64,000 nt of DNA, taken from NCBI RefSeq assembly GCF_011064595.1, contig NZ_JAALJI010000002.1, forward strand, positions 310,001 to 374,000, written 5' to 3'. This document shows positions 1 through 64,000 of the stretch, one piece after another (position 1 is the first letter of the stretch; each line of letters begins with the position of its first letter). The notes below the pieces were generated by a model that did no database searches, had not been told where the DNA came from, and was given only the letters and a program-made list of their open reading frames with translations. The DNA comes from Paludisphaera soli. Its GTDB lineage: Bacteria; Planctomycetota; Planctomycetia; Isosphaerales; Isosphaeraceae. Both the position numbers and the translations under genes were made by a program.

Positions 1-2
1 TC

Positions 3-368
3 TGCCACGCCCTGGCCGACGCCCTGCTCGGCGCGGCGGCCCTGGGCGACATCGGCGAGCATTACCCGGACACCGCGCCCGAGTGGCGCGGCCTGGACAG
101 CACGCGGCTCCTGGCCGAGGTCGTCGACAGGGTCGCCGCCGAGGGCTGGAAGCCGGTCAACTGCGACGTGATCGTCCACGCCCAGGCCCCCAAGCTCGGC
201 CCCCACAAGGCCACCATCCGGGCCAACCTGGCCCGGCTCCTCGGGCTCCCCGAGGGCGCCGTCAACGTGAAGGCCAAGACCGGCGAGCACGTCGGGCCGG
301 TCGGCCGGGCCGAGGCGATCGAATGCCACGCCGTCGTCCTGATCGAGCCGCTGGTCCCCGGCCGCTGA
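3..368 (+). CDS. ispF: 2-C-methyl-D-erythritol 2,4-cyclodiphosphate synthase, 3' part
   Basis: The gene is cut by the window start; about 121 C-terminal residues remain. IspF cyclises CDP-ME 2-phosphate to MEcPP in the cytosolic non-mevalonate isoprenoid pathway. The fragment opens with the helix HALADALLGAAALGDIG, including the His of the substrate/metal site region, continues with PDTAPEW and a Ser-Leu-Leu helix, and ends with the family signature VKAKTGEHVGPVGR followed by the last beta strand. IspF is normally about 160 residues, so roughly the first 40, including the metal-binding DxH, lie upstream. It is followed 49 bp later by cysS on the same strand. Fragments of IspDF fusions would look the same from here, so a fused IspD domain cannot be excluded. 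Confidence 0.9.
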   Translation, partial: CHALADALLGAAALGDIGEHYPDTAPEWRGLDSTRLLAEVVDRVAAEGWKPVNCDVIVHAQAPKLGPHKATIRANLARLLGLPEGAVNVKAKTGEHVGPVGRAEAIECHAVVLIEPLVPGR

Positions 369-417
369 GCCGACCGCCCGCGTCCCATCCCCTTTCCCGC
401 GAGAGAACGCGAATCCC

Positions 418-1887
<1,470 letters not shown>

Positions 1888-1954
1888 GTCGATCCCACAC
1901 CAGCACGGGGGGCGGCACGAGGCCGCCCCGTCCCCGGACGAAGGAGTCGGCCCG

Positions 1955-2533
1955 ATGACGCCCGAATCGTGCGAATCCGAAGGCGGACTCGAAGGCGCGA
2001 AGCCCGTCGACGGGGCGGCCCCGCCGGTCTGGGGCCGGGTCGTCGGCATCGACCCGGGCCTGAACGTGACGGGCTACGCCGTGGTCGACCCCGGCCCTCG
2101 CGGGCCGATCGTGGTCGAGGCCGGCGTGATCCGCCCCGGCTCGTCGAACCGGGCCATGGGCCAGCGGCTGGACTACCTCCACCGCAACATCCTCGAGCTG
2201 CTGGCCGCGTATCCCCCCGGGGCGCTCGCCCTGGAGAAGGTCCACAGCCACGTCAAGTTCCCGCGCACGGCGATCCTCATGGGCCACGCGCGGGGGGTCA
2301 TCGTCCTGGCCGCCGCCTCGCGGGGCATCCCCGTTTTCGGCTACGCCGCGTCCCGGGTCAAGAAGACCCTGACCGGCAGCGGCCGCGCCCCCAAGGAGCA
2401 GATGCAGCGAGCCATCCAGACCGAGCTGGGCCTGGACGAACTCCCCGAGCCTCACGACGTCGCCGACGCCTGCGCCATCGCCCTCTGCCACTTCCAGATC
2501 GGCCGCACCCTCCGGAGCCTCAAGGGGCGGTGA
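1955..2533 (+). CDS. ruvC: crossover junction endodeoxyribonuclease RuvC
   Basis: RuvC is the Holliday junction resolvase that cuts recombination intermediates with RuvAB. The 192-residue product has the RNase H-like core from about residue 28. The four acidic catalytic positions are visible: D33 in GIDPGLNVTG, E94 in LALEKVHSH, and D168 and D171 in HDVADACAIAL. The strand-helix KFPRTAILMGHARGV matches the family. The first 25 residues (Glu/Gly/Ala-rich) precede the usual N-terminus. The ATG at 1955 has a GAAGGA ribosome site 10 bp upstream, which supports this start. A palindromic repeat begins 15 bp after the stop. No ruvA or ruvB is adjacent. Confidence 0.95.
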   Translation: MTPESCESEGGLEGAKPVDGAAPPVWGRVVGIDPGLNVTGYAVVDPGPRGPIVVEAGVIRPGSSNRAMGQRLDYLHRNILELLAAYPPGALALEKVHSHVKFPRTAILMGHARGVIVLAAASRGIPVFGYAASRVKKTLTGSGRAPKEQMQRAIQTELGLDELPEPHDVADACAIALCHFQIGRTLRSLKGR

Positions 2534-2548
2534 CCCGCCGGGCGGGCG

Positions 2549-2576
2549 ATTGGGTTCGTTCGCGAGCGAACCCAAT
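2549..2576. repeat. near-perfect 28-bp palindrome (interspersed repeat)
   Basis: The arms ATTGGGTTCG and CGAACCCAAT flank a centre that differs from perfect symmetry at a single base pair. The element starts 15 bp after the ruvC stop. A second copy of one arm (AATTGGGTTCGTTCG) lies at 2647-2661. The hairpin could act as a ruvC terminator, although no T-run follows it. A small dispersed repeat is the better explanation because the half copy sits nearby in a non-coding stretch. Confidence 0.75.
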
Positions 2577-2646
2577 TCGCGATCACCCCGAATTCCACCG
2601 CAAACCCTTCCGGGGTCAAGGGATCCGGCACGACGAACCCGCCCGA

Positions 2647-2661
2647 AATTGGGTTCGTTCG
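2647..2661 (+). repeat. half copy of the palindromic repeat
   Basis: AATTGGGTTCGTTCG repeats the left arm and centre of the palindrome about 100 bp upstream, without its right arm. This suggests a degenerate second copy. Confidence 0.55.
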
Positions 2662-2712
2662 GCGTGCTTTCCTCGGTCCGCCGACCGCGCCTGCGCCCGG
2701 GGGGCCAGGAGC

Positions 2713-2741
2713 TTGATCGGACGGAACACCGCGACTACATT
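2713..2741 (+). promoter_or_regulatory. sigma70-like promoter for the GH99-like gene
   Basis: TTGATC (-35, 2713-2718), a 17-bp spacer and TACATT (-10, 2736-2741) precede the glycosidase gene by about 150 nt. Four of six bases match consensus in each hexamer. Planctomycete promoters are little characterised, so this is inferred by analogy. Confidence 0.45.
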
Positions 2742-2891
2742 GCCAAGGAGCGGACCGGAGAGGGAGTCCCTCAAACTGATCATGGGCCCGGACGCCCGAT
2801 CGGAGAGGGATTCGCGAACGGACCGCCCCGATCCCGCCCGAACCGGCACCGGCACCGCCCCCCTCCCCCACCGCCCCCGAGGACGCCCGCC

Positions 2892-4661
2892 ATGAGATCC
2901 CTCCCGACCGCCCTGGCCCTGGGGGCGGCGATCGCCCTGCTCTCGCCCGTCCCGACGAGGGGGGACGACGCCCCCTCTTGGGACGTGATGGCCGACACCT
3001 GGGTCGCGACGGACGGGCTCGGCCGGGTCGTCCCGGGCTCCGACGAGGTCGGCCCCCCGCGCGAAGGCCGGACGACGGGGATCTTCTACTTCCTCTGGAA
3101 CGAGGGGCAGAACCCGGTCTACGACCTGTCGAAGATCCTTACGGCGAACCCGGACGATCCGAAGTTCGGCCCGCCGGGCGCATTCCACCACTGGGCCGAG
3201 CCGCTGTTCGGCTACTATCGCGACGACGACGCCTACGTGATCCGCAAGCACATCCAGATGCTGACCGACGCCGGGGTCGACATGCTGTTCTTCGACGTCA
3301 CCAACGCCCTGACGTACGACTCCGTCCGCGACGCCCTGCTGAAAGTCCTGGACGAGTTTCGCGCCTCGGGCCAGCGCACGCCGAAGATCGCCTTCCTGGC
3401 GAACTCCGCCAGCGCCAGGACCGTCGAGCACCTCTACCAGACCTTCTACAAGCCAGGGAAGGGCCGCGACCACTGGTTCGCCTGGGGAGGCAAGCCGCTG
3501 ATCCTGACCCCGCCGGACGGGCTGAGCGACGAGGTGAAGGCGTTCTTCACGATCCGCCACTCCTGGGCCTGGACGAAGGGGCAGGCGTGGTTCGGCGACG
3601 GCCGCGACAAGTGGCCCTGGCTCGACCACACGCCCCAGGCCCCCGGCTGGCACGAGTCGCCGGACAGGCCCGAGCAGATCGTGGTGGCGACCGCCGAGCA
3701 TCCCATCAGCAACATCGGCCGCAGCTTCCACGACGGCGCCCAGCCGCCGCCGGAGGAGCGCCGGCCCGAGGCCGGGCTGTACTTCGCCGAGCAGTGGAAG
3801 CGGGCCCGCGAGGTCGACCCGCCGTTCGTCTTCATCACCGGCTGGAACGAGTGGATCGCGCAGCGGTTCCTCGACCGCAAGGGGGAGATGTCGATGGGGG
3901 GCGTCCGCCTCAAGCCGGGCGGGACGTTCTTCGTCGACCAGTTCTCGCCCGAGTACTCGCGCGACATCGAGCCGATGAGAGGGGGCTTCGGCGACGCCTA
4001 CTACTACCAGCTCGCCTCGGAAATCCGGCGCTACAAGGGGGCCCGCAAGCCGGCCGACGTGGCCCGCGTGAAGGTCCGCATCGACGGCTCGTTCGGCGAC
4101 TGGCAGGCCGCCGGCCCCGAGTTCCGCGACACGCTCGGCGACACGGCCCGCCGCCGCCACCCGGGCTGGAAGGGAGAGCCCGAGTTCGTCAACGAGACCG
4201 GCCGCAACGACCTGACGGTCGCCAAGGTGGCCCCCGGCGACGAGTTCGTCTCGTTCTACGTGAAAACCCGCGAGCCCTTATCGGCCCCCGCCGAGCGCTG
4301 GATGACCCTCTGCCTCGACGTGGACGCCGACCCCAAGACCGGCTGGCTGGGCTACGACGTCGTCGTGAATCGCGAGAAGCCCGCCGACGGCATGGCGACC
4401 GTCGAACGCCTCAAGCCCGACGGCTCGACCGAGCCCCTCGAAGCCGCCGCCGCGATCGCCTTCGGCGGCGCCGAATTGGAGCTGTCCATCCCCCGCCCCG
4501 CCCTGGGCCTGGCGTTCCCCGGCGACGTCTCGAAGCGGGTGGCGATCGACTTCAAGTGGCTCGACAACATCGCCGTCGGCGGCGAGGCGCCCGCCTTTAC
4601 GCTCGACGGCGACGCCGCCCCCAACGACCGGTTCAACTACCGGGCGACCTGGGGCGAGTAA
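2892..4661 (+). CDS. secreted GH99/GH71-like glycoside hydrolase with C-terminal carbohydrate-binding-like domain
   Basis: This 589-aa exported protein probably cleaves a polysaccharide. Residues 1-24 form a signal peptide (hydrophobic ALALGAAIALL, then a Thr-Arg-Gly-Asp cut region). Residues about 55-385 resemble the GH99/GH71/WbsX TIM-barrel group. They include IFYFLWNEGQ at the start, the segment IQMLTDAGVDMLFFDVTNA (the paired Asp strand), and W318-N-E-W321, a hallmark of that group. Residues about 394-589 (from VRIDGSFGDW to the end) look like a CBM9/DOMON-type beta sandwich that binds sugars. The open frame extends upstream to 2550, but only the ATG at 2892 gives a signal peptide. A WD40 gene follows after 27 bp. 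The substrate cannot be predicted. Confidence 0.75.
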   Translation: MRSLPTALALGAAIALLSPVPTRGDDAPSWDVMADTWVATDGLGRVVPGSDEVGPPREGRTTGIFYFLWNEGQNPVYDLSKILTANPDDPKFGPPGAFHHWAEPLFGYYRDDDAYVIRKHIQMLTDAGVDMLFFDVTNALTYDSVRDALLKVLDEFRASGQRTPKIAFLANSASARTVEHLYQTFYKPGKGRDHWFAWGGKPLILTPPDGLSDEVKAFFTIRHSWAWTKGQAWFGDGRDKWPWLDHTPQAPGWHESPDRPEQIVVATAEHPISNIGRSFHDGAQPPPEERRPEAGLYFAEQWKRAREVDPPFVFITGWNEWIAQRFLDRKGEMSMGGVRLKPGGTFFVDQFSPEYSRDIEPMRGGFGDAYYYQLASEIRRYKGARKPADVARVKVRIDGSFGDWQAAGPEFRDTLGDTARRRHPGWKGEPEFVNETGRNDLTVAKVAPGDEFVSFYVKTREPLSAPAERWMTLCLDVDADPKTGWLGYDVVVNREKPADGMATVERLKPDGSTEPLEAAAAIAFGGAELELSIPRPALGLAFPGDVSKRVAIDFKWLDNIAVGGEAPAFTLDGDAAPNDRFNYRATWGE

Positions 4662-4688
4662 ACGGCCGGCGGCGGCGAGGAGCGAGCA

Positions 4689-5492
4689 GTGGTGAAGACG
4701 TCGCGTCGAATGCGGTTCGCGGTCGGGGTCTTCGCCGTCTTGTTGCTCGGTCGCGTAGCGTTTCTTGGCGCGGTAGGGCCGCGGCCGGCGGCGACGCTGC
4801 GGGGATCGCACGTCTTCCAGATCGCCTTCTCGCCCGACGGCCGGACGCTGGCCTCCACCGATGTCGACCGGGCGATCAACCTCTGGGATGTCGACGGGCG
4901 AAGAGTCCGCGCCGTCCTTGAGGGTCACGACGCTTTCGTCGATTGGATCCGGTTCTCGCCCGACGGCGAGACTCTTGCCTCGTCGACCTCTCGCGAGGGG
5001 GAAGGGCGGAATCTCTGGGACGTGGCCAACGGGACCTTGATCAGGGAGACGACGCGGGCCGAGGCCCCCGACTGGGCCCGCGAGCCGCCGTCCGAGCGGA
5101 TGCAATCGGGGCGGGTCGGGGCCCGGCTGGCCCAGAGCGATGGCCTGGGACACTTCCGGGCCGTCGAGCTGCTCGACGTGGCAACCGGCGAGGTCATCGC
5201 CAGCTTGGCCGGGCACCGGGATCAGGTCAACGCGGTCGCGTTCTCGCCGGACGGCGCGCTGGCGGCCACGGGGGGCGGGTCCCTCGACCATCCCTGGCCG
5301 GTGAACAGGGCCGGCGACGCCCGCTTGTGGTCGGTGAAGACGGGCAACCTGCTGGCCGTGCTCGGCGGCCACTGGGGCCCCGTCTCGGACGTCGCGTTCT
5401 CGCCCGACGGTGCGATCCTGGCGACCGCGAGCTACGATGGCTCAATCAAATTGTGGAGCGTCGCGAAGCTTGTTCGCGGCGTCGCTTACTGA
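4689..5492 (+). CDS. membrane-anchored WD40-repeat protein
   Basis: The 267-aa protein has an N-terminal hydrophobic segment (about residues 9-30) that could be a signal anchor, then four WD40-type units with the periodic FSPDGxxLA strand. These are FSPDGRTLAS with NLWDV, FSPDGETLAS with NLWDV, FSPDGALAAT with RLWSV, and FSPDGAILAT with KLWSV. WD40 proteins are protein-interaction platforms. Four recognisable units are few for a closed propeller (usually seven), so the protein may dimerise, contain degenerate blades, or be a shortened paralogue. The start is a GTG, and a second in-frame GTG is the next codon. It lies 27 bp after the glycosidase and 34 bp before the sulfatase, which suggests one transcript. 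No function beyond scaffolding can be assigned. Confidence 0.75.
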   Translation: MVKTSRRMRFAVGVFAVLLLGRVAFLGAVGPRPAATLRGSHVFQIAFSPDGRTLASTDVDRAINLWDVDGRRVRAVLEGHDAFVDWIRFSPDGETLASSTSREGEGRNLWDVANGTLIRETTRAEAPDWAREPPSERMQSGRVGARLAQSDGLGHFRAVELLDVATGEVIASLAGHRDQVNAVAFSPDGALAATGGGSLDHPWPVNRAGDARLWSVKTGNLLAVLGGHWGPVSDVAFSPDGAILATASYDGSIKLWSVAKLVRGVAY

Positions 5493-5526
5493 TGCATTCG
5501 GATTACAGCTTGGCGGATCATCACAC

Positions 5527-7011
5527 ATGACGATGTCCCGAATTTTGACGGCCTTCGCCCTCACGACTCTCGCCTGGACCGGACGGGCCGAGGAGCCGGG
5601 GAAGCCGAGGCCCAACGTCCTGTTCCTGGCGGTCGACGACCTCCGACCAGAGTTCGGGGCCTACGGCTCGCCGCACGTGAAGACGCCGAACCTGGACAAG
5701 CTGGCGGCGCGGGGGGTGACGTTCGATCGGGCGTATTGCCAGCAGGCGGTCTGCTCGCCCTCGCGGTCGAGCCTGCTGACGGGGATGCGGCCGGACTCGA
5801 CCAAGGTTTACGACCTGGTCAAACACTTCCGCGAGGCCCTGCCGGACGCCGTCACGCTGCCGCAGCTCTTCAAGCAGAACGGGTACCACGTCCAGGGCAT
5901 GGGGAAGATCTTCCACCCGAGCGTCCAGGACCCGCCGTCGTGGTCGGTCCCCTGGGAGATGGCGCAGGCGCCGATCTACGGGCTGGAGGAGAACCGCAAG
6001 ATCCGCCAACGCAAGTCGGCGGCGGCGAAGGCGGCCGGCAAGACCGGCAAGGCCGCGAACCGCGCGTCGCTCGGGCCGGCGTATGAATCGGCCGACGTGC
6101 CCGACGAGACGTTCGTCGACGGCAAGATCGCGGCCAAAGCCGTGCGGACGCTCGGCGAGTTGAAGGCGGGGCGCGAGCCGTTTTTCCTGGCCGTCGGCTT
6201 CGCGCGGCCGCACCTGCCGTTCGTGGCTCCGAAAAAGTACTGGGACCTGTACGACCCCGCGAAGATCGCCCTGGCCCCGAACCCGTTCCGGCCGGAGGGG
6301 GCGCCCGATTACGCCCTGCTCGACAGCGGCGAGCTGAGGGGCTACCACGGCATGCCGAAGAAAGGTCCGATCCCCGACGAGGCCGCGCGGACGCTCAAGC
6401 ACGGGTACTACGCGGCCGTGAGTTACATGGACGCCCAGGTCGGCCGGGTGCTCGACGAGCTGGACCGGCTCGGCCTGCGCGAGAGCACGATCGTCGTCCT
6501 CTGGGGCGACCACGGCTGGAAGCTCGGCGAGCACGGCGCCTGGTGCAAGCACTCGAACGTCGAGCTGGACACCCGCGTCCCCCTGATCGTCGCCGCGCCC
6601 GACCTCGCCTCCCCCGGCGCGCATACGAAGACGCTCGTCGAGTTCGTCGACATCTATCCCACGCTTGCCGACCTGGCCGGCCTGACCCCGCCGAAGGAGC
6701 TGGAAGGCGTCAGCTTCGCGCCGGTGCTCCGCTCGCCCGATCGCGCGTGGAAGTCGGCCGCGTTCAGCCAGTATCCGCGACCCGGACTGATGGGCTACTC
6801 GATGCGGACCGACCGCTTCCGCCTGACCCGGTGGGTCAAGAGGGCCGACCCCTCGCAGGTGGACGCCGTCGAGCTGTACGACCTCCAGGCCGACCCCGAC
6901 GAGAACCGCAACCTCGCCGCCGACCCGGCCCAGGCCGAGAACCTCAAGGCCTTGACCGAGCGATGGCAGGCCGGCTGGCGCGGGGCCTTGCCGAAGGCCG
7001 AGACCCCTTGA
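5527..7011 (+). CDS. secreted sulfatase, iduronate-2-sulfatase-like
   Basis: The 494-aa enzyme hydrolyses sulfate esters, probably on sulfated polysaccharides outside the cytoplasm. Residues 1-22 form a signal peptide. The metal-binding strand LAVDDLRPEFGAYG has D37 and D38. The formylglycine site is C76 in C76-S-P-S-R80 followed by SLLTG, the cysteine-type signature. Further active-site elements are GFARPHLPF and WGDHGWKLGEHG. The segment ENRNLAAD near the end is typical of the iduronate-2-sulfatase subfamily. The open frame begins at 5410, but the ATG at 5527 gives the signal peptide. C76 must be oxidised by a formylglycine-generating enzyme. The FGE-domain protein at 31000-32793 lacks the needed cysteines, so the activator is presumably elsewhere. 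Confidence 0.92.
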   Translation: MTMSRILTAFALTTLAWTGRAEEPGKPRPNVLFLAVDDLRPEFGAYGSPHVKTPNLDKLAARGVTFDRAYCQQAVCSPSRSSLLTGMRPDSTKVYDLVKHFREALPDAVTLPQLFKQNGYHVQGMGKIFHPSVQDPPSWSVPWEMAQAPIYGLEENRKIRQRKSAAAKAAGKTGKAANRASLGPAYESADVPDETFVDGKIAAKAVRTLGELKAGREPFFLAVGFARPHLPFVAPKKYWDLYDPAKIALAPNPFRPEGAPDYALLDSGELRGYHGMPKKGPIPDEAARTLKHGYYAAVSYMDAQVGRVLDELDRLGLRESTIVVLWGDHGWKLGEHGAWCKHSNVELDTRVPLIVAAPDLASPGAHTKTLVEFVDIYPTLADLAGLTPPKELEGVSFAPVLRSPDRAWKSAAFSQYPRPGLMGYSMRTDRFRLTRWVKRADPSQVDAVELYDLQADPDENRNLAADPAQAENLKALTERWQAGWRGALPKAETP

Positions 7012-7041
7012 GTCGGATCCGCGAGGAAGTGGGAGGCCGGG

Positions 7042-7323
7042 ATGTCGGACGTGAATCGGATGCGACTGCTGATCGTCTTCCAGCTCGCGGCCGTCGCGGT
7101 GACCGGCTTCGGCTTCCGATCGTGGGAATATGGTGGCGACGTGGCTCGATGGGCCGAGCCGGCGGCCGTCCTGGCGTTCCTCGCGTTCGGGGCGTCGCTC
7201 GTCGGCTTCCTCGTCCTGCTGGCCGGTTCTTCGATCGCGGGGCCGCGACGCTGGCTGCTCGTGGCCGTCGAAGGGCTCATCGTCTGGGCGGGCTTCCTGG
7301 CGTCGCTGCCGGGCGTCCAGTAG
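7042..7323 (+). CDS. small three-helix membrane protein, unknown function
   Basis: I do not recognise this 93-aa protein. It has three hydrophobic segments: about residues 8-25 (LLIVFQLAAVAVTG), 40-63 (AAVLAFLAFGASLVGFLVLLAG) and 70-88 (WLLVAVEGLIVWAGFLA). An inner-membrane location follows from this. A GGGAGG ribosome site lies 6 bp before the ATG, which supports a real gene. It is 30 bp downstream of the sulfatase and convergent with the Uma2 gene 10 bp away. Confidence 0.6.
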   Translation: MSDVNRMRLLIVFQLAAVAVTGFGFRSWEYGGDVARWAEPAAVLAFLAFGASLVGFLVLLAGSSIAGPRRWLLVAVEGLIVWAGFLASLPGVQ

Positions 7324-7333
7324 CTAGGGCGGG

Positions 7334-7996
7334 TCAGCGGCCGGCCGGTCCGGTGCGTTCGGCCTGGGCGAACCACTCGGCCAGCGGCAGGAGGAAGCCT
7401 GGGAGCACGGCCCCGCCTTCGAGCACGTCGGCCGCCGTCAGGACGACGGGCGCGGCCGGCGACTCGTAGACGCGGACCTCGCGGGCCTTCGGGTCCACGT
7501 ACCATACCAGCCGCACGCCGGCCCGGAAGTACTCGTCGAGCTTCCGGGCCATCTCCCGGCGGGTGTTCGACTTGCTCAGGATCTCCACCGCCAGGTCGGG
7601 CGCGACCGCCGGGATCTCGCCCCGGCTCAGGTCCTTCGGGTACCGGTCCCAGGAGATGAAGGCGACGTCCGGGATGCGGACGAGGCCGGGGAGCAGCCTC
7701 ATCGTCCCGTCGGAGCCGAGCACCACGCCGAGGTCGTGCTGGAGAAGGTAGAGGTTGAGATGGAAGGCCAGCAGGATCGCCCACCGCGACTCTTCAAAAC
7801 CCATCGCCTTCTCCACCAGCACGCCGTCGACGAGTTCGTACAGTCGGTTCTCGCGATCATGGGCCTCGATCACGTCGCGCTCGGTGGCCGTGCCGGGCGT
7901 GGGGACGAGCCGCACGCGCGAGGCGGGGACGTCGCCGAGCCGCTTCAGCAGTTCGGCCACGGTCTGGGGGGCCGTCGTCTTCGTCCTGACGGGCAT
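7334..7996 (-). CDS. Uma2-family putative endonuclease (DUF820)
   Basis: The 220-aa protein belongs to the Uma2/DUF820 group, a PD-(D/E)xK-fold family often present in many copies in planctomycetes and cyanobacteria; its biological role is not established. Recognisable elements are YELVDGVLVEKA (first acidic strand), the motif PDVAFIS, and PDLAVEILSKSNT, which supplies the D/E-x-K-like core, followed by KLDEYFRAGVRLVWYVDP. The start ATG at 7996 has a GAGGA purine run about 8 nt upstream. The frame stays open for several kilobases further upstream, antisense to secA, but this is a base-composition artefact. It may be co-transcribed with the VOC gene 92 bp upstream. Confidence 0.85.
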   Translation of the reverse strand: MPVRTKTTAPQTVAELLKRLGDVPASRVRLVPTPGTATERDVIEAHDRENRLYELVDGVLVEKAMGFEESRWAILLAFHLNLYLLQHDLGVVLGSDGTMRLLPGLVRIPDVAFISWDRYPKDLSRGEIPAVAPDLAVEILSKSNTRREMARKLDEYFRAGVRLVWYVDPKAREVRVYESPAAPVVLTAADVLEGGAVLPGFLLPLAEWFAQAERTGPAGR

Positions 7997-8088
7997 GGGC
8001 GGTCCTCGATAGTCGAGAGGCGGTGCGCTCCCCTGGATTCTGCACCTCGATCGGGCGGCGAGGCAAGGGGACGCGGCCTTCCGGTCCG

Positions 8089-8490
8089 TTAGGATTTCGG
8101 TCGGTAGGAGTCGAAGTGCCAGTGGTGGCCCTCGGGATCCCTCGCGGTGTAGGCGCGCGAGCCGTAATCCGTGTCCTTCGGGGACTCGACGATTTCGGCC
8201 CCGGCGGCGAGGGCCCGGTCGTGGTGGGCGTCGACGTCGTCGACCGCGACGCAGACCGATTGATGCCGGCCCGCCAGGTCGAGCGGGCTGCGCCAGCCGG
8301 AGTCGGGCTTCGCACCGCCCAGGAAGAGGATGCCGCTCCCATACGTCAGCTCGGCGTGGGCGACCGTGCCGTCGGGGGTTCGGTAATCCTGCAAGACCCG
8401 GAAGCCGAACGCCTTCGGCAGCCAGTCCAGGGCGGCGGCGGGGTCGCGGTAGAACAGGGCCGGGTGGAAACTCGGGGCTTGGGGGGACAT
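8089..8490 (-). CDS. VOC (glyoxalase/PhnB-like) family protein
   Basis: The 133-aa protein has the vicinal-oxygen-chelate beta-alpha-beta-beta-beta fold duplicated in sequence. The N-terminal half is HPALFYRDPAAALDWLPKAFGF and the C-terminal half is SVCVAVDDVDAHHDRALAAGAEI, ending with DPEGHHWHFDSY. Members are glyoxalases, dioxygenases or resistance proteins. This one resembles the PhnB-like group, whose substrates are unknown. The ATG at 8490 is preceded by AAAGGATC, a plausible ribosome site. It is divergent from secA. Confidence 0.85.
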   Translation of the reverse strand: MSPQAPSFHPALFYRDPAAALDWLPKAFGFRVLQDYRTPDGTVAHAELTYGSGILFLGGAKPDSGWRSPLDLAGRHQSVCVAVDDVDAHHDRALAAGAEIVESPKDTDYGSRAYTARDPEGHHWHFDSYRPKS

Positions 8491-8845
8491 GGATGATCCT
8501 TTCGCGAACGGATCGAGGGCGAAAAGTCGACATGGCGTCGGAAAGGGCCCGAAAATCGGGAGGCCGTCTCCCGGTCGTCGGGCGTAGAATACCAGGGTCG
8601 GGCCGGAGGCCCATGTCAGCTTTCTCCGACGCCTTCGGCACCATCGGAATCGTGCTCGCGACGCCGCGTCCGCCCCGCCGGGGCGAAAAAGCGTGGGCCG
8701 GGCGTCCCATGAGGGGATCGTGAAAGCCGAAGGGCCGGCGTGGGACGTCTCGCCGTCGCGATTGACGAAATCCGCACGTCCGTTGTAAGATGCAGTATTG
8801 CAATGACTTGCTGCAACGTATCATTCGCACGGGGACCACGCGGCA
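8491..8845 (+). other. divergent intergenic region upstream of secA
   Basis: This 355-bp gap lies between the VOC gene (minus) and secA (plus). It contains the secA promoter at 8762-8791. A 76-codon open frame at 8493-8723 has the Arg-rich composition of random high-GC sequence and no family resemblance, so I do not call it. Confidence 0.6.
8762..8791 (+). promoter_or_regulatory. sigma70-like promoter of secA
   Basis: TTGACG (-35, 8762-8767), an 18-bp spacer and TAAGAT (-10, 8786-8791) lie 55 bp before the secA start codon. The hexamers match consensus at 5 of 6 and 4 of 6 positions. The surrounding stretch is notably AT-richer than the neighbourhood, which strengthens the call. Confidence 0.6.
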
Positions 8846-12475
<3,630 letters not shown>

Positions 12476-12805
12476 GCTTCCGGCCCGATCTCCGCCGCTC
12501 GCCGAGCCCTCGGGGACGCCCCGTGGGGCTCGCGCGATCGAGCGGAGTCAGGACCCGTCGCATCGCCCGCGCGAGGCGGTCTGATCCGTTTCAGGGCAAT
12601 CGTTTGCGTCGCGGAACGAGGATTCGGGCGGGACCGGCGGGCCGATCCCTTCAAGGATGAAGGCCGGACGCCCCGGCGGCCGCGAGGGGCGGGACCGACT
12701 CCCGCCGGCCGGGCGCCGGGTGCGACGGCGGGCACGGCGATTGCTTTACGACTCGCGTCTCGTCGAGCGGACCACTCGCTCTCTATCGGGAAAGGATTCC
12801 CCGGG
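12476..12805 (+). other. intergenic region between secA and the Kdo transferase gene
   Basis: The 330-bp gap holds a hairpin at 12503-12532 and otherwise only GC-rich sequence with no supported gene. No clear promoter is visible for the next gene. Confidence 0.5.
12503..12532 (+). terminator. GC-rich hairpin after secA
   Basis: CGAGCCC (12503-12509) pairs with GGGCTCG (12526-12532) and encloses a nested CGGGG/CCCCG stem. No T-run follows, so it could be a weak or factor-dependent terminator. Confidence 0.3.
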
Positions 12806-14116
12806 ATGCCGCTGGTTTTGAACCTGATCTACGTCGCGACGCTGATCGTGCTGTCGCCGGTCATCGCGTTCCGGATGGTGCGTTCGGGCAAGTATCGCGA
12901 CGGCCTCTGGGAGAAGTTCTCGGGGGACGCCCCGAATCGCATGGGCGAGGGGCCCTGCCTCTGGTTCCACGCCGTCAGCGTGGGCGAGGTCCTGCTGCTG
13001 CGGCCGCTGGTCCGCGAGATGGCCCGCCGCCGGCCGAACTGGGAGATCGTGATCTCGACGACCACCCCCACCGGGCTGGCCGTGGCGAGGCGGACCTTCC
13101 CCGAGCTGATCACCTTCTACGCCCCGTTCGACTTCAGCTGGGCGACCCGGCGGGCGATGGCCCGCGTCCGGCCGACGGTCCTGGCGCTCGTCGAGCTGGA
13201 GCTGTGGCCGAACCTGATCCGGGCCGCCAAACGCTCCGGGGCGAACGTCGCGGTCATCAACGCCCGCCTGAGCGAGCGGAGCCACCGGGGCTATCGCCGG
13301 ATCCGGGGGCCGCTCGGCCCCACCCTGCACCGCATCGACGCGGTCGCGGCGCAGGACGAGGACTACGCCCGCCGGTTCGTCGACCTGGGCGTGCCCGTCG
13401 ACCGCGTGAGCGTGACCGGGTCGGTGAAGTTCGACGGCCTGGAGAGCGACCGCAACAACGCGAAGACCCGCAAGCTCCGGACGGAGTTGGGCCTGACGGC
13501 CGCCGACCTGATCTTCGTGGCCGGCAGCACGATGGACGGCGAGGAGGAGGCGGCGCTCGCCGCGTATCGCGCGGCTCGTCGCGACCATCCCCGCCTGCGG
13601 CTCGTGCTGGTGCCGAGGCACGCCGAGCGGTTCGAGGCCGTGGCCCGCTGGCTGGAATCCGAGGGCGAGACGGTGGTCCGGCGGAGCGAAGGCCCGGCGT
13701 CTCCTCCCCCCCCAAGCGGTTCGGCGCCGGTCGTCCTGATCGACACCCTCGGCGAGCTGGGGGCGGTCTGGGGCCTGGCGGACGTCGCGTTCGTCGGCGG
13801 CAGCCTGCTCCCGGGCCGGGGCGGGCAGAACATGATGGAGCCGGCGGCCTACGGAGCGTCGGTGATGTTCGGCCCCCACACGGCCAACTTTCGCGAGACC
13901 GTGGCCCAGCTGCTGGCGCGCGACGCCGCCCGGCGGGTCGCCGGGGCCGGCGAGCTGGCGGCCCGGCTCCGCGAGGACCTCGACGAGCCGGAGAAGGCCG
14001 CGGCCCGCGGCGAGGCGGGGCGGCGGTTCGTGCTGGCCCAGCACGGGGCCTCCGGGCGGACGCTCCACGAGCTGGACCGCCTGGTCGAATCGTCGCACGC
14101 GCAAAAATCGGCTTGA
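12806..14116 (+). CDS. waaA: 3-deoxy-D-manno-octulosonic acid transferase (GT30)
   Basis: WaaA (KdtA) adds Kdo to lipid A at the inner face of the inner membrane during lipopolysaccharide synthesis. The 436-aa length fits the family (420-440). Residues about 5-22 form the N-terminal membrane anchor. FHAVSVGEV holds the catalytic-region Ser-Val-Gly-Glu, and STTTPTGLAVA, LVELELWPNL and VINARLSERSHRGYRR are all GT30 signatures. The C-terminal Rossmann half contains VTGSVKFD, AGSTMDGEEE, VPRHAERF and FVGGSLLPGRGGQNMMEPAAYG. A GGGAAAGGA ribosome site precedes the ATG. Its presence implies that this planctomycete makes a Kdo-containing lipid A. Confidence 0.95.
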   Translation: MPLVLNLIYVATLIVLSPVIAFRMVRSGKYRDGLWEKFSGDAPNRMGEGPCLWFHAVSVGEVLLLRPLVREMARRRPNWEIVISTTTPTGLAVARRTFPELITFYAPFDFSWATRRAMARVRPTVLALVELELWPNLIRAAKRSGANVAVINARLSERSHRGYRRIRGPLGPTLHRIDAVAAQDEDYARRFVDLGVPVDRVSVTGSVKFDGLESDRNNAKTRKLRTELGLTAADLIFVAGSTMDGEEEAALAAYRAARRDHPRLRLVLVPRHAERFEAVARWLESEGETVVRRSEGPASPPPPSGSAPVVLIDTLGELGAVWGLADVAFVGGSLLPGRGGQNMMEPAAYGASVMFGPHTANFRETVAQLLARDAARRVAGAGELAARLREDLDEPEKAAARGEAGRRFVLAQHGASGRTLHELDRLVESSHAQKSA

Positions 14117-14241
14117 TCGGTTTTTCCGTTTCGCGATAGTCTTCACCTGATATCGTGGACCCGGGACCGAGAGATCGCCGTGTGCTCTCCTCTCCCGGAC
14201 ACGGTCCTGGACCCCGCACGGCGGCCTACGATAGGAATAGG

Positions 14242-14610
14242 ATGGATCTGGAAATGAGCGAGCCCGAGAACCCCACGCCGCAGCAGCAGGTGACCACCGA
14301 GGTCGTCGTCGACGATTCCGCGACGGTGCCGTCCTACTCGAACTTCTGCCGCGTGACGGCGACGCCCGAGGAGGTCATCCTCGACTTCGGCCTGAACCCT
14401 CAGCCGTTCGCCCAGGGCCGGCAGGACGTCAAGGCCATCCAGCGGCTCGTCATGAACTTCTACACCGCCAAGCGGCTGCTGACCGCGCTGGGGATGACGA
14501 TCCAGCGCCATGAGGGGACTTTCGGCTCGATCGAGCTCGACGTCCGCCGTCGCGCCCAGGTGCCGCAGCAGGCCCAGACGAGCCCCGGCCCGAAGGGCGT
14601 GGTCGAGTAA
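14242..14610 (+). CDS. DUF3467 family protein
   Basis: The 122-aa protein matches the DUF3467 family, small proteins of unknown role common in planctomycetes and actinobacteria. The core runs from about residue 30 (YSNFCRVTATPEEVILDFGL) to the helix IQRLVMNFYTAKRLLTALGMTIQRHEG and a short tail. Two starts are possible, ATG at 14242 and ATG at 14254. The first has AGGAA 4 bp upstream and is taken here. It follows waaA by 125 bp. The 5' part of the intergenic stretch is AT-richer than average (ATCGGTTTTTCCGTTTCGCG), so an own promoter is possible. A strong hairpin follows the stop. Confidence 0.8.
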   Translation: MDLEMSEPENPTPQQQVTTEVVVDDSATVPSYSNFCRVTATPEEVILDFGLNPQPFAQGRQDVKAIQRLVMNFYTAKRLLTALGMTIQRHEGTFGSIELDVRRRAQVPQQAQTSPGPKGVVE

Positions 14611-14962
14611 GCCGACCGCCCCGAATCCCGGAAAGCCCACCCGCGGGAGGCCGCGGCGAGCAACCCTCGCCGCCGCCTCCCGCGTCTCATTCCCCGCCTC
14701 CCGCCCGCACGCCCCCCTCGCCCGGCCCCGGGCCGCTCCTAGCGATTTTTCCGCTTGCATCGCCCCTTTCCCTGATCGCCGCGGGCCCCGACGGCCGATT
14801 CAGATGTTGACAAAAGATCCGCGTGCGCGGGTTGCACCCCGAGTCCGGGTCTTGCCGGATGTTTCGACTCATCGTCAAACGCCAGGTGCGCCGATACTGA
14901 GGATTGCCGGGCGTCTCGGCCTCGGTTCAGGACGGACGAGTCCAGCGATAGGAGATAATGGA
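14611..14962 (+). other. intergenic region upstream of the S8 protease gene
   Basis: The 352-bp gap contains a long hairpin at 14643-14683. A TTGACA hexamer lies at 14807-14812 with no good -10 at the right distance, and a clear AGGAG ribosome site at 14950-14954 precedes the next ATG. No gene is supported. Confidence 0.5.
14643..14683 (+). terminator. terminator-like hairpin after the DUF3467 gene
   Basis: An 18-bp stem (14643-14660 with 14666-14683) has one mismatch and a 5-nt loop, 32 bp after the stop codon. The following bases GTCTCATTCC are only mildly T-rich, so a terminator role is likely but not certain. Confidence 0.5.
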
Positions 14963-17900
14963 ATGTCTCAGCCATCCCGACCGCGGGCGCAAGGCCCAGC
15001 GCAGCGTCGTAACCGCAACCTCAAGCTCGAAGGCCTGACCGCGCTCGAGCGGCGTGACCTGCTGGCCCCCGTCGTGCCGGTGTATCCGCTCCAGGCCGAG
15101 TTCACGGCGGCGGACACGCCGACGAACGCGTTCCTGGGGACCGTGGTCGTCAGCTCGAACACCGATGCCGACACGCTCACCAGCGCCGCGCCGATCACCT
15201 CGGTGGCCCAGCTGACGCCCCTCTCGTCGTTCGGCGGCGACATGGTGCGGATCCAGGCCGGCCCGGGCGGCATCTTCGGCAACGGCCTCTATGCGATCTC
15301 TCGCGGGGCCGGCGACAACGAAGGCGCCGTGGACCGTCCGGGGGTGATCTACCGGATCGACTCGGCGACCGGCAAGGCCAGCGTGTTCTTCGACCTGAAC
15401 ACGGTCATGAGCCAGATCGACCCCAACGCGCTGAACACCGACGGCGTGAACCCGGCGGCGAACTCGCTGGGCGGGGCGTCCGGCGGGGCGGTCGACGCCA
15501 CCGGGTTCACCAACTGGTACGACATCGCGTTCGACCCCGAGGGCTACATCGACGGCAAGCCGTCGATGCTGGTCACCACCTCGGACCGGTCCGACCCGGC
15601 GAAGAACGCGATCTACCGGATCGGGGCCGACGGTTCGTTCCTGGGCGCCTTCGTGACCCTGACGGACGGCCAGGCGGCGACCAAGTTCAACATCAACCCG
15701 ACGGCCGTGGTCGTGCCGGGGCCGGAGTTCCAGAGCTTCCTCCGCGGGGTGATCGCCGGCAGCGGCGTCAGCTCGACCGGCGGCACGCTGGCCGCCCTGT
15801 TCTTCGACGCCAACCAGTATTCGCCGGGCCAGGTGATCTCGAACGCCTCGACGCTGCCGAAGGGGGTGTCGCAGACCGGGATGAGCGCCGGGCCGATCAC
15901 GGGCATGACCCAGGCGAACATCGACTACTTCTCGCCGGTGTACTCGGCCTTCACCGACTTCGGGACCCCCGCGGGCGGCGGGATCCCCGCGACGCCCGGC
16001 TTCAGCGGCGTGCAGGGCTCCAACGGCGACCTGCTGATCGGCGACCCGTCGCTCGACTCGGTCACCGACCCGCTGGTCGTCGACGCCAACCCGTTCCTGA
16101 CCACGCCGTTCCGGCGGTTCCAGGACATCGCGTTCGACCAGTACAGCTACTTCGCCCAGTCGGTGGGCCTGGAGGCGGCCGACTCGACCACCACGACGGG
16201 GGGCGTCGTGACCGGGGTGACGGTCACCGGCCAGCCGACCTACGCCGGCAACCTGTTCGTCAGCGACCTGGCCTCGGGCCTGTACGTCTCGGTGACCTCG
16301 GTGGAGGACGCGGCCCTCGGCATCCCCGCGGGCGTCGTCGTCAACGTCCCGGTGCAGGGGAGCGGGATCGTCGGCCTCGAGCTGGCCGACCCCAGCCAGC
16401 CCTACAACGCCGCGACCAACCCGCTGGTGCCGATCGTCACCAACGGCAACACCACCGGCGGCAGCAACATCGGCGGCCGGGTCGTCCGGATCACGCCGGT
16501 CGGGATCACGACGGTGTTCGCCCAGGGCTTCAACACCTCGGGCGCCCAGGACTCGACCAGCTTCATGGATTCGAGCCTGAGCATCACCTTCTCGGCCGAC
16601 GGTACGGTCTTCTACGCGTCGGACGGCGACGGCATCTGGCAGTTCAAGACGACCGCCAGCCTCGCCGGCTCGACCTCGGGCACGCTGATCGGCCTGAACG
16701 ACCTCCGCACCCTGGCCGTGCCCTATGACGGCCGCGGCAGCGCGGTGGCCGTCATCGACACCGGCGTCGACTCGCTCTCCTCGCCGTTCCGCGGCCGCGT
16801 CGGGGCCGGCAAGAACCTCTACACCGGGGGCAACGGCAACATCGACGTCGCGTCGCTCGACACCGGGACCACGGGGACCGGCGGCGGCGGCGGCACCGGC
16901 GGAGGCACAGGCGGAGGCACCGGCGGCGGCACCACCGGCGGCGGCACCGTGCTGGCCAACAGCTTCGACGGCCACGGCACGCCCGTGGCGGGCGTCGTCG
17001 CCCAGTTCGTCCCCCAGGCCACCATCAACCCGGTCGCGATCTTCTCGCCCTACTTCGGCTCGCTGACGATCACCGTCGGCGGCACGACCGGCGGCGGGAC
17101 GGGCGGCGGCACCGGCGGCGGGACGGGCGGCGGCAGCCTGACCGCGACCGCCAACGCCCTGACGAGCACGAACGGCGTCTACAACGGCCTCGCCTACGTC
17201 GCCTCGCAGCCCTACGTCAACGACCCGGTGCGGCCGGGCCAGGTCTCCCGGGTGATCGCCTCGACCCTGGCCTTCGGCACCACCCAGACGTGGACGAGCG
17301 AGGCCCAGGCCTTCCGCAACTATCCCCAGATCGTCATCGCCCTGAAGCTCCAGCTCCGAAAGTTCCGCCAGCTGGGTATCGCGCCGATCGCGGCCGCCGG
17401 CCAGTTCGGCTCGCCGCTGGGCCTCGGCTCGGGCGGGACCACCGGCGGCGGCACGGGCGGCGGCGGCGGCGGCGCCGGCGGCGGCACCGGCGCCACCGCC
17501 ACCGGCCTGTTCCGCAGCAACGCCGACGACCCGTCGCTGGGCGACACCAACGGCATGTCGCTGCCGGCCATCCTGAACGAGACGATCTCGGTGACGGGCG
17601 TCTATCCGTTCCCCTACTACACGAGCGTGTCCACCACGCCGGACAACCCGGCGGTGGGGGCGATCCCCAACCCGGCCGGCCCGGTTCTGGTCTTCGGCAA
17701 CGCCCTCACGATCGGCGGGACGGCCACCGGCGGGACCGGCGGCGGGACGGGCGGCGGCACCGGCGGCGGCACCGAGGCCAACGTCGCGGCCAACGTCGAG
17801 ACCTTTGCGGCCTCCGACTTCGCCATCTGGAACGACCGGGTCCCGGGGGCCGTGAACCGCACGATCGCCACCGACTTCGCGGCCCCGGCCCTCGACGTCC

Positions 17901-19537
17901 CCACCTTCCGCCGGCGGTTCTCGGCACTCCAGGCCGCGGACGCGACCGACGAGACCTCGGGCGACGCCGCCAACCGGCTGACCTTCACCCAGGTCGGGAC
18001 CTCGATGTCGACCGGCATCCTGACCGGCGCCTACTCCATGGTGGCCTCGGCCCTGGACTACTGGACCAACCTCAACAAGGACCAGGGGGTCACCTCGGAC
18101 GCGTACCTGACGACCCCGGTCGGCGTCCGCTCGCTGTACTTCAACCCCCACGGGATCGGCGACCTCTCGGCCTTCAACACGCCGGACGGGATCAACGGCA
18201 TCCTCGCCTGGACGGCCGTCCCCGCCTTCGACCTGAACGACGGCGGCAGCCTCTCGACCCCGGCCCTGGTCAGCTCGACCGACAAGCAGCACGGCTTCGT
18301 CGGGGCGAACGAGCCGCCGGCCTACGCCCGCGTCTCGATCAGCAATGCGATCGCCGCGATCGAGGGGACCATCGCCCTCAACTACCTGATCAGCCAGAAC
18401 GTCCTGCCGATCATCGACGCCAACAACGACGGCGTCCTGACCGCCCAGGAGGTCCAGGACTTCACCGACACGGCCGCGACCAAGGGCATGCCCGAGGCCG
18501 GCGCCATGGCCCGACTCCTCGGCGGCACGGCCACCTACGCCCAGACCCAGGCCGGCGTCAACAACGTCGTCTTCAACGAGAACCCGGACTCCCCCGGGGC
18601 CCTGCAACGCCGCTTCAACTTCTTCGACTTCGTCGCGAACGGCCAGCTCAAGGGCGGGGTCAGCCTGGAGAGCCTCAAGATGCTCTCCCAGACCCTGCTC
18701 CCCAAGCCGGACTCGTACGTGGTCGTCGACCGCCAGCGTGCGTCGGTCAACGGCTTCCTCGTCGACCCGACCGCCCAGCGGAACACCACGGCCCTGCAGC
18801 ACAAGCTGCCGCAGTACATGTGGGTCCCGCAGGCCACGGTCGCCCGGTACCGCGGCATGTCCCCGGCCCGGTTCAAGATCAACCGCAACGAGGCGCCCGG
18901 CAGCTCGTTCCCGGTCTACACGCTGTTCCAGAACTCGCCCGCCCCGGTCCAGCGGGAATCCCGCACCGTCTCCACGAGCAAGGTCGTGAACGGCGAGAAG
19001 ATCAACGTCGTCCAGGTGGTCCAGGGCCCGGCGATCTCGAACAGGCCCGCCGCGACCACGCCGACGACCACCACGCCGGCCCCGACGACCCCCACGCCGA
19101 CGACCACCACGCCGGCCCCGACGACCACCACGCCGACGACCACCACGCCGGCCCCGACGACCACCACGCCGACGACCGTCACCCCGCCGAGCCAGGTGCT
19201 GGCGGCCCTGGTCGACCTGGCCAACCAGAACCAGCAGGCGAGCAAGTCCGGGACCACGCTTCCGGCGGCCACGCCCCTGGTGACCGAGCAGGCGACGACG
19301 CCCGCGACCACGACGCCCGCTTCGACGGCCGCCGTCTCCACCGAGGTCCCGACGACGCCGACGGCCGAGGCCGACGCCGCCGCCAAGACCGCCGCGGCCG
19401 AGCTGGCCGTCCAGCAGCAGGCCGCCGCCCAGGCCCAGGCCGCCAAGGCCGCCGCCCAGAAGGCCGCCCGGGCCTCCGCCAACAACAAGACCACCCTCCA
19501 GAAGATCTGGGACGACATCAAGAACCCGTTCACCTGA
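14963..19537 (+). CDS. LEPR-XLL-type secreted subtilisin-like (S8) serine protease
   Basis: This 1,524-aa extracellular protein is probably a serine protease. The N-terminus has the planctomycete export-associated motif LTALERRDLLAP (about residues 26-37) instead of an ordinary signal peptide. Residues about 60-560 form a repetitive beta-rich domain resembling surface propeller proteins. The S8 triad can be read as D599 (VAVIDTGVD), H671 (DGHGTPVAGVV) and S1014 (GTSMSTGILTG). The 343-residue gap between His and Ser is far above the usual 150-200 and includes Gly-Thr-rich blocks. A single EF-hand-like loop is at 1152-1163 (DANNDGVLTAQE). The tail has a Thr/Pro block (about 1364-1408), then Ala/Gln-rich coiled coil. 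AGGAG lies 8 bp before the ATG, and a strong terminator follows. Confidence 0.85.
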   Translation: MSQPSRPRAQGPAQRRNRNLKLEGLTALERRDLLAPVVPVYPLQAEFTAADTPTNAFLGTVVVSSNTDADTLTSAAPITSVAQLTPLSSFGGDMVRIQAGPGGIFGNGLYAISRGAGDNEGAVDRPGVIYRIDSATGKASVFFDLNTVMSQIDPNALNTDGVNPAANSLGGASGGAVDATGFTNWYDIAFDPEGYIDGKPSMLVTTSDRSDPAKNAIYRIGADGSFLGAFVTLTDGQAATKFNINPTAVVVPGPEFQSFLRGVIAGSGVSSTGGTLAALFFDANQYSPGQVISNASTLPKGVSQTGMSAGPITGMTQANIDYFSPVYSAFTDFGTPAGGGIPATPGFSGVQGSNGDLLIGDPSLDSVTDPLVVDANPFLTTPFRRFQDIAFDQYSYFAQSVGLEAADSTTTTGGVVTGVTVTGQPTYAGNLFVSDLASGLYVSVTSVEDAALGIPAGVVVNVPVQGSGIVGLELADPSQPYNAATNPLVPIVTNGNTTGGSNIGGRVVRITPVGITTVFAQGFNTSGAQDSTSFMDSSLSITFSADGTVFYASDGDGIWQFKTTASLAGSTSGTLIGLNDLRTLAVPYDGRGSAVAVIDTGVDSLSSPFRGRVGAGKNLYTGGNGNIDVASLDTGTTGTGGGGGTGGGTGGGTGGGTTGGGTVLANSFDGHGTPVAGVVAQFVPQATINPVAIFSPYFGSLTITVGGTTGGGTGGGTGGGTGGGSLTATANALTSTNGVYNGLAYVASQPYVNDPVRPGQVSRVIASTLAFGTTQTWTSEAQAFRNYPQIVIALKLQLRKFRQLGIAPIAAAGQFGSPLGLGSGGTTGGGTGGGGGGAGGGTGATATGLFRSNADDPSLGDTNGMSLPAILNETISVTGVYPFPYYTSVSTTPDNPAVGAIPNPAGPVLVFGNALTIGGTATGGTGGGTGGGTGGGTEANVAANVETFAASDFAIWNDRVPGAVNRTIATDFAAPALDVPTFRRRFSALQAADATDETSGDAANRLTFTQVGTSMSTGILTGAYSMVASALDYWTNLNKDQGVTSDAYLTTPVGVRSLYFNPHGIGDLSAFNTPDGINGILAWTAVPAFDLNDGGSLSTPALVSSTDKQHGFVGANEPPAYARVSISNAIAAIEGTIALNYLISQNVLPIIDANNDGVLTAQEVQDFTDTAATKGMPEAGAMARLLGGTATYAQTQAGVNNVVFNENPDSPGALQRRFNFFDFVANGQLKGGVSLESLKMLSQTLLPKPDSYVVVDRQRASVNGFLVDPTAQRNTTALQHKLPQYMWVPQATVARYRGMSPARFKINRNEAPGSSFPVYTLFQNSPAPVQRESRTVSTSKVVNGEKINVVQVVQGPAISNRPAATTPTTTTPAPTTPTPTTTTPAPTTTTPTTTTPAPTTTTPTTVTPPSQVLAALVDLANQNQQASKSGTTLPAATPLVTEQATTPATTTPASTAAVSTEVPTTPTAEADAAAKTAAAELAVQQQAAAQAQAAKAAAQKAARASANNKTTLQKIWDDIKNPFT
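16865..16948 (+). repeat. Gly-Thr (GGGT) coding repeat, first of four blocks
   Basis: Imperfect 12-bp units encode Gly-Gly-Gly-Thr between the catalytic Asp and His of the protease. Similar blocks occur at about 17079-17140, 17431-17500 and 17713-17773. They are probably flexible linkers and are prone to slippage. Confidence 0.85.
19053..19185 (+). repeat. Thr/Pro-rich coding repeat
   Basis: Repeated units of about 21-33 bp encode alternating TTTTPAPTT and TTTTPT segments near the C-terminus of the protease. This is typical of an extended, possibly glycosylated wall-spanning linker. Confidence 0.85.
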
Positions 19538-19570
19538 TCCGGACGGGCCCTCGAACGAGGTGAATTCTCA

Positions 19571-19611
19571 CGGCCGGCCTCGATCCCTCGCGGATCGGGG
19601 CCGGCCGTTTT
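19571..19611 (+). terminator. strong rho-independent terminator of the S8 protease gene
   Basis: A 16-bp stem (19571-19586 with 19592-19607) contains a single T-G wobble, has a 5-nt loop, and is followed by TTTT. It lies 34 bp after the stop codon. Confidence 0.9.
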
Positions 19612-19633
19612 GCGTCCACGTTCTCGATCCTCG

Positions 19634-20056
19634 TCACCCGCCGAGGCTGCGGAGCCACGCTTCAAAGGAGGCTTTCTGTTCCTCCACCGAAGCCGGGTCG
19701 ACTCCCGGGCCATCCTCGAAAATGTCGACGAGGTCGGCCATTCGGCCCTGCCTGCCCATTTCCAGCTGATACGCCTTGATGCCGACGCCCATGGATTGGC
19801 ACATCGCCGACGGGTAGACGTTCCGACTGGAGCCGTAGCAGCGGGGCCTCAGGCCGAGCGCTTCGAGCTCGACTCGGATCGAGCGGAGCGCGGACCAGAA
19901 CTCCTCGTCATCGCGTACGATCTCGCTTCCTTGGAAGGCGATCGACAGACGCACCAAGTCGGGATGCTCGGGGCTCTCCTCCCACAACCGGAACTCGCCT
20001 CGAATCACGCCGCCGTCCGATGCGAGGAGATCCACCGGAACTCGCTCGGGGTCCAT
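19634..20056 (-). CDS. hypothetical protein, possible immunity-type small protein
   Basis: I do not recognise a characterised family in this 140-aa protein. It is soluble and acidic, with no signal peptide or membrane segment. The segment RCYGSSRNVYPSAMCQ, a KAYQLEMG strand and an acidic helix (MADLVDIFED) are the most distinctive parts. The frame opens at 20140, but an AGGAGG ribosome site lies 6 bp before the ATG at 20056, so that start is preferred. It ends 22 bp from the terminator of the convergent S8 protease gene. With the two neighbours at 20267 and 20982 it forms a small minus-strand group, which may consist of immunity-like proteins, but nothing proves this. Confidence 0.55.
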   Translation of the reverse strand: MDPERVPVDLLASDGGVIRGEFRLWEESPEHPDLVRLSIAFQGSEIVRDDEEFWSALRSIRVELEALGLRPRCYGSSRNVYPSAMCQSMGVGIKAYQLEMGRQGRMADLVDIFEDGPGVDPASVEEQKASFEAWLRSLGG

Positions 20057-20266
20057 GAACCGCCTCCTATCCGCATCGGCCGGGCCCGGATCATCGTACG
20101 GCGACGCCCGGGCGAGATTCCCCATCCGGTTCTCGAACATCGTGGGTCATCCGTGGCGAGGACCGAGAGTCAAGATACCGGACGTCGGCCGGCCGTCCGA
20201 TCCGTGGAAAGCGTTCGCCTGGATTACGCCGAGCACTCCCTTCGCCGCATGTCGCATGCAGATTCC

Positions 20267-20641
20267 CTACTCGCTCTGGGACGCCCTGGAAACCAGGTCC
20301 TCCGCGACTGCGAACCTCAGGCGGACCAGGCGCGAGCGCCGGGAGACCGCCCGTCGATAGTCGGCGATCGGCGTCTCCGCCACGGATGGGGGAGCGTCGC
20401 CGTCTCCCCGGGGCAGCTCGACGACGAGAACGCGCAGGTCTCCGTCCAGGACCGTATAGATGTCCTCCCCCTGTTCAGGAATCCAGTCGAGGACGAATGC
20501 CGTCGCCAGGTCGACGCCTCGCGATCGAAGGAACAAGGCGAGCGGATCGTCGGCCGGCCCATGGCGACGAGCGGCGTTGGATCGCGCCAACTCATCCCTC
20601 AGGCAATCCTCGGTGAGACTTCCGATCAGACGCATGATCAT
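20267..20641 (-). CDS. hypothetical protein
   Basis: No family is recognised for this 124-aa protein. It is mixed alpha/beta and cytosolic. The middle (GEDIYTVLDGDLRVLVVELPRG) reads as a beta hairpin, and the C-terminus is Arg-rich. Two consecutive Met codons (MIM) start it and the ribosome site is weak. Its codon use is less biased than that of the long neighbouring genes, in keeping with accessory DNA. It could be a small immunity-type or orphan protein. Confidence 0.45.
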   Translation of the reverse strand: MIMRLIGSLTEDCLRDELARSNAARRHGPADDPLALFLRSRGVDLATAFVLDWIPEQGEDIYTVLDGDLRVLVVELPRGDGDAPPSVAETPIADYRRAVSRRSRLVRLRFAVAEDLVSRASQSE

Positions 20642-20981
20642 GATAAGGATCTCACAGGGACTCAGCCTGGCGTCCCGAGGCGATCCGCGTCGCCAGGCGA
20701 GCGCATCACCTTAGTTGCGACTGACCATCCTCGCAACCGAGGCGGCTCTTGGCTACCGGACTGCAGACGCGCCCGTCGTTTCCCTCGCAGACCCGCTTCG
20801 TGCCGATCGAGCCGGGCGTCGACTCGGCCCCGCCGCCACAGGCCGTCGTCATTCTTGCCGCCGTTCCATCCTCGCGAGACGCGTCGGCTCCGGGGTGATC
20901 GGCGAGCTCAGGAAATTCCCCCGTGATCGGGCTGCAGGGGGAGGTGCCTGGCGGCTCGCGGCGTGCCCCGCGAAGCCGGGC
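20642..20981. other. intergenic region without supported gene
   Basis: This 340-bp stretch separates two minus-strand hypothetical genes. A plus-strand frame at 20715-21002 is Arg-rich, has no ribosome site and overlaps the next gene, so it is not called. I see no promoter or repeat. Confidence 0.45.
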
Positions 20982-21734
20982 TCAGTAGTCGGAATTTCTT
21001 GACACCCAGCCCGATGGCCAGTCGTAGGAACTCGAATCCCAACGCATTCCGAGTGGTTTCAGGAGACGCTGCAACTCGTGGAATGGGGCCTCGGCGCGGC
21101 TCGCGACCCAGAGGCAATCCTCGCCGCGTTCGATCTCGACCCCGATCACGAGATCGCGATGACCGTAGCAGCGGCTCGGGCCGGATGCGGCGTAGGCTGG
21201 CAAGGCGAGCCGCGGATAGTGGGACTCGATCGCGGTGAGGACGGCGTCCGTCCAGGGGCCGTTGGCCCGGCATCGGACGTCGTGGGACCACTTCAGGTCG
21301 CAGAGCAGCCTCTGAAGGGCGAACAGCGAGATCGACGGGCTCTCCTCCAGCCATTCGCCGTGTTCGTCTTCGGACGAGACGAAAACCGGCGGGTCCTCAG
21401 CCTGCCGCCCCTCGACGCCGACGCCCCATCGGACGACGGCCTGGCTCTCCTCATAGAAAACGATCCGCCCGTCCTCGATCCGCAGCCGATCCGGCCTCAC
21501 GAAGACGTCCTGGCGGGACCAGGCGTCCGCCCGCCGTCCGGCGATCGCGTACCATTCGCGCAGGGCGGCCGGCAGGTCGACGCCCAACCGCATCGCGGCG
21601 GCGTCGAGGGTCGCCGCGGGATCGCCCTCGGCGGGCCGCAGCGGGGGATGCCACTGGTCGAAGAACTCGCGAAGCAGGGCCCAGCGCTCGGCTCGGGCCG
21701 GGGGGATCGACAGGAACGGTGAGGGATGCCGCAT
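20982..21734 (-). CDS. SUKH/SMI1-KNR4-like protein
   Basis: The 250-aa protein has an N-terminal half resembling the SUKH (SMI1/KNR4) superfamily. LDAAAMRLGVDLPAALREWYAIAG is the characteristic helix and turn, RIEDGRIVFYEESQAVVRWGV the following strands, and a WLEESPSISLFALQRLL helix closes the domain. SUKH proteins include many polymorphic-toxin immunity proteins. The C-terminal part (about 170-250) is unassigned; RCYGHRDLVIGVEIE is its clearest segment. No toxin gene is visible nearby, so an immunity role is inference only. The gene lies downstream of the HlyD operon on the same strand, with a hairpin terminator between them. Confidence 0.6.
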   Translation of the reverse strand: MRHPSPFLSIPPARAERWALLREFFDQWHPPLRPAEGDPAATLDAAAMRLGVDLPAALREWYAIAGRRADAWSRQDVFVRPDRLRIEDGRIVFYEESQAVVRWGVGVEGRQAEDPPVFVSSEDEHGEWLEESPSISLFALQRLLCDLKWSHDVRCRANGPWTDAVLTAIESHYPRLALPAYAASGPSRCYGHRDLVIGVEIERGEDCLWVASRAEAPFHELQRLLKPLGMRWDSSSYDWPSGWVSRNSDY

Positions 21735-21840
21735 GGTCTTCGCCCCGTCCCGAGATCGCGGCCCGCCCCGGCGCGAGGGGGGAAGGACCGCGTGACGGGT
21801 CCAGGATACGTCGCGCGCCGACTGTCCTCCATCGGGTAAA

Positions 21841-21890
21841 GAGCGAGGCCCGGCGGCGATCGGGGGATCGCGGCCGGGCCTCGGGGTTTT
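21841..21890 (-). terminator. hairpin terminator after the HlyD/M50 operon
   Basis: An 11-bp stem (21844-21854 with 21873-21883) has inner pairing. Read on the minus strand it is followed by CTCTTTA, and on the plus strand by GGGTTTT. It sits 36 bp past the end of the M50 gene and could work in both directions. Confidence 0.55.
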
Positions 21891-21918
21891 GCGGTGGTCT
21901 GCGTCCGGGCGGGCCGGG

Positions 21919-24111
21919 TCAGATCGTGAAGTGGAAGGTCTTGGTGATGAGCCGCCAGAGCCACCAGCCGAAAGTGTGGGTGCCGGCGTCGATCTTGGCG
22001 AACCCGCGCTGGCCGGGGTGGTATTCCAGGTTGGGGTTGTCGATGGGGATGACGACCTCGTAGACGGCCGACTGGGGCTTGATCTGGCCGGTCTTGGGGT
22101 CGGTGCTGGCGGCGATCTCGCCGCCGGCGGTGTTGGACAGCTCGACCGGGATCTCCTCGCGGTTGCGCTTGGCGATCTGGGCGACGGCGCCGTTGATGGT
22201 GACCTCGGAGCGGCCGTAGACCTTGACCCAGGCGCGGGGGGCCTTGTCGCGGTCCATCCGGATCAGGTCGATGTCGGACTGGTCGACGATCAGGTGGGCT
22301 TCGAGCTTGTGGGGGTCGGCGACCTCGCAGAAGGGCTTGCCGGGCTTGACCCACTGGCCGAGCGTCTCGGGGTGGGGGACGCCGAGGACCTGGCCGTCGC
22401 GCGGGGCGGTGAGGACGAGCTTGCCGAGCTGCTCATTGATCTTGGCGATCGCCGGCTCCAGCTCCTCGGCCATCTGGACGCACTGGCGGGCCTGGGCGCG
22501 GCCCTCGTTCTCGGAGCTGCGGCCGTAGTGGAGGGCCTTGAACCAGTACGTGTCGTGCTCGGACTGGCGCTGGATGAGTTCCTTCTGCTTCTCGTGGTTG
22601 ACCAGCTTGGCGATGACGTCGCCTTCCTTGACCCACGCGCCGTCGCGGACGTTCAGCTCGACGAGCCGGCCCTCGACCTCGGAGTAGATCTCGGTCGGGT
22701 GCGCGGGGGAGAGGACCAGGGTCCCCTGGATGCGCAGCGGGGTGGGGATCATCAGGACGCAGGCCACGACGGCCACGAAGGCCGCGGCGAAAGCGGCCGC
22801 ACGTGCTTTCTTCACTTTGCGCATCCTCCCGGGCGTGCGTAGGAACTTGCCGATTTGATAGAGGGGCATCCCCAGGAGGGGCACGAGCGAGCCGAGGGCC
22901 AGCATGTAGCTGAGCGCCTGGAGCTTGTACGGCTTGAGGACCTGGGACAGGAAGAACAGGATGCTGAAGGTCACCACCCAGCGGTACAGGTAGCTGGCGA
23001 CCGCGTAGGTGACGAACAGGCTCCGCCGCGACCGCGGCATGTAGCTCTGGACCGGGACCTCCAGGCCGAGCACCTTCTCCTGCAGCAGGTAGGTGAAGAA
23101 CTGGGTGCTCTTGATCCGCAGGTTGGGGATCTCCAGCCAGTCCGACATGACGTAGTAGCCGTCGTACCGCAGCAGCGGGTTGGCGTTGAACAGGATCGTG
23201 TTCACCGAGCAGATGAACATGACCGCCATCGAGAGGCTGTTGAGCAGCCCCTGCTCGGTGTTGAACCAGACGAAGGTCGCCAGGCTGGCGAGGAACAGCT
23301 CGACGTAGATGCCCGCCGCCGAGATCCAGATCCGGTGCCACTTGTTGGGCAAAAGCCAGCTGTCGGTCACGTCGCAGTAGAGGGCCGGCGTGAGGACGAG
23401 GAAAAGCATCCCCATCTCGTGGACCTCGCCGCCGTAGTGCTTGGCGGTGAGGCCATGGCCGAACTCGTGGATGATCTTGACGATCGCCAGGCTGATCCAG
23501 AAGGTGAAGATCGTCCACCAGTTGAAGAAGCTCTGGAACTCGGGGAGCTTGGCGTAGAACTGGCTCCACTGGCTGATCACCAGGGTCACGGCGGCGAGCA
23601 TCAGGCAGACGCTGCCGGCGACGAACCAGCGGGTGAAGATCCAGCGGAAGTACGGGTACATCCAGGTCAGCAGCCGCTCGGGGTCGATGACCGGGATCTT
23701 GATGAACAGGATGTTGGCGAGGAAGCCCCAGACCTTCTTCCACTTGTTCTTGCGGCGGCGGCGGATGAGCGCGGCGGCCTGCTCCGGGCTGTCGATCTGG
23801 ACGACGCCGGCCTCGTGGAGCTGGGCCACGAACCGGGTGAGGTCCTCGATCGAGATCGTCTGCGGGCGGTACTTGCGCTCGAAGGCCCGCTTGACGTCCT
23901 GGAGGTTGTTCTTGCCGTCGAACTGCTGGAGCAGGAAGTACTCCTCGATCTTGAACCGGAAGTACTTCAGCGCCAGCGGGTCCTTCACGACGTAGTGGGT
24001 CATCCCCTCGTAGAACTGGGGCTGGACCACCAGGTCGGGGCGGAGCTTGACCCGCAGGTGCTCGGCGGCCTGTCCGAAGGGGGCCGGGGTTGTGGAAGGG
24101 GCTGCGCTCAT
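21919..24111 (-). CDS. PqqD-like/M50 metallopeptidase/HlyD fusion membrane protein
   Basis: The 730-aa inner-membrane protein has three parts. Residues about 20-115 look like a PqqD-type winged-helix (YFLLQQFDGKNNLQDVKRAF to LHEAGVVQ). Residues about 150-450 form a multi-pass M50 (site-2 protease) domain with H215-E216-F-G-H219 and the second motif N311-P-L-L-R-Y-D317-G, so zinc ligands appear intact. Residues about 455-730 form a HlyD/biotinyl-lipoyl adaptor arm (EGRLVELNVRDGAWVKEGDVI, then LTAPRDGQVLG). M50 enzymes cleave substrates in or near the membrane; PqqD-like domains often bind peptide leaders. It is the last gene of a three-gene operon. A role in peptide maturation and export is plausible but not shown. 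Confidence 0.85.
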   Translation of the reverse strand: MSAAPSTTPAPFGQAAEHLRVKLRPDLVVQPQFYEGMTHYVVKDPLALKYFRFKIEEYFLLQQFDGKNNLQDVKRAFERKYRPQTISIEDLTRFVAQLHEAGVVQIDSPEQAAALIRRRRKNKWKKVWGFLANILFIKIPVIDPERLLTWMYPYFRWIFTRWFVAGSVCLMLAAVTLVISQWSQFYAKLPEFQSFFNWWTIFTFWISLAIVKIIHEFGHGLTAKHYGGEVHEMGMLFLVLTPALYCDVTDSWLLPNKWHRIWISAAGIYVELFLASLATFVWFNTEQGLLNSLSMAVMFICSVNTILFNANPLLRYDGYYVMSDWLEIPNLRIKSTQFFTYLLQEKVLGLEVPVQSYMPRSRRSLFVTYAVASYLYRWVVTFSILFFLSQVLKPYKLQALSYMLALGSLVPLLGMPLYQIGKFLRTPGRMRKVKKARAAAFAAAFVAVVACVLMIPTPLRIQGTLVLSPAHPTEIYSEVEGRLVELNVRDGAWVKEGDVIAKLVNHEKQKELIQRQSEHDTYWFKALHYGRSSENEGRAQARQCVQMAEELEPAIAKINEQLGKLVLTAPRDGQVLGVPHPETLGQWVKPGKPFCEVADPHKLEAHLIVDQSDIDLIRMDRDKAPRAWVKVYGRSEVTINGAVAQIAKRNREEIPVELSNTAGGEIAASTDPKTGQIKPQSAVYEVVIPIDNPNLEYHPGQRGFAKIDAGTHTFGWWLWRLITKTFHFTI

Positions 24112-24213
24112 CGATCGGCGATCCTCGGCGGGGCCGTGGGGGGCGTCATCGTCGTGCTGGGGCGGGACGCCCCCCCGGCCGGCGCGGCCGGTGGGGCAGG
24201 TCCCGGGAGAGGA

Positions 24214-25146
24214 TCAGCGGGCCGGCGTCGTGCGGGGCCGGGCGGCGACCTCGTCGTCGTTGAGGTAGATGGTCATGGCCGCCTTCAGGCCGGGCCGCAG
24301 CTCCAGCTCGGGGTTCTCGAACTCGGCGCGGATGCGGACGGCGCTCTCGGCGATGGCCTGGACCTGGGGGTCGACGAACTTGATGACGCCGCGGAAGGTC
24401 TTGCGCTCGATCGGCTGGTCGCCTCGGCTCCCCTCCAGGCGGGGCTGGATCTCGACGACCTGGCCGACCTTGACCCGGAAGGCGTAGTCGAGCGGGATGA
24501 AGGCGGTGGCCGAGAGCCGGGCCAGGTTGCCGATCTGGACGACGGCCTCGTTGGCCCGGACGCTCTCGCCCGGCTCCTTGTAGCGGCGGATGACGATGCC
24601 GGAGAACGGGGCGTAGATCGTGTGCTCGCGGAGCATCTGGTCGGCCAGGGCCAGCTCGGCCATGTTGATGGCGATCTGCTCCTCGGCCTCCTTGACCTGG
24701 GCGACGGCGACCTTGTACTCGCCCTCGGACTTGGTCATCTCCTCCTGGGAGACGAGGTCGGCCTTGCGGGCGACCAGGCGGCGGTTGCGGGCGACGGCCG
24801 CCTCGGCGACCTCGCTGGCGGCCCGAGCCTTCTCGACCGATCCCTTGCTGTCGGCGGTCAGCTTGCTCTTGGCGACCGTCAGCTCGGCGATCTCCTTGTG
24901 GAGCGAGCCGATCTCGGCGCCCTCCTGGGCGGCGTCGCCCAGCCTCAGCTCCATCTTCTCGATGACGCCCTCGCGGAGGGCGGCGACGTCCGACTTCTCG
25001 ATCCAGTCGATCGTGGCGAGCTGGTCGTGCGAGTCGAGGACCAGGGTGGCGGTCGGGGCGGCGGGGCCGTTCTGGGCGGACGCGGCCACGGAGAGGGTCG
25101 CCAGGGCTCCCAGGGCGACGGTCGCGATGGTCTTCAAGGGGGACAT
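24214..25146 (-). CDS. HlyD-family periplasmic adaptor protein
   Basis: The 310-aa exported protein (signal peptide about 1-24, ending ASAQNGPAAP) has a membrane-fusion-protein layout. A lipoyl half comes first (REGVIEKMELRLGDAAQEGAEIG), then a coiled-coil hairpin (about 65-160, Ala/Glu/Lys-rich), then the second lipoyl half (IYAPFSGIVIRRYKEPGESV) and a beta-barrel domain. Such proteins bridge an inner-membrane pump and an outer-membrane channel. The frame extends to a GTG at 25164, but the ATG at 25146 with GGAGG upstream gives the signal peptide. It is the middle gene, 102 bp before the M50 gene and 100 bp after the GAF-HlyD gene. No pump gene is in the cluster. Confidence 0.88.
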   Translation of the reverse strand: MSPLKTIATVALGALATLSVAASAQNGPAAPTATLVLDSHDQLATIDWIEKSDVAALREGVIEKMELRLGDAAQEGAEIGSLHKEIAELTVAKSKLTADSKGSVEKARAASEVAEAAVARNRRLVARKADLVSQEEMTKSEGEYKVAVAQVKEAEEQIAINMAELALADQMLREHTIYAPFSGIVIRRYKEPGESVRANEAVVQIGNLARLSATAFIPLDYAFRVKVGQVVEIQPRLEGSRGDQPIERKTFRGVIKFVDPQVQAIAESAVRIRAEFENPELELRPGLKAAMTIYLNDDEVAARPRTTPAR

Positions 25147-25246
25147 ATCTCGGAGATCCTCCACTCGGGATGGTCGATGGCGGTGTGGGGGGGGCGGCCC
25201 GGCCGACGCGCCGGGCCCGCGGGTTGGAATCGTCGTCGGCCGGGGC

Positions 25247-27343
25247 TCACTGCAGGAACGGCCAGCGGAACAGGACCGACTCGTGCCAGACCTGGACGAC
25301 CTTGCGGAACATGACGTAGGCCAGGCGGGCGTCGCCGCAGTCGATCCGGGCGCGGACCTCGGCGCCGGGGCGGAACTCCTGGTTGCGCTTCAGGAACTCG
25401 GCCCGCACGGCGTCGCTGAAGCCGACGGTCACCTTGACGGTGTGCCGCTGCTCGGCGCTCTCGGTCTTGGTCTCGGCCCGCGAGGCGATCCGCCGGACGT
25501 AGCCCTGGTAGCGGTGATCGGGGTCGGTCGCCACCACGAAGTAGGCGGAGACGGCGGAGCCGGCGGGCTTGGTCCCGGCGGCGATCTCGGCTTCGAGCTT
25601 GGACTGGGCGGCGAGGACCGGGCCCATGTCGTCGTCGGGCACCTCGACCTCCAGGACCCACTCGCCGTCGGTCTCGGCGAGCTGGAGCAGCTCGGTGCCG
25701 ATGTCGACCGGGCGGCCCAGGAGGTTCTTCTTGACCTCCCAGGTGGTGATGATGCCGTCGTGCGGGGCGCGGACCGACATGTCCTCGATCTGCTCGCGGG
25801 TGATCTCGATCTGCTCCTTGGTGCTCCGGGCGGTGATCTGGGCCTCGGTGAGCTGGGCCTCCAGCTGGAGGGCCTCCTGCTTGGACTGCTCGCGCTGGCT
25901 GGCCACCTGCTCCTGCTGGCGGAGGATCAGGCCCTGGGAGTTGGCCTTGTTGAACTCGGCGGTGAGCTTCTTCAGCTCCTTCTCCAGCTCGCGGCTGTCC
26001 AGGCGGGCGATCACGTCCCCCTTCTTGACGCGATCGCCGTGCTCGACGGGGACCTCGACGATGATGCCCGGGTTGGGGGCGTAGACGGTCTGCCGCTGCT
26101 CGGGGAGCAGCGAGCCGCGGCCCTCGATGCGCAGGTTCCAGGGGACGAACGTGAGCGCCCCGATCAGGGCGACGACCAGGCCCAGCACCGCCAGGATCTT
26201 GGCGAGCATCCGGCCCCGGAAGAACCGCCAGGGGGAGCCCATCGCCTTGAGGACCGGCCGCAGGAAGATCCGGTGGTGCTCCTGGGCGTTCCAGAGGGCC
26301 GTGGAGGCGTGGCGGGCGACCACCTCGGTCCGGGCGTGCATGTCGGTCGGGGCGACCTCGTCGCCGATCTGCTCGGAGACCAGACAGCCGTAGGCGACCT
26401 TGTCCTTGCGCTCGGCCCCCTCCTCCTTCTCGGGCTTGTAGAGGAGGACGACGGCGACGGCCTTCGAGCCCGACTCGTCGACGTACAGCTCCAGCGCGTC
26501 GCGGATGTCGGGGGCGAAGCCTTCGGTGTGGCCGGTGTAGACCAGGTCCTCGCCCGAGCGGAGGACGGCCTTGCAGAGCTTGGTCAGCTCGCGGACCTGG
26601 TTCGAGCGCTGCTCGACGACCTCCTGGCCGCTGATCGCCTCGACGAGCGTCCGGCCCGAGAGCTTCAGCGCCACGCTCAGGCGGTCGCAGCCGACGAGCC
26701 GCTTGCCGTCGTTGACGACGGCGTAGGCGGTCTCCTTGAAGTCGAGCGTGTGGTGGATCTGGTGGGTGAACGTCTCCAGCTGGTTCCACATCCGCTGCTG
26801 CGAGACCATCTGCCGCATCTGGCGGTTCTTCAGATAGTTCGCCGCCAGGTCGGTGAGGTCGCCGACGAACCGGAGCGTGCTCTTCTGCTGGGCGGCCCGA
26901 CGGTTCGGGTCCATCAGGATCTCGAGCAGGCCGACCACCTGCTTGTCGACGATCAGGGGGGCGAGGATGATCGTCAGGTGGGTCGGGTTGAACGCCTGGG
27001 GCATCCCCTCGATCACCGCGCCGGGGGGGATGACCTGGGGCTGGGTCGCCTGGACCATGCAGCCCAGCAGGGCGTCGTGGGGGGCGGTCTTGATGCGGCC
27101 GTCCATCAGGCCGGTCTGGGCGAAGTCGAGCTGGTACTGGAGCCGGAGCCCGCCCCGGCCGTCGAGCAGCCAGAACGCGCCGCCGGCCGCGGCGGTGGCC
27201 GCCACGGCCCGGTTGAGGAACTCCCCGTAGAACTCGCCGGGCTGGACGTCCGACTCGGCCAGATCGGCGATCTCGGCCACCAGCTTGCGGATCTGATTCT
27301 TCGTCTGCTCGAGCAGACCGGCGTCGATGGTTTCTTCCGGCAT
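25247..27343 (-). CDS. GAF-GAF-TM-HlyD fusion protein
   Basis: The 698-aa protein joins a cytoplasmic sensor-like half to a periplasmic adaptor half. Residues about 35-170 and 190-355 look like two GAF domains, with VGLLEILMD in the first and the strand AVAVVLLYKP in the second. Residues about 379-400 form a single membrane helix (ILAVLGLVVALIGALTFV). Residues about 417-698 are HlyD-like: lipoyl half (IIVEVPVEHGDRVKKGDVIARL), long coiled coil (450-540), second half (VRAPHDGIITTWEVKK) and a beta-barrel. A GAF sensor on an adaptor is unusual and suggests that a cytoplasmic signal gates the complex. It is the first gene of the operon and is divergent from the porin gene. The frame stays open to 27883, but the ATG at 27343 begins the conserved part. 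Confidence 0.85.
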   Translation of the reverse strand: MPEETIDAGLLEQTKNQIRKLVAEIADLAESDVQPGEFYGEFLNRAVAATAAAGGAFWLLDGRGGLRLQYQLDFAQTGLMDGRIKTAPHDALLGCMVQATQPQVIPPGAVIEGMPQAFNPTHLTIILAPLIVDKQVVGLLEILMDPNRRAAQQKSTLRFVGDLTDLAANYLKNRQMRQMVSQQRMWNQLETFTHQIHHTLDFKETAYAVVNDGKRLVGCDRLSVALKLSGRTLVEAISGQEVVEQRSNQVRELTKLCKAVLRSGEDLVYTGHTEGFAPDIRDALELYVDESGSKAVAVVLLYKPEKEEGAERKDKVAYGCLVSEQIGDEVAPTDMHARTEVVARHASTALWNAQEHHRIFLRPVLKAMGSPWRFFRGRMLAKILAVLGLVVALIGALTFVPWNLRIEGRGSLLPEQRQTVYAPNPGIIVEVPVEHGDRVKKGDVIARLDSRELEKELKKLTAEFNKANSQGLILRQQEQVASQREQSKQEALQLEAQLTEAQITARSTKEQIEITREQIEDMSVRAPHDGIITTWEVKKNLLGRPVDIGTELLQLAETDGEWVLEVEVPDDDMGPVLAAQSKLEAEIAAGTKPAGSAVSAYFVVATDPDHRYQGYVRRIASRAETKTESAEQRHTVKVTVGFSDAVRAEFLKRNQEFRPGAEVRARIDCGDARLAYVMFRKVVQVWHESVLFRWPFLQ

Positions 27344-27731
27344 GGTGGTACCAGTTCGTTGAGGTCCGAGGCCCATTCGCACCCCGGCGGGATCTTTGTC
27401 CACTCGGCGACGGCCACGCCCCGCACCTTCTCGCCCGAACCGGATGCGCGACGCAGCTTGACGCAGACAACGGGACGGGATCGACGCCCACCTTCCTGAC
27501 GCCTCCGTCGTTTTTCCCGATCGCGGGCCGGCGGCCGACCTGCCCTGCGATCCAAACCGAGCGGACGTCCGGGGATCGAGCGCGTCGGCGGGGCCGTCCC
27601 AGGCGGCCGACTTTGACGATCGGGGGATCAAGCCGGCCCGATCCGAACGCCGATAAGCCTGCTGCGGCCTCGCAGGCCGACGGCCGCGATCGGCTTCGAG
27701 ATCGACGTAAACCGGGCGAAAGGGGAAACCG
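27344..27731. other. divergent intergenic region between GAF-HlyD operon and porin gene
   Basis: This region of almost 390 bp should carry promoters for both directions. I can see no clear -35/-10 pair. An AAAGGGG ribosome-site-like run at 27719-27725 stands 6 bp before ACG at 27732. The Arg-rich short frames here are not supported as genes. Confidence 0.45.
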
Positions 27732-27767
27732 ACGAAAAGCGCGGGGGTCCTGGCAATCCTGGCGTTC

Positions 27768-29363
27768 GTGGCGATCTCCACGCCGGTCGGGGCCGACGAG
27801 CCCCCGGCCGCCGCCCCCCCCCGCGCCGACGCCGGCTCGGTCGACTCCCGCCTTCGCGAGATCGAGGCGATGAACCGGGCCATCCTGGAGCGCCTCGAGC
27901 GCTCCGAGCGCGAGCGTCGCGACGCCGACGAGCGCTATCGCTCGCTCGAGGCCAGGTACGACGACCTGCGGCGACGCCTGGAGGGCGAGGCCGAGGCATC
28001 GACGGATGACGAGGGCCCCGCGACCGGGCTCGATCCCCTGCCCCGCGCCGAGGAGTTCCGGGACTCGCCCTCGGACAAAGACGAGTCGACCGGCGACCAG
28101 GCCGACGAGGTCGAGCGGAGCGAGGAGGTCTGGGAGATGCCGCTGCGCGGGATCTTCGGCGACGAGGGCTTCGGCCTGCGTTCCTTCGACGACGAATACC
28201 AATTGCGCTTCCGGATCCTCGACCAGACCGATCTCAAGATCTTCTCGCCGGGCGATCAGCGGCCGGCGTCGAGCGGCCTGTACATCCCCCGCGTCCGCGT
28301 CTATTTCGAGGGGCGGCTCACCCGCCTGTTCGACTACGAGGTCTCGATCCAACGCAGCGTGGAAGGGGTGTGGGACCTGCTGGACGGGAACGTCGACGTC
28401 AACTTCAGCCGGGGCCTCCGGCTGAAGTTCGGGCGGACGCTGGTGCCGTACAGCTACGACTGGTACGACCACCTGGAGCAGTACTTCATCACCCCGGAGC
28501 GGTCGCTCTTCCCGCTCAACTTCGGGCTGTCGCGGTCGGCGGGGCTGATGGCCCACGGCCTCCTCTTCGACGATCGCATGCAGTACGCCGTCGGCGGGTT
28601 CGACGGCCACCTGACCGGACTGGCCGACGAGAACACGACCCGCGACGTCGTCTCCTACTTCAACTTCAAGCCGTTCCTGGCCTCCGAGCGATTCCCGATG
28701 CTCCGGGACTTCAATCTGGGGTTCTCGGGCTACCTCGGCCAGCAGGTCGTCCCCCAGCGGCCGCTGCCGCTCCGGACGTCGCTGCAATCCTCGGAGAACG
28801 ACGAGGCCGCCCGCCGCGCCACGTCGCTGTTCCTCGACTTCGAGGAGGACGCCTTCATCAGCGGCCCCCACAGCGCGATGGCCGCGCACCTGGCCTGGTA
28901 CGCCGGGGGGATGTCGTTCGAGGCCGAGTGGCAGAGCAGCCGCGACCACTACACGCGCAGCGGCATCCCGTTCCGGCTGTTCTCGGTGCCGGCTACCGGC
29001 AGCCACTTCACGCTCGCCTACTTCCTGACCGGCGAGAAGGTCCGGGATCGCAGCCGCGTCGACCCGCTCCGCCCGTTCGACCCCACGCGGAATTCCTGGG
29101 GCCCGGGGGCGGTCGAGCTGTTCGCCCGGTTCAGCGAGCTTCAGCTCAGCGACGAGGTCTTCCGCGCCGGGCTGGCCGACCGGGCGAAGTGGACCAACGG
29201 CATGGCCATGACCGACATCGGCTTCAACTGGTATCTGACGAGCTACCTCAAGCTCTACTTCGACTGGCAGCGGTCCTATTACGACACGCCCGTCCAGCTC
29301 AACGAAGGGCTGAGGAGCCTCACCAACGACCTCTTCTGGATCCGCGGCCAGCTCTATTATTAA
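27768..29363 (+). CDS. OprO/OprP-type (phosphate-selective) outer-membrane porin
   Basis: The protein has a coiled-coil N-terminus (SRLREIEAMNRAILERLERSER onward), an acidic spacer, and a C-terminal beta-barrel of the porin O/P group. The barrel includes RVRVYFEGRLTRLFDYEVSIQ, LKFGRTLVPYSYDW, repeated amphipathic strands and the closing strand LFWIRGQLYY with a terminal aromatic. It would form a trimeric anion channel in the outer membrane. The coordinates use the first standard start (GTG 27768), but that cuts a signal peptide. In-frame codons from ACG at 27732 encode a Lys-Ser start and the hydrophobic run AGVLAILAFVAIS, with a ribosome site 6 bp upstream. The true start is therefore probably 27732 (542 codons). 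Divergent to the HlyD operon, it may supply that system's outer-membrane part. Confidence 0.85.
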   Translation: MAISTPVGADEPPAAAPPRADAGSVDSRLREIEAMNRAILERLERSERERRDADERYRSLEARYDDLRRRLEGEAEASTDDEGPATGLDPLPRAEEFRDSPSDKDESTGDQADEVERSEEVWEMPLRGIFGDEGFGLRSFDDEYQLRFRILDQTDLKIFSPGDQRPASSGLYIPRVRVYFEGRLTRLFDYEVSIQRSVEGVWDLLDGNVDVNFSRGLRLKFGRTLVPYSYDWYDHLEQYFITPERSLFPLNFGLSRSAGLMAHGLLFDDRMQYAVGGFDGHLTGLADENTTRDVVSYFNFKPFLASERFPMLRDFNLGFSGYLGQQVVPQRPLPLRTSLQSSENDEAARRATSLFLDFEEDAFISGPHSAMAAHLAWYAGGMSFEAEWQSSRDHYTRSGIPFRLFSVPATGSHFTLAYFLTGEKVRDRSRVDPLRPFDPTRNSWGPGAVELFARFSELQLSDEVFRAGLADRAKWTNGMAMTDIGFNWYLTSYLKLYFDWQRSYYDTPVQLNEGLRSLTNDLFWIRGQLYY

Positions 29364-29394
29364 GCCTACTCGGCGGAGCGACGTCGGAGGCCGC

Positions 29395-29422
29395 TTGTGC
29401 TTTCCGGTCTGAAGTCGATAAT
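29395..29422 (+). promoter_or_regulatory. candidate promoter of the Fur-family gene
   Basis: TTGTGC (29395-29400), 16 bp and GATAAT (29417-29422) lie in the 130-bp gap after the porin gene. The -10 is close to consensus and the -35 is weak. Confidence 0.4.
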
Positions 29423-29493
29423 TCATGCACCAGAGGAGAAGCGACGGCCGCCCCGAGCCGCCGTCGCGCGTGCATGAAGGGGGTCGACGCATT

Positions 29494-29886
29494 TTGAATC
29501 GAAACACCGCGCAGCGCGAGGCGATCCGGCGATCGCTCCAGGAGGCCGGCCGCCCCCTGAGCGCCGTCGAGGTCCTGGAGCTGGCCCAGCGCGACGTGCC
29601 GGGGCTGGGCGTGGCGACGGTCTACCGGACGATCAAGACCCTGATCGAGGACGGGACCCTGATCGCCGTGCCGCTGCCGGGCTCGTCCGACCGCTACGAG
29701 CACCGGGACGCCGCCTCGCTCCACCACCACCATTTCATCTGCAACGACTGCGGCCGGGCGTTCGACGTCCCCGGCTGCTCGATGGCGTTCCAGGGGATGG
29801 CGCCGCCGGGGTTCGTCGTCAGCGGCCACGACGTGGTGCTCTACGGCCGCTGCGATCGCTGCAACCAAGGTTCGAACGGGTCTTGA
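29494..29886 (+). CDS. Fur-family transcriptional repressor
   Basis: The 130-aa protein has the Fur layout. A winged helix (about 1-75) includes GRPLSAVEVLELAQ and the recognition helix region LGVATVYRTIKTLIEDG. The metal-binding half has HHHHFICNDC and the terminal CDRC giving a C-x2-C pair twice. Fur, PerR and Zur cannot be told apart from sequence alone. The TTG at 29494 with GAAGGGG about 11 bp upstream is chosen because it begins at the usual Fur N-terminus; ATG 29425 and GTG 29470 are alternatives, and the former lies at the predicted transcription start. It is followed by the epimerase gene after 32 bp. A Fur-box-like operator stands before feoA at 43070. Confidence 0.85.
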   Translation: MNRNTAQREAIRRSLQEAGRPLSAVEVLELAQRDVPGLGVATVYRTIKTLIEDGTLIAVPLPGSSDRYEHRDAASLHHHHFICNDCGRAFDVPGCSMAFQGMAPPGFVVSGHDVVLYGRCDRCNQGSNGS

Positions 29887-29918
29887 ACGCGGGATCGCGA
29901 AGGATCGAGGTCGACCGC

Positions 29919-31079
29919 ATGAGCCATCCCGAAGGGGCCCGCCGGGCCCTCGTCACCGGGGCCACGGGCCTGCTGGGGAGCCATCTCGTGGCCCGGCTGC
30001 GGGCGCGCGGCGACCGCGTCCGCGCCCTCGTCCGCGAGTCCAGCGACACGACGTTCCTCGACGAACTCGGCGTCGAGCCGAGCCGGGGCGACCTGCTCGA
30101 CGTCGCGGCCGTCGGACGGGCCGTCGAGGGCGTGGACGTCGTCTACCACTGCGCGGCCAAGGTGGGCGACTGGGGGAGCTGGCGCGAGTTCCAGGTCGGC
30201 GGCCTCGACGCCACGCGGACCCTGGCCGAGGCCTCACGCCGCGCCGGGGTCGGCCGGTTCGTCCACGTCAGCTCCACGAGCGCCTACGGCCACCCCCGCG
30301 ACCGCGAGGAGCCGATCGTCGAGTCCCACCCGCTGGGCCAGAACATCTGGCCGCTCGACTATTACACGCGGAGCAAGGTCGAGTGCGAGCGGCTCCTCTG
30401 GGGCATGGCCGAGTCCGACGGCCTGCCGCTCACGGTCGTCCGGCCGAGCTGGATCTTCGGGGAACGCGACCGCACCACGATCCCCAGGCTGATCCGCGAG
30501 TTCCGCTGGGGTCGGGTCTCGATCGTGGGCCCGGGGGACAACCCCCTGAGCGCCGTGTACGCCGGCGTGGTGGCCGACGCCATGATCCTCGCAGCCGACG
30601 ATCCGGGGTCGGCCGGCGAGGCGTACAACGTCACCAGCCACTCGGCGATCACCCAGCGCCAGTTCCTGGACATGCTGGCCGACGCGGTCGGCGTCCCGCG
30701 CGTGACCTGGCGTTACCCCTACTGGTACGCCTTCTACGGGGGCTACGCCCTGGAGCTTCGCGAGCGGCTGCTGCGCAACCCCAAGCCCCCCCGCGTGACG
30801 CGGTACGGGGCGTGGCTGCTGGGGCGTCGCCTGAGCTACAGCACGGAGAAGGCCCGGCGGAAGCTGGGCTGGACGCCCGCCCTGACGTACGCCGAGGCCA
30901 TCGACCGCACCGTGCGCTGGTTCCTCGAAGACGAGGCCGCCCGCGTACCGCAGTGCCGCACGCCGGCTATGGTGGCGGTCCGACGCTCCCTCGGCGGCTT
31001 CAGAACGGCTCGACCGGCTGGGAAGGCTGCGCCGGCGGCGGGGCCGTCGGAGTCGGAGCGGGCTGCGACGGGGAGGTAG
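29919..31079 (+). CDS. NAD-dependent epimerase/dehydratase (extended SDR)
   Basis: This 386-aa extended short-chain dehydrogenase is probably active on a nucleotide sugar or a sterol/hydroxysteroid-like substrate. The Rossmann motif TGATGLLGSH is at about 12-21. The catalytic segment has VHVSSTSAYG and Y-T-R-S-K in LDYYTRSKVECE. RPSWIFGERD and the late YSTEKARRKLGWTP are typical of the 3-beta-HSD/dihydroflavonol-reductase-like subgroup. The ATG at 29919 has GAGG 8 bp upstream. The last 80 bp (Ala/Pro-rich tail) overlap the convergent FGE-domain gene, so one of the two tails may be longer than it is in relatives. Confidence 0.85.
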   Translation: MSHPEGARRALVTGATGLLGSHLVARLRARGDRVRALVRESSDTTFLDELGVEPSRGDLLDVAAVGRAVEGVDVVYHCAAKVGDWGSWREFQVGGLDATRTLAEASRRAGVGRFVHVSSTSAYGHPRDREEPIVESHPLGQNIWPLDYYTRSKVECERLLWGMAESDGLPLTVVRPSWIFGERDRTTIPRLIREFRWGRVSIVGPGDNPLSAVYAGVVADAMILAADDPGSAGEAYNVTSHSAITQRQFLDMLADAVGVPRVTWRYPYWYAFYGGYALELRERLLRNPKPPRVTRYGAWLLGRRLSYSTEKARRKLGWTPALTYAEAIDRTVRWFLEDEAARVPQCRTPAMVAVRRSLGGFRTARPAGKAAPAAGPSESERAATGR

Positions 31080-32793
31080 CCGGCGCGGCGATCGGGGCCG
31101 CGGCCGCCGGGGCGGCCGGCGGACGCTCGACCTGCAAGGCGCAACGGAAGCCGACGTAGTTCAGCCGCTTCTCCGGCGCGATCGGCTCGCGACTGGACGC
31201 CGCGCCGAGCTTGGCCCCCTTCACCACCACGTCGTATTTCCCCGCCTTCGCGGCCGGGCCGGTCGGGTCGTCGACGATCCGCCCGGCGAGCGAGCGGTAG
31301 TAGTTGCGGTCGAAGACGTCGGCGGTCCATTCCTGCACGTTGCCCGCCAGGTCGAAGACGTCGTAGGGGGAACGGTCCTCGGGGAACGACATCACGCGGT
31401 TCACCTGGCGAGGGACCCTCGGCTTGCTATAGTTCGCCGGCTCGTCGCCCCAGGGGTAGATGCGGCCGTCGGAGGTCCGGGCCGAGGCTTCCCACTGGGC
31501 CTCGGTCGGCAGCGCCTTGCCGGCCCACTCTGCGTAGGCGAGGGCGTCGGCCTGGCTGACCATCACCATCGGCATGGACTCGGCGGCCGGATTCTTGTCG
31601 TCGGCGGGCCAGGTCGTCGGCGGGCGTCCGCGATAGCGGGTCTCGGAGAGGAAGCGCCGGAACTGGCCGACGGTCACCTCGTGGCGGTCGATGTAGTACG
31701 CCCCGAGGCGGACCTTGTGCGCGGGCGAGGCGAACTGCGGGTCGCCGTCCTCACCCATGAGGAAGACGCCGCCGGGGACGAAGACCATCGTCGCGCCGTC
31801 GCGGTCGCCCACGATCGCCATCGGCCAGCCCGAAGGATCCACGCCGGACCCGGGCCGGGCCGCGAAACCGGGGGGGAGCCGACGATCGGGCGCCTCGCCC
31901 GGCGAGACGGCCTGGACCGCGGCCTCGGCCTCGCCGACGGCTGGCGGGGCCAGCGTCTCGGCCGAGTTGGCGGGGTTGATCAGGCTGGCGTCGCCGCCCA
32001 CCTGCGCGTTCGGCGGCCGGGCGTCGACCACGGCCGGCGGCGCGGCGGGCTGCGCCGGGGGCTGGGGCGCCGGGGCGGCGGCCTGGACGGTCGGACCGTC
32101 CAGGAAGAGCGGCAGGTTTTGACCGGGGCGCTCCAGGGCCTCCTGGGCCTCGGCGGCCGTCCGGGTCTTCGGGTAAGCCTGGACGAGCTGGCCCAGGAGG
32201 GCGATCGCCTCGTCGGTGCGTCCGTTCCTGGCCGAGTCGCGGGCCCTCGCCATCATGGCGCGGGCTTCGAGGTCCAGGTCCGGTTTGCCGACCTGCGGGG
32301 GCGCCTCGACGACGTAGCCGTCGTCGGGGGGCAGGTCGTCCATCGGGAACGGGTCGTAGAGGAACAGGTTGTAGACGATATAGACGCCGAGCCCCAGGAC
32401 GAAGACGAGCATGCCCCCGGTCGCCAGCCGGATGCGCTGGCGAGTCTCGTACGTGTCCAGGACGGGGGTGTCCTCGATGAGGACCTTCTTCTCCCCCTTC
32501 TCGTTCAGCTCGGCCTTGGGCTTCAGGCCGGTCTTCCGGGTCGTGCCGCTGTCGTCGGCCGTGCCGCGACGGCGGGGCGGCGGCGGTGGGGTCGGAGTTG
32601 CACCGCCCCGGGGATTCGGGATCGGCGTCCTCGGCGGTGCGGGCTCGTCGTCGGGGTCGGACTTCCACATGCGAGGCAGCGGCTGCCCCGCCGCGCGGGG
32701 AGGCGTGGGCTTCGCGAGCGGCGACGGATCGGCCTCGGGCCCTTCCGACTCCGGGTCGTCGGCCAGATCGTACTCGTCCGGTGCACCGTTCAT
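31000..32793 (-). CDS. membrane-anchored FGE-sulfatase (SUMF1) domain protein
   Basis: The 597-aa protein starts with a Pro-rich cytoplasmic region (1-115) and has one membrane helix (about 126-147, GGMLVFVLGLGVYIVYNLFL). A TPR-like helical pair follows (about 173-222), then a Pro/Ala linker and a formylglycine-generating-enzyme-type domain (about 331-556). The domain shows MVFVPGGVFLMGEDGD, YYIDRHEVTVGQFRRF, ALPTEAQWEASAR, YPWGDEP, DLAGNVQEWTADVF and VGFRCAL. C551 is the only cysteine in the protein. Real FGEs need a cysteine pair for copper binding and catalysis, so this is more likely a binding or structural relative. The start ATG at 32793 is chosen because it is followed by the conserved acidic N-terminus; the frame opens at 32844. 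Confidence 0.85.
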   Translation of the reverse strand: MNGAPDEYDLADDPESEGPEADPSPLAKPTPPRAAGQPLPRMWKSDPDDEPAPPRTPIPNPRGGATPTPPPPPRRRGTADDSGTTRKTGLKPKAELNEKGEKKVLIEDTPVLDTYETRQRIRLATGGMLVFVLGLGVYIVYNLFLYDPFPMDDLPPDDGYVVEAPPQVGKPDLDLEARAMMARARDSARNGRTDEAIALLGQLVQAYPKTRTAAEAQEALERPGQNLPLFLDGPTVQAAAPAPQPPAQPAAPPAVVDARPPNAQVGGDASLINPANSAETLAPPAVGEAEAAVQAVSPGEAPDRRLPPGFAARPGSGVDPSGWPMAIVGDRDGATMVFVPGGVFLMGEDGDPQFASPAHKVRLGAYYIDRHEVTVGQFRRFLSETRYRGRPPTTWPADDKNPAAESMPMVMVSQADALAYAEWAGKALPTEAQWEASARTSDGRIYPWGDEPANYSKPRVPRQVNRVMSFPEDRSPYDVFDLAGNVQEWTADVFDRNYYRSLAGRIVDDPTGPAAKAGKYDVVVKGAKLGAASSREPIAPEKRLNYVGFRCALQVERPPAAPAAAAPIAAPATSPSQPAPTPTAPPPAQPSQPVEPF

Positions 32794-32960
32794 GGTCCGG
32801 TGTTCCCTGATAATCGTCCGGGGGATGTGTCGTGGATCTCTCAAGCCTACTGCGCGAACGCCCGGGGGGACAGGCGGTTTCGCCGCCTACCCGTCGCCTC
32901 GACATCCCCCCGAGACATAGAATGGGCCATCGGTCGAACCGTGGTCGGGAGGCGAGGGCG

Positions 32961-33932
32961 ATGCAAGAGCGGACGTTCGGGCGGCTGGGATGGCGGGTGG
33001 GCGAGGTCGGCTACGGCATGTGGGGGCTGGCCGGCTGGACCGGCAACGACGACGACGAGACCGCCTCCGCCCTGGAGCGGGCCGTGGCGCTCGGCTGCAA
33101 CTTCTTCGACACCGCCTGGGGCTACGGCGAAGGGCGGAGCGAGCGGATCCTCGGCGCCCTGCTCCAGCGGCACCCCGAAGAGCGGCTCTACGTCGCCACC
33201 AAGATCCCCCCGAAGAATTTCCAGTGGCCCTCGCGCCGGGGGATGACCCTCGACGAGTGCTTCCCGCCCGATCACATCCGCGAGTACACCGAGAAGTCGC
33301 TGGAGAACCTCGGCGTCGCGACGATCGACCTCCAGCAGTTCCACGTCTGGGAAGACGCCTGGGCCGACGACGACCGCTGGCTCCGCACCGTCGAGGACCT
33401 GAAAAGCGAGGGCCTGGTCCGCGGCTTCGGCGTGAGCGTCAACCGCTGGGAGCCGACCAACGTGGTCCGCACCATCCAGACCGGCGCGATCGACGCGGTC
33501 CAGGTGATCTACAACATCTTCGACCAGGCCCCCGAGGACGAGCTGTTCCCGCTCTGCCGCGAGCGGGACGTCGCCGTCATCGCCCGCGTCCCGTTCGACG
33601 AGGGGACCCTCACCGGGACCCTGACCAAGGAGACGACCTGGCCCGAGGGGGACTGGCGGAACACCTACTTCGTCCCCGAGAACCTCGCCCGGAGCGTCGA
33701 CCGCGCCGAGGCGCTACGGCCTCTGATCCCGGACGGCATGACGATGCCGGAGCTGGCCCTGCGGTTCATCCTCCGGGAGCCGACCGTCTCCACGATCATC
33801 CCCGGCATGCGGAAGATCCGGAACGTCGAGGCCAACATCGCGGCCAGCGACGGCGAGCCGCCTTCCGACGAGTTGCTGGCCGCGCTTCGCGAGCATCGCT
33901 GGGACCGGACGCCGACGGCCTGGTCCCAATGA
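32961..33932 (+). CDS. aldo/keto reductase
   Basis: This 323-aa NADPH-dependent oxidoreductase of the AKR TIM-barrel family is cytosolic. Markers are the start RTFGRLGWRVGEVGYGMWGL, the catalytic-region NFFDTAWGYGEGRSERILG (Asp and Tyr of the tetrad), VATKIPPK (Lys) and QQFHVWED in place of the usual His strand. IIPGMRKIRNVEANI is the NADP-binding end. The ATG at 32961 follows GGGAGGCGAGGG, a strong ribosome site, whereas the frame upstream to 32832 lacks one. The substrate is unknown. It is divergent from the FGE-domain gene. Confidence 0.92.
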   Translation: MQERTFGRLGWRVGEVGYGMWGLAGWTGNDDDETASALERAVALGCNFFDTAWGYGEGRSERILGALLQRHPEERLYVATKIPPKNFQWPSRRGMTLDECFPPDHIREYTEKSLENLGVATIDLQQFHVWEDAWADDDRWLRTVEDLKSEGLVRGFGVSVNRWEPTNVVRTIQTGAIDAVQVIYNIFDQAPEDELFPLCRERDVAVIARVPFDEGTLTGTLTKETTWPEGDWRNTYFVPENLARSVDRAEALRPLIPDGMTMPELALRFILREPTVSTIIPGMRKIRNVEANIAASDGEPPSDELLAALREHRWDRTPTAWSQ

Positions 33933-33954
33933 CGGGCCGGGCTCGATCTTCGCC

Positions 33955-33983
33955 TTGACCGACGCCGGGCGTTCGTCCACAAT
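33955..33983 (+). promoter_or_regulatory. candidate promoter of the secretin-like gene
   Basis: TTGACC (33955-33960), a 17-bp spacer and CACAAT (33978-33983) lie 62 bp before the start codon. The hexamers match consensus at 5 of 6 and 4 of 6 positions. Confidence 0.45.
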
Positions 33984-34045
33984 CGCGGCCGCGCGGAAGG
34001 ACCGCGCCGATCGGTCTGGCCCGGTGCTCGCAAGGAGGCGTCCGC

Positions 34046-34930
34046 ATGCCGCTCTTGACTGCCATTCTCGTCGCCGCCGGCGTCGGGGTCGCCCAGGCGC
34101 CCGCGCCCAGCAAGCTGGCCGAGGCCGCCGTCGCCGGGGTCTCGTCCCAGCCCCTCGCGCCCGCCGAGCCGCCGCACATCGCGTTCGAGATCCACGACGT
34201 CACGGCCGTGAGCCCCGACTGGCGCGGGAAGATGCTCCCGAAGCTCCAGCCGGTGGCGCGCGAGGAAGGCGTGGCCGTCTGGGCGCTCGACGCCGACGGC
34301 GTCCGCGAGCTGATCGCCACCTGCCAGGACAACCCCCAGGCGAGGGTCCTCCAGGCACCCCGAATGATCGCCCGCCTGGGCGACCCGGTGCGAATGTCCA
34401 ACGAGGAGGAGTCCCACTACGTCGCCCACCTGAAGCGGATCTCCGACGGTCCGCCCAACGAGGGAACTCACATCGCCTTCCAGCCCGAGGTCGACAAGGT
34501 CCACGACGGCATCCGCGTGGAGCTGTCCGAGACCCGCCTCAAGGGCTCCGTCCTGTTCGCCAAGATGGCGATCCAGCACAACAAGGTCCTCGGCTTCCAC
34601 ACGACGAATTACAAGGAAAGCATCGTCGACGCGACGGCCGACCCGGAAGTCGTCAAGACCTCGCTCCTGTCCAAGCTCCGCCCCGAAGGTGACGGCAAGG
34701 TCGCGGTCGCCGGCACGATCCAGGTCCCCGAGATCTCGACCCGTCGGATCGAAGGCGATTGGATGATCCCGTCTCAAGGCGGCCTGCTCGTCAGCATGGG
34801 CCCGCAGGCCCTCGGTGCCAAGGCCGGCGGCCGGAAGCACTACGAGGAACGCCTGATCGTCGTCACCGCGCACCTCGAAGCCGCCGGGACGACCGCACCC
34901 GCCGAACCGACGCCTCAGCAGAAGCCTTGA
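34046..34930 (+). CDS. secreted protein with a secretin-like domain
   Basis: The 294-aa exported protein (signal peptide about 1-18) resembles the beta-domain of type II/III secretins in its second half. [19 protein letters not shown] is followed by [20 protein letters not shown] and [17 protein letters not shown]. The domain is too short, and has no N-domains, for a complete secretin channel. Stand-alone secretin-like domains are seen in planctomycetes, often without known partners. An AAGGAGG ribosome site precedes the ATG by 7 bp. It ends 73 bp before thyA. No pilus or secretion genes are adjacent, so a role in an export machine is not supported by context. Confidence 0.6.
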
Positions 34931-35003
34931 CCTGCGGCCTCGCGGACGGCCGAATGAATCCAGGTTGAGCTCCCGCATCCCTGGTCGGCGAGAAGCCTCC
35001 GCC

Positions 35004-35837
35004 ATGCGCCCCTACCTGGACCTGCTGAAGGACGTCCGCGAGAACGGCCTGCGCAAGCCGACGCGGGCCGTCCTGCGCTCGACGGGCGCGAAGATCGACG
35101 CCCTCAGCGTGTTCGGCCGGCAGATCCGGTTCGACCTGGAGGCGGGCTTCCCGCTGGTCACGACCAAGAAGACCGCGTTCAACGCCATCGCCCACGAGCT
35201 GATCTGGTTCCTGCGCGGGTCGACGAACATCGCCTACCTTCGCGAGCACGACGTCTCCATCTGGGACGAATGGGCCGACGAAGCGGGCGAACTCGGGCCC
35301 GTGTACGGCAAGCAGTGGCGATCGTGGCAGGCCCCCGACGGCCGATCGATCGACCAGATCGCCGACCTCGTCGCCGGGATCAGGGCCGTGATCGCCGACC
35401 CGACCGCCTCGGTCGGCCGCCGCCTGATCGTCTCGGCCTGGAACCCGGCCGACGTCGCCGAGATGGCCCTCCCCCCCTGCCACACGCTCTTCCAGTTCAG
35501 CGTCGCCGACGGCCGGCTCTCGTGCCAGCTCTACCAGCGGTCGGCCGACCTGTTCCTGGGGGTGCCGTTCAACATCGCCAGCTACGCGCTGCTGACCCAC
35601 CTGACGGCCCACGTCACCGGGCTGCGGCCGGGGGAGTTCATCCACACATTCGGCGACGCTCATATCTATACAAACCACCTCGATCAGGTCGATGAGCAAC
35701 TGACGCGCGATCCCCTAACCTTGCCAAGGCTGGAGATCGACCCGGCCGTCCACGACCTGGCGACGGTCGAACGCTCCCAGATCCGGCTGGTCGGCTACCA
35801 GTCCTGGCCGGCCCTGCGCGGCGAGGTCGCGGTTTGA
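35004..35837 (+). CDS. thyA: thymidylate synthase
   Basis: ThyA methylates dUMP to dTMP using methylene-tetrahydrofolate and produces dihydrofolate. The 277-aa length fits the standard enzyme. The folate/substrate segments are [16 protein letters not shown] and [11 protein letters not shown]. The catalytic nucleophile is C159 in [10 protein letters not shown], followed by the dUMP-binding [25 protein letters not shown] and [12 protein letters not shown]. The ATG at 35004 is chosen because it begins the conserved Met-Arg-Pro-Tyr start; the frame upstream to 34965 adds unrelated residues. folA follows after 20 bp, a classic coupling because FolA recycles the dihydrofolate made here. Confidence 0.97.
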
Positions 35838-35857
35838 ACGCGGAGGATCGGGACTCC

Positions 35858-36379
35858 ATGGTCGTCTCCTTCGTCGTCGCGATGGCGAACGACCGCGTGA
35901 TCGGCCGCGACGGCGGCCTCCCCTGGCGGCTGCCGCGCGACCTGAAGCATTTCCGCGCGCTGACCTGGGGGAAGCCGATCGTCATGGGCCGCAAGACCCA
36001 CGAATCGCTCGGCCGCGCCCTGCCCGGACGGCTCAACATCGTCCTCTCGCGCGGCGAGTTCGCCCACCAGCCGGAAATCCAGGTCGCCCGCTCGGTCGAG
36101 GAGGCCCTGGAACAGGCGAGGGCCACGGGGGCCGACGAGGTCATGGTCATCGGCGGCGGCCAGGTCTACGAGGCGTTCCGGCCCCTCTGCGACCGCATCC
36201 ACCTGACGCTCGTGGAGGGAGAATTCGCGGGGGACACCTTCTTCCCGTTCGATCTCCTCGACTCGCCGGACTGGCGGACGATCCACCAGGAGAGGTGGGA
36301 GGCCGACGCGTCGAATCCCTTCGACGCGTCGTACCGGATCCTCGAGCGCGAGCCGGGGAGGCTCGCCATGGACGCTTAG
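35858..36379 (+). CDS. folA: dihydrofolate reductase
   Basis: FolA reduces dihydrofolate to tetrahydrofolate with NADPH. The 173-aa protein starts with VSFVVAMANDRVIGRDGGLPW. D28 in LPRDLKHF is the catalytic acid. MGRKTHESLGRALPGRLNIVLSR and VMVIGGGQVYEAF are NADP-binding signatures. GGAGG lies 11 bp before the ATG at 35858; an in-frame TTG at 35834 overlapping the thyA stop is a less likely start. Its last 4 bp overlap the stop of the convergent lipoprotein gene. Confidence 0.96.
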   Translation: MVVSFVVAMANDRVIGRDGGLPWRLPRDLKHFRALTWGKPIVMGRKTHESLGRALPGRLNIVLSRGEFAHQPEIQVARSVEEALEQARATGADEVMVIGGGQVYEAFRPLCDRIHLTLVEGEFAGDTFFPFDLLDSPDWRTIHQERWEADASNPFDASYRILEREPGRLAMDA

Positions 36380-36774
36380 AAGTCGACGTCCTGACGGGCG
36401 ATGGAGATGACGTCGCCGGCGTTGACGACGTAGACGACCCGCTTCTTGGCCGTCTTACCCTTCGCGTTGGTGAGGGTCAGCGAGACGGGCCACTGCACGC
36501 CCGCGCCGAGGGGCTGGCCCTCGCCCTCGATCTGGTAGTCGGAGACCTTGGCCCCCCCCTGCCAGTCGCGGTCGAGGACCTGGACCGGCGGGGTCAGCTT
36601 GGCGAGGTCCGCCTGCGCCCCGCCGGACTTCCAGGCGTCGAGCGCGGCGGCGAGGTGCTGCTTCGAGGCGGCCGGGTCGGTGGGCGACGGGGCCGCGTCG
36701 CCGCACCCCGCCGCCGACCATGCGGCGAGGACGGCGAGGACGCGGGAGCACCGGACGATTCTTCGGACGAACAT
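36376..36774 (-). CDS. small putative lipoprotein
   Basis: The 132-aa protein has an N-terminal hydrophobic segment ending in a lipobox-like AAWSAAGC, so Cys24 is probably lipidated. The rest is a small alpha+beta domain (AASKQHLAAALDAWKSGG helix, then VSLTLTNAKGKTAKKRVVYVV strands) like many planctomycete companions of DUF1559 proteins. It follows the DUF1559 gene by 21 bp, so the two are surely co-transcribed. Function unknown. Confidence 0.75.
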   Translation of the reverse strand: MFVRRIVRCSRVLAVLAAWSAAGCGDAAPSPTDPAASKQHLAAALDAWKSGGAQADLAKLTPPVQVLDRDWQGGAKVSDYQIEGEGQPLGAGVQWPVSLTLTNAKGKTAKKRVVYVVNAGDVISIARQDVDF

Positions 36775-36795
36775 ATCCCAGCTTCTCCGTGCGTC

Positions 36796-37821
36796 TCAGA
36801 GGGCGTCGCTGCTGATGACCTCGCCCATGTTGCGGGAGCCCATCGCGCGCCAGGTCTGGAGGTTGATCGAGTTCTTGACGAACTTGACCGATCCGTCGCC
36901 GAGCAGGACGTTCACGCCGCCGGGGTGCTTGCTGTTGGCGGTGGTGGCGATCCGCAGCGGCGGGAACATGCAGGAGCGGCTCGAAGGCGGGCCGACGTGA
37001 TAGTACGAGGTCGTCGAGTGGTAGCCGTAGAGCCAGGGGGCGCCCACGTCCGAATAGCCCTGCTTCGAGAGGTCGCGCCAGTTCACCGCGAGGCAGGCCT
37101 GGACGGCCTCGTCCTGCGTGGCGGGATAGACGCCGGGGTTGAAGGTGTCGCCGTGCTCGCTGGCGAGGGCCTGGTTGAAGTCGCCGATGATGTGCTCGCT
37201 GAACATCGCGGTGTTCGACGTACCGTCGCTCAGCTCGGCCATCCCCTTCGCCTCGTTGGCGAAGAACACGCCGTCGGGGGCGCGCTGGGCGGTGTTCACG
37301 CCGGACGGGTCGGACCTGCCGTGGCCGAACAGGAAGTTGGAGCCCTCGCTGGCGCGGTAGTTGTTCCCGGCATAGCCCTGGGGGACGGTCGTCGCGGCGT
37401 CCGACGGGCAGAGGAACGCCGAGACGACCGTGGCCCGCGCGGTCCTGTTGCCGTCGTATCCGCCGTTGTTCGGGTCCGGGTTCCAGGTGAGGTTGAAGTT
37501 GATCGCCTGGTACAGCGGCGACTGCTCGACGAACGGCAGGATCTGGCTGTGGGGCGAGTAGGCCTTCGAGATGTTCACGGCCGAGCCGACGATCTCGATC
37601 GTCCGGCCGAGCGGGAACTTCTGGTGGGTGTCGTGGTAGTTGTGCACCGCCAGGCCGATCTGCTTCAGGTTGTTGACGCACTGGGCGCGGCGGGCGGCCT
37701 CGCGGGCGGCCTGGACGGCCGGCAGCAGGAGCGCGATCAGAACGGCGATAATGGCGATCACGACGAGCAGCTCGATCAGGGTGAAGCCGGGGCGGCGAGA
37801 CGAGGCGAGGGTCGACTTCAT
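36796..37821 (-). CDS. DUF1559 pseudopilin-like protein
   Basis: The 341-aa protein begins with a type IV prepilin-like leader, [26 protein letters not shown], in which GF-TLIE is the prepilin peptidase site and the hydrophobic helix is the assembly core (about residues 10-36). The rest is the DUF1559 beta-rich domain, including the conserved helix [22 protein letters not shown], the strand [12 protein letters not shown] and the C-terminal [21 protein letters not shown]. These proteins are massively expanded in planctomycetes. Their structure and function are uncertain, possibly forming surface pilus-like fibres or pseudopilins. It lies between the AhpD-like gene (60 bp upstream) and the lipoprotein gene. 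Confidence 0.95.
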
Positions 37822-37881
37822 GCTTGGGTCTCCGGAAAAAGGATTCGATGATGAGATGGGGATAGATCGATCAGTTCGCCA

Positions 37882-39294
37882 TCAGAACTCAAGCGGCAGG
37901 CCGGCGGCCTCGGTGACGCGGTCGAAGAACGAGGCGACGGTGACGAAGTAGACGACCTCCGCGGTCTCGCGGTCGCTGTAGTGCTTGCGGACGGCCTCGA
38001 CGTCGGCGTCGGTGACCAGGGCCGGGTCGACGGTCAGCTTCCTCGCCAGGTGGAAGGCGGCCTTCTGGCCGGCGCTGAAGCGGTCGTCGGGCGCGTCCAG
38101 GGCGAAGATCGCGTCGTCCGACTGGCCGAGGTCCAGAAGCCGCTTCCGGGCGTGGCCGAGAGCGTACCAGGCGCGATCCTGGCGGGCGGCGATCCAGGCG
38201 ATCTGGGCCCGGAGCGTGGGATCCAGGACCCCCTTGTCGGCCGACGCGCCCGCCGTGACGCTCAGGATGCGGGCCTTGCCGGCCTCGGGAAAGTTGGCGA
38301 GGAGGCGGACCCAGTTCGCGACCGGCGCGGCGGACCAATGGTCGGGGAGGATCTTGCGCGTCGCCTCCTCGTCGACCAGCTTCAGCCGGGGATGGCGGTC
38401 GCGAGCGGCGGCCAGGCGGGCCTCCACGTCCTGCCGGGATTCGAGGGCCGGCCGATTCGAGGCCGACGGCCGGCAGACGGCCTGGGCCGCGTCGCGCGCC
38501 GGGTCGAGAGGGGCGACCAGGCTGGGGAGCTGGCGATAGGCGGCGGCGGTCGGCGTGAGGTAGTCGCGATGGTCTTCCTGGGGGATCGCCAGGCCGCCGG
38601 TCCATCGGGTCATCGCGCAGTAGTTGCCGGTCGAGAAGATCATGTCGAGGATCGCCGCGTCGTCGTGATGACCACGCAGGGCGTCGAAATCGGCATCGCC
38701 GACCTCCTGGGGCGTCCGCGCCAGCTTCTTCACGAAGGCGAAGGCCGCGGCGTCGGCCGGCGGGAAGGCGGACCAGTCGGTGTCGAGGGCGGCGAGCTGG
38801 TCGTCGGTGACGCCGGCGGCCTTGAGCTTCACCTCCTGGTGGCCGAGGCAGTAGTAGCAGTTGTTCGCCCGGGCGACGAGCCAGAAGAACATGATCCGGG
38901 TCGTCGGGTCGAGCGGCATCGCCGGGTCGCCGGCGCCCATGCGGAGGATCGACTTCGGGTCGGTCTTGCCGACGTCCGAGGGCCGCACGTAGAACTCGTT
39001 GCGGAACTCCGGCGCGAGGTAGTAGTTGCGCATCCGGCCGTTGTTGACGATCCCGGCGAAGATCCCCCCCTTCGGATTGGCCGCGGCCTTCTCGGCGCGG
39101 GCGCGGTCCTCCTCGGTCAAAGGCGGAAGCGGCAGCCTCGGCTTGCTCTGCTTGGAACCTTCGAGCACCTGCTTGAGCCCGGGCCGCGTGACCGCCACCG
39201 GCGAGGGCGAAGCGGAGTCGTCGCCGGCCTTCGCCGTCGAGCCCAGGAGCGCGGCCAGGACCGACGACGCGGCCATGAGTCGTCTCGTGATCAT
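37882..39294 (-). CDS. exported two-domain AhpD/carboxymuconolactone-decarboxylase-like protein
   Basis: The 470-aa protein (signal peptide about 1-23) is a fused duplication of the AhpD/CMD helical fold. The first domain (about 75-265) has the redox centre ARANNCYYCLGHQE with C146, C149 and H152, the C-x2-C-x2-H layout of AhpD peroxidases. The second (about 295-460) repeats the fold, but its matching segment AARQDRAWYALGH has lost both cysteines while keeping the His. AhpD-type proteins are alkylhydroperoxidases or decarboxylases. An exported one may detoxify peroxides in the periplasm. It is the first gene of a minus-strand trio with the DUF1559 and lipoprotein genes. AAAGG lies about 8 bp before the ATG. 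Confidence 0.8.
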   Translation of the reverse strand: MITRRLMAASSVLAALLGSTAKAGDDSASPSPVAVTRPGLKQVLEGSKQSKPRLPLPPLTEEDRARAEKAAANPKGGIFAGIVNNGRMRNYYLAPEFRNEFYVRPSDVGKTDPKSILRMGAGDPAMPLDPTTRIMFFWLVARANNCYYCLGHQEVKLKAAGVTDDQLAALDTDWSAFPPADAAAFAFVKKLARTPQEVGDADFDALRGHHDDAAILDMIFSTGNYCAMTRWTGGLAIPQEDHRDYLTPTAAAYRQLPSLVAPLDPARDAAQAVCRPSASNRPALESRQDVEARLAAARDRHPRLKLVDEEATRKILPDHWSAAPVANWVRLLANFPEAGKARILSVTAGASADKGVLDPTLRAQIAWIAARQDRAWYALGHARKRLLDLGQSDDAIFALDAPDDRFSAGQKAAFHLARKLTVDPALVTDADVEAVRKHYSDRETAEVVYFVTVASFFDRVTEAAGLPLEF

Positions 39295-39543
39295 GAGATA
39301 ACCTTTCGATCAATAAGACTGGTATGTCGGATCGGATCCGCGCGATCGCGAGAGCGACCTCGGGCGCGAGGGGGTCGTCGTGGGGGGACGGCGTTCGCCA
39401 GGCTCACGCCGGGGCCGTGCCCGCGCCGAGGGGCGAGGACGGGGAGTGGCGGCGGAACCGAGGAACGCCGGCCGATCGCGGGGCGCGAACGAGGTGCGCG
39501 ACGCACGATCCGGGCGCGAGGGGGCCGAGGGGTCGGCGGCGGA

Positions 39544-39969
39544 TCAGCGCGGCGGGTGGAAGATGAAGTCGCGACGGAGGACCGGGCGGAGGTCCTCCGA
39601 GACGAAGAGCGGGCGGTCCTGGCCGGCGCCGAGGAGGTGGTCCAGGTCGATCACGCAGGCCCAGAGCTCGACGCGGAGGTCGACGCCGCCGCTGAAATCC
39701 GCGCCGGGCGTGCTGAAGGGCTTCGAGCAGAAGGCCCCCGTGCAGCCCGCCGGCTTGAGGGGGGAGCCTTCAGGGGAGCCCGGCCTGGCCGCGTCGAGCA
39801 TTTCGCCGGAGAGCCCCAGGGGGCCCGTGACGTGTTCGTCGCCCCGATGAGCCGCCCCCGCGCAACCGGCCCGCGCGTTCGTCGGCGAGGCGAGGGCCAG
39901 GGCCCACGCCGCCAGGAACGCTCCGAGGCGGAGCGCGAACAGGGATGCTTCGGCGCGTCGGTGCGTCAT
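39544..39969 (-). CDS. small secreted protein of unknown function
   Basis: I do not recognise this 141-aa protein. A signal peptide is clear (FALRLGAFLAAWALALAS, cut near NARAG). The mature part has four or five cysteines (AGCAGAA, AGCTGAFC, WACVIDL), suggesting disulfide bonding in the periplasm. The ATG at 39969 is preceded at a distance by a promoter-like pair at 40061-40088. It ends 250 bp before the AhpD-like gene and may belong to the same transcript. Confidence 0.55.
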   Translation of the reverse strand: MTHRRAEASLFALRLGAFLAAWALALASPTNARAGCAGAAHRGDEHVTGPLGLSGEMLDAARPGSPEGSPLKPAGCTGAFCSKPFSTPGADFSGGVDLRVELWACVIDLDHLLGAGQDRPLFVSEDLRPVLRRDFIFHPPR

Positions 39970-40060
39970 AAGCTCGGGATGGTCGCTCGCTGGTTGGGGG
40001 CCCCGTCAAGGATGGGAGACGGGCGGGGCCAGACCGGATCGGACCGCACGGAACGCCTAA

Positions 40061-40088
40061 TGTATAGCCGAAGAACGCACCGCTTCAA
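40061..40088 (-). promoter_or_regulatory. candidate promoter of the small secreted protein gene
   Basis: On the minus strand, TTGAAG (40088-40083), a 16-bp spacer and TATACA (40066-40061) lie about 90 bp before the start at 39969. The hexamers match at 4 of 6 and 4 of 6 positions. Confidence 0.4.
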
Positions 40089-40131
40089 GGGGGGAGGACG
40101 GGATTTCGAAGCGTTTTCAAACCGAAAGAAT

Positions 40132-40347
40132 TCAGGATCGTCCGGCGGCCTCGGGACGTCCCCCGGGCTTCGCCGACGGGGCCGGGCCGATCGTGACGAT
40201 CGGCTCGCCCGCGGCCGACGAGCACTTGCCGCATGCCGAGCCGCAGCCGGCCGATTTCTCGCCGGCCACGCCCCGCCACACCAGGCCGAGCAGGTACAGG
40301 GCGGCCCCGATCACCACGCCGATCGCCACCGCGTCTTGCCAGCCCAT
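40132..40347 (-). CDS. FeoB-associated Cys-rich membrane protein
   Basis: The 71-aa protein has one membrane helix (about 6-24, AVAIGVVIGAALYLLGLVW) and a cytosolic or periplasmic Cys cluster, AGCGSACGKCSS, with spacing C-x3-C-x2-C. This is the layout of the small Cys-rich proteins found next to feoB, which may bind Fe(II) or act as a redox partner. It is 24 bp after the feoB stop, so it is the third gene of the feo operon. Confidence 0.85.
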   Translation of the reverse strand: MGWQDAVAIGVVIGAALYLLGLVWRGVAGEKSAGCGSACGKCSSAAGEPIVTIGPAPSAKPGGRPEAAGRS

Positions 40348-40371
40348 CTCGAGCCCCCTTCGTCGGCCCGC

Positions 40372-42624
40372 TCAGGAGCCGATCCACGTCCCCACTTGAT
40401 ACGTCAGGAAGGCCCCGACGTAGGCCAGGATCGTCATGTAGGCGAACGAGAGGGCCGGCCAGGTCCAGCTCCCGGTCTCGCGCCAGATGACGGCCAGCGT
40501 CGAGACGCATTGCGCGCAGAGCGCGAAGAAGACCATGATCGAGAGCGCGACCGGGATCGTGAACAGGGGCTTGCCGGTGTCCGGCCAGGTCGCCCCTTGC
40601 AGGGCCTGGGTGAGCCGCTGCTCACCCTCGCCTTCCGTCACCTCCTCGCCGACGTCGAAGATCACGCCGAGGGTGGCGACGACCACCTCGCGGGCGGGGA
40701 ACGAGGCGATCGCGGCGCTGCCGATCCGCCAGTCCCAGCCCAGCGGGCGGACGGCCGGCTCGATGAATCGACCCATCCGGCCGAGAAGGCTCTGCCGCTG
40801 CTGGGCCCCGTCGATCCGAGCCTCGGCCGCCGCGACGGCCGCCTCGGCCTCGGCGACCCGGGCCTCGTCGGCCGACTCCCTGGCGGCCTCCAGCGCGCCC
40901 TCGGCCTGTTCCTGACGGCCCAGAAGGGGCGCGAGGTCGTCGGCCGAGAGCCGGGGGTAGTACAGGAGCCCCCACATCACGATGGAGACGGCGAAGATGA
41001 TGGTCCCGGCGTTGTAGAGGAAGTCCCAGCCGCGATCGATCATCCGCCTCGCCACCGTGATCGGCGAAGGCCACTGGTAAGCCGGCATCTCCATCAGGAA
41101 GATCGGCGTCGCGCTGCGGAGGAACGTCCGCTTGAGCACCAGGGCCACGGCCGCGGCCACGACCACCCCCACCAGGTACATCCCCACCATGGTCAGGCCC
41201 TGGAGTTGGACCCAGCCGCCCAGGTAGGACCGCTTGGGGATGAAGGCCCCGATCATCAGGACGTAGACCGGCAGCCGCGCGCTGCAGCTCATCAGCGGGG
41301 CGATGAGGATGGTTGTCAGCCGATCGCGACGGTCCTCGATCACCCGCGTCGCCATCACGCCGGGGATGGCGCAGGCGAACGAGGAGAGGAGCGGGATGAA
41401 CGACTTGCCGCTCAACCCCACGTGGACCATGATCCGGTCCATCAGGTACGCGGCGCGGGCCAGGTAGCCGCACTCCTCCAGCACCGCCAGGATGCCGATG
41501 AGGATCAGGATCTGGGGCAGGAAGATGACCACCGCGCCGATGCCGCCGACGATCCCGTCGACCAGCAGGCTGCGGATCGGACCCTCGGCCATCGCCCCTT
41601 CGATCGCCCCGCCGACGGCCCCGATCCCGGCGTCGATCCAATCCATCGGGACGGTCGCCCACGAGAAGACCGCGTTGAAGGTCAGCAGCAGGACCAGGGC
41701 CAGGATCAAAGAGCCCCAGGTCGGATGCGTCAGAACCGCGTCGAGCCGGTCGGCGAACCGGGCCTCGGCCTTGCCGTGGGCGACGACGCCGTCGAGCGTG
41801 TCGGCCACCCAGGCGTACCGCGAGGTCGTCTCGATCTCCGGCACGCGGCAGCCGGCCTCGGCGAGACGTCCCCGCGCGGCCTGGACGCTCTCGCGAAGCT
41901 CCCGCCGCTCGTCTTCTGGGAGACCGAGGGCCTCCTCGACGTACGACCCGGCGTCCAGCACGAGACGCTCCGCCAGGTAGCGCGGCGAATGCGCGCCGGT
42001 CAGGTTGACGCCGAGCCGGCCGTCCAGCTCCTCGGCCAGCCGGTCGACCTCGGCGCGGAAGGGATCGGGGAACAGGCCCTCGATCGCCGGAGGCTCGCCC
42101 GCTCCCGCCCGCTCGACGGCGTCCTTCAGGGCTTCGAGCCCCTCCCGACGCTGGGCCTGGACGGGGACGACCGGCACGCCGAGGCGTCGCGAGAGGGCCG
42201 CCACGTCGACGTGCGTCCCCTCGGCCTCCGCCAGGTCGTTCATCGTCAGGGCCACGACCACCGGCCGGCCCAGCTCCATGACCTGGCTGGCCAGGTAGAG
42301 GTTCCGGTCCAGGTTGCCGGCCGCCGCGACGCAGAGGATCACGTCGGGCGGGGGGACGTCGGCCCGGCGGCCGAGCAGCACGTCGACCGTGACCATCTCG
42401 TCGGGCGATCGCGGGGCCAGGCTGTAGGTGCCCGGCAGGTCCACCAGCGACCAGCGCCGGCCGTGATGGACGACCTCGCCCGTCTTCTTCTCGACCGTCA
42501 CGCCCGGGTAGTTCCCGACCTGCTGGGCCAACCCCGAGAGCGCCCCGAAGAGCGTCGACTTGCCGGTGTTGGGATTCCCCACCAGCGCGATGGTCCAGGT
42601 TGTCTTGTCCGAGGCGACCGCCAT
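40372..42624 (-). CDS. feoB: ferrous iron transport protein B
   Basis: FeoB is the inner-membrane Fe(II) importer. In the 750-aa product the G domain has G1 at 16-24 (GNPNTGKST), the switch segment VGNYPGVTVEKKTG, and G3 DLPGTYSL. MNDLAE stands at the G4 position, where NxxD is usual, giving a slightly deviant motif. The membrane part has the two FeoB Gate-type blocks (IPLLSSFACAIPGVMATRVI, then the second around SFPAREVVVATLG) and about eight to ten helices. A charged coiled-coil insertion (Ala/Glu-rich, about 570-620) lies between transmembrane groups. ATG 42624 is preferred over the in-frame TTG 42642. The operon order is feoA, feoB, Cys-rich protein. Confidence 0.95.
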   Translation of the reverse strand: MAVASDKTTWTIALVGNPNTGKSTLFGALSGLAQQVGNYPGVTVEKKTGEVVHHGRRWSLVDLPGTYSLAPRSPDEMVTVDVLLGRRADVPPPDVILCVAAAGNLDRNLYLASQVMELGRPVVVALTMNDLAEAEGTHVDVAALSRRLGVPVVPVQAQRREGLEALKDAVERAGAGEPPAIEGLFPDPFRAEVDRLAEELDGRLGVNLTGAHSPRYLAERLVLDAGSYVEEALGLPEDERRELRESVQAARGRLAEAGCRVPEIETTSRYAWVADTLDGVVAHGKAEARFADRLDAVLTHPTWGSLILALVLLLTFNAVFSWATVPMDWIDAGIGAVGGAIEGAMAEGPIRSLLVDGIVGGIGAVVIFLPQILILIGILAVLEECGYLARAAYLMDRIMVHVGLSGKSFIPLLSSFACAIPGVMATRVIEDRRDRLTTILIAPLMSCSARLPVYVLMIGAFIPKRSYLGGWVQLQGLTMVGMYLVGVVVAAAVALVLKRTFLRSATPIFLMEMPAYQWPSPITVARRMIDRGWDFLYNAGTIIFAVSIVMWGLLYYPRLSADDLAPLLGRQEQAEGALEAARESADEARVAEAEAAVAAAEARIDGAQQRQSLLGRMGRFIEPAVRPLGWDWRIGSAAIASFPAREVVVATLGVIFDVGEEVTEGEGEQRLTQALQGATWPDTGKPLFTIPVALSIMVFFALCAQCVSTLAVIWRETGSWTWPALSFAYMTILAYVGAFLTYQVGTWIGS

Positions 42625-42703
42625 GGCAGGTCCGAGATCCAAGAGGTGGGAGGGCGACCGGACGGTCGTCCCGCCGCCCGAGGGGCGGGCGCGGCTCGGC
42701 CTT

Positions 42704-42979
42704 TCAGGAAGCCATCGCCGGGACGCGGACGAGAATCCGCGCGAGGTCGTCGCCTCGGAACCCCAGCCGCTGGCCGGCCAGCCCGATGATGCAAGGGCTG
42801 CCGCGCCGGATCATCTTGACCCGCGCGCCCTGATAGAACCCCATCTCGCGGAGCCGATGAACCAACTCCAGGTTCCCCAGGACCTCGCCGACGCTCGCCG
42901 TCTGGCCGACCCGGAGCCCCGACAGCGGGACCATCTCCCCCGTCTCCTCGCCTTGCACCGCCAGCGCCTGCGCCTTCAT
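42704..42979 (-). CDS. feoA: ferrous iron transport protein A
   Basis: FeoA is a small cytosolic SH3-like protein that works with FeoB. In the 91-aa product the fold is visible as MVPLSGLRVGQTASVGEV, then VHRLREMGFYQGARVKMIRRG and QRLGFRGDDLARILVRV. GAGGG lies 6 bp before the ATG at 42979. The frame opens at 43204, but the upstream part covers the promoter and operator and is not translated. feoB starts 79 bp downstream. Confidence 0.93.
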   Translation of the reverse strand: MKAQALAVQGEETGEMVPLSGLRVGQTASVGEVLGNLELVHRLREMGFYQGARVKMIRRGSPCIIGLAGQRLGFRGDDLARILVRVPAMAS

Positions 42980-43069
42980 GCTCAGCCCTCGATCCTCTGG
43001 ATGCGGAAGACCTGCCCGATGCTCGACCGACTGCGGCCGGGAAGCGACCTGTTCTTGGTCGCCCTCGAC

Positions 43070-43088
43070 GTTGAGACTTAATCTCAAC
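43070..43088 (-). promoter_or_regulatory. Fur-box-like operator of the feo operon
   Basis: GTTGAGA-N5-TCTCAAC forms a 19-bp inverted repeat with 7-bp arms, much like known TTGAGA/TCTCAA iron boxes. It overlaps the predicted feoA transcription start, the expected place for a repressor. The Fur-family protein at 29494 is a candidate regulator, by inference only. Confidence 0.7.
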
Positions 43089-43092
43089 CATG

Positions 43093-43121
43093 AGTATACC
43101 TCCGCCGTCCGAGGTTGACAA
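43093..43121 (-). promoter_or_regulatory. sigma70-like promoter of feoA
   Basis: On the minus strand, TTGTCA (43121-43116), a 17-bp spacer and TATACT (43098-43093) each match consensus at 5 of 6 bases. This is the best promoter in the window and runs directly into the operator. Confidence 0.75.
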
Positions 43122-43280
43122 TCGGTATCAGCCCTCAAGACGGGGAGAAGGCGGCGATTCGAGGACGTGGCGGAGCCGGCGAGCCCTGGCGGAGGACTCG
43201 CCACGGAGCCAAACTGAGCGGACGGAGCGTCCCGAGCCGGTCGAGCTCAGGCTTCCCGTCGCCCCGGAGGAACGGCGATC

Positions 43281-44528
43281 ATGTCGAGACCATGCTGGAA
43301 CCGTCGCGACTTCTCGCGCCTGGCGCTGGGATTCGTCGCATTGGCCGCGGCCGAGGGAAGGTCGCCGGGCTTCGCGATCCGACGCGACCTGGCGTTCGAG
43401 CGAACGATCCCCCGCGAGGTCCTGGAGGGCTATCTGTCGCGGGCGATCACGGTTCAGGACCTGTTCCTCGGCCAGGGAGACTTCGCCGACAACCTGCGGA
43501 TGCTCACGGCTCTCGGCGCGAAGTTCCTGGGGAGGAGCCTTTGCTTCTGGGGGGACGAGTCCCACCTGCTGGAGAAGTTGGGACGCGCCAGGCCCCTGAT
43601 CGCAAGGGCCCACGAGGCCGACCCCGAGCTGATCGCGCAGGCGTGCCTGTTCGAGATCGTCACGCACGAGGTCGACCGGGTGCCGATCCCGGCCTGGGCC
43701 TTCGAGGCGCTCGGGCTCGCCCCCGAATCCCGCAACTTCCGCCTCGCCGACATGGCGTTCCCGGACGGGGCGTTCCGCGACCATTGGGGGAAGGGGACGA
43801 TCGTCCCGGACGTGAGCCGGGTCGAGACTCAGCTCTGGTTCCACTTCCTGGCCGCCTCGTACATCGACCTCGGCGTCGAGGCCCTCCACTACGGCCAGGT
43901 GGAGCTGATGAATCGCAACGACCGCGACCTGGCCCACTACGCGAAGGTCTTCGAGCGGGCCCGGGCCCATGCCGCGAGGAAGGCGCGGCGAGGGATGGTC
44001 CTCTGCGACGCCCACGTCCCCGGCGGCGGCTTCGTGCGGGACGGCAGGCTGCTGCTGGACTTCCACTCGTTTCCGCTCCGGGTCAAGGAGGTCCCCGAGA
44101 CGCCGATGGAGGGGGTTCTGGAGGTCGGCTTCCAGGACAGCTTCTACGGCCGGAGCCGGGGCGGGACGACCTTCAGCGGCTGGGCCTGCGACCACCTCCC
44201 CTACCTCGTGGAGCTGGACAACTGGGGCCCGTGCGACAGGCCCGGCGAGCCCGGCCAGGGGGGCGTCTGGTGCTGGGGCTACGACGAGATCGGCTGGTTC
44301 GCCCACCTGCCGGCCGAGCGTCGCGCGGCCTGGCTCCGATACGCCTGGGACTGGGTCCGCGTGCACGACCCGAACGGCTTCCTCCAGATGCCCGGCGGCC
44401 GCGTCCTGCACACGCCGGTCGGCCGCAAACCCTGGTACTACGCCAACACGCCGAGCCCCGCCGTCCCCGACGGCTTCGGCGACGAGTCCGCCATCCGGGC
44501 CATCTGGGAGGCGGACTCGACGGCCTGA
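43281..44528 (+). CDS. Tat-exported protein of unknown function
   Basis: The 415-aa protein starts with a twin-arginine-type signal (NRRDFSRLALGFVALAAAEG), so it is probably exported folded. I cannot assign a family. The body is rich in aromatic and acidic motifs (HEVDRVPIPAWAFEALGL, LWFHFLAASYIDLGVEALHYGQVEL, LVELDNWGPCD, WGYDEIGWFAHLP). These read like a TIM-barrel hydrolase, with GVEALHYGQVELM suggesting barrel strands with catalytic carboxylates, but this is weak. GGAGGA lies about 9 bp before the ATG. It is divergent from feoA and convergent with the membrane-protein gene 17 bp away. Folded Tat export could mean a bound cofactor. Confidence 0.7.
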   Translation: MSRPCWNRRDFSRLALGFVALAAAEGRSPGFAIRRDLAFERTIPREVLEGYLSRAITVQDLFLGQGDFADNLRMLTALGAKFLGRSLCFWGDESHLLEKLGRARPLIARAHEADPELIAQACLFEIVTHEVDRVPIPAWAFEALGLAPESRNFRLADMAFPDGAFRDHWGKGTIVPDVSRVETQLWFHFLAASYIDLGVEALHYGQVELMNRNDRDLAHYAKVFERARAHAARKARRGMVLCDAHVPGGGFVRDGRLLLDFHSFPLRVKEVPETPMEGVLEVGFQDSFYGRSRGGTTFSGWACDHLPYLVELDNWGPCDRPGEPGQGGVWCWGYDEIGWFAHLPAERRAAWLRYAWDWVRVHDPNGFLQMPGGRVLHTPVGRKPWYYANTPSPAVPDGFGDESAIRAIWEADSTA

Positions 44529-44544
44529 CCGGAAAGCACGCCGA

Positions 44545-46266
44545 TCATCCCAGGGCGTCCTGCACCTTCTCGTCCGCCCACGCCTCGCGACGAAGCGGGA
44601 CGCCCGCCTTCACGAGGCTGGTCAGCACGGCCGCGACGAAGAAGGCCAGGCCGACCGCGATGTAGTCGAGCCCCGGGACGAGGGCACGCAGCGAGTCGTA
44701 CCCGCGCCAGCCCGCCGAGGCCAGCCACGCGCCCCCGATCGCGACGGCGGCCCATCGCGGCAGAGGATCGCGGAGGATCAGGCCGTATGCGAACAGGGCG
44801 AGCCCGACGACCGGAGCATAGGCCGCGAGCGTCCACGTCGGGAAGCCGTCGGGCGGTTGGACCATCCCGGACGTCGCCCCCATCGAGGCCAGCACGGCCA
44901 TCCCCGCGCCGGCCGCCCGGGCCGTCCGACCGGCCGCGTCGTCGAAAGCGGCTCCGACGGCCAAGGCGGCCGCGATCATCAGGTGAAAGCCGACCGGCCC
45001 GCGCCACCCTTCCGAGGGAAGTCCCAGCCCGGACGGCGCGACGACCGCGGCGGTCAGGAACGCGGCCCCGACCAGGCATCTCCACGCGCTCCGATCGCGA
45101 AGCCCGATCGCCGTCTGGAGGGCGGCGAGGGCCAGGAGCGGCAGCGGTCGGCCCGCGACCAGCCCGTCCAGGTCGCGCGTCTCCGGCCCGACGACCGCCA
45201 GCCCGGCCAAGGCGAAGCCCAGCGCCCCGATCGCCAGGGGAACCCGCCGCAGGGCCGCGACGCCGTAGAAAAGGCCCGTCATCGCCAGCGTCAGGTGGAG
45301 CGGGCTCGCCCCCAGCCGCCCCTCGAAGCGGCCGAGGAACTCCTGATAGGCGTACTCCGGACGATGCCCGTACGCGGCCAGGACAGTCGCGACGGCGGGG
45401 AGCACGAGCGCCGCGAACCTCACGCCCGGCAGCCGCTCGACGATCCCGATCTCCATCAGGACGATCGCGACGGCCAGCAGGAACGGGGCCAGGAAGTAGC
45501 CGCCGAAGAGATAGGGCTCGGCCCCATAAACCTTCCCGGCGTGGTGCATCGACCAGCAGAGCATCGCCGACCGCGCGACGACCGCGAAAGCGAGCAGGCC
45601 GAAGAGGGTCCAGGGGTACCACCCCCACCGCCAGGGACTTCCGTTGTCGCGGACGTAAGCCCGGCCTCGCCGGACGGCCGGCAGCAAGGCGAGCGCCACC
45701 AGCCCCGCCGCCGGCGAGAAGCCGAAGAGCGCCCAGCCCAGGATCTCGCTCTCCGGCTGATGCAGGAGCGGAGCCAGGGCGACCGGATACAGGAAGAACA
45801 GGGCCAGCGCGAGATGGTAAGGCCCCCGGAACAGCGCGGGGAGGGCCAGCCGCGAACCCCTCAAGAGCCCCTCGCTGACCGCCACGGCGAAGACCCATCC
45901 CGCCAGGTAGCAGGCCGTCCCCCGGGCGGCGTCGCGGGTGAAGACGTCGTCGAACGTCGCCGAGATCGCCAGCAGCAAGAGGACGACCAGGAGCATGATC
46001 GTCCGCACGTCGTCCCAGACGCCCACGCGGCGCACGAGCAGGCACGCCGTGACCGCCAGCAGCACCGTGTAGCCGGCCATCCCGCCGAACAAGGCCCACG
46101 TCTGCGAGGCGTTCACCTGATCCCCGAACGAGACCCGCAACCCCATGCAGACCAGCCAGGCGCTGAGGATGTAGAACGGGTTGCTGGTGCAGATCCGACG
46201 GGCCAACCAGCGAGGGACGGCGACCGTCGCGGGCGCGCGACCGGGCCGGGCATCATGCGTGTTCAT
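44545..46266 (-). CDS. polytopic membrane protein of unknown function
   Basis: The 573-aa inner-membrane protein has about 14 to 16 hydrophobic helices separated by short Arg-rich loops, and no recognised motif. The first helix follows a 24-residue N-terminal tail (PFYILSAWLVCMGLRVSF), and an amphipathic YGHRPEYAYQEFLGRFEGRLG loop sits near the middle. The frame opens at 46830; the ATG at 46266 is chosen because the hydrophobic pattern begins just after it and a GAGGG site precedes it. It could be a transporter-like or sensory membrane protein, and nothing in the context decides. Confidence 0.75.
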   Translation of the reverse strand: MNTHDARPGRAPATVAVPRWLARRICTSNPFYILSAWLVCMGLRVSFGDQVNASQTWALFGGMAGYTVLLAVTACLLVRRVGVWDDVRTIMLLVVLLLLAISATFDDVFTRDAARGTACYLAGWVFAVAVSEGLLRGSRLALPALFRGPYHLALALFFLYPVALAPLLHQPESEILGWALFGFSPAAGLVALALLPAVRRGRAYVRDNGSPWRWGWYPWTLFGLLAFAVVARSAMLCWSMHHAGKVYGAEPYLFGGYFLAPFLLAVAIVLMEIGIVERLPGVRFAALVLPAVATVLAAYGHRPEYAYQEFLGRFEGRLGASPLHLTLAMTGLFYGVAALRRVPLAIGALGFALAGLAVVGPETRDLDGLVAGRPLPLLALAALQTAIGLRDRSAWRCLVGAAFLTAAVVAPSGLGLPSEGWRGPVGFHLMIAAALAVGAAFDDAAGRTARAAGAGMAVLASMGATSGMVQPPDGFPTWTLAAYAPVVGLALFAYGLILRDPLPRWAAVAIGGAWLASAGWRGYDSLRALVPGLDYIAVGLAFFVAAVLTSLVKAGVPLRREAWADEKVQDALG

Positions 46267-46609
46267 CGTGACGACCCTCGACGTGACGGGGAGATCGGTT
46301 CGAAGGGGCGCGGAAGACGTGAAGGCCCCCCCCTCAATCCTAACGACCTCGGGGGCCGACTGTGACATCTGTCGTTGGGAAAATCCGGGCCTTCGACCCG
46401 TGACCCTTCGCCCGTCGGCCCCGGCTCGCATGGCCCCTTTTCGCTTGACTCTCCCCCGGGCGGCTCTCAGGATGAGCCCGCACGACGAGCCGGTTTCCGC
46501 ACATTCTGATGAATCGAAACCGGGAATCGTCGTCCAAACACCTGCCGCACGACGCCGAGACGGGGACGGCCTCCTTCGGACCTCCCTCGACGCGAAAGGA
46601 ATACGGCCC
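46267..46609. other. divergent intergenic region
   Basis: The 343-bp gap separates the membrane-protein gene (minus) and a hypothetical gene (plus). A GAAAGGA ribosome site for the latter is at 46594-46600. I see no clear promoter hexamers and no supported gene, although a plus-strand frame stays open throughout. Confidence 0.45.
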
Positions 46610-47512
46610 ATGAGCGACCGGGAAGCGATCATCGCGCGCGTCTCGGACGACCTGCACTGGTGGACCTCGATCCGGATCGAGACCAGCGAAACGATCGAGC
46701 ATTCCAAGGAAGCTGCGGAGCGGTTTTCGAAGGACGGTTCGAAGCCGGGCAGCCGGCGCGACTCCCGGTACTTCGAGACGGCCGCCGGCGAGAGACGGCT
46801 TTCGACATCCAGCTTTCTCGCGAACGGCAAGGTTCAACGTGGCGAGGACGTCTTCAAGGACGGCAAGGCCACACGCTCTTATTTCGAGCCCGACAAGCCT
46901 TCCCGGCCGACATCCGTCAAAGTGAGGCCCGCCTTCGGCGGGGAGACGGCGATGGGGGGCGTGGATCGGCCGGTTCCGTTGAAGTACGCGTACGTCGGGA
47001 GGGTCCCGCTGGATCAGGCGCTCGCGAAGGCCCGCGACCTCGGCCCCGGCGAAGCGCTCTCCGCCCCTTGCGACAAGTTCATGTTCGACGACGTCCCAGG
47101 CGTGGTCGGCATGCCGCCGCAGCACCACCTGTATTACCTACGCCAGGAAGATTCCCTGCCGGTCCGCGTCGAGTCGTACAACGGCCCGGACCCGGCGACG
47201 GCCCGCAAGATCTGGGTCTGGGAAGCCGAGAAGGTCGACGTCGTGCAAGGACGCCCGGTCGTCGTGAAGTCGGTCTCCACAGCCTACGAACCCGACGGCG
47301 CGACCGTCCGGTCCACGCGGCGCCACGAGGTCAAGTACATCGCCTTCAACGAGGAAGTGGGCGCGGAATGCTTCCGGCCGGCCGTCGCCCCGGGGACCGA
47401 GGCCGCGACGGTTTCCCTGTCCGCCGCACCGACTCCCGTCATGGAGAACGCCTCGCCGGGCCTGGGGGCGATCCTGGTGCTCGTGGGCGTCGCCTCCCGG
47501 CTCGGGCGTTGA
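46610..47512 (+). CDS. hypothetical protein with C-terminal hydrophobic tail
   Basis: No family is recognised in this 300-aa protein. The body is soluble and beta-rich (SRYFETAAGERRLSTSSF, WVWEAEKVDVVQGRPVVVKSVSTAYEPDG, RHEVKYIAFNEEV), like outer-membrane lipoprotein-carrier-type or DUF domains common in planctomycetes. There is no signal peptide after the ATG at 46610, which has GAAAGGA 9 bp upstream. The last residues, PGLGAILVLVGVASRLGR, form a short hydrophobic segment capped by Arg. This recalls C-terminal sorting tails but is too short to be sure. If it is a sorting tail, an N-terminal signal should exist, so the start may be wrong. Confidence 0.6.
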   Translation: MSDREAIIARVSDDLHWWTSIRIETSETIEHSKEAAERFSKDGSKPGSRRDSRYFETAAGERRLSTSSFLANGKVQRGEDVFKDGKATRSYFEPDKPSRPTSVKVRPAFGGETAMGGVDRPVPLKYAYVGRVPLDQALAKARDLGPGEALSAPCDKFMFDDVPGVVGMPPQHHLYYLRQEDSLPVRVESYNGPDPATARKIWVWEAEKVDVVQGRPVVVKSVSTAYEPDGATVRSTRRHEVKYIAFNEEVGAECFRPAVAPGTEAATVSLSAAPTPVMENASPGLGAILVLVGVASRLGR

Positions 47513-47577
47513 TCCCGGGCCTCGCGACGGTTCGATACGCCGGGAGGTGAACGAGCGTGATCCTCGGCGAGGAGTTC

Positions 47578-47586
47578 TGGTAGAAT
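47578..47586 (+). promoter_or_regulatory. extended -10 element upstream of the helicase gene
   Basis: TGG-TAGAAT (47578-47586) gives an extended -10 about 70 bp before the helicase start. No good -35 is present. Confidence 0.3.
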
Positions 47587-47655
47587 CGACCGATCCACCG
47601 ATCCCTCACCGAGGCGTCGAGACCTCCTCGGCACCGCCCCCGCGGCCAGGACGCC

Positions 47656-49701
47656 ATGCGCAAGATCACGCTGAAGCACACGCCTCCCGCCGGGCTCGCG
47701 AAGCAGTTGACGGAGGACCTGAATCCGTCGCAGCGCGAGGCGGCCACGGCGCCGGACGGGTTCAACCTGATCCTGGCGGGGCCGGGGTCGGGCAAGACGC
47801 GGGTGATCACCTATCGCGTGGCCTGGCTGATCGGCCGGGGGGTGCCGGCGGAGTCGATCCTGCTCGCCACGTTCACCCGACGCGCGTCGCGCGAGATGGT
47901 CGGGCGGCTCGGCGGTCTCGTCGGCAACGACGCCGGGCGGGTCTGGGCCGGGACTTTCCACCACGTCGGCAACCGCCTGCTCCGCCGCTCGGCCCGCGAG
48001 TTGGGCTTCGAGCCCAACTTCACGATCCTCGACGGCGAGGACCAGACGGATTTGATCCGCCTGGCGATGGACGACGGCGGGCTGGCGTCGAAGGACAAGA
48101 TGGCCCCCAAGCCCTCGCAGGTCCAGCACCTCATCAGCTACGCCGTCAACACCCGCAAGCCGCTGGACGAGGTCGTCGCCGAGACCGCCGGCGACCTGAT
48201 CGAGTGGACCGAGCGGATCCAGGCCGTGGCCCAGGCGTATGCGGCTCGCAAGGTCGTCAGCAACTGCATGGACTACGACGATTTGCTGGTCCTGTGGCTC
48301 AAGCTCCTGGACGAGCACCCCGCGCGGCTCGCCGAGCAAGGCAAGATGTTCCGCCACATCCTCGTCGACGAGATGCAGGACACCAACGCCCTCCAGATCG
48401 AGGTCGTCGAGAAGATCGCCAGGGCCGGCGCGGGGAACCTGACGGCGGTCGGCGACGACGCCCAGTCGATCTACCGCTTCCGGGGGGCCGACTACGACAA
48501 CATCCTGAAGTTCCCCGAACGTCACCCCGGCGCGAAGATCTTCCGCCTGGACGTCAATTACCGCTCGACGCCCCAGATCGTCGCGCTCACTCAAGCCTCG
48601 ATCGCCCGCAACCAGACGGGCTTTCCCAAGGAGCTGGTCTCCGCCCGGCCCGACGGCCTCAAGCCGGTGGTGGTGGCGGTGGCCGACGTCTACGAGGAGG
48701 CGGCCCTCGTCTGCCAGCAGATCCTGGAGACGCGCGACCAGGGCATCCCCCTGGCCGAGATGGCGGTGCTCTACCGCAACCACTACGACAGCGTGGTCCT
48801 CCAGGGCGAGCTGCTGGCGCGGAACATCCCGTACAACGTGCGGAGCGGCATCCGGTTCTTCGAGCAGGCGCACGTCAAGGACGTGCTGGCGTTCCTGCGA
48901 GTCGTGCTCAACCCTCGCGACGAGGCGTCGTGGCGGCGGCTCTTGCTCCTCCTCCCCGGGATCGGCCCGGCGAAGGCGGGGGCCGTGTACCAGAAGCTCG
49001 CGGGCTCGGGCGACCCGTTCTCGGCCGTGGCCGCCGCCGGGACGATGGCGACCGTCCCTCCCAAGAGCCGGGGGCTGTTCGCGGCGTTCGTCAACGACCT
49101 GAACCTGATCCGCGCGACCGACCCCGAGAACCGCCCGGCCGCCGCGATCCAGGCCGTGCTCGCCGGCGGCTACCCGGCCACGATCCGCCAGCGCTACGAC
49201 AAGCCCGAGAACCGCCTCAAGGACGTCGAGCAGTTCGCCGTGCTCGCCGCCAAGTACGAGAGCCTGGAACGCCTCGTCGCCGACCTGATGCTCGCAGGCG
49301 ACCTCTACGGCGTCGAGGCGAGCGGCGGGGAGGACCCGCAGGACCTGCTCGTCCTCAGCTCGGTCCACCAGGCCAAGGGCCTGGAGTGGTCCCACGTCTT
49401 CGTCATCCGCCTCGTCGACGACGGCTTCCCAAACCGCCGCGCCGTCGATGAACCGGGCGGCGAGGAGGAAGAACGGCGCATCTACTACGTCGCCGTCAGC
49501 CGGGCCAAGAACGAGCTGATGCTCTCCTACCCCTCGACCATCAGCCGCGGCGGCTACGGCCCGACCACCTTCTCCACGCCCAGTCGCTTCATCACCGAGG
49601 TCGACCCGGAACTCTACGAACGCGCCGAACTGGAGCACGAGTTCGAGATCCTCGAACTCGACGGCAAGGCCGGCGACGGGGCCGAAGACGCACGCGATTG
49701 A
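47656..49701 (+). CDS. UvrD/Rep-family ATP-dependent DNA helicase
   Basis: The 681-aa SF1A 3'-5' helicase carries LNPSQREAA (Q motif), Walker A AGPGSGKT at 41-48, TFTRRASREM (Ia) and Walker B ILVDEMQDTNALQ. Motif III is GDDAQSIYRFRGAD, IV LDVNYRSTPQIV, V SSVHQAKGLEWSHVFVIRLVDDGFP and VI YYVAVSRAKNELMLSYP. Length and the PGIGPAKA-containing 2B region fit Rep/PcrA-like enzymes. DEMQDT replaces the common DEYQDT/DEFQDT. It unwinds DNA in repair or replication restart. The stop overlaps an in-frame TTG of the next gene, whose ATG is 15 bp further, so the two are probably coupled. Confidence 0.95.
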   Translation: MRKITLKHTPPAGLAKQLTEDLNPSQREAATAPDGFNLILAGPGSGKTRVITYRVAWLIGRGVPAESILLATFTRRASREMVGRLGGLVGNDAGRVWAGTFHHVGNRLLRRSARELGFEPNFTILDGEDQTDLIRLAMDDGGLASKDKMAPKPSQVQHLISYAVNTRKPLDEVVAETAGDLIEWTERIQAVAQAYAARKVVSNCMDYDDLLVLWLKLLDEHPARLAEQGKMFRHILVDEMQDTNALQIEVVEKIARAGAGNLTAVGDDAQSIYRFRGADYDNILKFPERHPGAKIFRLDVNYRSTPQIVALTQASIARNQTGFPKELVSARPDGLKPVVVAVADVYEEAALVCQQILETRDQGIPLAEMAVLYRNHYDSVVLQGELLARNIPYNVRSGIRFFEQAHVKDVLAFLRVVLNPRDEASWRRLLLLLPGIGPAKAGAVYQKLAGSGDPFSAVAAAGTMATVPPKSRGLFAAFVNDLNLIRATDPENRPAAAIQAVLAGGYPATIRQRYDKPENRLKDVEQFAVLAAKYESLERLVADLMLAGDLYGVEASGGEDPQDLLVLSSVHQAKGLEWSHVFVIRLVDDGFPNRRAVDEPGGEEEERRIYYVAVSRAKNELMLSYPSTISRGGYGPTTFSTPSRFITEVDPELYERAELEHEFEILELDGKAGDGAEDARD

Positions 49702-49715
49702 GAAAGGACGAAGCG

Positions 49716-51647
49716 ATGACATGCTCCCGAACTCTCCTCGGGGCGGCCTGCTGGGCGATCCTCGGCGGCCTGGCGACGGCGCCGGCCGAGGAGCCGTCGC
49801 CGGCCGAACGCCCGTTCCGCATCACGGTCGTCGACGACCAGACCGGCCGCGGCGTGCCGCTGGTGGAGCTGCGGACGGTCAACCAGGTCCTCCACGTCAC
49901 CGACTCCAACGGCGTCGTCGCGTTCGACGAGCCGGGGCTGATGGGGCGTCGGGTCTTCTTCGCGATCAGGAGCCACGGATATGAATATCCGAAGGACGGC
50001 TTCGGGATCGTCGGGGCGGCGGTCGAGGTCACGCCGGGCGGCGAGGCGACGCTCAAGATCAAGCGGGTGAACGTCGCGGAGCGGCTCTATCGCGTGACGG
50101 GGGGCGGGATCTATCGGGACAGCCTGCTGACGGGAGTGACGGCCCCGATCCGCGAGCCGGTCCTGAACGGCCAGGTGCTCGGCCAGGACAGCGTCCTGAG
50201 CGCCGTCTACGGCGGCAAGATCCACTGGTTCTGGGGCGACACCAACCAGCCCGCCTATCCGCTGGGGAACTTCCACACGCCGGGGGCGGTCTCGGACCTG
50301 CCGGCGCGCGGCGGGCTCGATCCTTCGAAGGGGGTCAACCTGACGTACTTCCTCGACGAGAAGGGGTTCGCGAAGCCGACCTGCAAGATGCCCGGCGAAG
50401 GGCCGACCTGGATCACCGGCCTCGCCGTCCTGACCGACGCCCAGGGCCGCGAGCGGATGTTCGCCAACTACGCCAAGATCAAGCCGCCGATGACGACCTA
50501 CGAGCTGGGCGCCGTCGAGTGGGACCCGGCCCGGAACGAGTTCGTCAAGCGCGCGGTGTACTCGGGCCCGCCCGAGACCGGCGCCGGCGAGACTCTCAGC
50601 GGCCACACCTTCCAACATCGCGACGACGGCGTCGATTATGTTTATTACTGCAACCCCTTCCCCCTGACCCGCGTCCCGGCCGACCCCGAGAAGCTCGTCG
50701 ACGAGGACGCCGTCGAGGTCTTCACCTGCCTGGAGCCGGGGACCGGCGTCCAGGACGGCAAGCTCGACCGCGACGGCGGCGGCCGGCTCCGCTACACCTG
50801 GAAACACCGGGGGAAGCGGGTCGACCAGCGCGGCCAGGACGCGCTCGTCAAGGGAGGGGAGATCAAGCCCGAAGAGGGCCTGCTGCAACTCCGCGAGGCG
50901 GCCACCGGGAAGCGGGTCACGGCCCACGGCGGGTCGGTCACCTGGAACGACTTCCGCAAGCGCTGGGTCATGCTGTTCGTGGAGATCGGCGGCACGTCGC
51001 TCCTAGGCGAGATGTGGTTCGCCGAGGCCGACACGCCCCAGGGCCCCTGGACGTTCGCCCGCAAGATCGCCTCCCACGACGACTACTCGTTCTACAACCC
51101 CAAGCAACACCCGATGTTCGACCAGGACGGCGGCCGCGTCGTCTACTTCGAGGGGACTTACACGGCGACCTTCTCCGGCGCCAAGGAGCACACCCCGCGC
51201 TACGACTACAACCAGGTGATGTACCGCCTCGACCTGTCCGACCCGCGGCTCAGCCTCCCCGTCCCGATCTACGAGGACGCGGACGGCGGCCTGGCGACGG
51301 GCCCCTCGATGGCCGACGGCGCGAAGGGGAATCCGGTGGCCTTCTTCGCCCCCGACCGGCCCGGCGGTGACGGGATCGCCGTGTTCGAAGCCCCCGACGG
51401 CCAGGGCGGCAGATCGCTTGTTTTGGCCGGCTCCGAGCCTGATCCGGCAACCAAAGGTTCGTCGCCGAAGTTCTTCATCCTGCCGCCGGATTCCCGGCTT
51501 GCGGAAACGACCCCGATCTATGAATACTCCGGGAGAGGTTCGCAGCGGACGCTCTCCACCGACCCGGATCGTCGCGAGGGGGGGTGGGAACGATCGCCGC
51601 AGCCCGTCGGCCGCGTCTGGAAGAACCCGGGTCCGCAGCTCTGGTGA
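49716..51647 (+). CDS. secreted beta-propeller-type protein of unknown function
   Basis: The 643-aa protein has a signal peptide (about 1-24, AACWAILGGLATAPA). A small carboxypeptidase-regulatory-like beta domain follows (about 35-115, RITVVDDQTGRGVPLVEL). The large C-terminal part (about 130-643) has repeated strands such as GKIHWFWGDTNQP, RERMFANYAKI, RWVMLFVEIGG and GPWTFARKIASHDDYSFYNPKQHP. That is the pattern of a five-bladed propeller of the GH43/DUF4185 kind. No catalytic triad can be assigned. AAAGGA lies 7 bp before the ATG. It is downstream of and close to the helicase gene and 3 bp before the next gene. Confidence 0.65.
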   Translation: MTCSRTLLGAACWAILGGLATAPAEEPSPAERPFRITVVDDQTGRGVPLVELRTVNQVLHVTDSNGVVAFDEPGLMGRRVFFAIRSHGYEYPKDGFGIVGAAVEVTPGGEATLKIKRVNVAERLYRVTGGGIYRDSLLTGVTAPIREPVLNGQVLGQDSVLSAVYGGKIHWFWGDTNQPAYPLGNFHTPGAVSDLPARGGLDPSKGVNLTYFLDEKGFAKPTCKMPGEGPTWITGLAVLTDAQGRERMFANYAKIKPPMTTYELGAVEWDPARNEFVKRAVYSGPPETGAGETLSGHTFQHRDDGVDYVYYCNPFPLTRVPADPEKLVDEDAVEVFTCLEPGTGVQDGKLDRDGGGRLRYTWKHRGKRVDQRGQDALVKGGEIKPEEGLLQLREAATGKRVTAHGGSVTWNDFRKRWVMLFVEIGGTSLLGEMWFAEADTPQGPWTFARKIASHDDYSFYNPKQHPMFDQDGGRVVYFEGTYTATFSGAKEHTPRYDYNQVMYRLDLSDPRLSLPVPIYEDADGGLATGPSMADGAKGNPVAFFAPDRPGGDGIAVFEAPDGQGGRSLVLAGSEPDPATKGSSPKFFILPPDSRLAETTPIYEYSGRGSQRTLSTDPDRREGGWERSPQPVGRVWKNPGPQLW

Positions 51648-51650
51648 CGA

Positions 51651-52811
51651 ATGGATTCCCCCGCTCGAAGGATCGAGACCGTCGCGGCCGCGCCGCCCCC
51701 CGCCCTCGACGCCTCGGGCGGGGGGCCCTCTCCGATCGTCGAGCTGCTGGAAGGGCTCGAACGCGACCCCGAAGACTCCTGGGACGCCTTCCAGGGGCTG
51801 GAGTCGCTCGACCCGGAAATCCGCTCGCAGATCGTCGACGAGCTGCTCCGGGCCCCGGCCAGCGAGGGCCTGACCCGGCTCCTCCACCTCCTGGGGGCGA
51901 GCCGAGACGACTCCGTCCGCGCGACGGTCCGCGAGGCGCTGGGGACGGGCCGGCGGGTCGACCGGGGCGAGGCCGCCCGGCCCTCGGGGCCGCGGCCGAG
52001 CACGCTCCCGGCCGTCCATGGCGAGCCGCCTCGGCTGGTGCGGTCGCTGGCGACGGCCGTCGACGGCGAGGGGGTGGGGGCGGTGGTCGTCTCCAGCGTG
52101 CGCGGGGGCCGGGCCGCGACGGCCGCCTTCCTGTGCGACGTCCGCCGGGGGCTCCGCGACGTGCTGGGCGAGGCCGAGGAGGATTTCGACGCGGCGGTCG
52201 ACCTGTTCGAGCGGTTCCCGGAGATCGCCCGGGGGCCGCTCGTCGAGGACGTGCCCGAACTGGCGATGGGCCTGCTCGCGGGGAGCTTGATGCTCTCGGG
52301 ACGAGAGACGCCGCCGGCGGTCCGCGAATGGCTGGACGCGATCCTGGGCAGGGGCTTCCACGCCGGGGCGTTCCTGGCCACCAGGCCCGAGTGGTCGTCG
52401 GCGGCGACCGATCCGGGCGCGCTGGCCGAACGCTCCTGGCGGATCCTGGAGGCGTGCCCGACCTGGGTCGACCGCTCGCCGCTGACCTTCGACCTCGCCG
52501 AGGAGATCAGCGTTCGCGAGCGCCGGGCCGCTGCCGACCCCCTGCGCGACGCCGGAGCCTACCGCTTCTTGTTCGAGCGGCGGATCCTCCACCGATTGGA
52601 GCTTTATCGGCGGATGCTCCTCTGGATGGCCTTCTTCTGGGACGCCGGCGACGAGGCCGAGCTGTCGCTCGCGGCGGGCGTGCTAGCCGATCAGTTGGGC
52701 GACCCGCAGTACGCCGTCCCCGCCCACCCCTTCACCGTGGCCCTGACGACGCGGAGCCTGCACGAGGCCCAGCGGCTCGTGGGGACCGCCTCCGACCCGC
52801 GTCGCGGCTGA
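51651..52811 (+). CDS. HEAT-like helical protein of unknown function
   Basis: The 386-aa protein is predicted soluble and mostly helical. The pattern LLEGLERDPEDSWDAFQGLESLDPEIRSQIVDELL, LLHLLGASRDDSVRATVREAL resembles HEAT-type repeats. The central and C-terminal parts (VVVSSVRGGRAATAAFLCDV; AYRFLFERRILHRLELYRRMLLW) are not assigned. It starts 3 bp after the previous stop, so translation is likely coupled. No export signal is visible, in contrast with its upstream neighbour. Function unknown. Confidence 0.65.
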   Translation: MDSPARRIETVAAAPPPALDASGGGPSPIVELLEGLERDPEDSWDAFQGLESLDPEIRSQIVDELLRAPASEGLTRLLHLLGASRDDSVRATVREALGTGRRVDRGEAARPSGPRPSTLPAVHGEPPRLVRSLATAVDGEGVGAVVVSSVRGGRAATAAFLCDVRRGLRDVLGEAEEDFDAAVDLFERFPEIARGPLVEDVPELAMGLLAGSLMLSGRETPPAVREWLDAILGRGFHAGAFLATRPEWSSAATDPGALAERSWRILEACPTWVDRSPLTFDLAEEISVRERRAAADPLRDAGAYRFLFERRILHRLELYRRMLLWMAFFWDAGDEAELSLAAGVLADQLGDPQYAVPAHPFTVALTTRSLHEAQRLVGTASDPRRG

Positions 52812-52933
52812 GGCCCGCCCACGGGCCGAGCCCGTCGACGATCAAGGGCCGGCGCCGGGCCCGATCGAGGGATCGGCGCGCGGCGGCCGGCCTTTCGTGG
52901 AGACGTCGTCGTCGAGGCCGCGAGCGGGCGGCC

Positions 52934-53044
52934 TTACTTCTTGGGGGCCTTGACGTCGGCCTTGGCGGGCGCGGCGCCCTTGCCCGACTTGGTCTTCTTC
53001 TCGTCGGCCTTCTTCTTCTTGGCGATGTCGCGAGCGTCGCCCAT
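52934..53044 (-). CDS. 36-residue Lys-rich protein
   Basis: A very small frame encodes 36 residues, about one third lysine: a short MGDARDIAKKKKADEKK start, then Lys/Ala/Pro-rich sequence ending KAPKK. AGGAG lies 10 bp before the ATG, and the frame occupies an otherwise empty gap. Similar tiny Lys-rich proteins beginning MGD are common in planctomycetes; their role is unknown, perhaps nucleic-acid binding. The codon pattern (AAG almost exclusively for Lys) agrees with real coding use. It is easily missed by annotation length cut-offs. Confidence 0.55.
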   Translation of the reverse strand: MGDARDIAKKKKADEKKTKSGKGAAPAKADVKAPKK

Positions 53045-53334
53045 GGGTGCGTCACTCCTGCGGAAAGGGGCCGAACGGCCCGGCGGAAAGGATCGGCGTC
53101 GCCGTCGAAGGGGCGGCGACGTCCTTGAGGATGCCGTTGCGACCGATGGATTTCAAGGAACTTCGCGGCGAAATCGACGAAAACCGCCGCGAATCGGGAT
53201 CGTCCCGTCGCCCGGAAGTCGGTCTTCTCGACTTTCGACGATCCTGGTATGCTCCCCCGCCGCACGGAACGGACGCCCTGTTCTCACACGACGCGACCCC
53301 ATTCGTCACCCAACCAAGGAAGGCGGGCACGACC

Positions 53335-53583
53335 ATGATCAACCCCCGGAACTCCCACTCCCCGCTCCCGGACGATCGCCGACGCCGCTGCCCCGTCTGC
53401 CGCCAGTCGGTCTACTCGAAGGCCGGGATCCATCCCCAGTGCGCCATCAAGCAGTCCGACCCGATCCAGGCCGAGGACGACCCGGACGGCGAGGGGATCG
53501 ACGCCGTTGCGGCCGCCCCGGTCGCGGCCGCCAAGCCCAAGATCAAGGCCGCCCCCAAGTTCAAGCATCTCGTGGAGAAGTGA
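53335..53583 (+). CDS. small zinc-ribbon-like protein
   Basis: The 82-aa protein has an N-terminal half-finger RCPVCRQSVYSKAG followed by IHPQCA. C-x2-C with a downstream H-x2-C makes a plausible single zinc site. The rest is acidic (about 40-58) and then Ala/Lys-rich, ending KFKHLVEK. It is cytosolic with no export signal. AAGGAAGG lies about 11 bp before the ATG; the frame opens further upstream at 53047 with no support. It is convergent with the rhodanese gene, 12 bp away. Function unknown. Confidence 0.6.
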   Translation: MINPRNSHSPLPDDRRRRCPVCRQSVYSKAGIHPQCAIKQSDPIQAEDDPDGEGIDAVAAAPVAAAKPKIKAAPKFKHLVEK

Positions 53584-53595
53584 CCGGCCCGGGCC

Positions 53596-54462
53596 TCACG
53601 GCTCGATCGGCAGGTCCAGGCGCTCGCCCCACTCGTTCCACGAGCCGTCGTAGTTGGCGAGGTCCGCGTAGCCGAGCCGGGCGAGGTTGAACAGGACGAC
53701 CGTCGCCGCCACGCCGCCGTTGCAATAAGCGACGAGCGGCCGGGCGGGGTCGAACCCTTCGCGATCGGCCAGCGCCCGCAGCTCGTCCAGGATCAGGAAC
53801 CCGCCCCCCTCGGCGAAGAACCGCTCGCGGGGGACGTTGACAGCCCCCGGGATGTGGCCGCCTCGCGGCCCTCGACGACGCGCCGCGGTGTACTGGCCCG
53901 AGTCGCGGGCGTCGACGAGCTGGAGGCCGGGCTCGCCCAGCCTGGCGGCGAGTTGCTCGGCCGTGAGCCGCAGCGCCGGGCGTTCGCGCGGGGTGAAGAC
54001 GGCGCGGGGCGGCGTCGAAACCTCGGCGGTCGTCGGCCGTCCCTCCTCGACCCAGCGGTTCCATCCCCCTTGCAGGACGCTCGCCCGGTCATGGCCATAG
54101 TAGGCGAGCGCCCACCAGAGCCGGGTGGCGTACTGGCCCCCCATGTGGTCGACCGCGACGACGTGGGTCTCGTCGCCGATCCCGCGCGAGGCCATCGCCT
54201 CGGCGAAGGCCTCGGGGCGGGCGATCTGGGCCTTCACCGGGTCGTCCAGGTCGACGATGTCGCGGGTCCAGTCGACGTAGACGGAGCCCGGGACGTGGCC
54301 GGCCTGGTACTCCGCCGGGGCCCCTTTGTAGTCGGCCTCCTCGACCCCCGGCGCGACGGGGCGGGCGACGACGTAGCCCCGCACGTCGACGACGCGGACC
54401 CCCGGGTCGTCCAGGTGGGCTTCGAGCCATTCGGGCGTCACGAGCAGGCGGTCTTCGGACAT
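53596..54462 (-). CDS. thiosulfate/3-mercaptopyruvate sulfurtransferase (two rhodanese domains)
   Basis: The 288-aa enzyme transfers a sulfane sulfur from thiosulfate or mercaptopyruvate to a thiophilic acceptor. The first rhodanese domain (about 5-140) is inactive, with D105 in place of the catalytic Cys (VVAVDHMGG), as usual for tandem enzymes. The second (about 165-285) has the active C247 in AYCNGGVAAT. Linker and substrate segments such as GHIPGAVNVP and YDGSWNEWG fit the family. Loop CNGGVAA differs from both the CRKGV (thiosulfate) and CGSGVTA (mercaptopyruvate) types but is nearer the latter. The ATG at 54462 follows GAGGGG. It is divergent from the oxidoreductase gene. Confidence 0.9.
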   Translation of the reverse strand: MSEDRLLVTPEWLEAHLDDPGVRVVDVRGYVVARPVAPGVEEADYKGAPAEYQAGHVPGSVYVDWTRDIVDLDDPVKAQIARPEAFAEAMASRGIGDETHVVAVDHMGGQYATRLWWALAYYGHDRASVLQGGWNRWVEEGRPTTAEVSTPPRAVFTPRERPALRLTAEQLAARLGEPGLQLVDARDSGQYTAARRRGPRGGHIPGAVNVPRERFFAEGGGFLILDELRALADREGFDPARPLVAYCNGGVAATVVLFNLARLGYADLANYDGSWNEWGERLDLPIEP

Positions 54463-54585
54463 CGGGGCGTCCCCTCGGGGTTTTCTCGGGCTTCGTCCCC
54501 TAAGATAATCAGGACTCGACGTTCTCCCAAGGGCCCCGCGCCGGGCCGACCGCCCCGCCCCCAGCCGAAAAAGAAGCGAATCGAC

Positions 54586-55599
54586 ATGAAAGCCGCCGTC
54601 TTCTCGTCGTTCGGGGACCCCGCCGACGTGCTCCAGGTCCGGGAGGTCCCCACGCCCGAGCCGGGCCCGGGCGAGGTCCGCGTCCGGATGATCGCCAGCC
54701 CGATCAACCCGTCGGACACGATGGTCGTGGAGGGCCGCTACGGCGTCCTCCCCCCCCTGCCCGCCACGCCCGGCTTCGAGGGCGTGGGCGTGGTCGACAA
54801 GGCCGGGCCGGGCCTGATGGGGCGGTTCGCGGTGGGGAAGCGGGTCGCGGTCATCAACCACAAGGGGGGGAACTGGGCCGAGTACGCCGTGATCCCCTGG
54901 AAGCAGGCCCGGCCGATCCCCGACGACATCCCCGACGACCAGGCCGCGACGTTCTTCGTCAACCCGGCCACCGCGCTGGCGATGGTCCGACACGTCCTGG
55001 CGGTTCCCAAGGGCGAGTGGCTCCTGGTCTCGGCGGCCGGCTCGACGCTCGGCAAGATGATCGTTCGGCTGGGCCGGCACGACGGCTTCAAGACCCTCTG
55101 CGTGGTGCGGCGGTCCGAGGCCAAGCGCGAGCTGATCGACCTGGGGGCCGACGCGGTCGTCAGCTCGTCCGAGGGGCCCGTGCCGGAGCAGGTCCGGCGG
55201 ATCACCGGCGACGACGGCCCCCGCTACGCGCTCGACCCGATCGGCGGCGAGGCCGGCACGGCGATCTTCCGGGCCATGGGCAAGGGGGGCCGGCTGGTCG
55301 TCTACGGATCGCTGACCGACGCGCCGATCGAGGTCGACCCCCGGGCCCTGATCTCGACCCGGAAGACCGTGGAGGGCTTCTGGCTGGGCTACTGGATGGC
55401 CGAACGCTCGATCCCCGGCGCCCTGCTGCTGTTCCGCGAGATCGCCGCGCTGATCCGCAAGGGGGTCCTCGCGGCCGACGTCGGGACCTCCTACCCACTC
55501 GACCGGATCGGGGACGCCGTCCGCGAGGCCGCGGAGACGGGGCGCGGCGGCAAGGTGCTGCTGAAGGTGCCCGGGGCCGATCGCGCCGCCGGCGCTTGA
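54586..55599 (+). CDS. MDR-superfamily zinc-independent NADPH-dependent oxidoreductase
   Basis: The 337-aa enzyme resembles quinone oxidoreductase or trans-2-enoyl-CoA reductase (MECR-type). The N-terminal GroES-like domain (about 1-125) has PSDTMVVEGRYG and TPGFEGVGVV and lacks zinc ligands. The Rossmann domain has SAAGSTLGKMIVRLG, the glycine motif of the MECR-like subgroup, and DPIGGEAG. The C-terminus ends GKVLLKVPG. It probably acts on an enoyl thioester or quinone. The ATG is 124 bp from the divergent rhodanese gene. TAAGATAAT at 54501-54509 may be part of its promoter. A hairpin follows the stop. Confidence 0.88.
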   Translation: MKAAVFSSFGDPADVLQVREVPTPEPGPGEVRVRMIASPINPSDTMVVEGRYGVLPPLPATPGFEGVGVVDKAGPGLMGRFAVGKRVAVINHKGGNWAEYAVIPWKQARPIPDDIPDDQAATFFVNPATALAMVRHVLAVPKGEWLLVSAAGSTLGKMIVRLGRHDGFKTLCVVRRSEAKRELIDLGADAVVSSSEGPVPEQVRRITGDDGPRYALDPIGGEAGTAIFRAMGKGGRLVVYGSLTDAPIEVDPRALISTRKTVEGFWLGYWMAERSIPGALLLFREIAALIRKGVLAADVGTSYPLDRIGDAVREAAETGRGGKVLLKVPGADRAAGA

Positions 55600-56082
55600 C
55601 CGGCGGTCGGCGCAAACCCTGCCCGGATCGTCGGATTCCGACGATCCGGGGTGACGTCGCGGCGGTGAGTTTTTGAGATTTCATTCGCCGGTCGTGGGGG
55701 GAGACGCTACAATTTCGGTTGTAGAGTCCATCAGCGAGGGCGGACTCGGGAACGAATCGCGCCGATCTTCACGAACGGCTCGCCGTCCCATTTCGCCGCG
55801 TCTCGTTGAACACCCGCCACCTCCGGCCTCGCCCTCGTCATCCATCGTGCCGGCTTCATGGGGATTCGGTCGCAAGCCGCGTCCTCGTGCTTTCCGCTTG
55901 GCGCTGGGGGACGGGTGCCGGCCCGACGCGGGCCGACGGCTCTACGGTCCGACGACTTGCAAGCCGCCGCACGACCAAGCTTTCCAACGGGTCGTACAGA
56001 ACAAGTCCCGACGCGACGTGAAACGTCGACAAACCCGGACGCAGGATGCGGAACGGTTGCGTCGGGCGGGGAATAATCGACG
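55600..56082. other. intergenic region upstream of the small acidic protein gene
   Basis: This 483-bp gap holds a palindromic hairpin at 55622-55650. It also has a GCTACAAT -10-like element at 55706-55713 with a weak -35, which would leave an untranslated leader of about 360 nt. A GAGTCC/GGACTC repeat pair lies around 55725-55750. Open frames here are Arg-rich and unsupported. Confidence 0.5.
55622..55650 (+). terminator. hairpin after the MDR oxidoreductase gene
   Basis: A 29-bp near-perfect palindrome (14-bp arms, 1-nt centre, so a practical stem of about 12 bp) lies 22 bp after the stop. T-rich sequence (GTTTTTGAG) comes only about 20 bp later. Confidence 0.45.
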
Positions 56083-56475
56083 ATGAGTAGCGGAACCAGT
56101 GGTGCTCAGGACTGGCGAGCGATCGCGTGCCTCGCCCCCAACGGCGAACGTCTCCTCTGCGTGGGCGAGAGCTCCTCGCAGGTCCGCGCCGCCTATGCCG
56201 GGGCCTGGGGCGAAGTGATCCGGGACGAGGACCGTCCCACCGTTCGCGCCATCTCCCTGCAGCGCTGGACCGGCCAGTTCTGGTCGGGGCAGTGGGAACA
56301 CCAGACGTATCTCGCGGTGCCGGCCACCCGCACGGGCAAGGCCCCCGGCGGCGACGCCGACGGCGACATCGACGGCGAGGTCGAAGCCGAGCTCGACGGC
56401 GGCGTGGCCGTGGCGGTCGAGGAAGACGAGGACGAACTCCTCGAAGCCGGCGACGGCCAGGCCGAGCAAAACTGA
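56083..56475 (+). CDS. small acidic protein of unknown function
   Basis: The 130-aa protein has a short N-terminal domain (about 1-80, WRAIACLAPNGERLLCVGES, then WTGQFWSGQWEHQTYLAVP) and a strongly acidic tail (Asp/Glu/Gly/Ala-rich, 90-130). It has no membrane or export signal. Tails like this often bind basic partners such as nucleic-acid-binding proteins. I do not recognise a family. It has its own strong terminator at 56509, so it is probably a monocistronic gene with its own promoter. Confidence 0.6.
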   Translation: MSSGTSGAQDWRAIACLAPNGERLLCVGESSSQVRAAYAGAWGEVIRDEDRPTVRAISLQRWTGQFWSGQWEHQTYLAVPATRTGKAPGGDADGDIDGEVEAELDGGVAVAVEEDEDELLEAGDGQAEQN

Positions 56476-56508
56476 ACTGAGCGGAAGGTCCCCCGACCTT
56501 TCCCTTCT

Positions 56509-56538
56509 CCCCCGGGTCTCCCCGGGGGTCTTTCTTTT
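56509..56538 (+). terminator. rho-independent terminator of the small acidic protein gene
   Basis: CCCCCGGG pairs with CCCGGGGG over a TCTC loop and is followed by TCTTTCTTTT. It is 34 bp after the stop. Confidence 0.85.
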
Positions 56539-56569
56539 CGAACCGGACGCGCCCTCCGTCCCGGTCGGC

Positions 56570-57691
56570 TCAGGGGCGGTTCGGCTCGACCAGCACGGCC
56601 AGCGGGTCGGCCTCGTCGCGGCTCGGCCAGACGATCAGTTCGGGGAAGGCCCGCGCGATCCGCTCGGCCAGGTCTTCCACGCCGGGCCGCTCCGTGGCGT
56701 AATGCCCGGCCACGATCAGCCCGACGCCCATCGCCCGCGCCTCGATCGCCCGATGGAACCGCGCCTCGCCCGTCAGCAGGACCTGGGCGCCGAGCCTCGC
56801 CGCGTCGCCCAGGAAGTCGTCCCCCGCCCCGCAGGAGACGGCCACCCGCTCGACCACGGCCGCCGGGTCGCCGGCCACCTGGAGCGTCGCTCCCCCCAGG
56901 GCTCGCGAGGCCGAGCGGGCGAACTCGCCGAACGTCCGGGGGGCTTCCAGCCGGCCGATCCGCCCCGCCCCGAGCGCGGACGGGGGCGGCTCGACGGGGT
57001 GCACGTCGATCGCCGGCTCCTCGTAGGAATGCCGCGCCCGGATCGCCGCCAGGACCCCCGGCAGGCGGACGCCGGGGCAGACCATCTCGATCCGAAGCTC
57101 CGCGACCGTCTCGCGACGCCCCCTCGCGCCGACCGCCGGGTCGGTCGACTCGCCGCCGAGGAACGTCCCGTGGCCGGGGATCGCGAACGAGCACTCGGAA
57201 TAGTCGCCGATCCGCCCCGCGCCGGCTTCGAATGCCCCGGCGAGCACGGCGTCGCGATCCGCCTCGGGGGTGAAGACCACCACCTTGAACGACGCCGGCC
57301 CGGGGTGCGGCCGGATCGGCGCGGCGTCGACCAGGCCCAACCGTCGGCAGAGCCCCGCGTTGATCCCGTCCTCCGCGCCGTCGAACGCCGTGTGCGGGCT
57401 GGCGACGGCCACGCCGGCGCGGGCGAGTTTCCAGAGCGGGGCGGTCGCCGGCAGGTCGGCGCGGATCCGCTTGGTCTCGCGGAAGAGGATCGGGTGGTGG
57501 CTCACGATCAGCCCCGCCCCCTCGCGCACCGCCTCCGTCGCCGACTCGTCGGTCACGGTCAGGCAGGTCATCACACGCTCGACGGCCGCGTCGGGGTCGC
57601 CCCAAAGGAGCCCCACGTTGTCCCACTTCTCGGCCAGCCGCGACGGGGCGAACCCCTCCAGCCAGCCGGCCACCTCGGCGACGGTCTTCAC
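56570..57691 (-). CDS. Nif3-like dinuclear metal centre protein
   Basis: The 373-aa protein belongs to the Nif3/YbgI (DUF34) family, hexameric proteins with a two-metal site; some have GTP cyclohydrolase-like activity. WDNVGLLWGDPDA and VSHHPILF (metal ligands HHP) are at the start, and ASPHTAFDGAEDGIN follows. A central insert, the NGG1p-interacting/PII-like domain (about 140-240), is present as in long-form members. The closing motif GEARFHRAIEARAMGVGLIVAGHYATE supplies the remaining His/Glu. The start is GTG at 57691 with GGAGG 6 bp upstream. Its first 4 bp (GTGA) overlap the stop of pabC, so translation is coupled. Confidence 0.9.
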   Translation of the reverse strand: MKTVAEVAGWLEGFAPSRLAEKWDNVGLLWGDPDAAVERVMTCLTVTDESATEAVREGAGLIVSHHPILFRETKRIRADLPATAPLWKLARAGVAVASPHTAFDGAEDGINAGLCRRLGLVDAAPIRPHPGPASFKVVVFTPEADRDAVLAGAFEAGAGRIGDYSECSFAIPGHGTFLGGESTDPAVGARGRRETVAELRIEMVCPGVRLPGVLAAIRARHSYEEPAIDVHPVEPPPSALGAGRIGRLEAPRTFGEFARSASRALGGATLQVAGDPAAVVERVAVSCGAGDDFLGDAARLGAQVLLTGEARFHRAIEARAMGVGLIVAGHYATERPGVEDLAERIARAFPELIVWPSRDEADPLAVLVEPNRP

Positions 57692-58509
57692 GACAATCCT
57701 CCGGCTTCCAGCCAATTTGAAACGCCTTCCTGGATCCGACGGGTCGTCGGCCCCGGCGCGGGGAATCGGGCCCGCCCCCACCGGCCGACGGGGACGATCC
57801 CCCGGACGCCGTTGGTGAGGAAGACCTCCTCGGGGTGGAGCCGCCGGTCGAGCAGCGAGAGAGCCGCCTCCTCGACCCGCGTCCCCAGCGCACGGGCCCG
57901 CTCGACGACCAGGCCCCGCATGATCCCCGGCACGATCCGGCCGTCGGCCGGCGGCGTGACGAGGTCGCCCCGGACGACGAAGAAGACGTTGGTCCGGCTC
58001 CCCTCGCACACCGCGCCCGTCTTGTCCACGAGCAGCGCCTCGTCGCACCCCTCCGCCCGCGCCTGGTCGTGCAGCAGGCGATACGGCCAGTAGTTCAGCG
58101 ACTTGTATCCCGCCAGCGGGTCCAGCCGCGCCGGCCCGACCGTCCCCAACACGGCCCCCTCGGGCGGCGGCGGCGCGGGGAGCGGCCCCGACCGCATCCA
58201 GAGCGTCGAGCCGGAAGTCGCCGAGAGCCCCCCCGTCAGCGTGATCCGCAGCAGGGCGTCCCCCTCGCGGCCGTCGGCCTCCAGCAGGGCCTGCACGTCC
58301 TCGGCGGTCGGCAGGACGACCCCGTCGAGCGGCAGGCCGAGTTCGCCGGCCGATCGACTCAGGCGATCGAGGTGCCGGGGGAGGAGCGTCGGCCGGCCGT
58401 CCCAGGTCCGGAGCGTCTCGAACAGGCCCAGGCCGTGTTCGAACGTCCGGTCCAGGACGCTCACCGTCAGCGCCTCGTCGGCGACGACCGCGCCTCGGGT
58501 CCAGATCAT
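57688..58509 (-). CDS. pabC: aminodeoxychorismate lyase (class IV aminotransferase fold)
   Basis: PabC splits 4-amino-4-deoxychorismate into p-aminobenzoate and pyruvate in folate synthesis. The 273-aa PLP enzyme has FEHGLGLFETLRTWDGRP, then the PLP lysine in LAGYKSLNYWPYRLL. CDEALLVDKTGAVCEGSRTNVFFV and EEVFLTNGVRGIVPVG are cofactor-binding motifs of class IV aminotransferases. D-amino-acid or branched-chain transaminases share the fold, but the pabB neighbour favours PabC. The ATG overlaps the pabB stop by 4 bp (ATGA), and its own stop overlaps the nif3-like start. Confidence 0.88.
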   Translation of the reverse strand: MIWTRGAVVADEALTVSVLDRTFEHGLGLFETLRTWDGRPTLLPRHLDRLSRSAGELGLPLDGVVLPTAEDVQALLEADGREGDALLRITLTGGLSATSGSTLWMRSGPLPAPPPPEGAVLGTVGPARLDPLAGYKSLNYWPYRLLHDQARAEGCDEALLVDKTGAVCEGSRTNVFFVVRGDLVTPPADGRIVPGIMRGLVVERARALGTRVEEAALSLLDRRLHPEEVFLTNGVRGIVPVGRWGRARFPAPGPTTRRIQEGVSNWLEAGGLS

Positions 58510-59933
58510 CGGGCGTCCTCCCCGGTCAGGACGCGACGCAGGCCCTTCCCCTTGTGGAGCGTCTCCTCGTACTCGGCCTCGGGGTCGGAGTCGGCGACGA
58601 GGCCGCCGCCGACCTGGTAGCCGACCCGGTCCCCCTCGACGATCGCCGTGCGGATCGCGATGTTGAAGCCGCTGGTCCCGCCGCGACTGAGATAGCCGAT
58701 CGCCCCCGTGTAGAGGCTCCGCCGCGTCGGCTCCAGCTCGTCGATGATCTCCATCGCCCGGATCTTGGGCGCGCCGGTGATCGAGCCCCCCGGGAAGGTC
58801 GCACGGACGACGTCGATCGGCCCGACCCCCTCGCGGAGCGTCCCCTCGACGGTCGCCACCAGGTGATGCACCTGCGCGTAGCTCTCCAGGGCGAGCGGGT
58901 CGACCACCTCGACGGAGCCGTAGCGGCAGACGCGCCCCAGGTCGTTGCGCTCCAGGTCGACGATCATGATCAGCTCGGCGCGGTCCTTCTCCGAGGCGGT
59001 CAGCTCGGCGGCGAGCGCCGCGTCGGCCTCGGGCGTCTCCCCGCGCGGGCGGGTGCCCTTGATGGGGCGGGTGACGATCCGGCTCCCCCGCGTCTGGTAG
59101 AACCACTCGGGGCTCGCCGACACCACCGCCAGGTCGCGCCACCGCAGGAAGGCGGCGAACGGCGCGGGGCTCTCTTCCTGCAGCCGCAGGAAGAGAGCCA
59201 GCGGGTCGACGCGGCCGCGCGCCGTGAACCGCTGGGAGAGGTTGATCTGGAAGACGTCCCCGGCGCGGATGTATTCGAGCGATCGGCCGACGGCGGCCAG
59301 GTACTCGTCGCGCGTGAAGCCGCCGGTCAGGGGGCCGAGGTTGGTCGCGCCGGGAAGCCGGGGCGAGGCGGCGGCGTCGCGGAGGGCCCGTCGCCAGAAC
59401 CTCGCCCGGCGTTCGACGGCCTCGCGGCCCTCGCCCAGCAGGTCCCAGGCGTGGATCGCGGCCGTGCCGCGTTCGCGGTCGAGGACGACGGCCGTGTCGT
59501 GCAGGGCCATGCGGACGTCGGGCAGTCGGGAGTCGCGCGGAGCCTTGCGGGGGAGTCGCTCCAGCTCCGGGGCGAGGTCGTAGCCGAGGAAGCCGATCAG
59601 GCCCCCCTGGAAGGGGCAGGCGTCGGGATTCGGGTCGGGCTCGTCGCCGGGGTCGGCCAGGCGGTGTTCCCGCGTCAGGACTTCCAGCCGGGACAGCGGG
59701 CCTTCGCCCGCCTCGACCGAGCCGGCGTCGGTGCGGATTGACCAGCGGCGGTCGATGGCCTCGAAGACCAGCCGGGGATAGGCGGCCAGGATGCTCCAGC
59801 GTCCGGCGTCGCCGAAGCCGGGCCCGCTGGCGAGGATCGCCGGCTCGGGCCAGGTGCCGACCGCGGCGACCAGGCGGTCGGCCGGGAGGTCCAGGGGGAT
59901 CCGCACGGTCGTCGGCGTCTGCGGCACTCCCAC
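58506..59933 (-). CDS. pabB: aminodeoxychorismate synthase component I
   Basis: PabB converts chorismate to aminodeoxychorismate using ammonia or glutamine-derived ammonia. The 475-aa protein has the anthranilate synthase component I-type fold. GGFTRDEYLAAVGRSLEYI starts the chorismate-binding domain (about 200-470), with ISLSQRF-like NLSQRF, SPEWFY, RPIKGTRPRG (the family lysine loop), LERNDLGRV and FPGGSITGAPKIRAMEII. TrpE is the alternative; pabC next door makes PabB much more likely. The start is GTG 59933 with GGAGAGG about 10 bp upstream. No glutamine amidotransferase (pabA) is in the window. It is the first gene of pabB-pabC-nif3. Confidence 0.9.
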   Translation of the reverse strand: MGVPQTPTTVRIPLDLPADRLVAAVGTWPEPAILASGPGFGDAGRWSILAAYPRLVFEAIDRRWSIRTDAGSVEAGEGPLSRLEVLTREHRLADPGDEPDPNPDACPFQGGLIGFLGYDLAPELERLPRKAPRDSRLPDVRMALHDTAVVLDRERGTAAIHAWDLLGEGREAVERRARFWRRALRDAAASPRLPGATNLGPLTGGFTRDEYLAAVGRSLEYIRAGDVFQINLSQRFTARGRVDPLALFLRLQEESPAPFAAFLRWRDLAVVSASPEWFYQTRGSRIVTRPIKGTRPRGETPEADAALAAELTASEKDRAELIMIVDLERNDLGRVCRYGSVEVVDPLALESYAQVHHLVATVEGTLREGVGPIDVVRATFPGGSITGAPKIRAMEIIDELEPTRRSLYTGAIGYLSRGGTSGFNIAIRTAIVEGDRVGYQVGGGLVADSDPEAEYEETLHKGKGLRRVLTGEDAR

Positions 59934-60050
59934 GGGGGATTGACCTCTCCAAACCTGTCGGCGTCGCGTAGTCTAAGGGGAAAGTATACGGGAGTCGAGT
60001 CTCCTCGACAGCCCCGGCGGCTCCAACTCCAGGCCCGATCGATCGCCACG

Positions 60051-60836
60051 ATGATACGAAACCCCCTCGGCCTCAGGCTCGACCCGACCCGACCGATCCG
60101 CGAGCAGATCCTCCAGGCCGCCCGCCTCGGCGCGAAGGGCGTGGTGTTGGAAGCCTCGGGCGATATCGCCCCCCACCGCCTGGGCGAGACCGGCCGTCGC
60201 GACCTGAAGCATCAGCTGCGATCGGTCGAGGTCTCGCTGACCGCGATGGTCCTCCCCACCCGCCGGCCGTTCGACTCGCTCGACCAGCTCGATGAGCGCC
60301 TCCGACGCGCCGACGCCGTCTTCGCCCTGGCCTTCGACCTCGGCACCCGTCTCGTCCTGGCGCAGGCCGGGCCGATCCCGGCCGCCGACGACGCCCCCAA
60401 GCGCGAGACGTTCACCAACGTCGTCGCCACCCTCGGCGCCCGCGCGGAGCATCGCGGCGTCCGCCTGACGCTGGAAACCGGCCCCGACCCGATCGACCAC
60501 CTGCGGACGTTCCTGGACGCGCTGGCCCACCCGGCGATCGCCGTCAGCATCGACCCGCCCAACCTCCTCCGCGCCGGGATCGACCCGGTGGCCGCGACGC
60601 GCGACCTGCACGACTGGGTCGCCCACGCCTACGCCGGCGACCCGACCGGCGGGACGATCACCGCCCGCAACCCCCGAGGGATCGGCTACCCCGCCGGCGC
60701 CCTCGACTGGGAGGAGTACGTCGGCGCCCTGGAAGAGATCGCCTACCACGGCCCCTTGACCGTCTGGCCCGAGCCGCCCGTCGACCCCGCTCGCCACTTC
60801 AAGGCGGTCGTCGACCGGGTGGCCGAGATCTCCTGA
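60051..60836 (+). CDS. sugar phosphate isomerase/epimerase-type TIM-barrel protein
   Basis: The 261-aa protein is a xylose-isomerase-like TIM barrel of the AP-endonuclease 2 superfamily. LGLRLDPTRPIREQILQAARLGAKGVVLEASGD opens it, EHRGVRLTLETGPDPIDHL carries a metal-ligand Glu, AVSIDPPNLLRAG the Asp strand, and the closing segment is GPLTVWPEPPVDPARHF. Members act as isomerases or epimerases on sugars or as unknown oxidoreductase partners. The ATG at 60051 begins the fold; the frame upstream is unsupported. It is divergent from pabB. Confidence 0.8.
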   Translation: MIRNPLGLRLDPTRPIREQILQAARLGAKGVVLEASGDIAPHRLGETGRRDLKHQLRSVEVSLTAMVLPTRRPFDSLDQLDERLRRADAVFALAFDLGTRLVLAQAGPIPAADDAPKRETFTNVVATLGARAEHRGVRLTLETGPDPIDHLRTFLDALAHPAIAVSIDPPNLLRAGIDPVAATRDLHDWVAHAYAGDPTGGTITARNPRGIGYPAGALDWEEYVGALEEIAYHGPLTVWPEPPVDPARHFKAVVDRVAEIS

Positions 60837-60926
60837 GGGTTGTTCAGCCCTCGCCGGCCCGGCTACGATGGGCCCTTCGGGGGGCCTCTCCCTCCTCGCC
60901 TCGACACGACGGGGATCGAACCGATC

Positions 60927-61661
60927 ATGACCGAGAACGAAGCGACGGCCGCCCCGGCGGTCTCCTGGGTGCCGCTCAACGCCCGCGAGCGTCGGGTGCT
61001 GGGGGTGCTGGTCGAGAAGGCCAAGACCACGCCCGAGTACTATCCGCTGACGGTCGCCGCCATCGTCACCGGCTGCAACCAGAAGAGCAACCGCGACCCC
61101 GTCGTCACCTACGACGCCGACGACGTGGAGGACACGCTCCACGCCCTCCGCAAGAAGGGGGCGACGATCCTCGTCGAAGGCGGCGGGCGCGTCCAGCGCT
61201 GGAAGCACACGATGTACGACTGGCTCAAGGTGAGCAAGGTCGAGCTGGCCGTCGTCGCCGAGCTGTTGCTGCGCGGCCCCCAGACCGAGGGCGACCTGCG
61301 GGCGCGGGCCAGCCGGATGGAGCCGCTCGCCGACCTCCCGGCCTTGCAGGCCCAGCTCGAAGCGCTGGCCAGCCGCAACCTGGTGGTCTACCTGTCGCCC
61401 CCCGGCCAGAAGCGCGGAGTGATCGTGACCCACGGGCTGTACCCGCCCGAGGAGCTGGCGAAGGTCCGGCAGGCCGCCGCCAACGCCGCCGTCCCCGCGG
61501 ACGACGAGCCCGCCCCACGGTCGTCCACGACCCGGGGCGAATCGGCCCCCGGCTGGCGCGAGGAGATCGCCGCCCTCCGCGCCGAGGTCGAGGAGCTCCG
61601 CGGCCGGGTCGACGCCCTGACCGCCGAGCTTCGCGAACTCCGGACCGAACTCGGAGCCTGA
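60927..61661 (+). CDS. YceH/UPF0502 (DUF480) family protein
   Basis: The 244-aa protein belongs to the DUF480/YceH family, winged-helix proteins of unknown function. VPLNARERRVLGVLVEKAKTTPEYYPLTVAAIVTGCNQKSNRDPVV is the first winged helix with its conserved core. VELAVVAELLLRGPQTEGDLRARASRMEP is the second. The C-terminus adds a 40-residue coiled coil (EEIAALRAEVEELRGRV onward), a frequent feature. It may bind DNA. The stop is 4 bp before the next gene. Confidence 0.9.
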   Translation: MTENEATAAPAVSWVPLNARERRVLGVLVEKAKTTPEYYPLTVAAIVTGCNQKSNRDPVVTYDADDVEDTLHALRKKGATILVEGGGRVQRWKHTMYDWLKVSKVELAVVAELLLRGPQTEGDLRARASRMEPLADLPALQAQLEALASRNLVVYLSPPGQKRGVIVTHGLYPPEELAKVRQAAANAAVPADDEPAPRSSTTRGESAPGWREEIAALRAEVEELRGRVDALTAELRELRTELGA

Positions 61662-61665
61662 TTGC

Positions 61666-64000
61666 ATGAGCACGCCCGACGCCGAGCCCCAAGAGCCGAA
61701 CCCCACACCCGCGACCGAACCGCCGTCCGGCGTCTTCGAACCCTACACCGAGCCCCCCGTCCCCGAGCCCGCCCCGGAAGCGCCCCCCGCGCCCCCTCGG
61801 ACCGGCCGGACGCTCACGGCGCTGATCCCGGACGCCGGCAAGGAGCCCTCGGCCGGGCTCACCGACGCCGAGGCCCAGGCTGCCTGGTGCGCCGTGACGG
61901 CCTTGTGGCACCCCTCGCTGCTGGCGAAGGCCGCCGTCGCGCCCCGGGTCGAGTCGCTCACCGCCCCCACGCCCCCCGGGCCGGGCGAGGTCCGGCTGGT
62001 CGTCGACGGCCTGCTCGACCGCCTCCCCTCCGGCTACCGCACCCAGGCCGAGGACGCCGGCGCGATGCTGATGGAGTCCAGCCCCGACCGCGACCGGACG
62101 ATCCGCGAACTGCAGGATCGGCTCGGCGTGGACGCCCCGGCCGGAGACGCCGCGCTCGACGGCCTCGCCGCCGACTTCCTGGCGCTGGGGATGGTTCGCT
62201 GGATGGTCCGCGACCTGGCCTCGGCGATGGGACGGCCGGACGCGATCAACGAGGAAGCCCTGGCCCGCGAGGTCTTCGCCGCGGCCGACGCCTGGTCCGC
62301 CGGCGACGCCGAGGCTGTCCCCGGCCGGCTCAAGGCGGCCTTCGAGATCCTGACCCAGGCCCGCGAGCACGTCTACTCGGTCGACGCCTACCTCGTGGAC
62401 CTCTGCCTGCTCGACCCGGCCCTCCCCGCCGGGTCGATCGCCCGGGCGCTGGAGTCGAACGTCGCGATCACCTTCCTGGCCCAGGCCCAGGCGATCGAGG
62501 CTCAGGCGAAGCTCGACCCCGAGGTCGTCCCGGCGCTCGGCCAGGCGATCACGGACGGCTGGGTCGACGTCATCGGCGGGACCTACGCCGAGGCCGAGGA
62601 TCCCCTCCTGCCGATCGAGTCCACCCTCTGGCAGTTCCGTCGCGGCGGCGAGGTGTACCGCGAGTTCCTGGACGACCGCAACGTGGAGACCTACGCCCGC
62701 CGCCGGTTCGGGCTCTGGCCCCAGGTCGCCCAGCTGGGCCGGCGGCACGGCTACCGCTTCGCCGTCCACTTCGCGCTCGACGGCGGCCGGTTCCCGGTGA
62801 CTCGCGAGCCGAAGAAGCTCTGGGAAAGCCCCGAGGGCTCCAGCCTGGAATCCCTCTTCCGACTGCCGATCGCGGCCGACCGTCCCTCGCAGGGGCTGAT
62901 GTTCCCCTGGAAGCTGGCCGCGACGATGCGCACCGACACCATCGCCACGCTGCCGCTCGTCCACTGGCCGTCGCCGACGGCCTCGTGGTATCAGGACCTC
63001 CGACGGGCGGCCAGGCTCTCGCCGGTCTTCGGCCGCTGGGCCACGGTGAACGACTACTTCCAGCTCACCGACCGCCCCTACGAGTCGTTCCGCCCCGAGC
63101 CCGACGCCTACGCCTCCCCCTATCTGGCCCAGGCCGTCGCCGCCCGCGACCCCGAGGCGATCACCCGGTTCCCCCGCCACCACCGCCTCCGCGCCCGGCT
63201 GGAGTCCGTCCACTGGCTGCGCTCCCTGGCGAGGGCCGTCGACGCCTCGCACCCCGACGCGGCCGTCATCGACCCGGACGCCGTCCAGGCCGAACTCTCG
63301 GCGATCGAGCAGGCCGAGGCCGCCATCGAGACGCGGCGATACGACGAGGCCGCGACGGCCCTTGACGGCCTCGAAGCGGAGTGGTCGGCCGCCCTGGGCA
63401 GGAGCATCGGCTTCGGGGCCGAGCCGAAGGCCGAGGCCCGTCGCGGCTACCTCGTCTTCAACCCGCTGGACGTGGCGCGCAAGGTCGCCGTGGTGTTGCC
63501 GGGGGCCTCGCCCGACCTGCGGCCCGAGGGCCCGCTGATCGCCGCGCAGCTCATCGACGAGGGGGTGGCGGCGGTCGTCGACCTGCCGGCCTTCGGCTTC
63601 GCCTGGATCCCCCGCGACACCGACCCGGAGCGGCCGGCGGCCGAACTGGGGAAGGTGTCGGCGAGCGGGAACGTGCTCAAGAACGAGACGCTGGAGGTCG
63701 AATTCGACCCGGAGTCCGGCGGCCTGCGGGGGATCCTGGCGATCGGCGAGCCGACGGCCCGCGTCGCCCAGCAGGTGGTGCTGACCGGCCTCGTCGGCAA
63801 CGACGGCCAGCCGGCCGCCTCGCGGATGAAGCGGCTGTCGTTCGAGGTCGAGTTCGCCGGGCCGGCCGTCGTGCAGGCGGTGGCCTCCTCGCACCTGCTC
63901 GACCCGAAGTCCGGCCAGCCCCTGGCCCGCGTGACCCAGCGCTGCCGACTCTGGACCGGCCGGCCGGTCGTCGAACTGGACGTGACCGTGAGCGACGTCG
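61666..64000 (+). CDS. GH38 alpha-mannosidase-like protein, 5' part
   Basis: The gene runs off the window, with at least 778 residues present. The first 45 residues are Pro/Glu-rich. A helical region (about 60-270) precedes a TIM-barrel-like part with GGTYAEAEDPLLPIEST, FLDDRNVETYARRRFGLWPQVAQLGRRHGYRFAVH, ending near 470. This layout, with a Gly-Gly-Thr strand and WPQVAQL, recalls the N-terminal domain of GH38 mannosidases; catalytic Asp residues cannot be placed with certainty. The later part (about 580 on) is beta-rich with the LKNETLEVEFDPESGGL segment of the GH38 C-terminal sandwich. There is no signal peptide, suggesting a cytosolic enzyme. The start is 4 bp after the YceH-like gene. 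Confidence 0.65.
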   Translation, partial: MSTPDAEPQEPNPTPATEPPSGVFEPYTEPPVPEPAPEAPPAPPRTGRTLTALIPDAGKEPSAGLTDAEAQAAWCAVTALWHPSLLAKAAVAPRVESLTAPTPPGPGEVRLVVDGLLDRLPSGYRTQAEDAGAMLMESSPDRDRTIRELQDRLGVDAPAGDAALDGLAADFLALGMVRWMVRDLASAMGRPDAINEEALAREVFAAADAWSAGDAEAVPGRLKAAFEILTQAREHVYSVDAYLVDLCLLDPALPAGSIARALESNVAITFLAQAQAIEAQAKLDPEVVPALGQAITDGWVDVIGGTYAEAEDPLLPIESTLWQFRRGGEVYREFLDDRNVETYARRRFGLWPQVAQLGRRHGYRFAVHFALDGGRFPVTREPKKLWESPEGSSLESLFRLPIAADRPSQGLMFPWKLAATMRTDTIATLPLVHWPSPTASWYQDLRRAARLSPVFGRWATVNDYFQLTDRPYESFRPEPDAYASPYLAQAVAARDPEAITRFPRHHRLRARLESVHWLRSLARAVDASHPDAAVIDPDAVQAELSAIEQAEAAIETRRYDEAATALDGLEAEWSAALGRSIGFGAEPKAEARRGYLVFNPLDVARKVAVVLPGASPDLRPEGPLIAAQLIDEGVAAVVDLPAFGFAWIPRDTDPERPAAELGKVSASGNVLKNETLEVEFDPESGGLRGILAIGEPTARVAQQVVLTGLVGNDGQPAASRMKRLSFEVEFAGPAVVQAVASSHLLDPKSGQPLARVTQRCRLWTGRPVVELDVTVSDV

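Follow-up and report, generated by a model that had tools for sequence, protein, structure and literature searches.

A module of three HlyD-type adaptor proteins, one fused to an M50 protease, is associated with a second SecA_DEAD ATPase and with large LEPR-x-LL proteins

A locus combining GAF–HlyD, HlyD and M50–HlyD proteins with a 'secondary SecA_DEAD' ATPase was described by Kamneva, Poudel and Ward in 2015 (PMC4452313); that report left its role open, recognized that partners can be unlinked, noted OEP proteins at a number of loci, proposed that SecA supplies the ATPase and listed Methylobacterium extorquens AM1 among the carriers of the four-gene locus. The module resembles type I secretion (HlyB–HlyD–TolC) in its HlyD-type adaptors, of which there are three here, in the TolC genes of several operons and in the very large size of its putative cargo, but it lacks an ABC transporter, has a SecA-type ATPase in place of HlyB, carries the candidate cargo signal at the N terminus rather than the C terminus, and fuses an M50 protease to one adaptor. 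Among RiPP M50 proteases, the daptide protease family (NF041824) and the YydH/LiaK epipeptide protease come closest, with a strong profile match to the PqqD-like and M50 regions in all 24 module members compared; the module protein differs from these proteases in its C-terminal HlyD fusion, its partner genes and its putative cargo. The closest known counterparts of the N-terminal tag on the large proteins linked to the module are the LEPR-XLL domain (NF012209) and Planc_extracel (PF07595), the subtilase-like protein considered below having a diverged form that falls below the model. Our literature searches found no published export route for LEPR-XLL proteins, and searches with the combined domain terms of the module, PqqD included, returned nothing beyond PMC4452313. 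Joining a module known since 2015 to a tag found on some very large predicted proteins gives a testable route by which such proteins could leave the cell.

Here we analysed a 64,000-nucleotide stretch of the Paludisphaera soli genome (the window), in which three genes follow one another on the minus strand between positions 21919 and 27343: a GAF–GAF–TM–HlyD adaptor (25247..27343), a free HlyD or RND-type periplasmic adaptor (24214..25146) and a fusion of a PqqD-like part, an intramembrane M50 protease and an HlyD adaptor (P0001; 21919..24111, 730 aa). Profile searches found an HlyD module in each of the three adjacent genes, as a preliminary description of the window had claimed. Comparison of neighbourhoods revealed that the order GAF–HlyD, HlyD, M50–HlyD is conserved in all related Isosphaeraceae loci with enough sequence, whereas the flanks, including the porin, vary. 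We regard membership of the trio in the 2015 module as near certain, and the system is, contrary to the earlier suggestion, not undescribed. The two share the three proteins, a SecA_DEAD partner without SecA_SW and taxa that include Planctomycetes; they differ in that the SecA_DEAD gene lies on a separate contig here, and neither a cargo nor a leader is given in the available part of the 2015 text.

Next to the trio, and divergent from it as first described, is a Porin_O_P homologue (27768..29363, plus strand; PF07396, E 1.2e-11). This family occurs in only 2/30 related loci, once on the opposite side of the trio; the porin therefore lies outside the conserved unit, and we rejected it as a module partner. 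We treated a 1,457-aa ORF (25134–29507) and similar long overlapping ORFs as spurious frames produced by the high G+C content. The reported absence of a pump held for the cluster in the window, where no ABC, RND or MFS pump was found, and for the conserved part of every planctomycete and proteobacterial neighbourhood read. By the criterion set out with the preliminary description, a conserved neighbourhood containing a known pump, the pump-less reading nevertheless fails in part, since the operons of relatives include genes for SecA and TolC. ABC genes were seen in one record, well downstream of the operon.

The M50–HlyD protein matched Peptidase_M50 (E 3e-9) and HlyD_3 (E 2e-14), and the HExxH (215–219) and NPxxRxDG (NPLLRYDG, 311–318) motifs noticed earlier are intact. 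H215, E216, H219, N311, P312 and D317 are invariant in 71/71 aligned sequences. Its closest NCBIfam model is NF041824 (daptide_HExxH; E 1.2e-53), with a score of 182.7 bits that is below the curated equivalog cut-off of 300. The proposed N-terminal PqqD-like domain is sub-threshold in the protein itself (TIGR03859, E 0.04, 13.9 bits against a cut-off of 46), but PF05402 (PqqD) matched 19/24 diverse relatives at E<=0.1, the best at 1.5e-6. In a structure model of the protein (m68c8941c5912, mean pLDDT 66) the adaptor half resembles MexA/AcrA/MacA, and the secondary structure of the PqqD-like region, modelled with low to middling confidence, would fit strands that lead into a winged helix; structural search matched the adaptors alone and gave no resolved match for the PqqD-like part.

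The free adaptor, conserved as second in the order, scored 109.8 bits with TIGR01730, above the cut-off; its ORF (24214–25164) begins with GTG, and an inner ATG places the start at 25146. The ORF of the GAF–HlyD protein (25247–27883) is too long, and its likely start is the ATG at 27343, yielding 698 aa. Pfam identified HlyD and one GAF domain (E 1.9e-7) in this protein, of which 26 orthologues were aligned. The second of the two GAF domains first assigned to it is a sub-threshold GAF-like region, and the AlphaFold model (mean pLDDT 76.7) has two N-terminal alpha/beta domains, a long helix at 377–397, which would be the transmembrane segment, and the adaptor.

The energy source of this pump-less cluster is most likely the secondary SecA_DEAD ATPase (hereafter SecA2), unlinked here and operonic elsewhere. 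A second SecA_DEAD gene lies in the Paludisphaera soli genome at G000:C121:195165-196337, on a different contig from the trio, and encodes SecA_DEAD, PP_bind and a P-loop without SecA_SW (wing/scaffold domain) or SEC-C by Pfam; the trio's own locus in this genome holds no SecA_DEAD gene. Because unlinked partners are recognized in PMC4452313, this arrangement is no bar to module membership. The SecA gene within the window (8846..12475, plus strand) was rejected as the module ATPase, since SecA_SW and SEC-C, detected by Pfam, mark it as the canonical copy. SecA2 directly adjoins the trio in five other planctomycete loci (L083, L088, L096, L098 and L099) and likewise in Alisedimentitalea (from the annotation), Methylosinus and Pseudosulfitobacter (from Pfam matches), Mesorhizobium (from gene position and annotation), and Ensifer and Sinorhizobium (from a GEGKT motif). 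Across 393 planctomycete genomes, at least two SecA_DEAD proteins were present in 147/167 genomes with M50–HlyD vs 4/226 without it (table 147/20/4/222, p 2e-79), an association matched by 0/20,000 within-family shuffles. The remaining 20/167 carriers have a single SecA_DEAD, and no SecA2 gene was found near the operon in E. coli, Kosakonia, Niveispirillum or Azospirillum, which suggests that the module may sometimes do without SecA2.

The preliminary description had advised looking for a linked small precursor gene. A linked candidate precursor was indeed found, but it is a very large secreted protein of LEPR type and not a small peptide. In 10/10 proteobacterial operons with a readable cargo start, a large neighbouring gene encodes an N-terminal leader that closes with LEPR-x-LL/LF or a near variant of it, a count that leaves aside Azospirillum TSA2s, Cupriavidus, Sinorhizobium and Rhizobium johnstonii, for which no cargo-gene start was read. 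An LEPR-type gene lies about 4 kb from the module in Tistrella, the planctomycete operon L099 contains an LEPR chitinase/CBM protein, and another LEPR protein adjoins the trio in L095. NF012209 scored over its cut-off for proteins in L099, Methylosinus, Pseudosulfitobacter and Thalassospira, and PF07595 matched the leaders below threshold. These leaders are usually basic, and a simple scan found no hydrophobic Sec-like core in them. Linkage is accompanied by co-occurrence: LEPR-XLL proteins (E<=0.01) were found in 79/167 of the same planctomycete genomes with M50–HlyD vs 3/226 without it (table 79/88/3/223, p 1e-31; within-family shuffle matches 0/20,000), and all five limits tried, from 0.1 to 1e-4, agreed. 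In about half of the planctomycete genomes with M50–HlyD nothing matched LEPR-XLL at E<=0.01, where the 24-residue model has little power and true absence is possible, and most planctomycete LEPR genes do not lie near the module. We consider large secreted LEPR proteins its probable cargo, and the links of LEPR-XLL cargo and of DUF3467 (below) to the module appear to be new.

A candidate local substrate in the window is a large secreted subtilase-like protein of about 1,524 aa (14963..19537, plus strand), read as a subtilase from its DTG, HGTPV and GTSM motifs. Its leader is basic, not hydrophobic, and contains a diverged LEPR-like motif LTALERRDLLAP, which takes the forms LEERQLLAP, LESRQLLAP, LEDRQVLTP and LEERQVLAP in orthologues. 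Neither NF012209 on the protein nor Pfam on its protease part gave a match; in view of the former, its candidacy as cargo comes from the motif and the orthologues only. The family is present in 8/31 loci, where its gene usually follows M50 on the downstream side.

We favour, with some confidence, a reading in which the trio provides the adaptors and the membrane component of a type-I-like secretion module for LEPR-x-LL-tagged large proteins, acting with SecA_DEAD and a TolC-type channel. The tie between module and LEPR proteins is an association, and we infer the individual steps as follows. Binding of the LEPR leader would fall to the PqqD-like winged helix on the cytoplasmic side of the M50 protein, as the fold family suggests. 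SecA2 would push the unfolded chain, an outline also proposed in PMC4452313, and the HlyD-type adaptors, judging by their families and by the TolC genes in several proteobacterial module operons, would form a periplasmic conduit to a TolC-type channel; Paludisphaera soli encodes many OEP proteins elsewhere in its genome. The M50 site, intact and invariant, may cut the leader during or after transfer, and the GAF pair might conceivably gate assembly or activity from the cytoplasm. M50 proteases usually act on transmembrane segments, which the LEPR leader is not. For SecA2 as the motor, and likewise for M50 as the protease that cuts the leader, we judge the odds about even. The export or maturation role originally suggested, and the idea of a PqqD-like part recognizing a leader that the M50 part could cut, agree with this reading. 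The pairing suggests that a SecA-type motor replaces the ABC transporter alongside HlyD-type adaptors, and whether the whole amounts to a distinct secretion system for LEPR-x-LL giants, comprising a SecA-like motor, a leader-recognizing intramembrane protease–adaptor, two further HlyD-type adaptors (one GAF-sensing) and TolC, is an evenly balanced question. A system so defined would occur in both Planctomycetota and Proteobacteria, with some E. coli plasmids among its carriers.

The module might instead only mature LEPR proteins that canonical Sec carries across the inner membrane, recognizing, cutting and handing over the leader, with HlyD as a periplasmic scaffold. Few features are as well conserved as the M50 active site, the nearest NCBIfam model describes a RiPP leader protease and several operons have no SecA2 gene, all of which fit this alternative; we nevertheless consider it unlikely, given leaders without the hydrophobic core for canonical Sec, operonic TolC and adaptors that favour a conduit, and the strong second-SecA co-occurrence. 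Regulated efflux of small molecules or metals, with GAF input to the adaptors, an unlinked pump and an LEPR association reflecting lifestyle only, agrees with adaptor domains most similar to MacA/MexA/AcrA-type tripartite pumps and with the usually unlinked LEPR genes of planctomycetes, but it is improbable in light of neighbourhoods whose conserved part is pump-free, large LEPR proteins operonic with the module in Proteobacteria, and a co-occurrence that holds within families. Export of a RiPP-like small peptide, matured by the PqqD–M50 part from a small linked precursor and exported by the adaptors, is very improbable despite the PqqD-like domain and the similarity to daptide and YydH/LiaK metalloproteases, because the intergenic gaps in the trio, about 100 bases each, are too short to hold a precursor gene, the genes found linked to the module are instead very large ones, no conserved small precursor gene was seen in the loci read by a screen of ORFs above 70–80 aa, and the one small linked gene that recurs, encoding DUF3467, occurs without the module too.

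That gene (ORF 14155–14610, plus strand) carries its DUF3467 domain at 14254..14535 (PF11950, E 4.6e-21), and we regard it as a module-linked accessory. Its occurrence in genomes without the module led us to reject it as a specific module marker. It is the only copy found in the Paludisphaera soli genome, and DUF3467 genes adjoin the module in many genomes, among them other planctomycetes, Methylosinus, Thalassospira and Mesorhizobium.

By Pfam and NCBIfam, the minus-strand trio encodes a GAF-GAF-TM-HlyD protein (25247–27343, with the start corrected from a long ORF), a free HlyD adaptor (24214–25146) and a PqqD-M50-HlyD protein (21919–24111), arranged head to tail with gaps of approximately 80–100 bases. 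The preliminary description took it for a candidate undescribed system; the module is already in the literature (PMC4452313). H215, E216, H219, N311, P312 and D317 of the M50 protein are invariant in an alignment of 71 sequences, and the PqqD-like part, weak in the window protein alone, is matched by Pfam PqqD in 19 of 24 diverse relatives. The window belongs to an Isosphaeraceae planctomycete, and the M50 protein of related loci (Isosphaeraceae, Singulisphaera, Planctomycetales) is 63–89% identical to its own. ORF clustering of 30 related loci and the window revealed that the order GAF-HlyD, HlyD, M50-HlyD is kept wherever the contig is long enough and that all genes outside the trio are variable; the family of the divergent porin (27768–29363, plus strand) was present in just two of the other loci, in one case on the opposite side of the trio. 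In farther planctomycetes (M50 protein 28–47% identical), most loci keep the trio, sometimes rearranged, and a SecA-like gene adjoins it in five.

Relatives on proteobacterial plasmids make the full operon visible. In Thalassospira it comprises an LEPR-XLL protein, DUF3467, an adaptor, M50-HlyD, an adaptor and TolC, and in Pseudosulfitobacter the genes for HlyD, M50-HlyD and a SecA-type protein come after that for a 12,918-aa LEPR-XLL protein. The start region of the large neighbour carries LEPR-x-LL, LEPR-x-(L/M)F or a close variant (Thalassospira has IEPR and E. coli LESR) in 10 of 10 operons with readable cargo-gene starts (Methylosinus, Pseudosulfitobacter, Thalassospira, Mesorhizobium, Ensifer, Niveispirillum, Azospirillum thermophilum, E. 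coli plasmid, Kosakonia plasmid and Alisedimentitalea), the records being a hand-picked, non-random set from the best matches of one search, with four further records counted neither way. In A. thermophilum the motif heads a short ORF with cadherin-like and VCBS ORFs behind it, an arrangement that resembles a split of the large gene, and in Alisedimentitalea it lies upstream of the annotated start. The large calcium-binding gene at L106:1–1225 (NZ_CP123586) is probably called too short, because its annotated start is downstream of an in-frame LEPRLLLAAD leader. The Tistrella LEPR protein lies approximately 4 kb from the module. A compact operon on E. coli plasmids (L108, NZ_CP081687, 53805–69240) encodes a large Ig-like protein with an LESRQLF leader, TolC, an adaptor, HlyD and M50-HlyD; 24 of 5,426 complete E. 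coli genomes match its M50-HlyD gene, all at ≥99% identity. On the Kosakonia plasmid, M50-HlyD has three consecutive 'tail fibre protein' genes (L119:14119–16226) immediately after it.

In the window, a subtilase-like protein (14963–19537; start ...LEGLTALERRDLLAP...) encoded 2.4 kb from the M50 gene has an LE-x-R motif at the same position in several orthologues, but remains only a candidate cargo because it falls below the NF012209 tag model and has no Pfam family match. A DUF3467 gene precedes it; members of this family lie next to the module in many genomes and also occur in its absence. A 250-aa ORF (20982–21734) between the subtilase and M50 genes had no family match and no relative in other loci. 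Two further ORFs of this genome exceed the LEPR cut-off, the clearer reading ...NLETLEPRMLLSADVGS.... Elsewhere in planctomycetes, operon L099 includes a gene for an LEPR protein that has chitinase and cellulose-binding domains, and a 2,299-aa LEPR protein is encoded next to operon L095. Across 393 planctomycete genomes, LEPR-XLL (24-residue model, E ≤ 0.01) was matched in 79 of 167 genomes with M50-HlyD versus 3 of 226 without, an association beyond all within-family shuffles (14 families, entered by hand), which reduce but do not remove the non-independence of genomes in a phylum. The M50 threshold (E ≤ 1e-35) was chosen after weaker matches proved adaptor-only, and the cross-tables were transcribed by hand. 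The direction was the same at each of the five LEPR limits tried between 0.1 and 1e-4; approximately 0.1 chance match per genome is expected at E ≤ 0.1, so interpretation should rest on the 0.01 and 0.001 tables.

Of the two SecA_DEAD proteins encoded in this genome, the canonical copy lies in the window and the other, which lacks SecA_SW and SEC-C, on contig 121. At least two SecA_DEAD matches, a count that one gene split by a contig end can also produce, were found in 147 of the 167 genomes with M50-HlyD versus 4 of the 226 without, never equalled in 20,000 within-family shuffles. The same-class genomes G018, G164, G168, G184, G199, G214, G262 and G282 have only one SecA_DEAD match despite an M50-HlyD protein, and may use another motor or a diverged SecA. 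No SecA2 gene lies nearby in enterobacterial and some alphaproteobacterial operons, so these forms may not use SecA2. The Pseudosulfitobacter SecA2 gene is annotated 'prepilin peptidase', its protein being SecA_DEAD by Pfam. Secondary SecA is publicly named 'prepilin peptidase' or 'DEAD/DEAH box helicase' at L101:17177–19093, L103:18032–20056 and L109:14141–16102, the first two with SecA_DEAD, PP_bind and P-loop domains by Pfam.

Except in Kosakonia, the scanned leaders are net positively charged as far as the motif, and none of the full set is as hydrophobic as a typical Sec signal core, the general yardstick for our hydropathy scan. Together with the PqqD-like domain, intact M50 site, SecA partner, adaptors and TolC, these sequence features suggest a mechanism in which the leader would be bound, the chain pushed in an ATP-driven manner, the cargo passed through an adaptor/TolC conduit and the leader removed, with cutting either before or after transport. 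What the comparisons show is gene content, gene order, conservation and association; each mechanistic step is an inference from these.

At least two M50-HlyD matches per genome are common among the planctomycete genomes searched; some may be adaptor-only, and the others may represent paralogous modules for different cargo. In the canonical SecA (8846–12475), SecA_SW is matched as two pieces, in agreement with the planctomycete rearrangement reported in PMC4452313.
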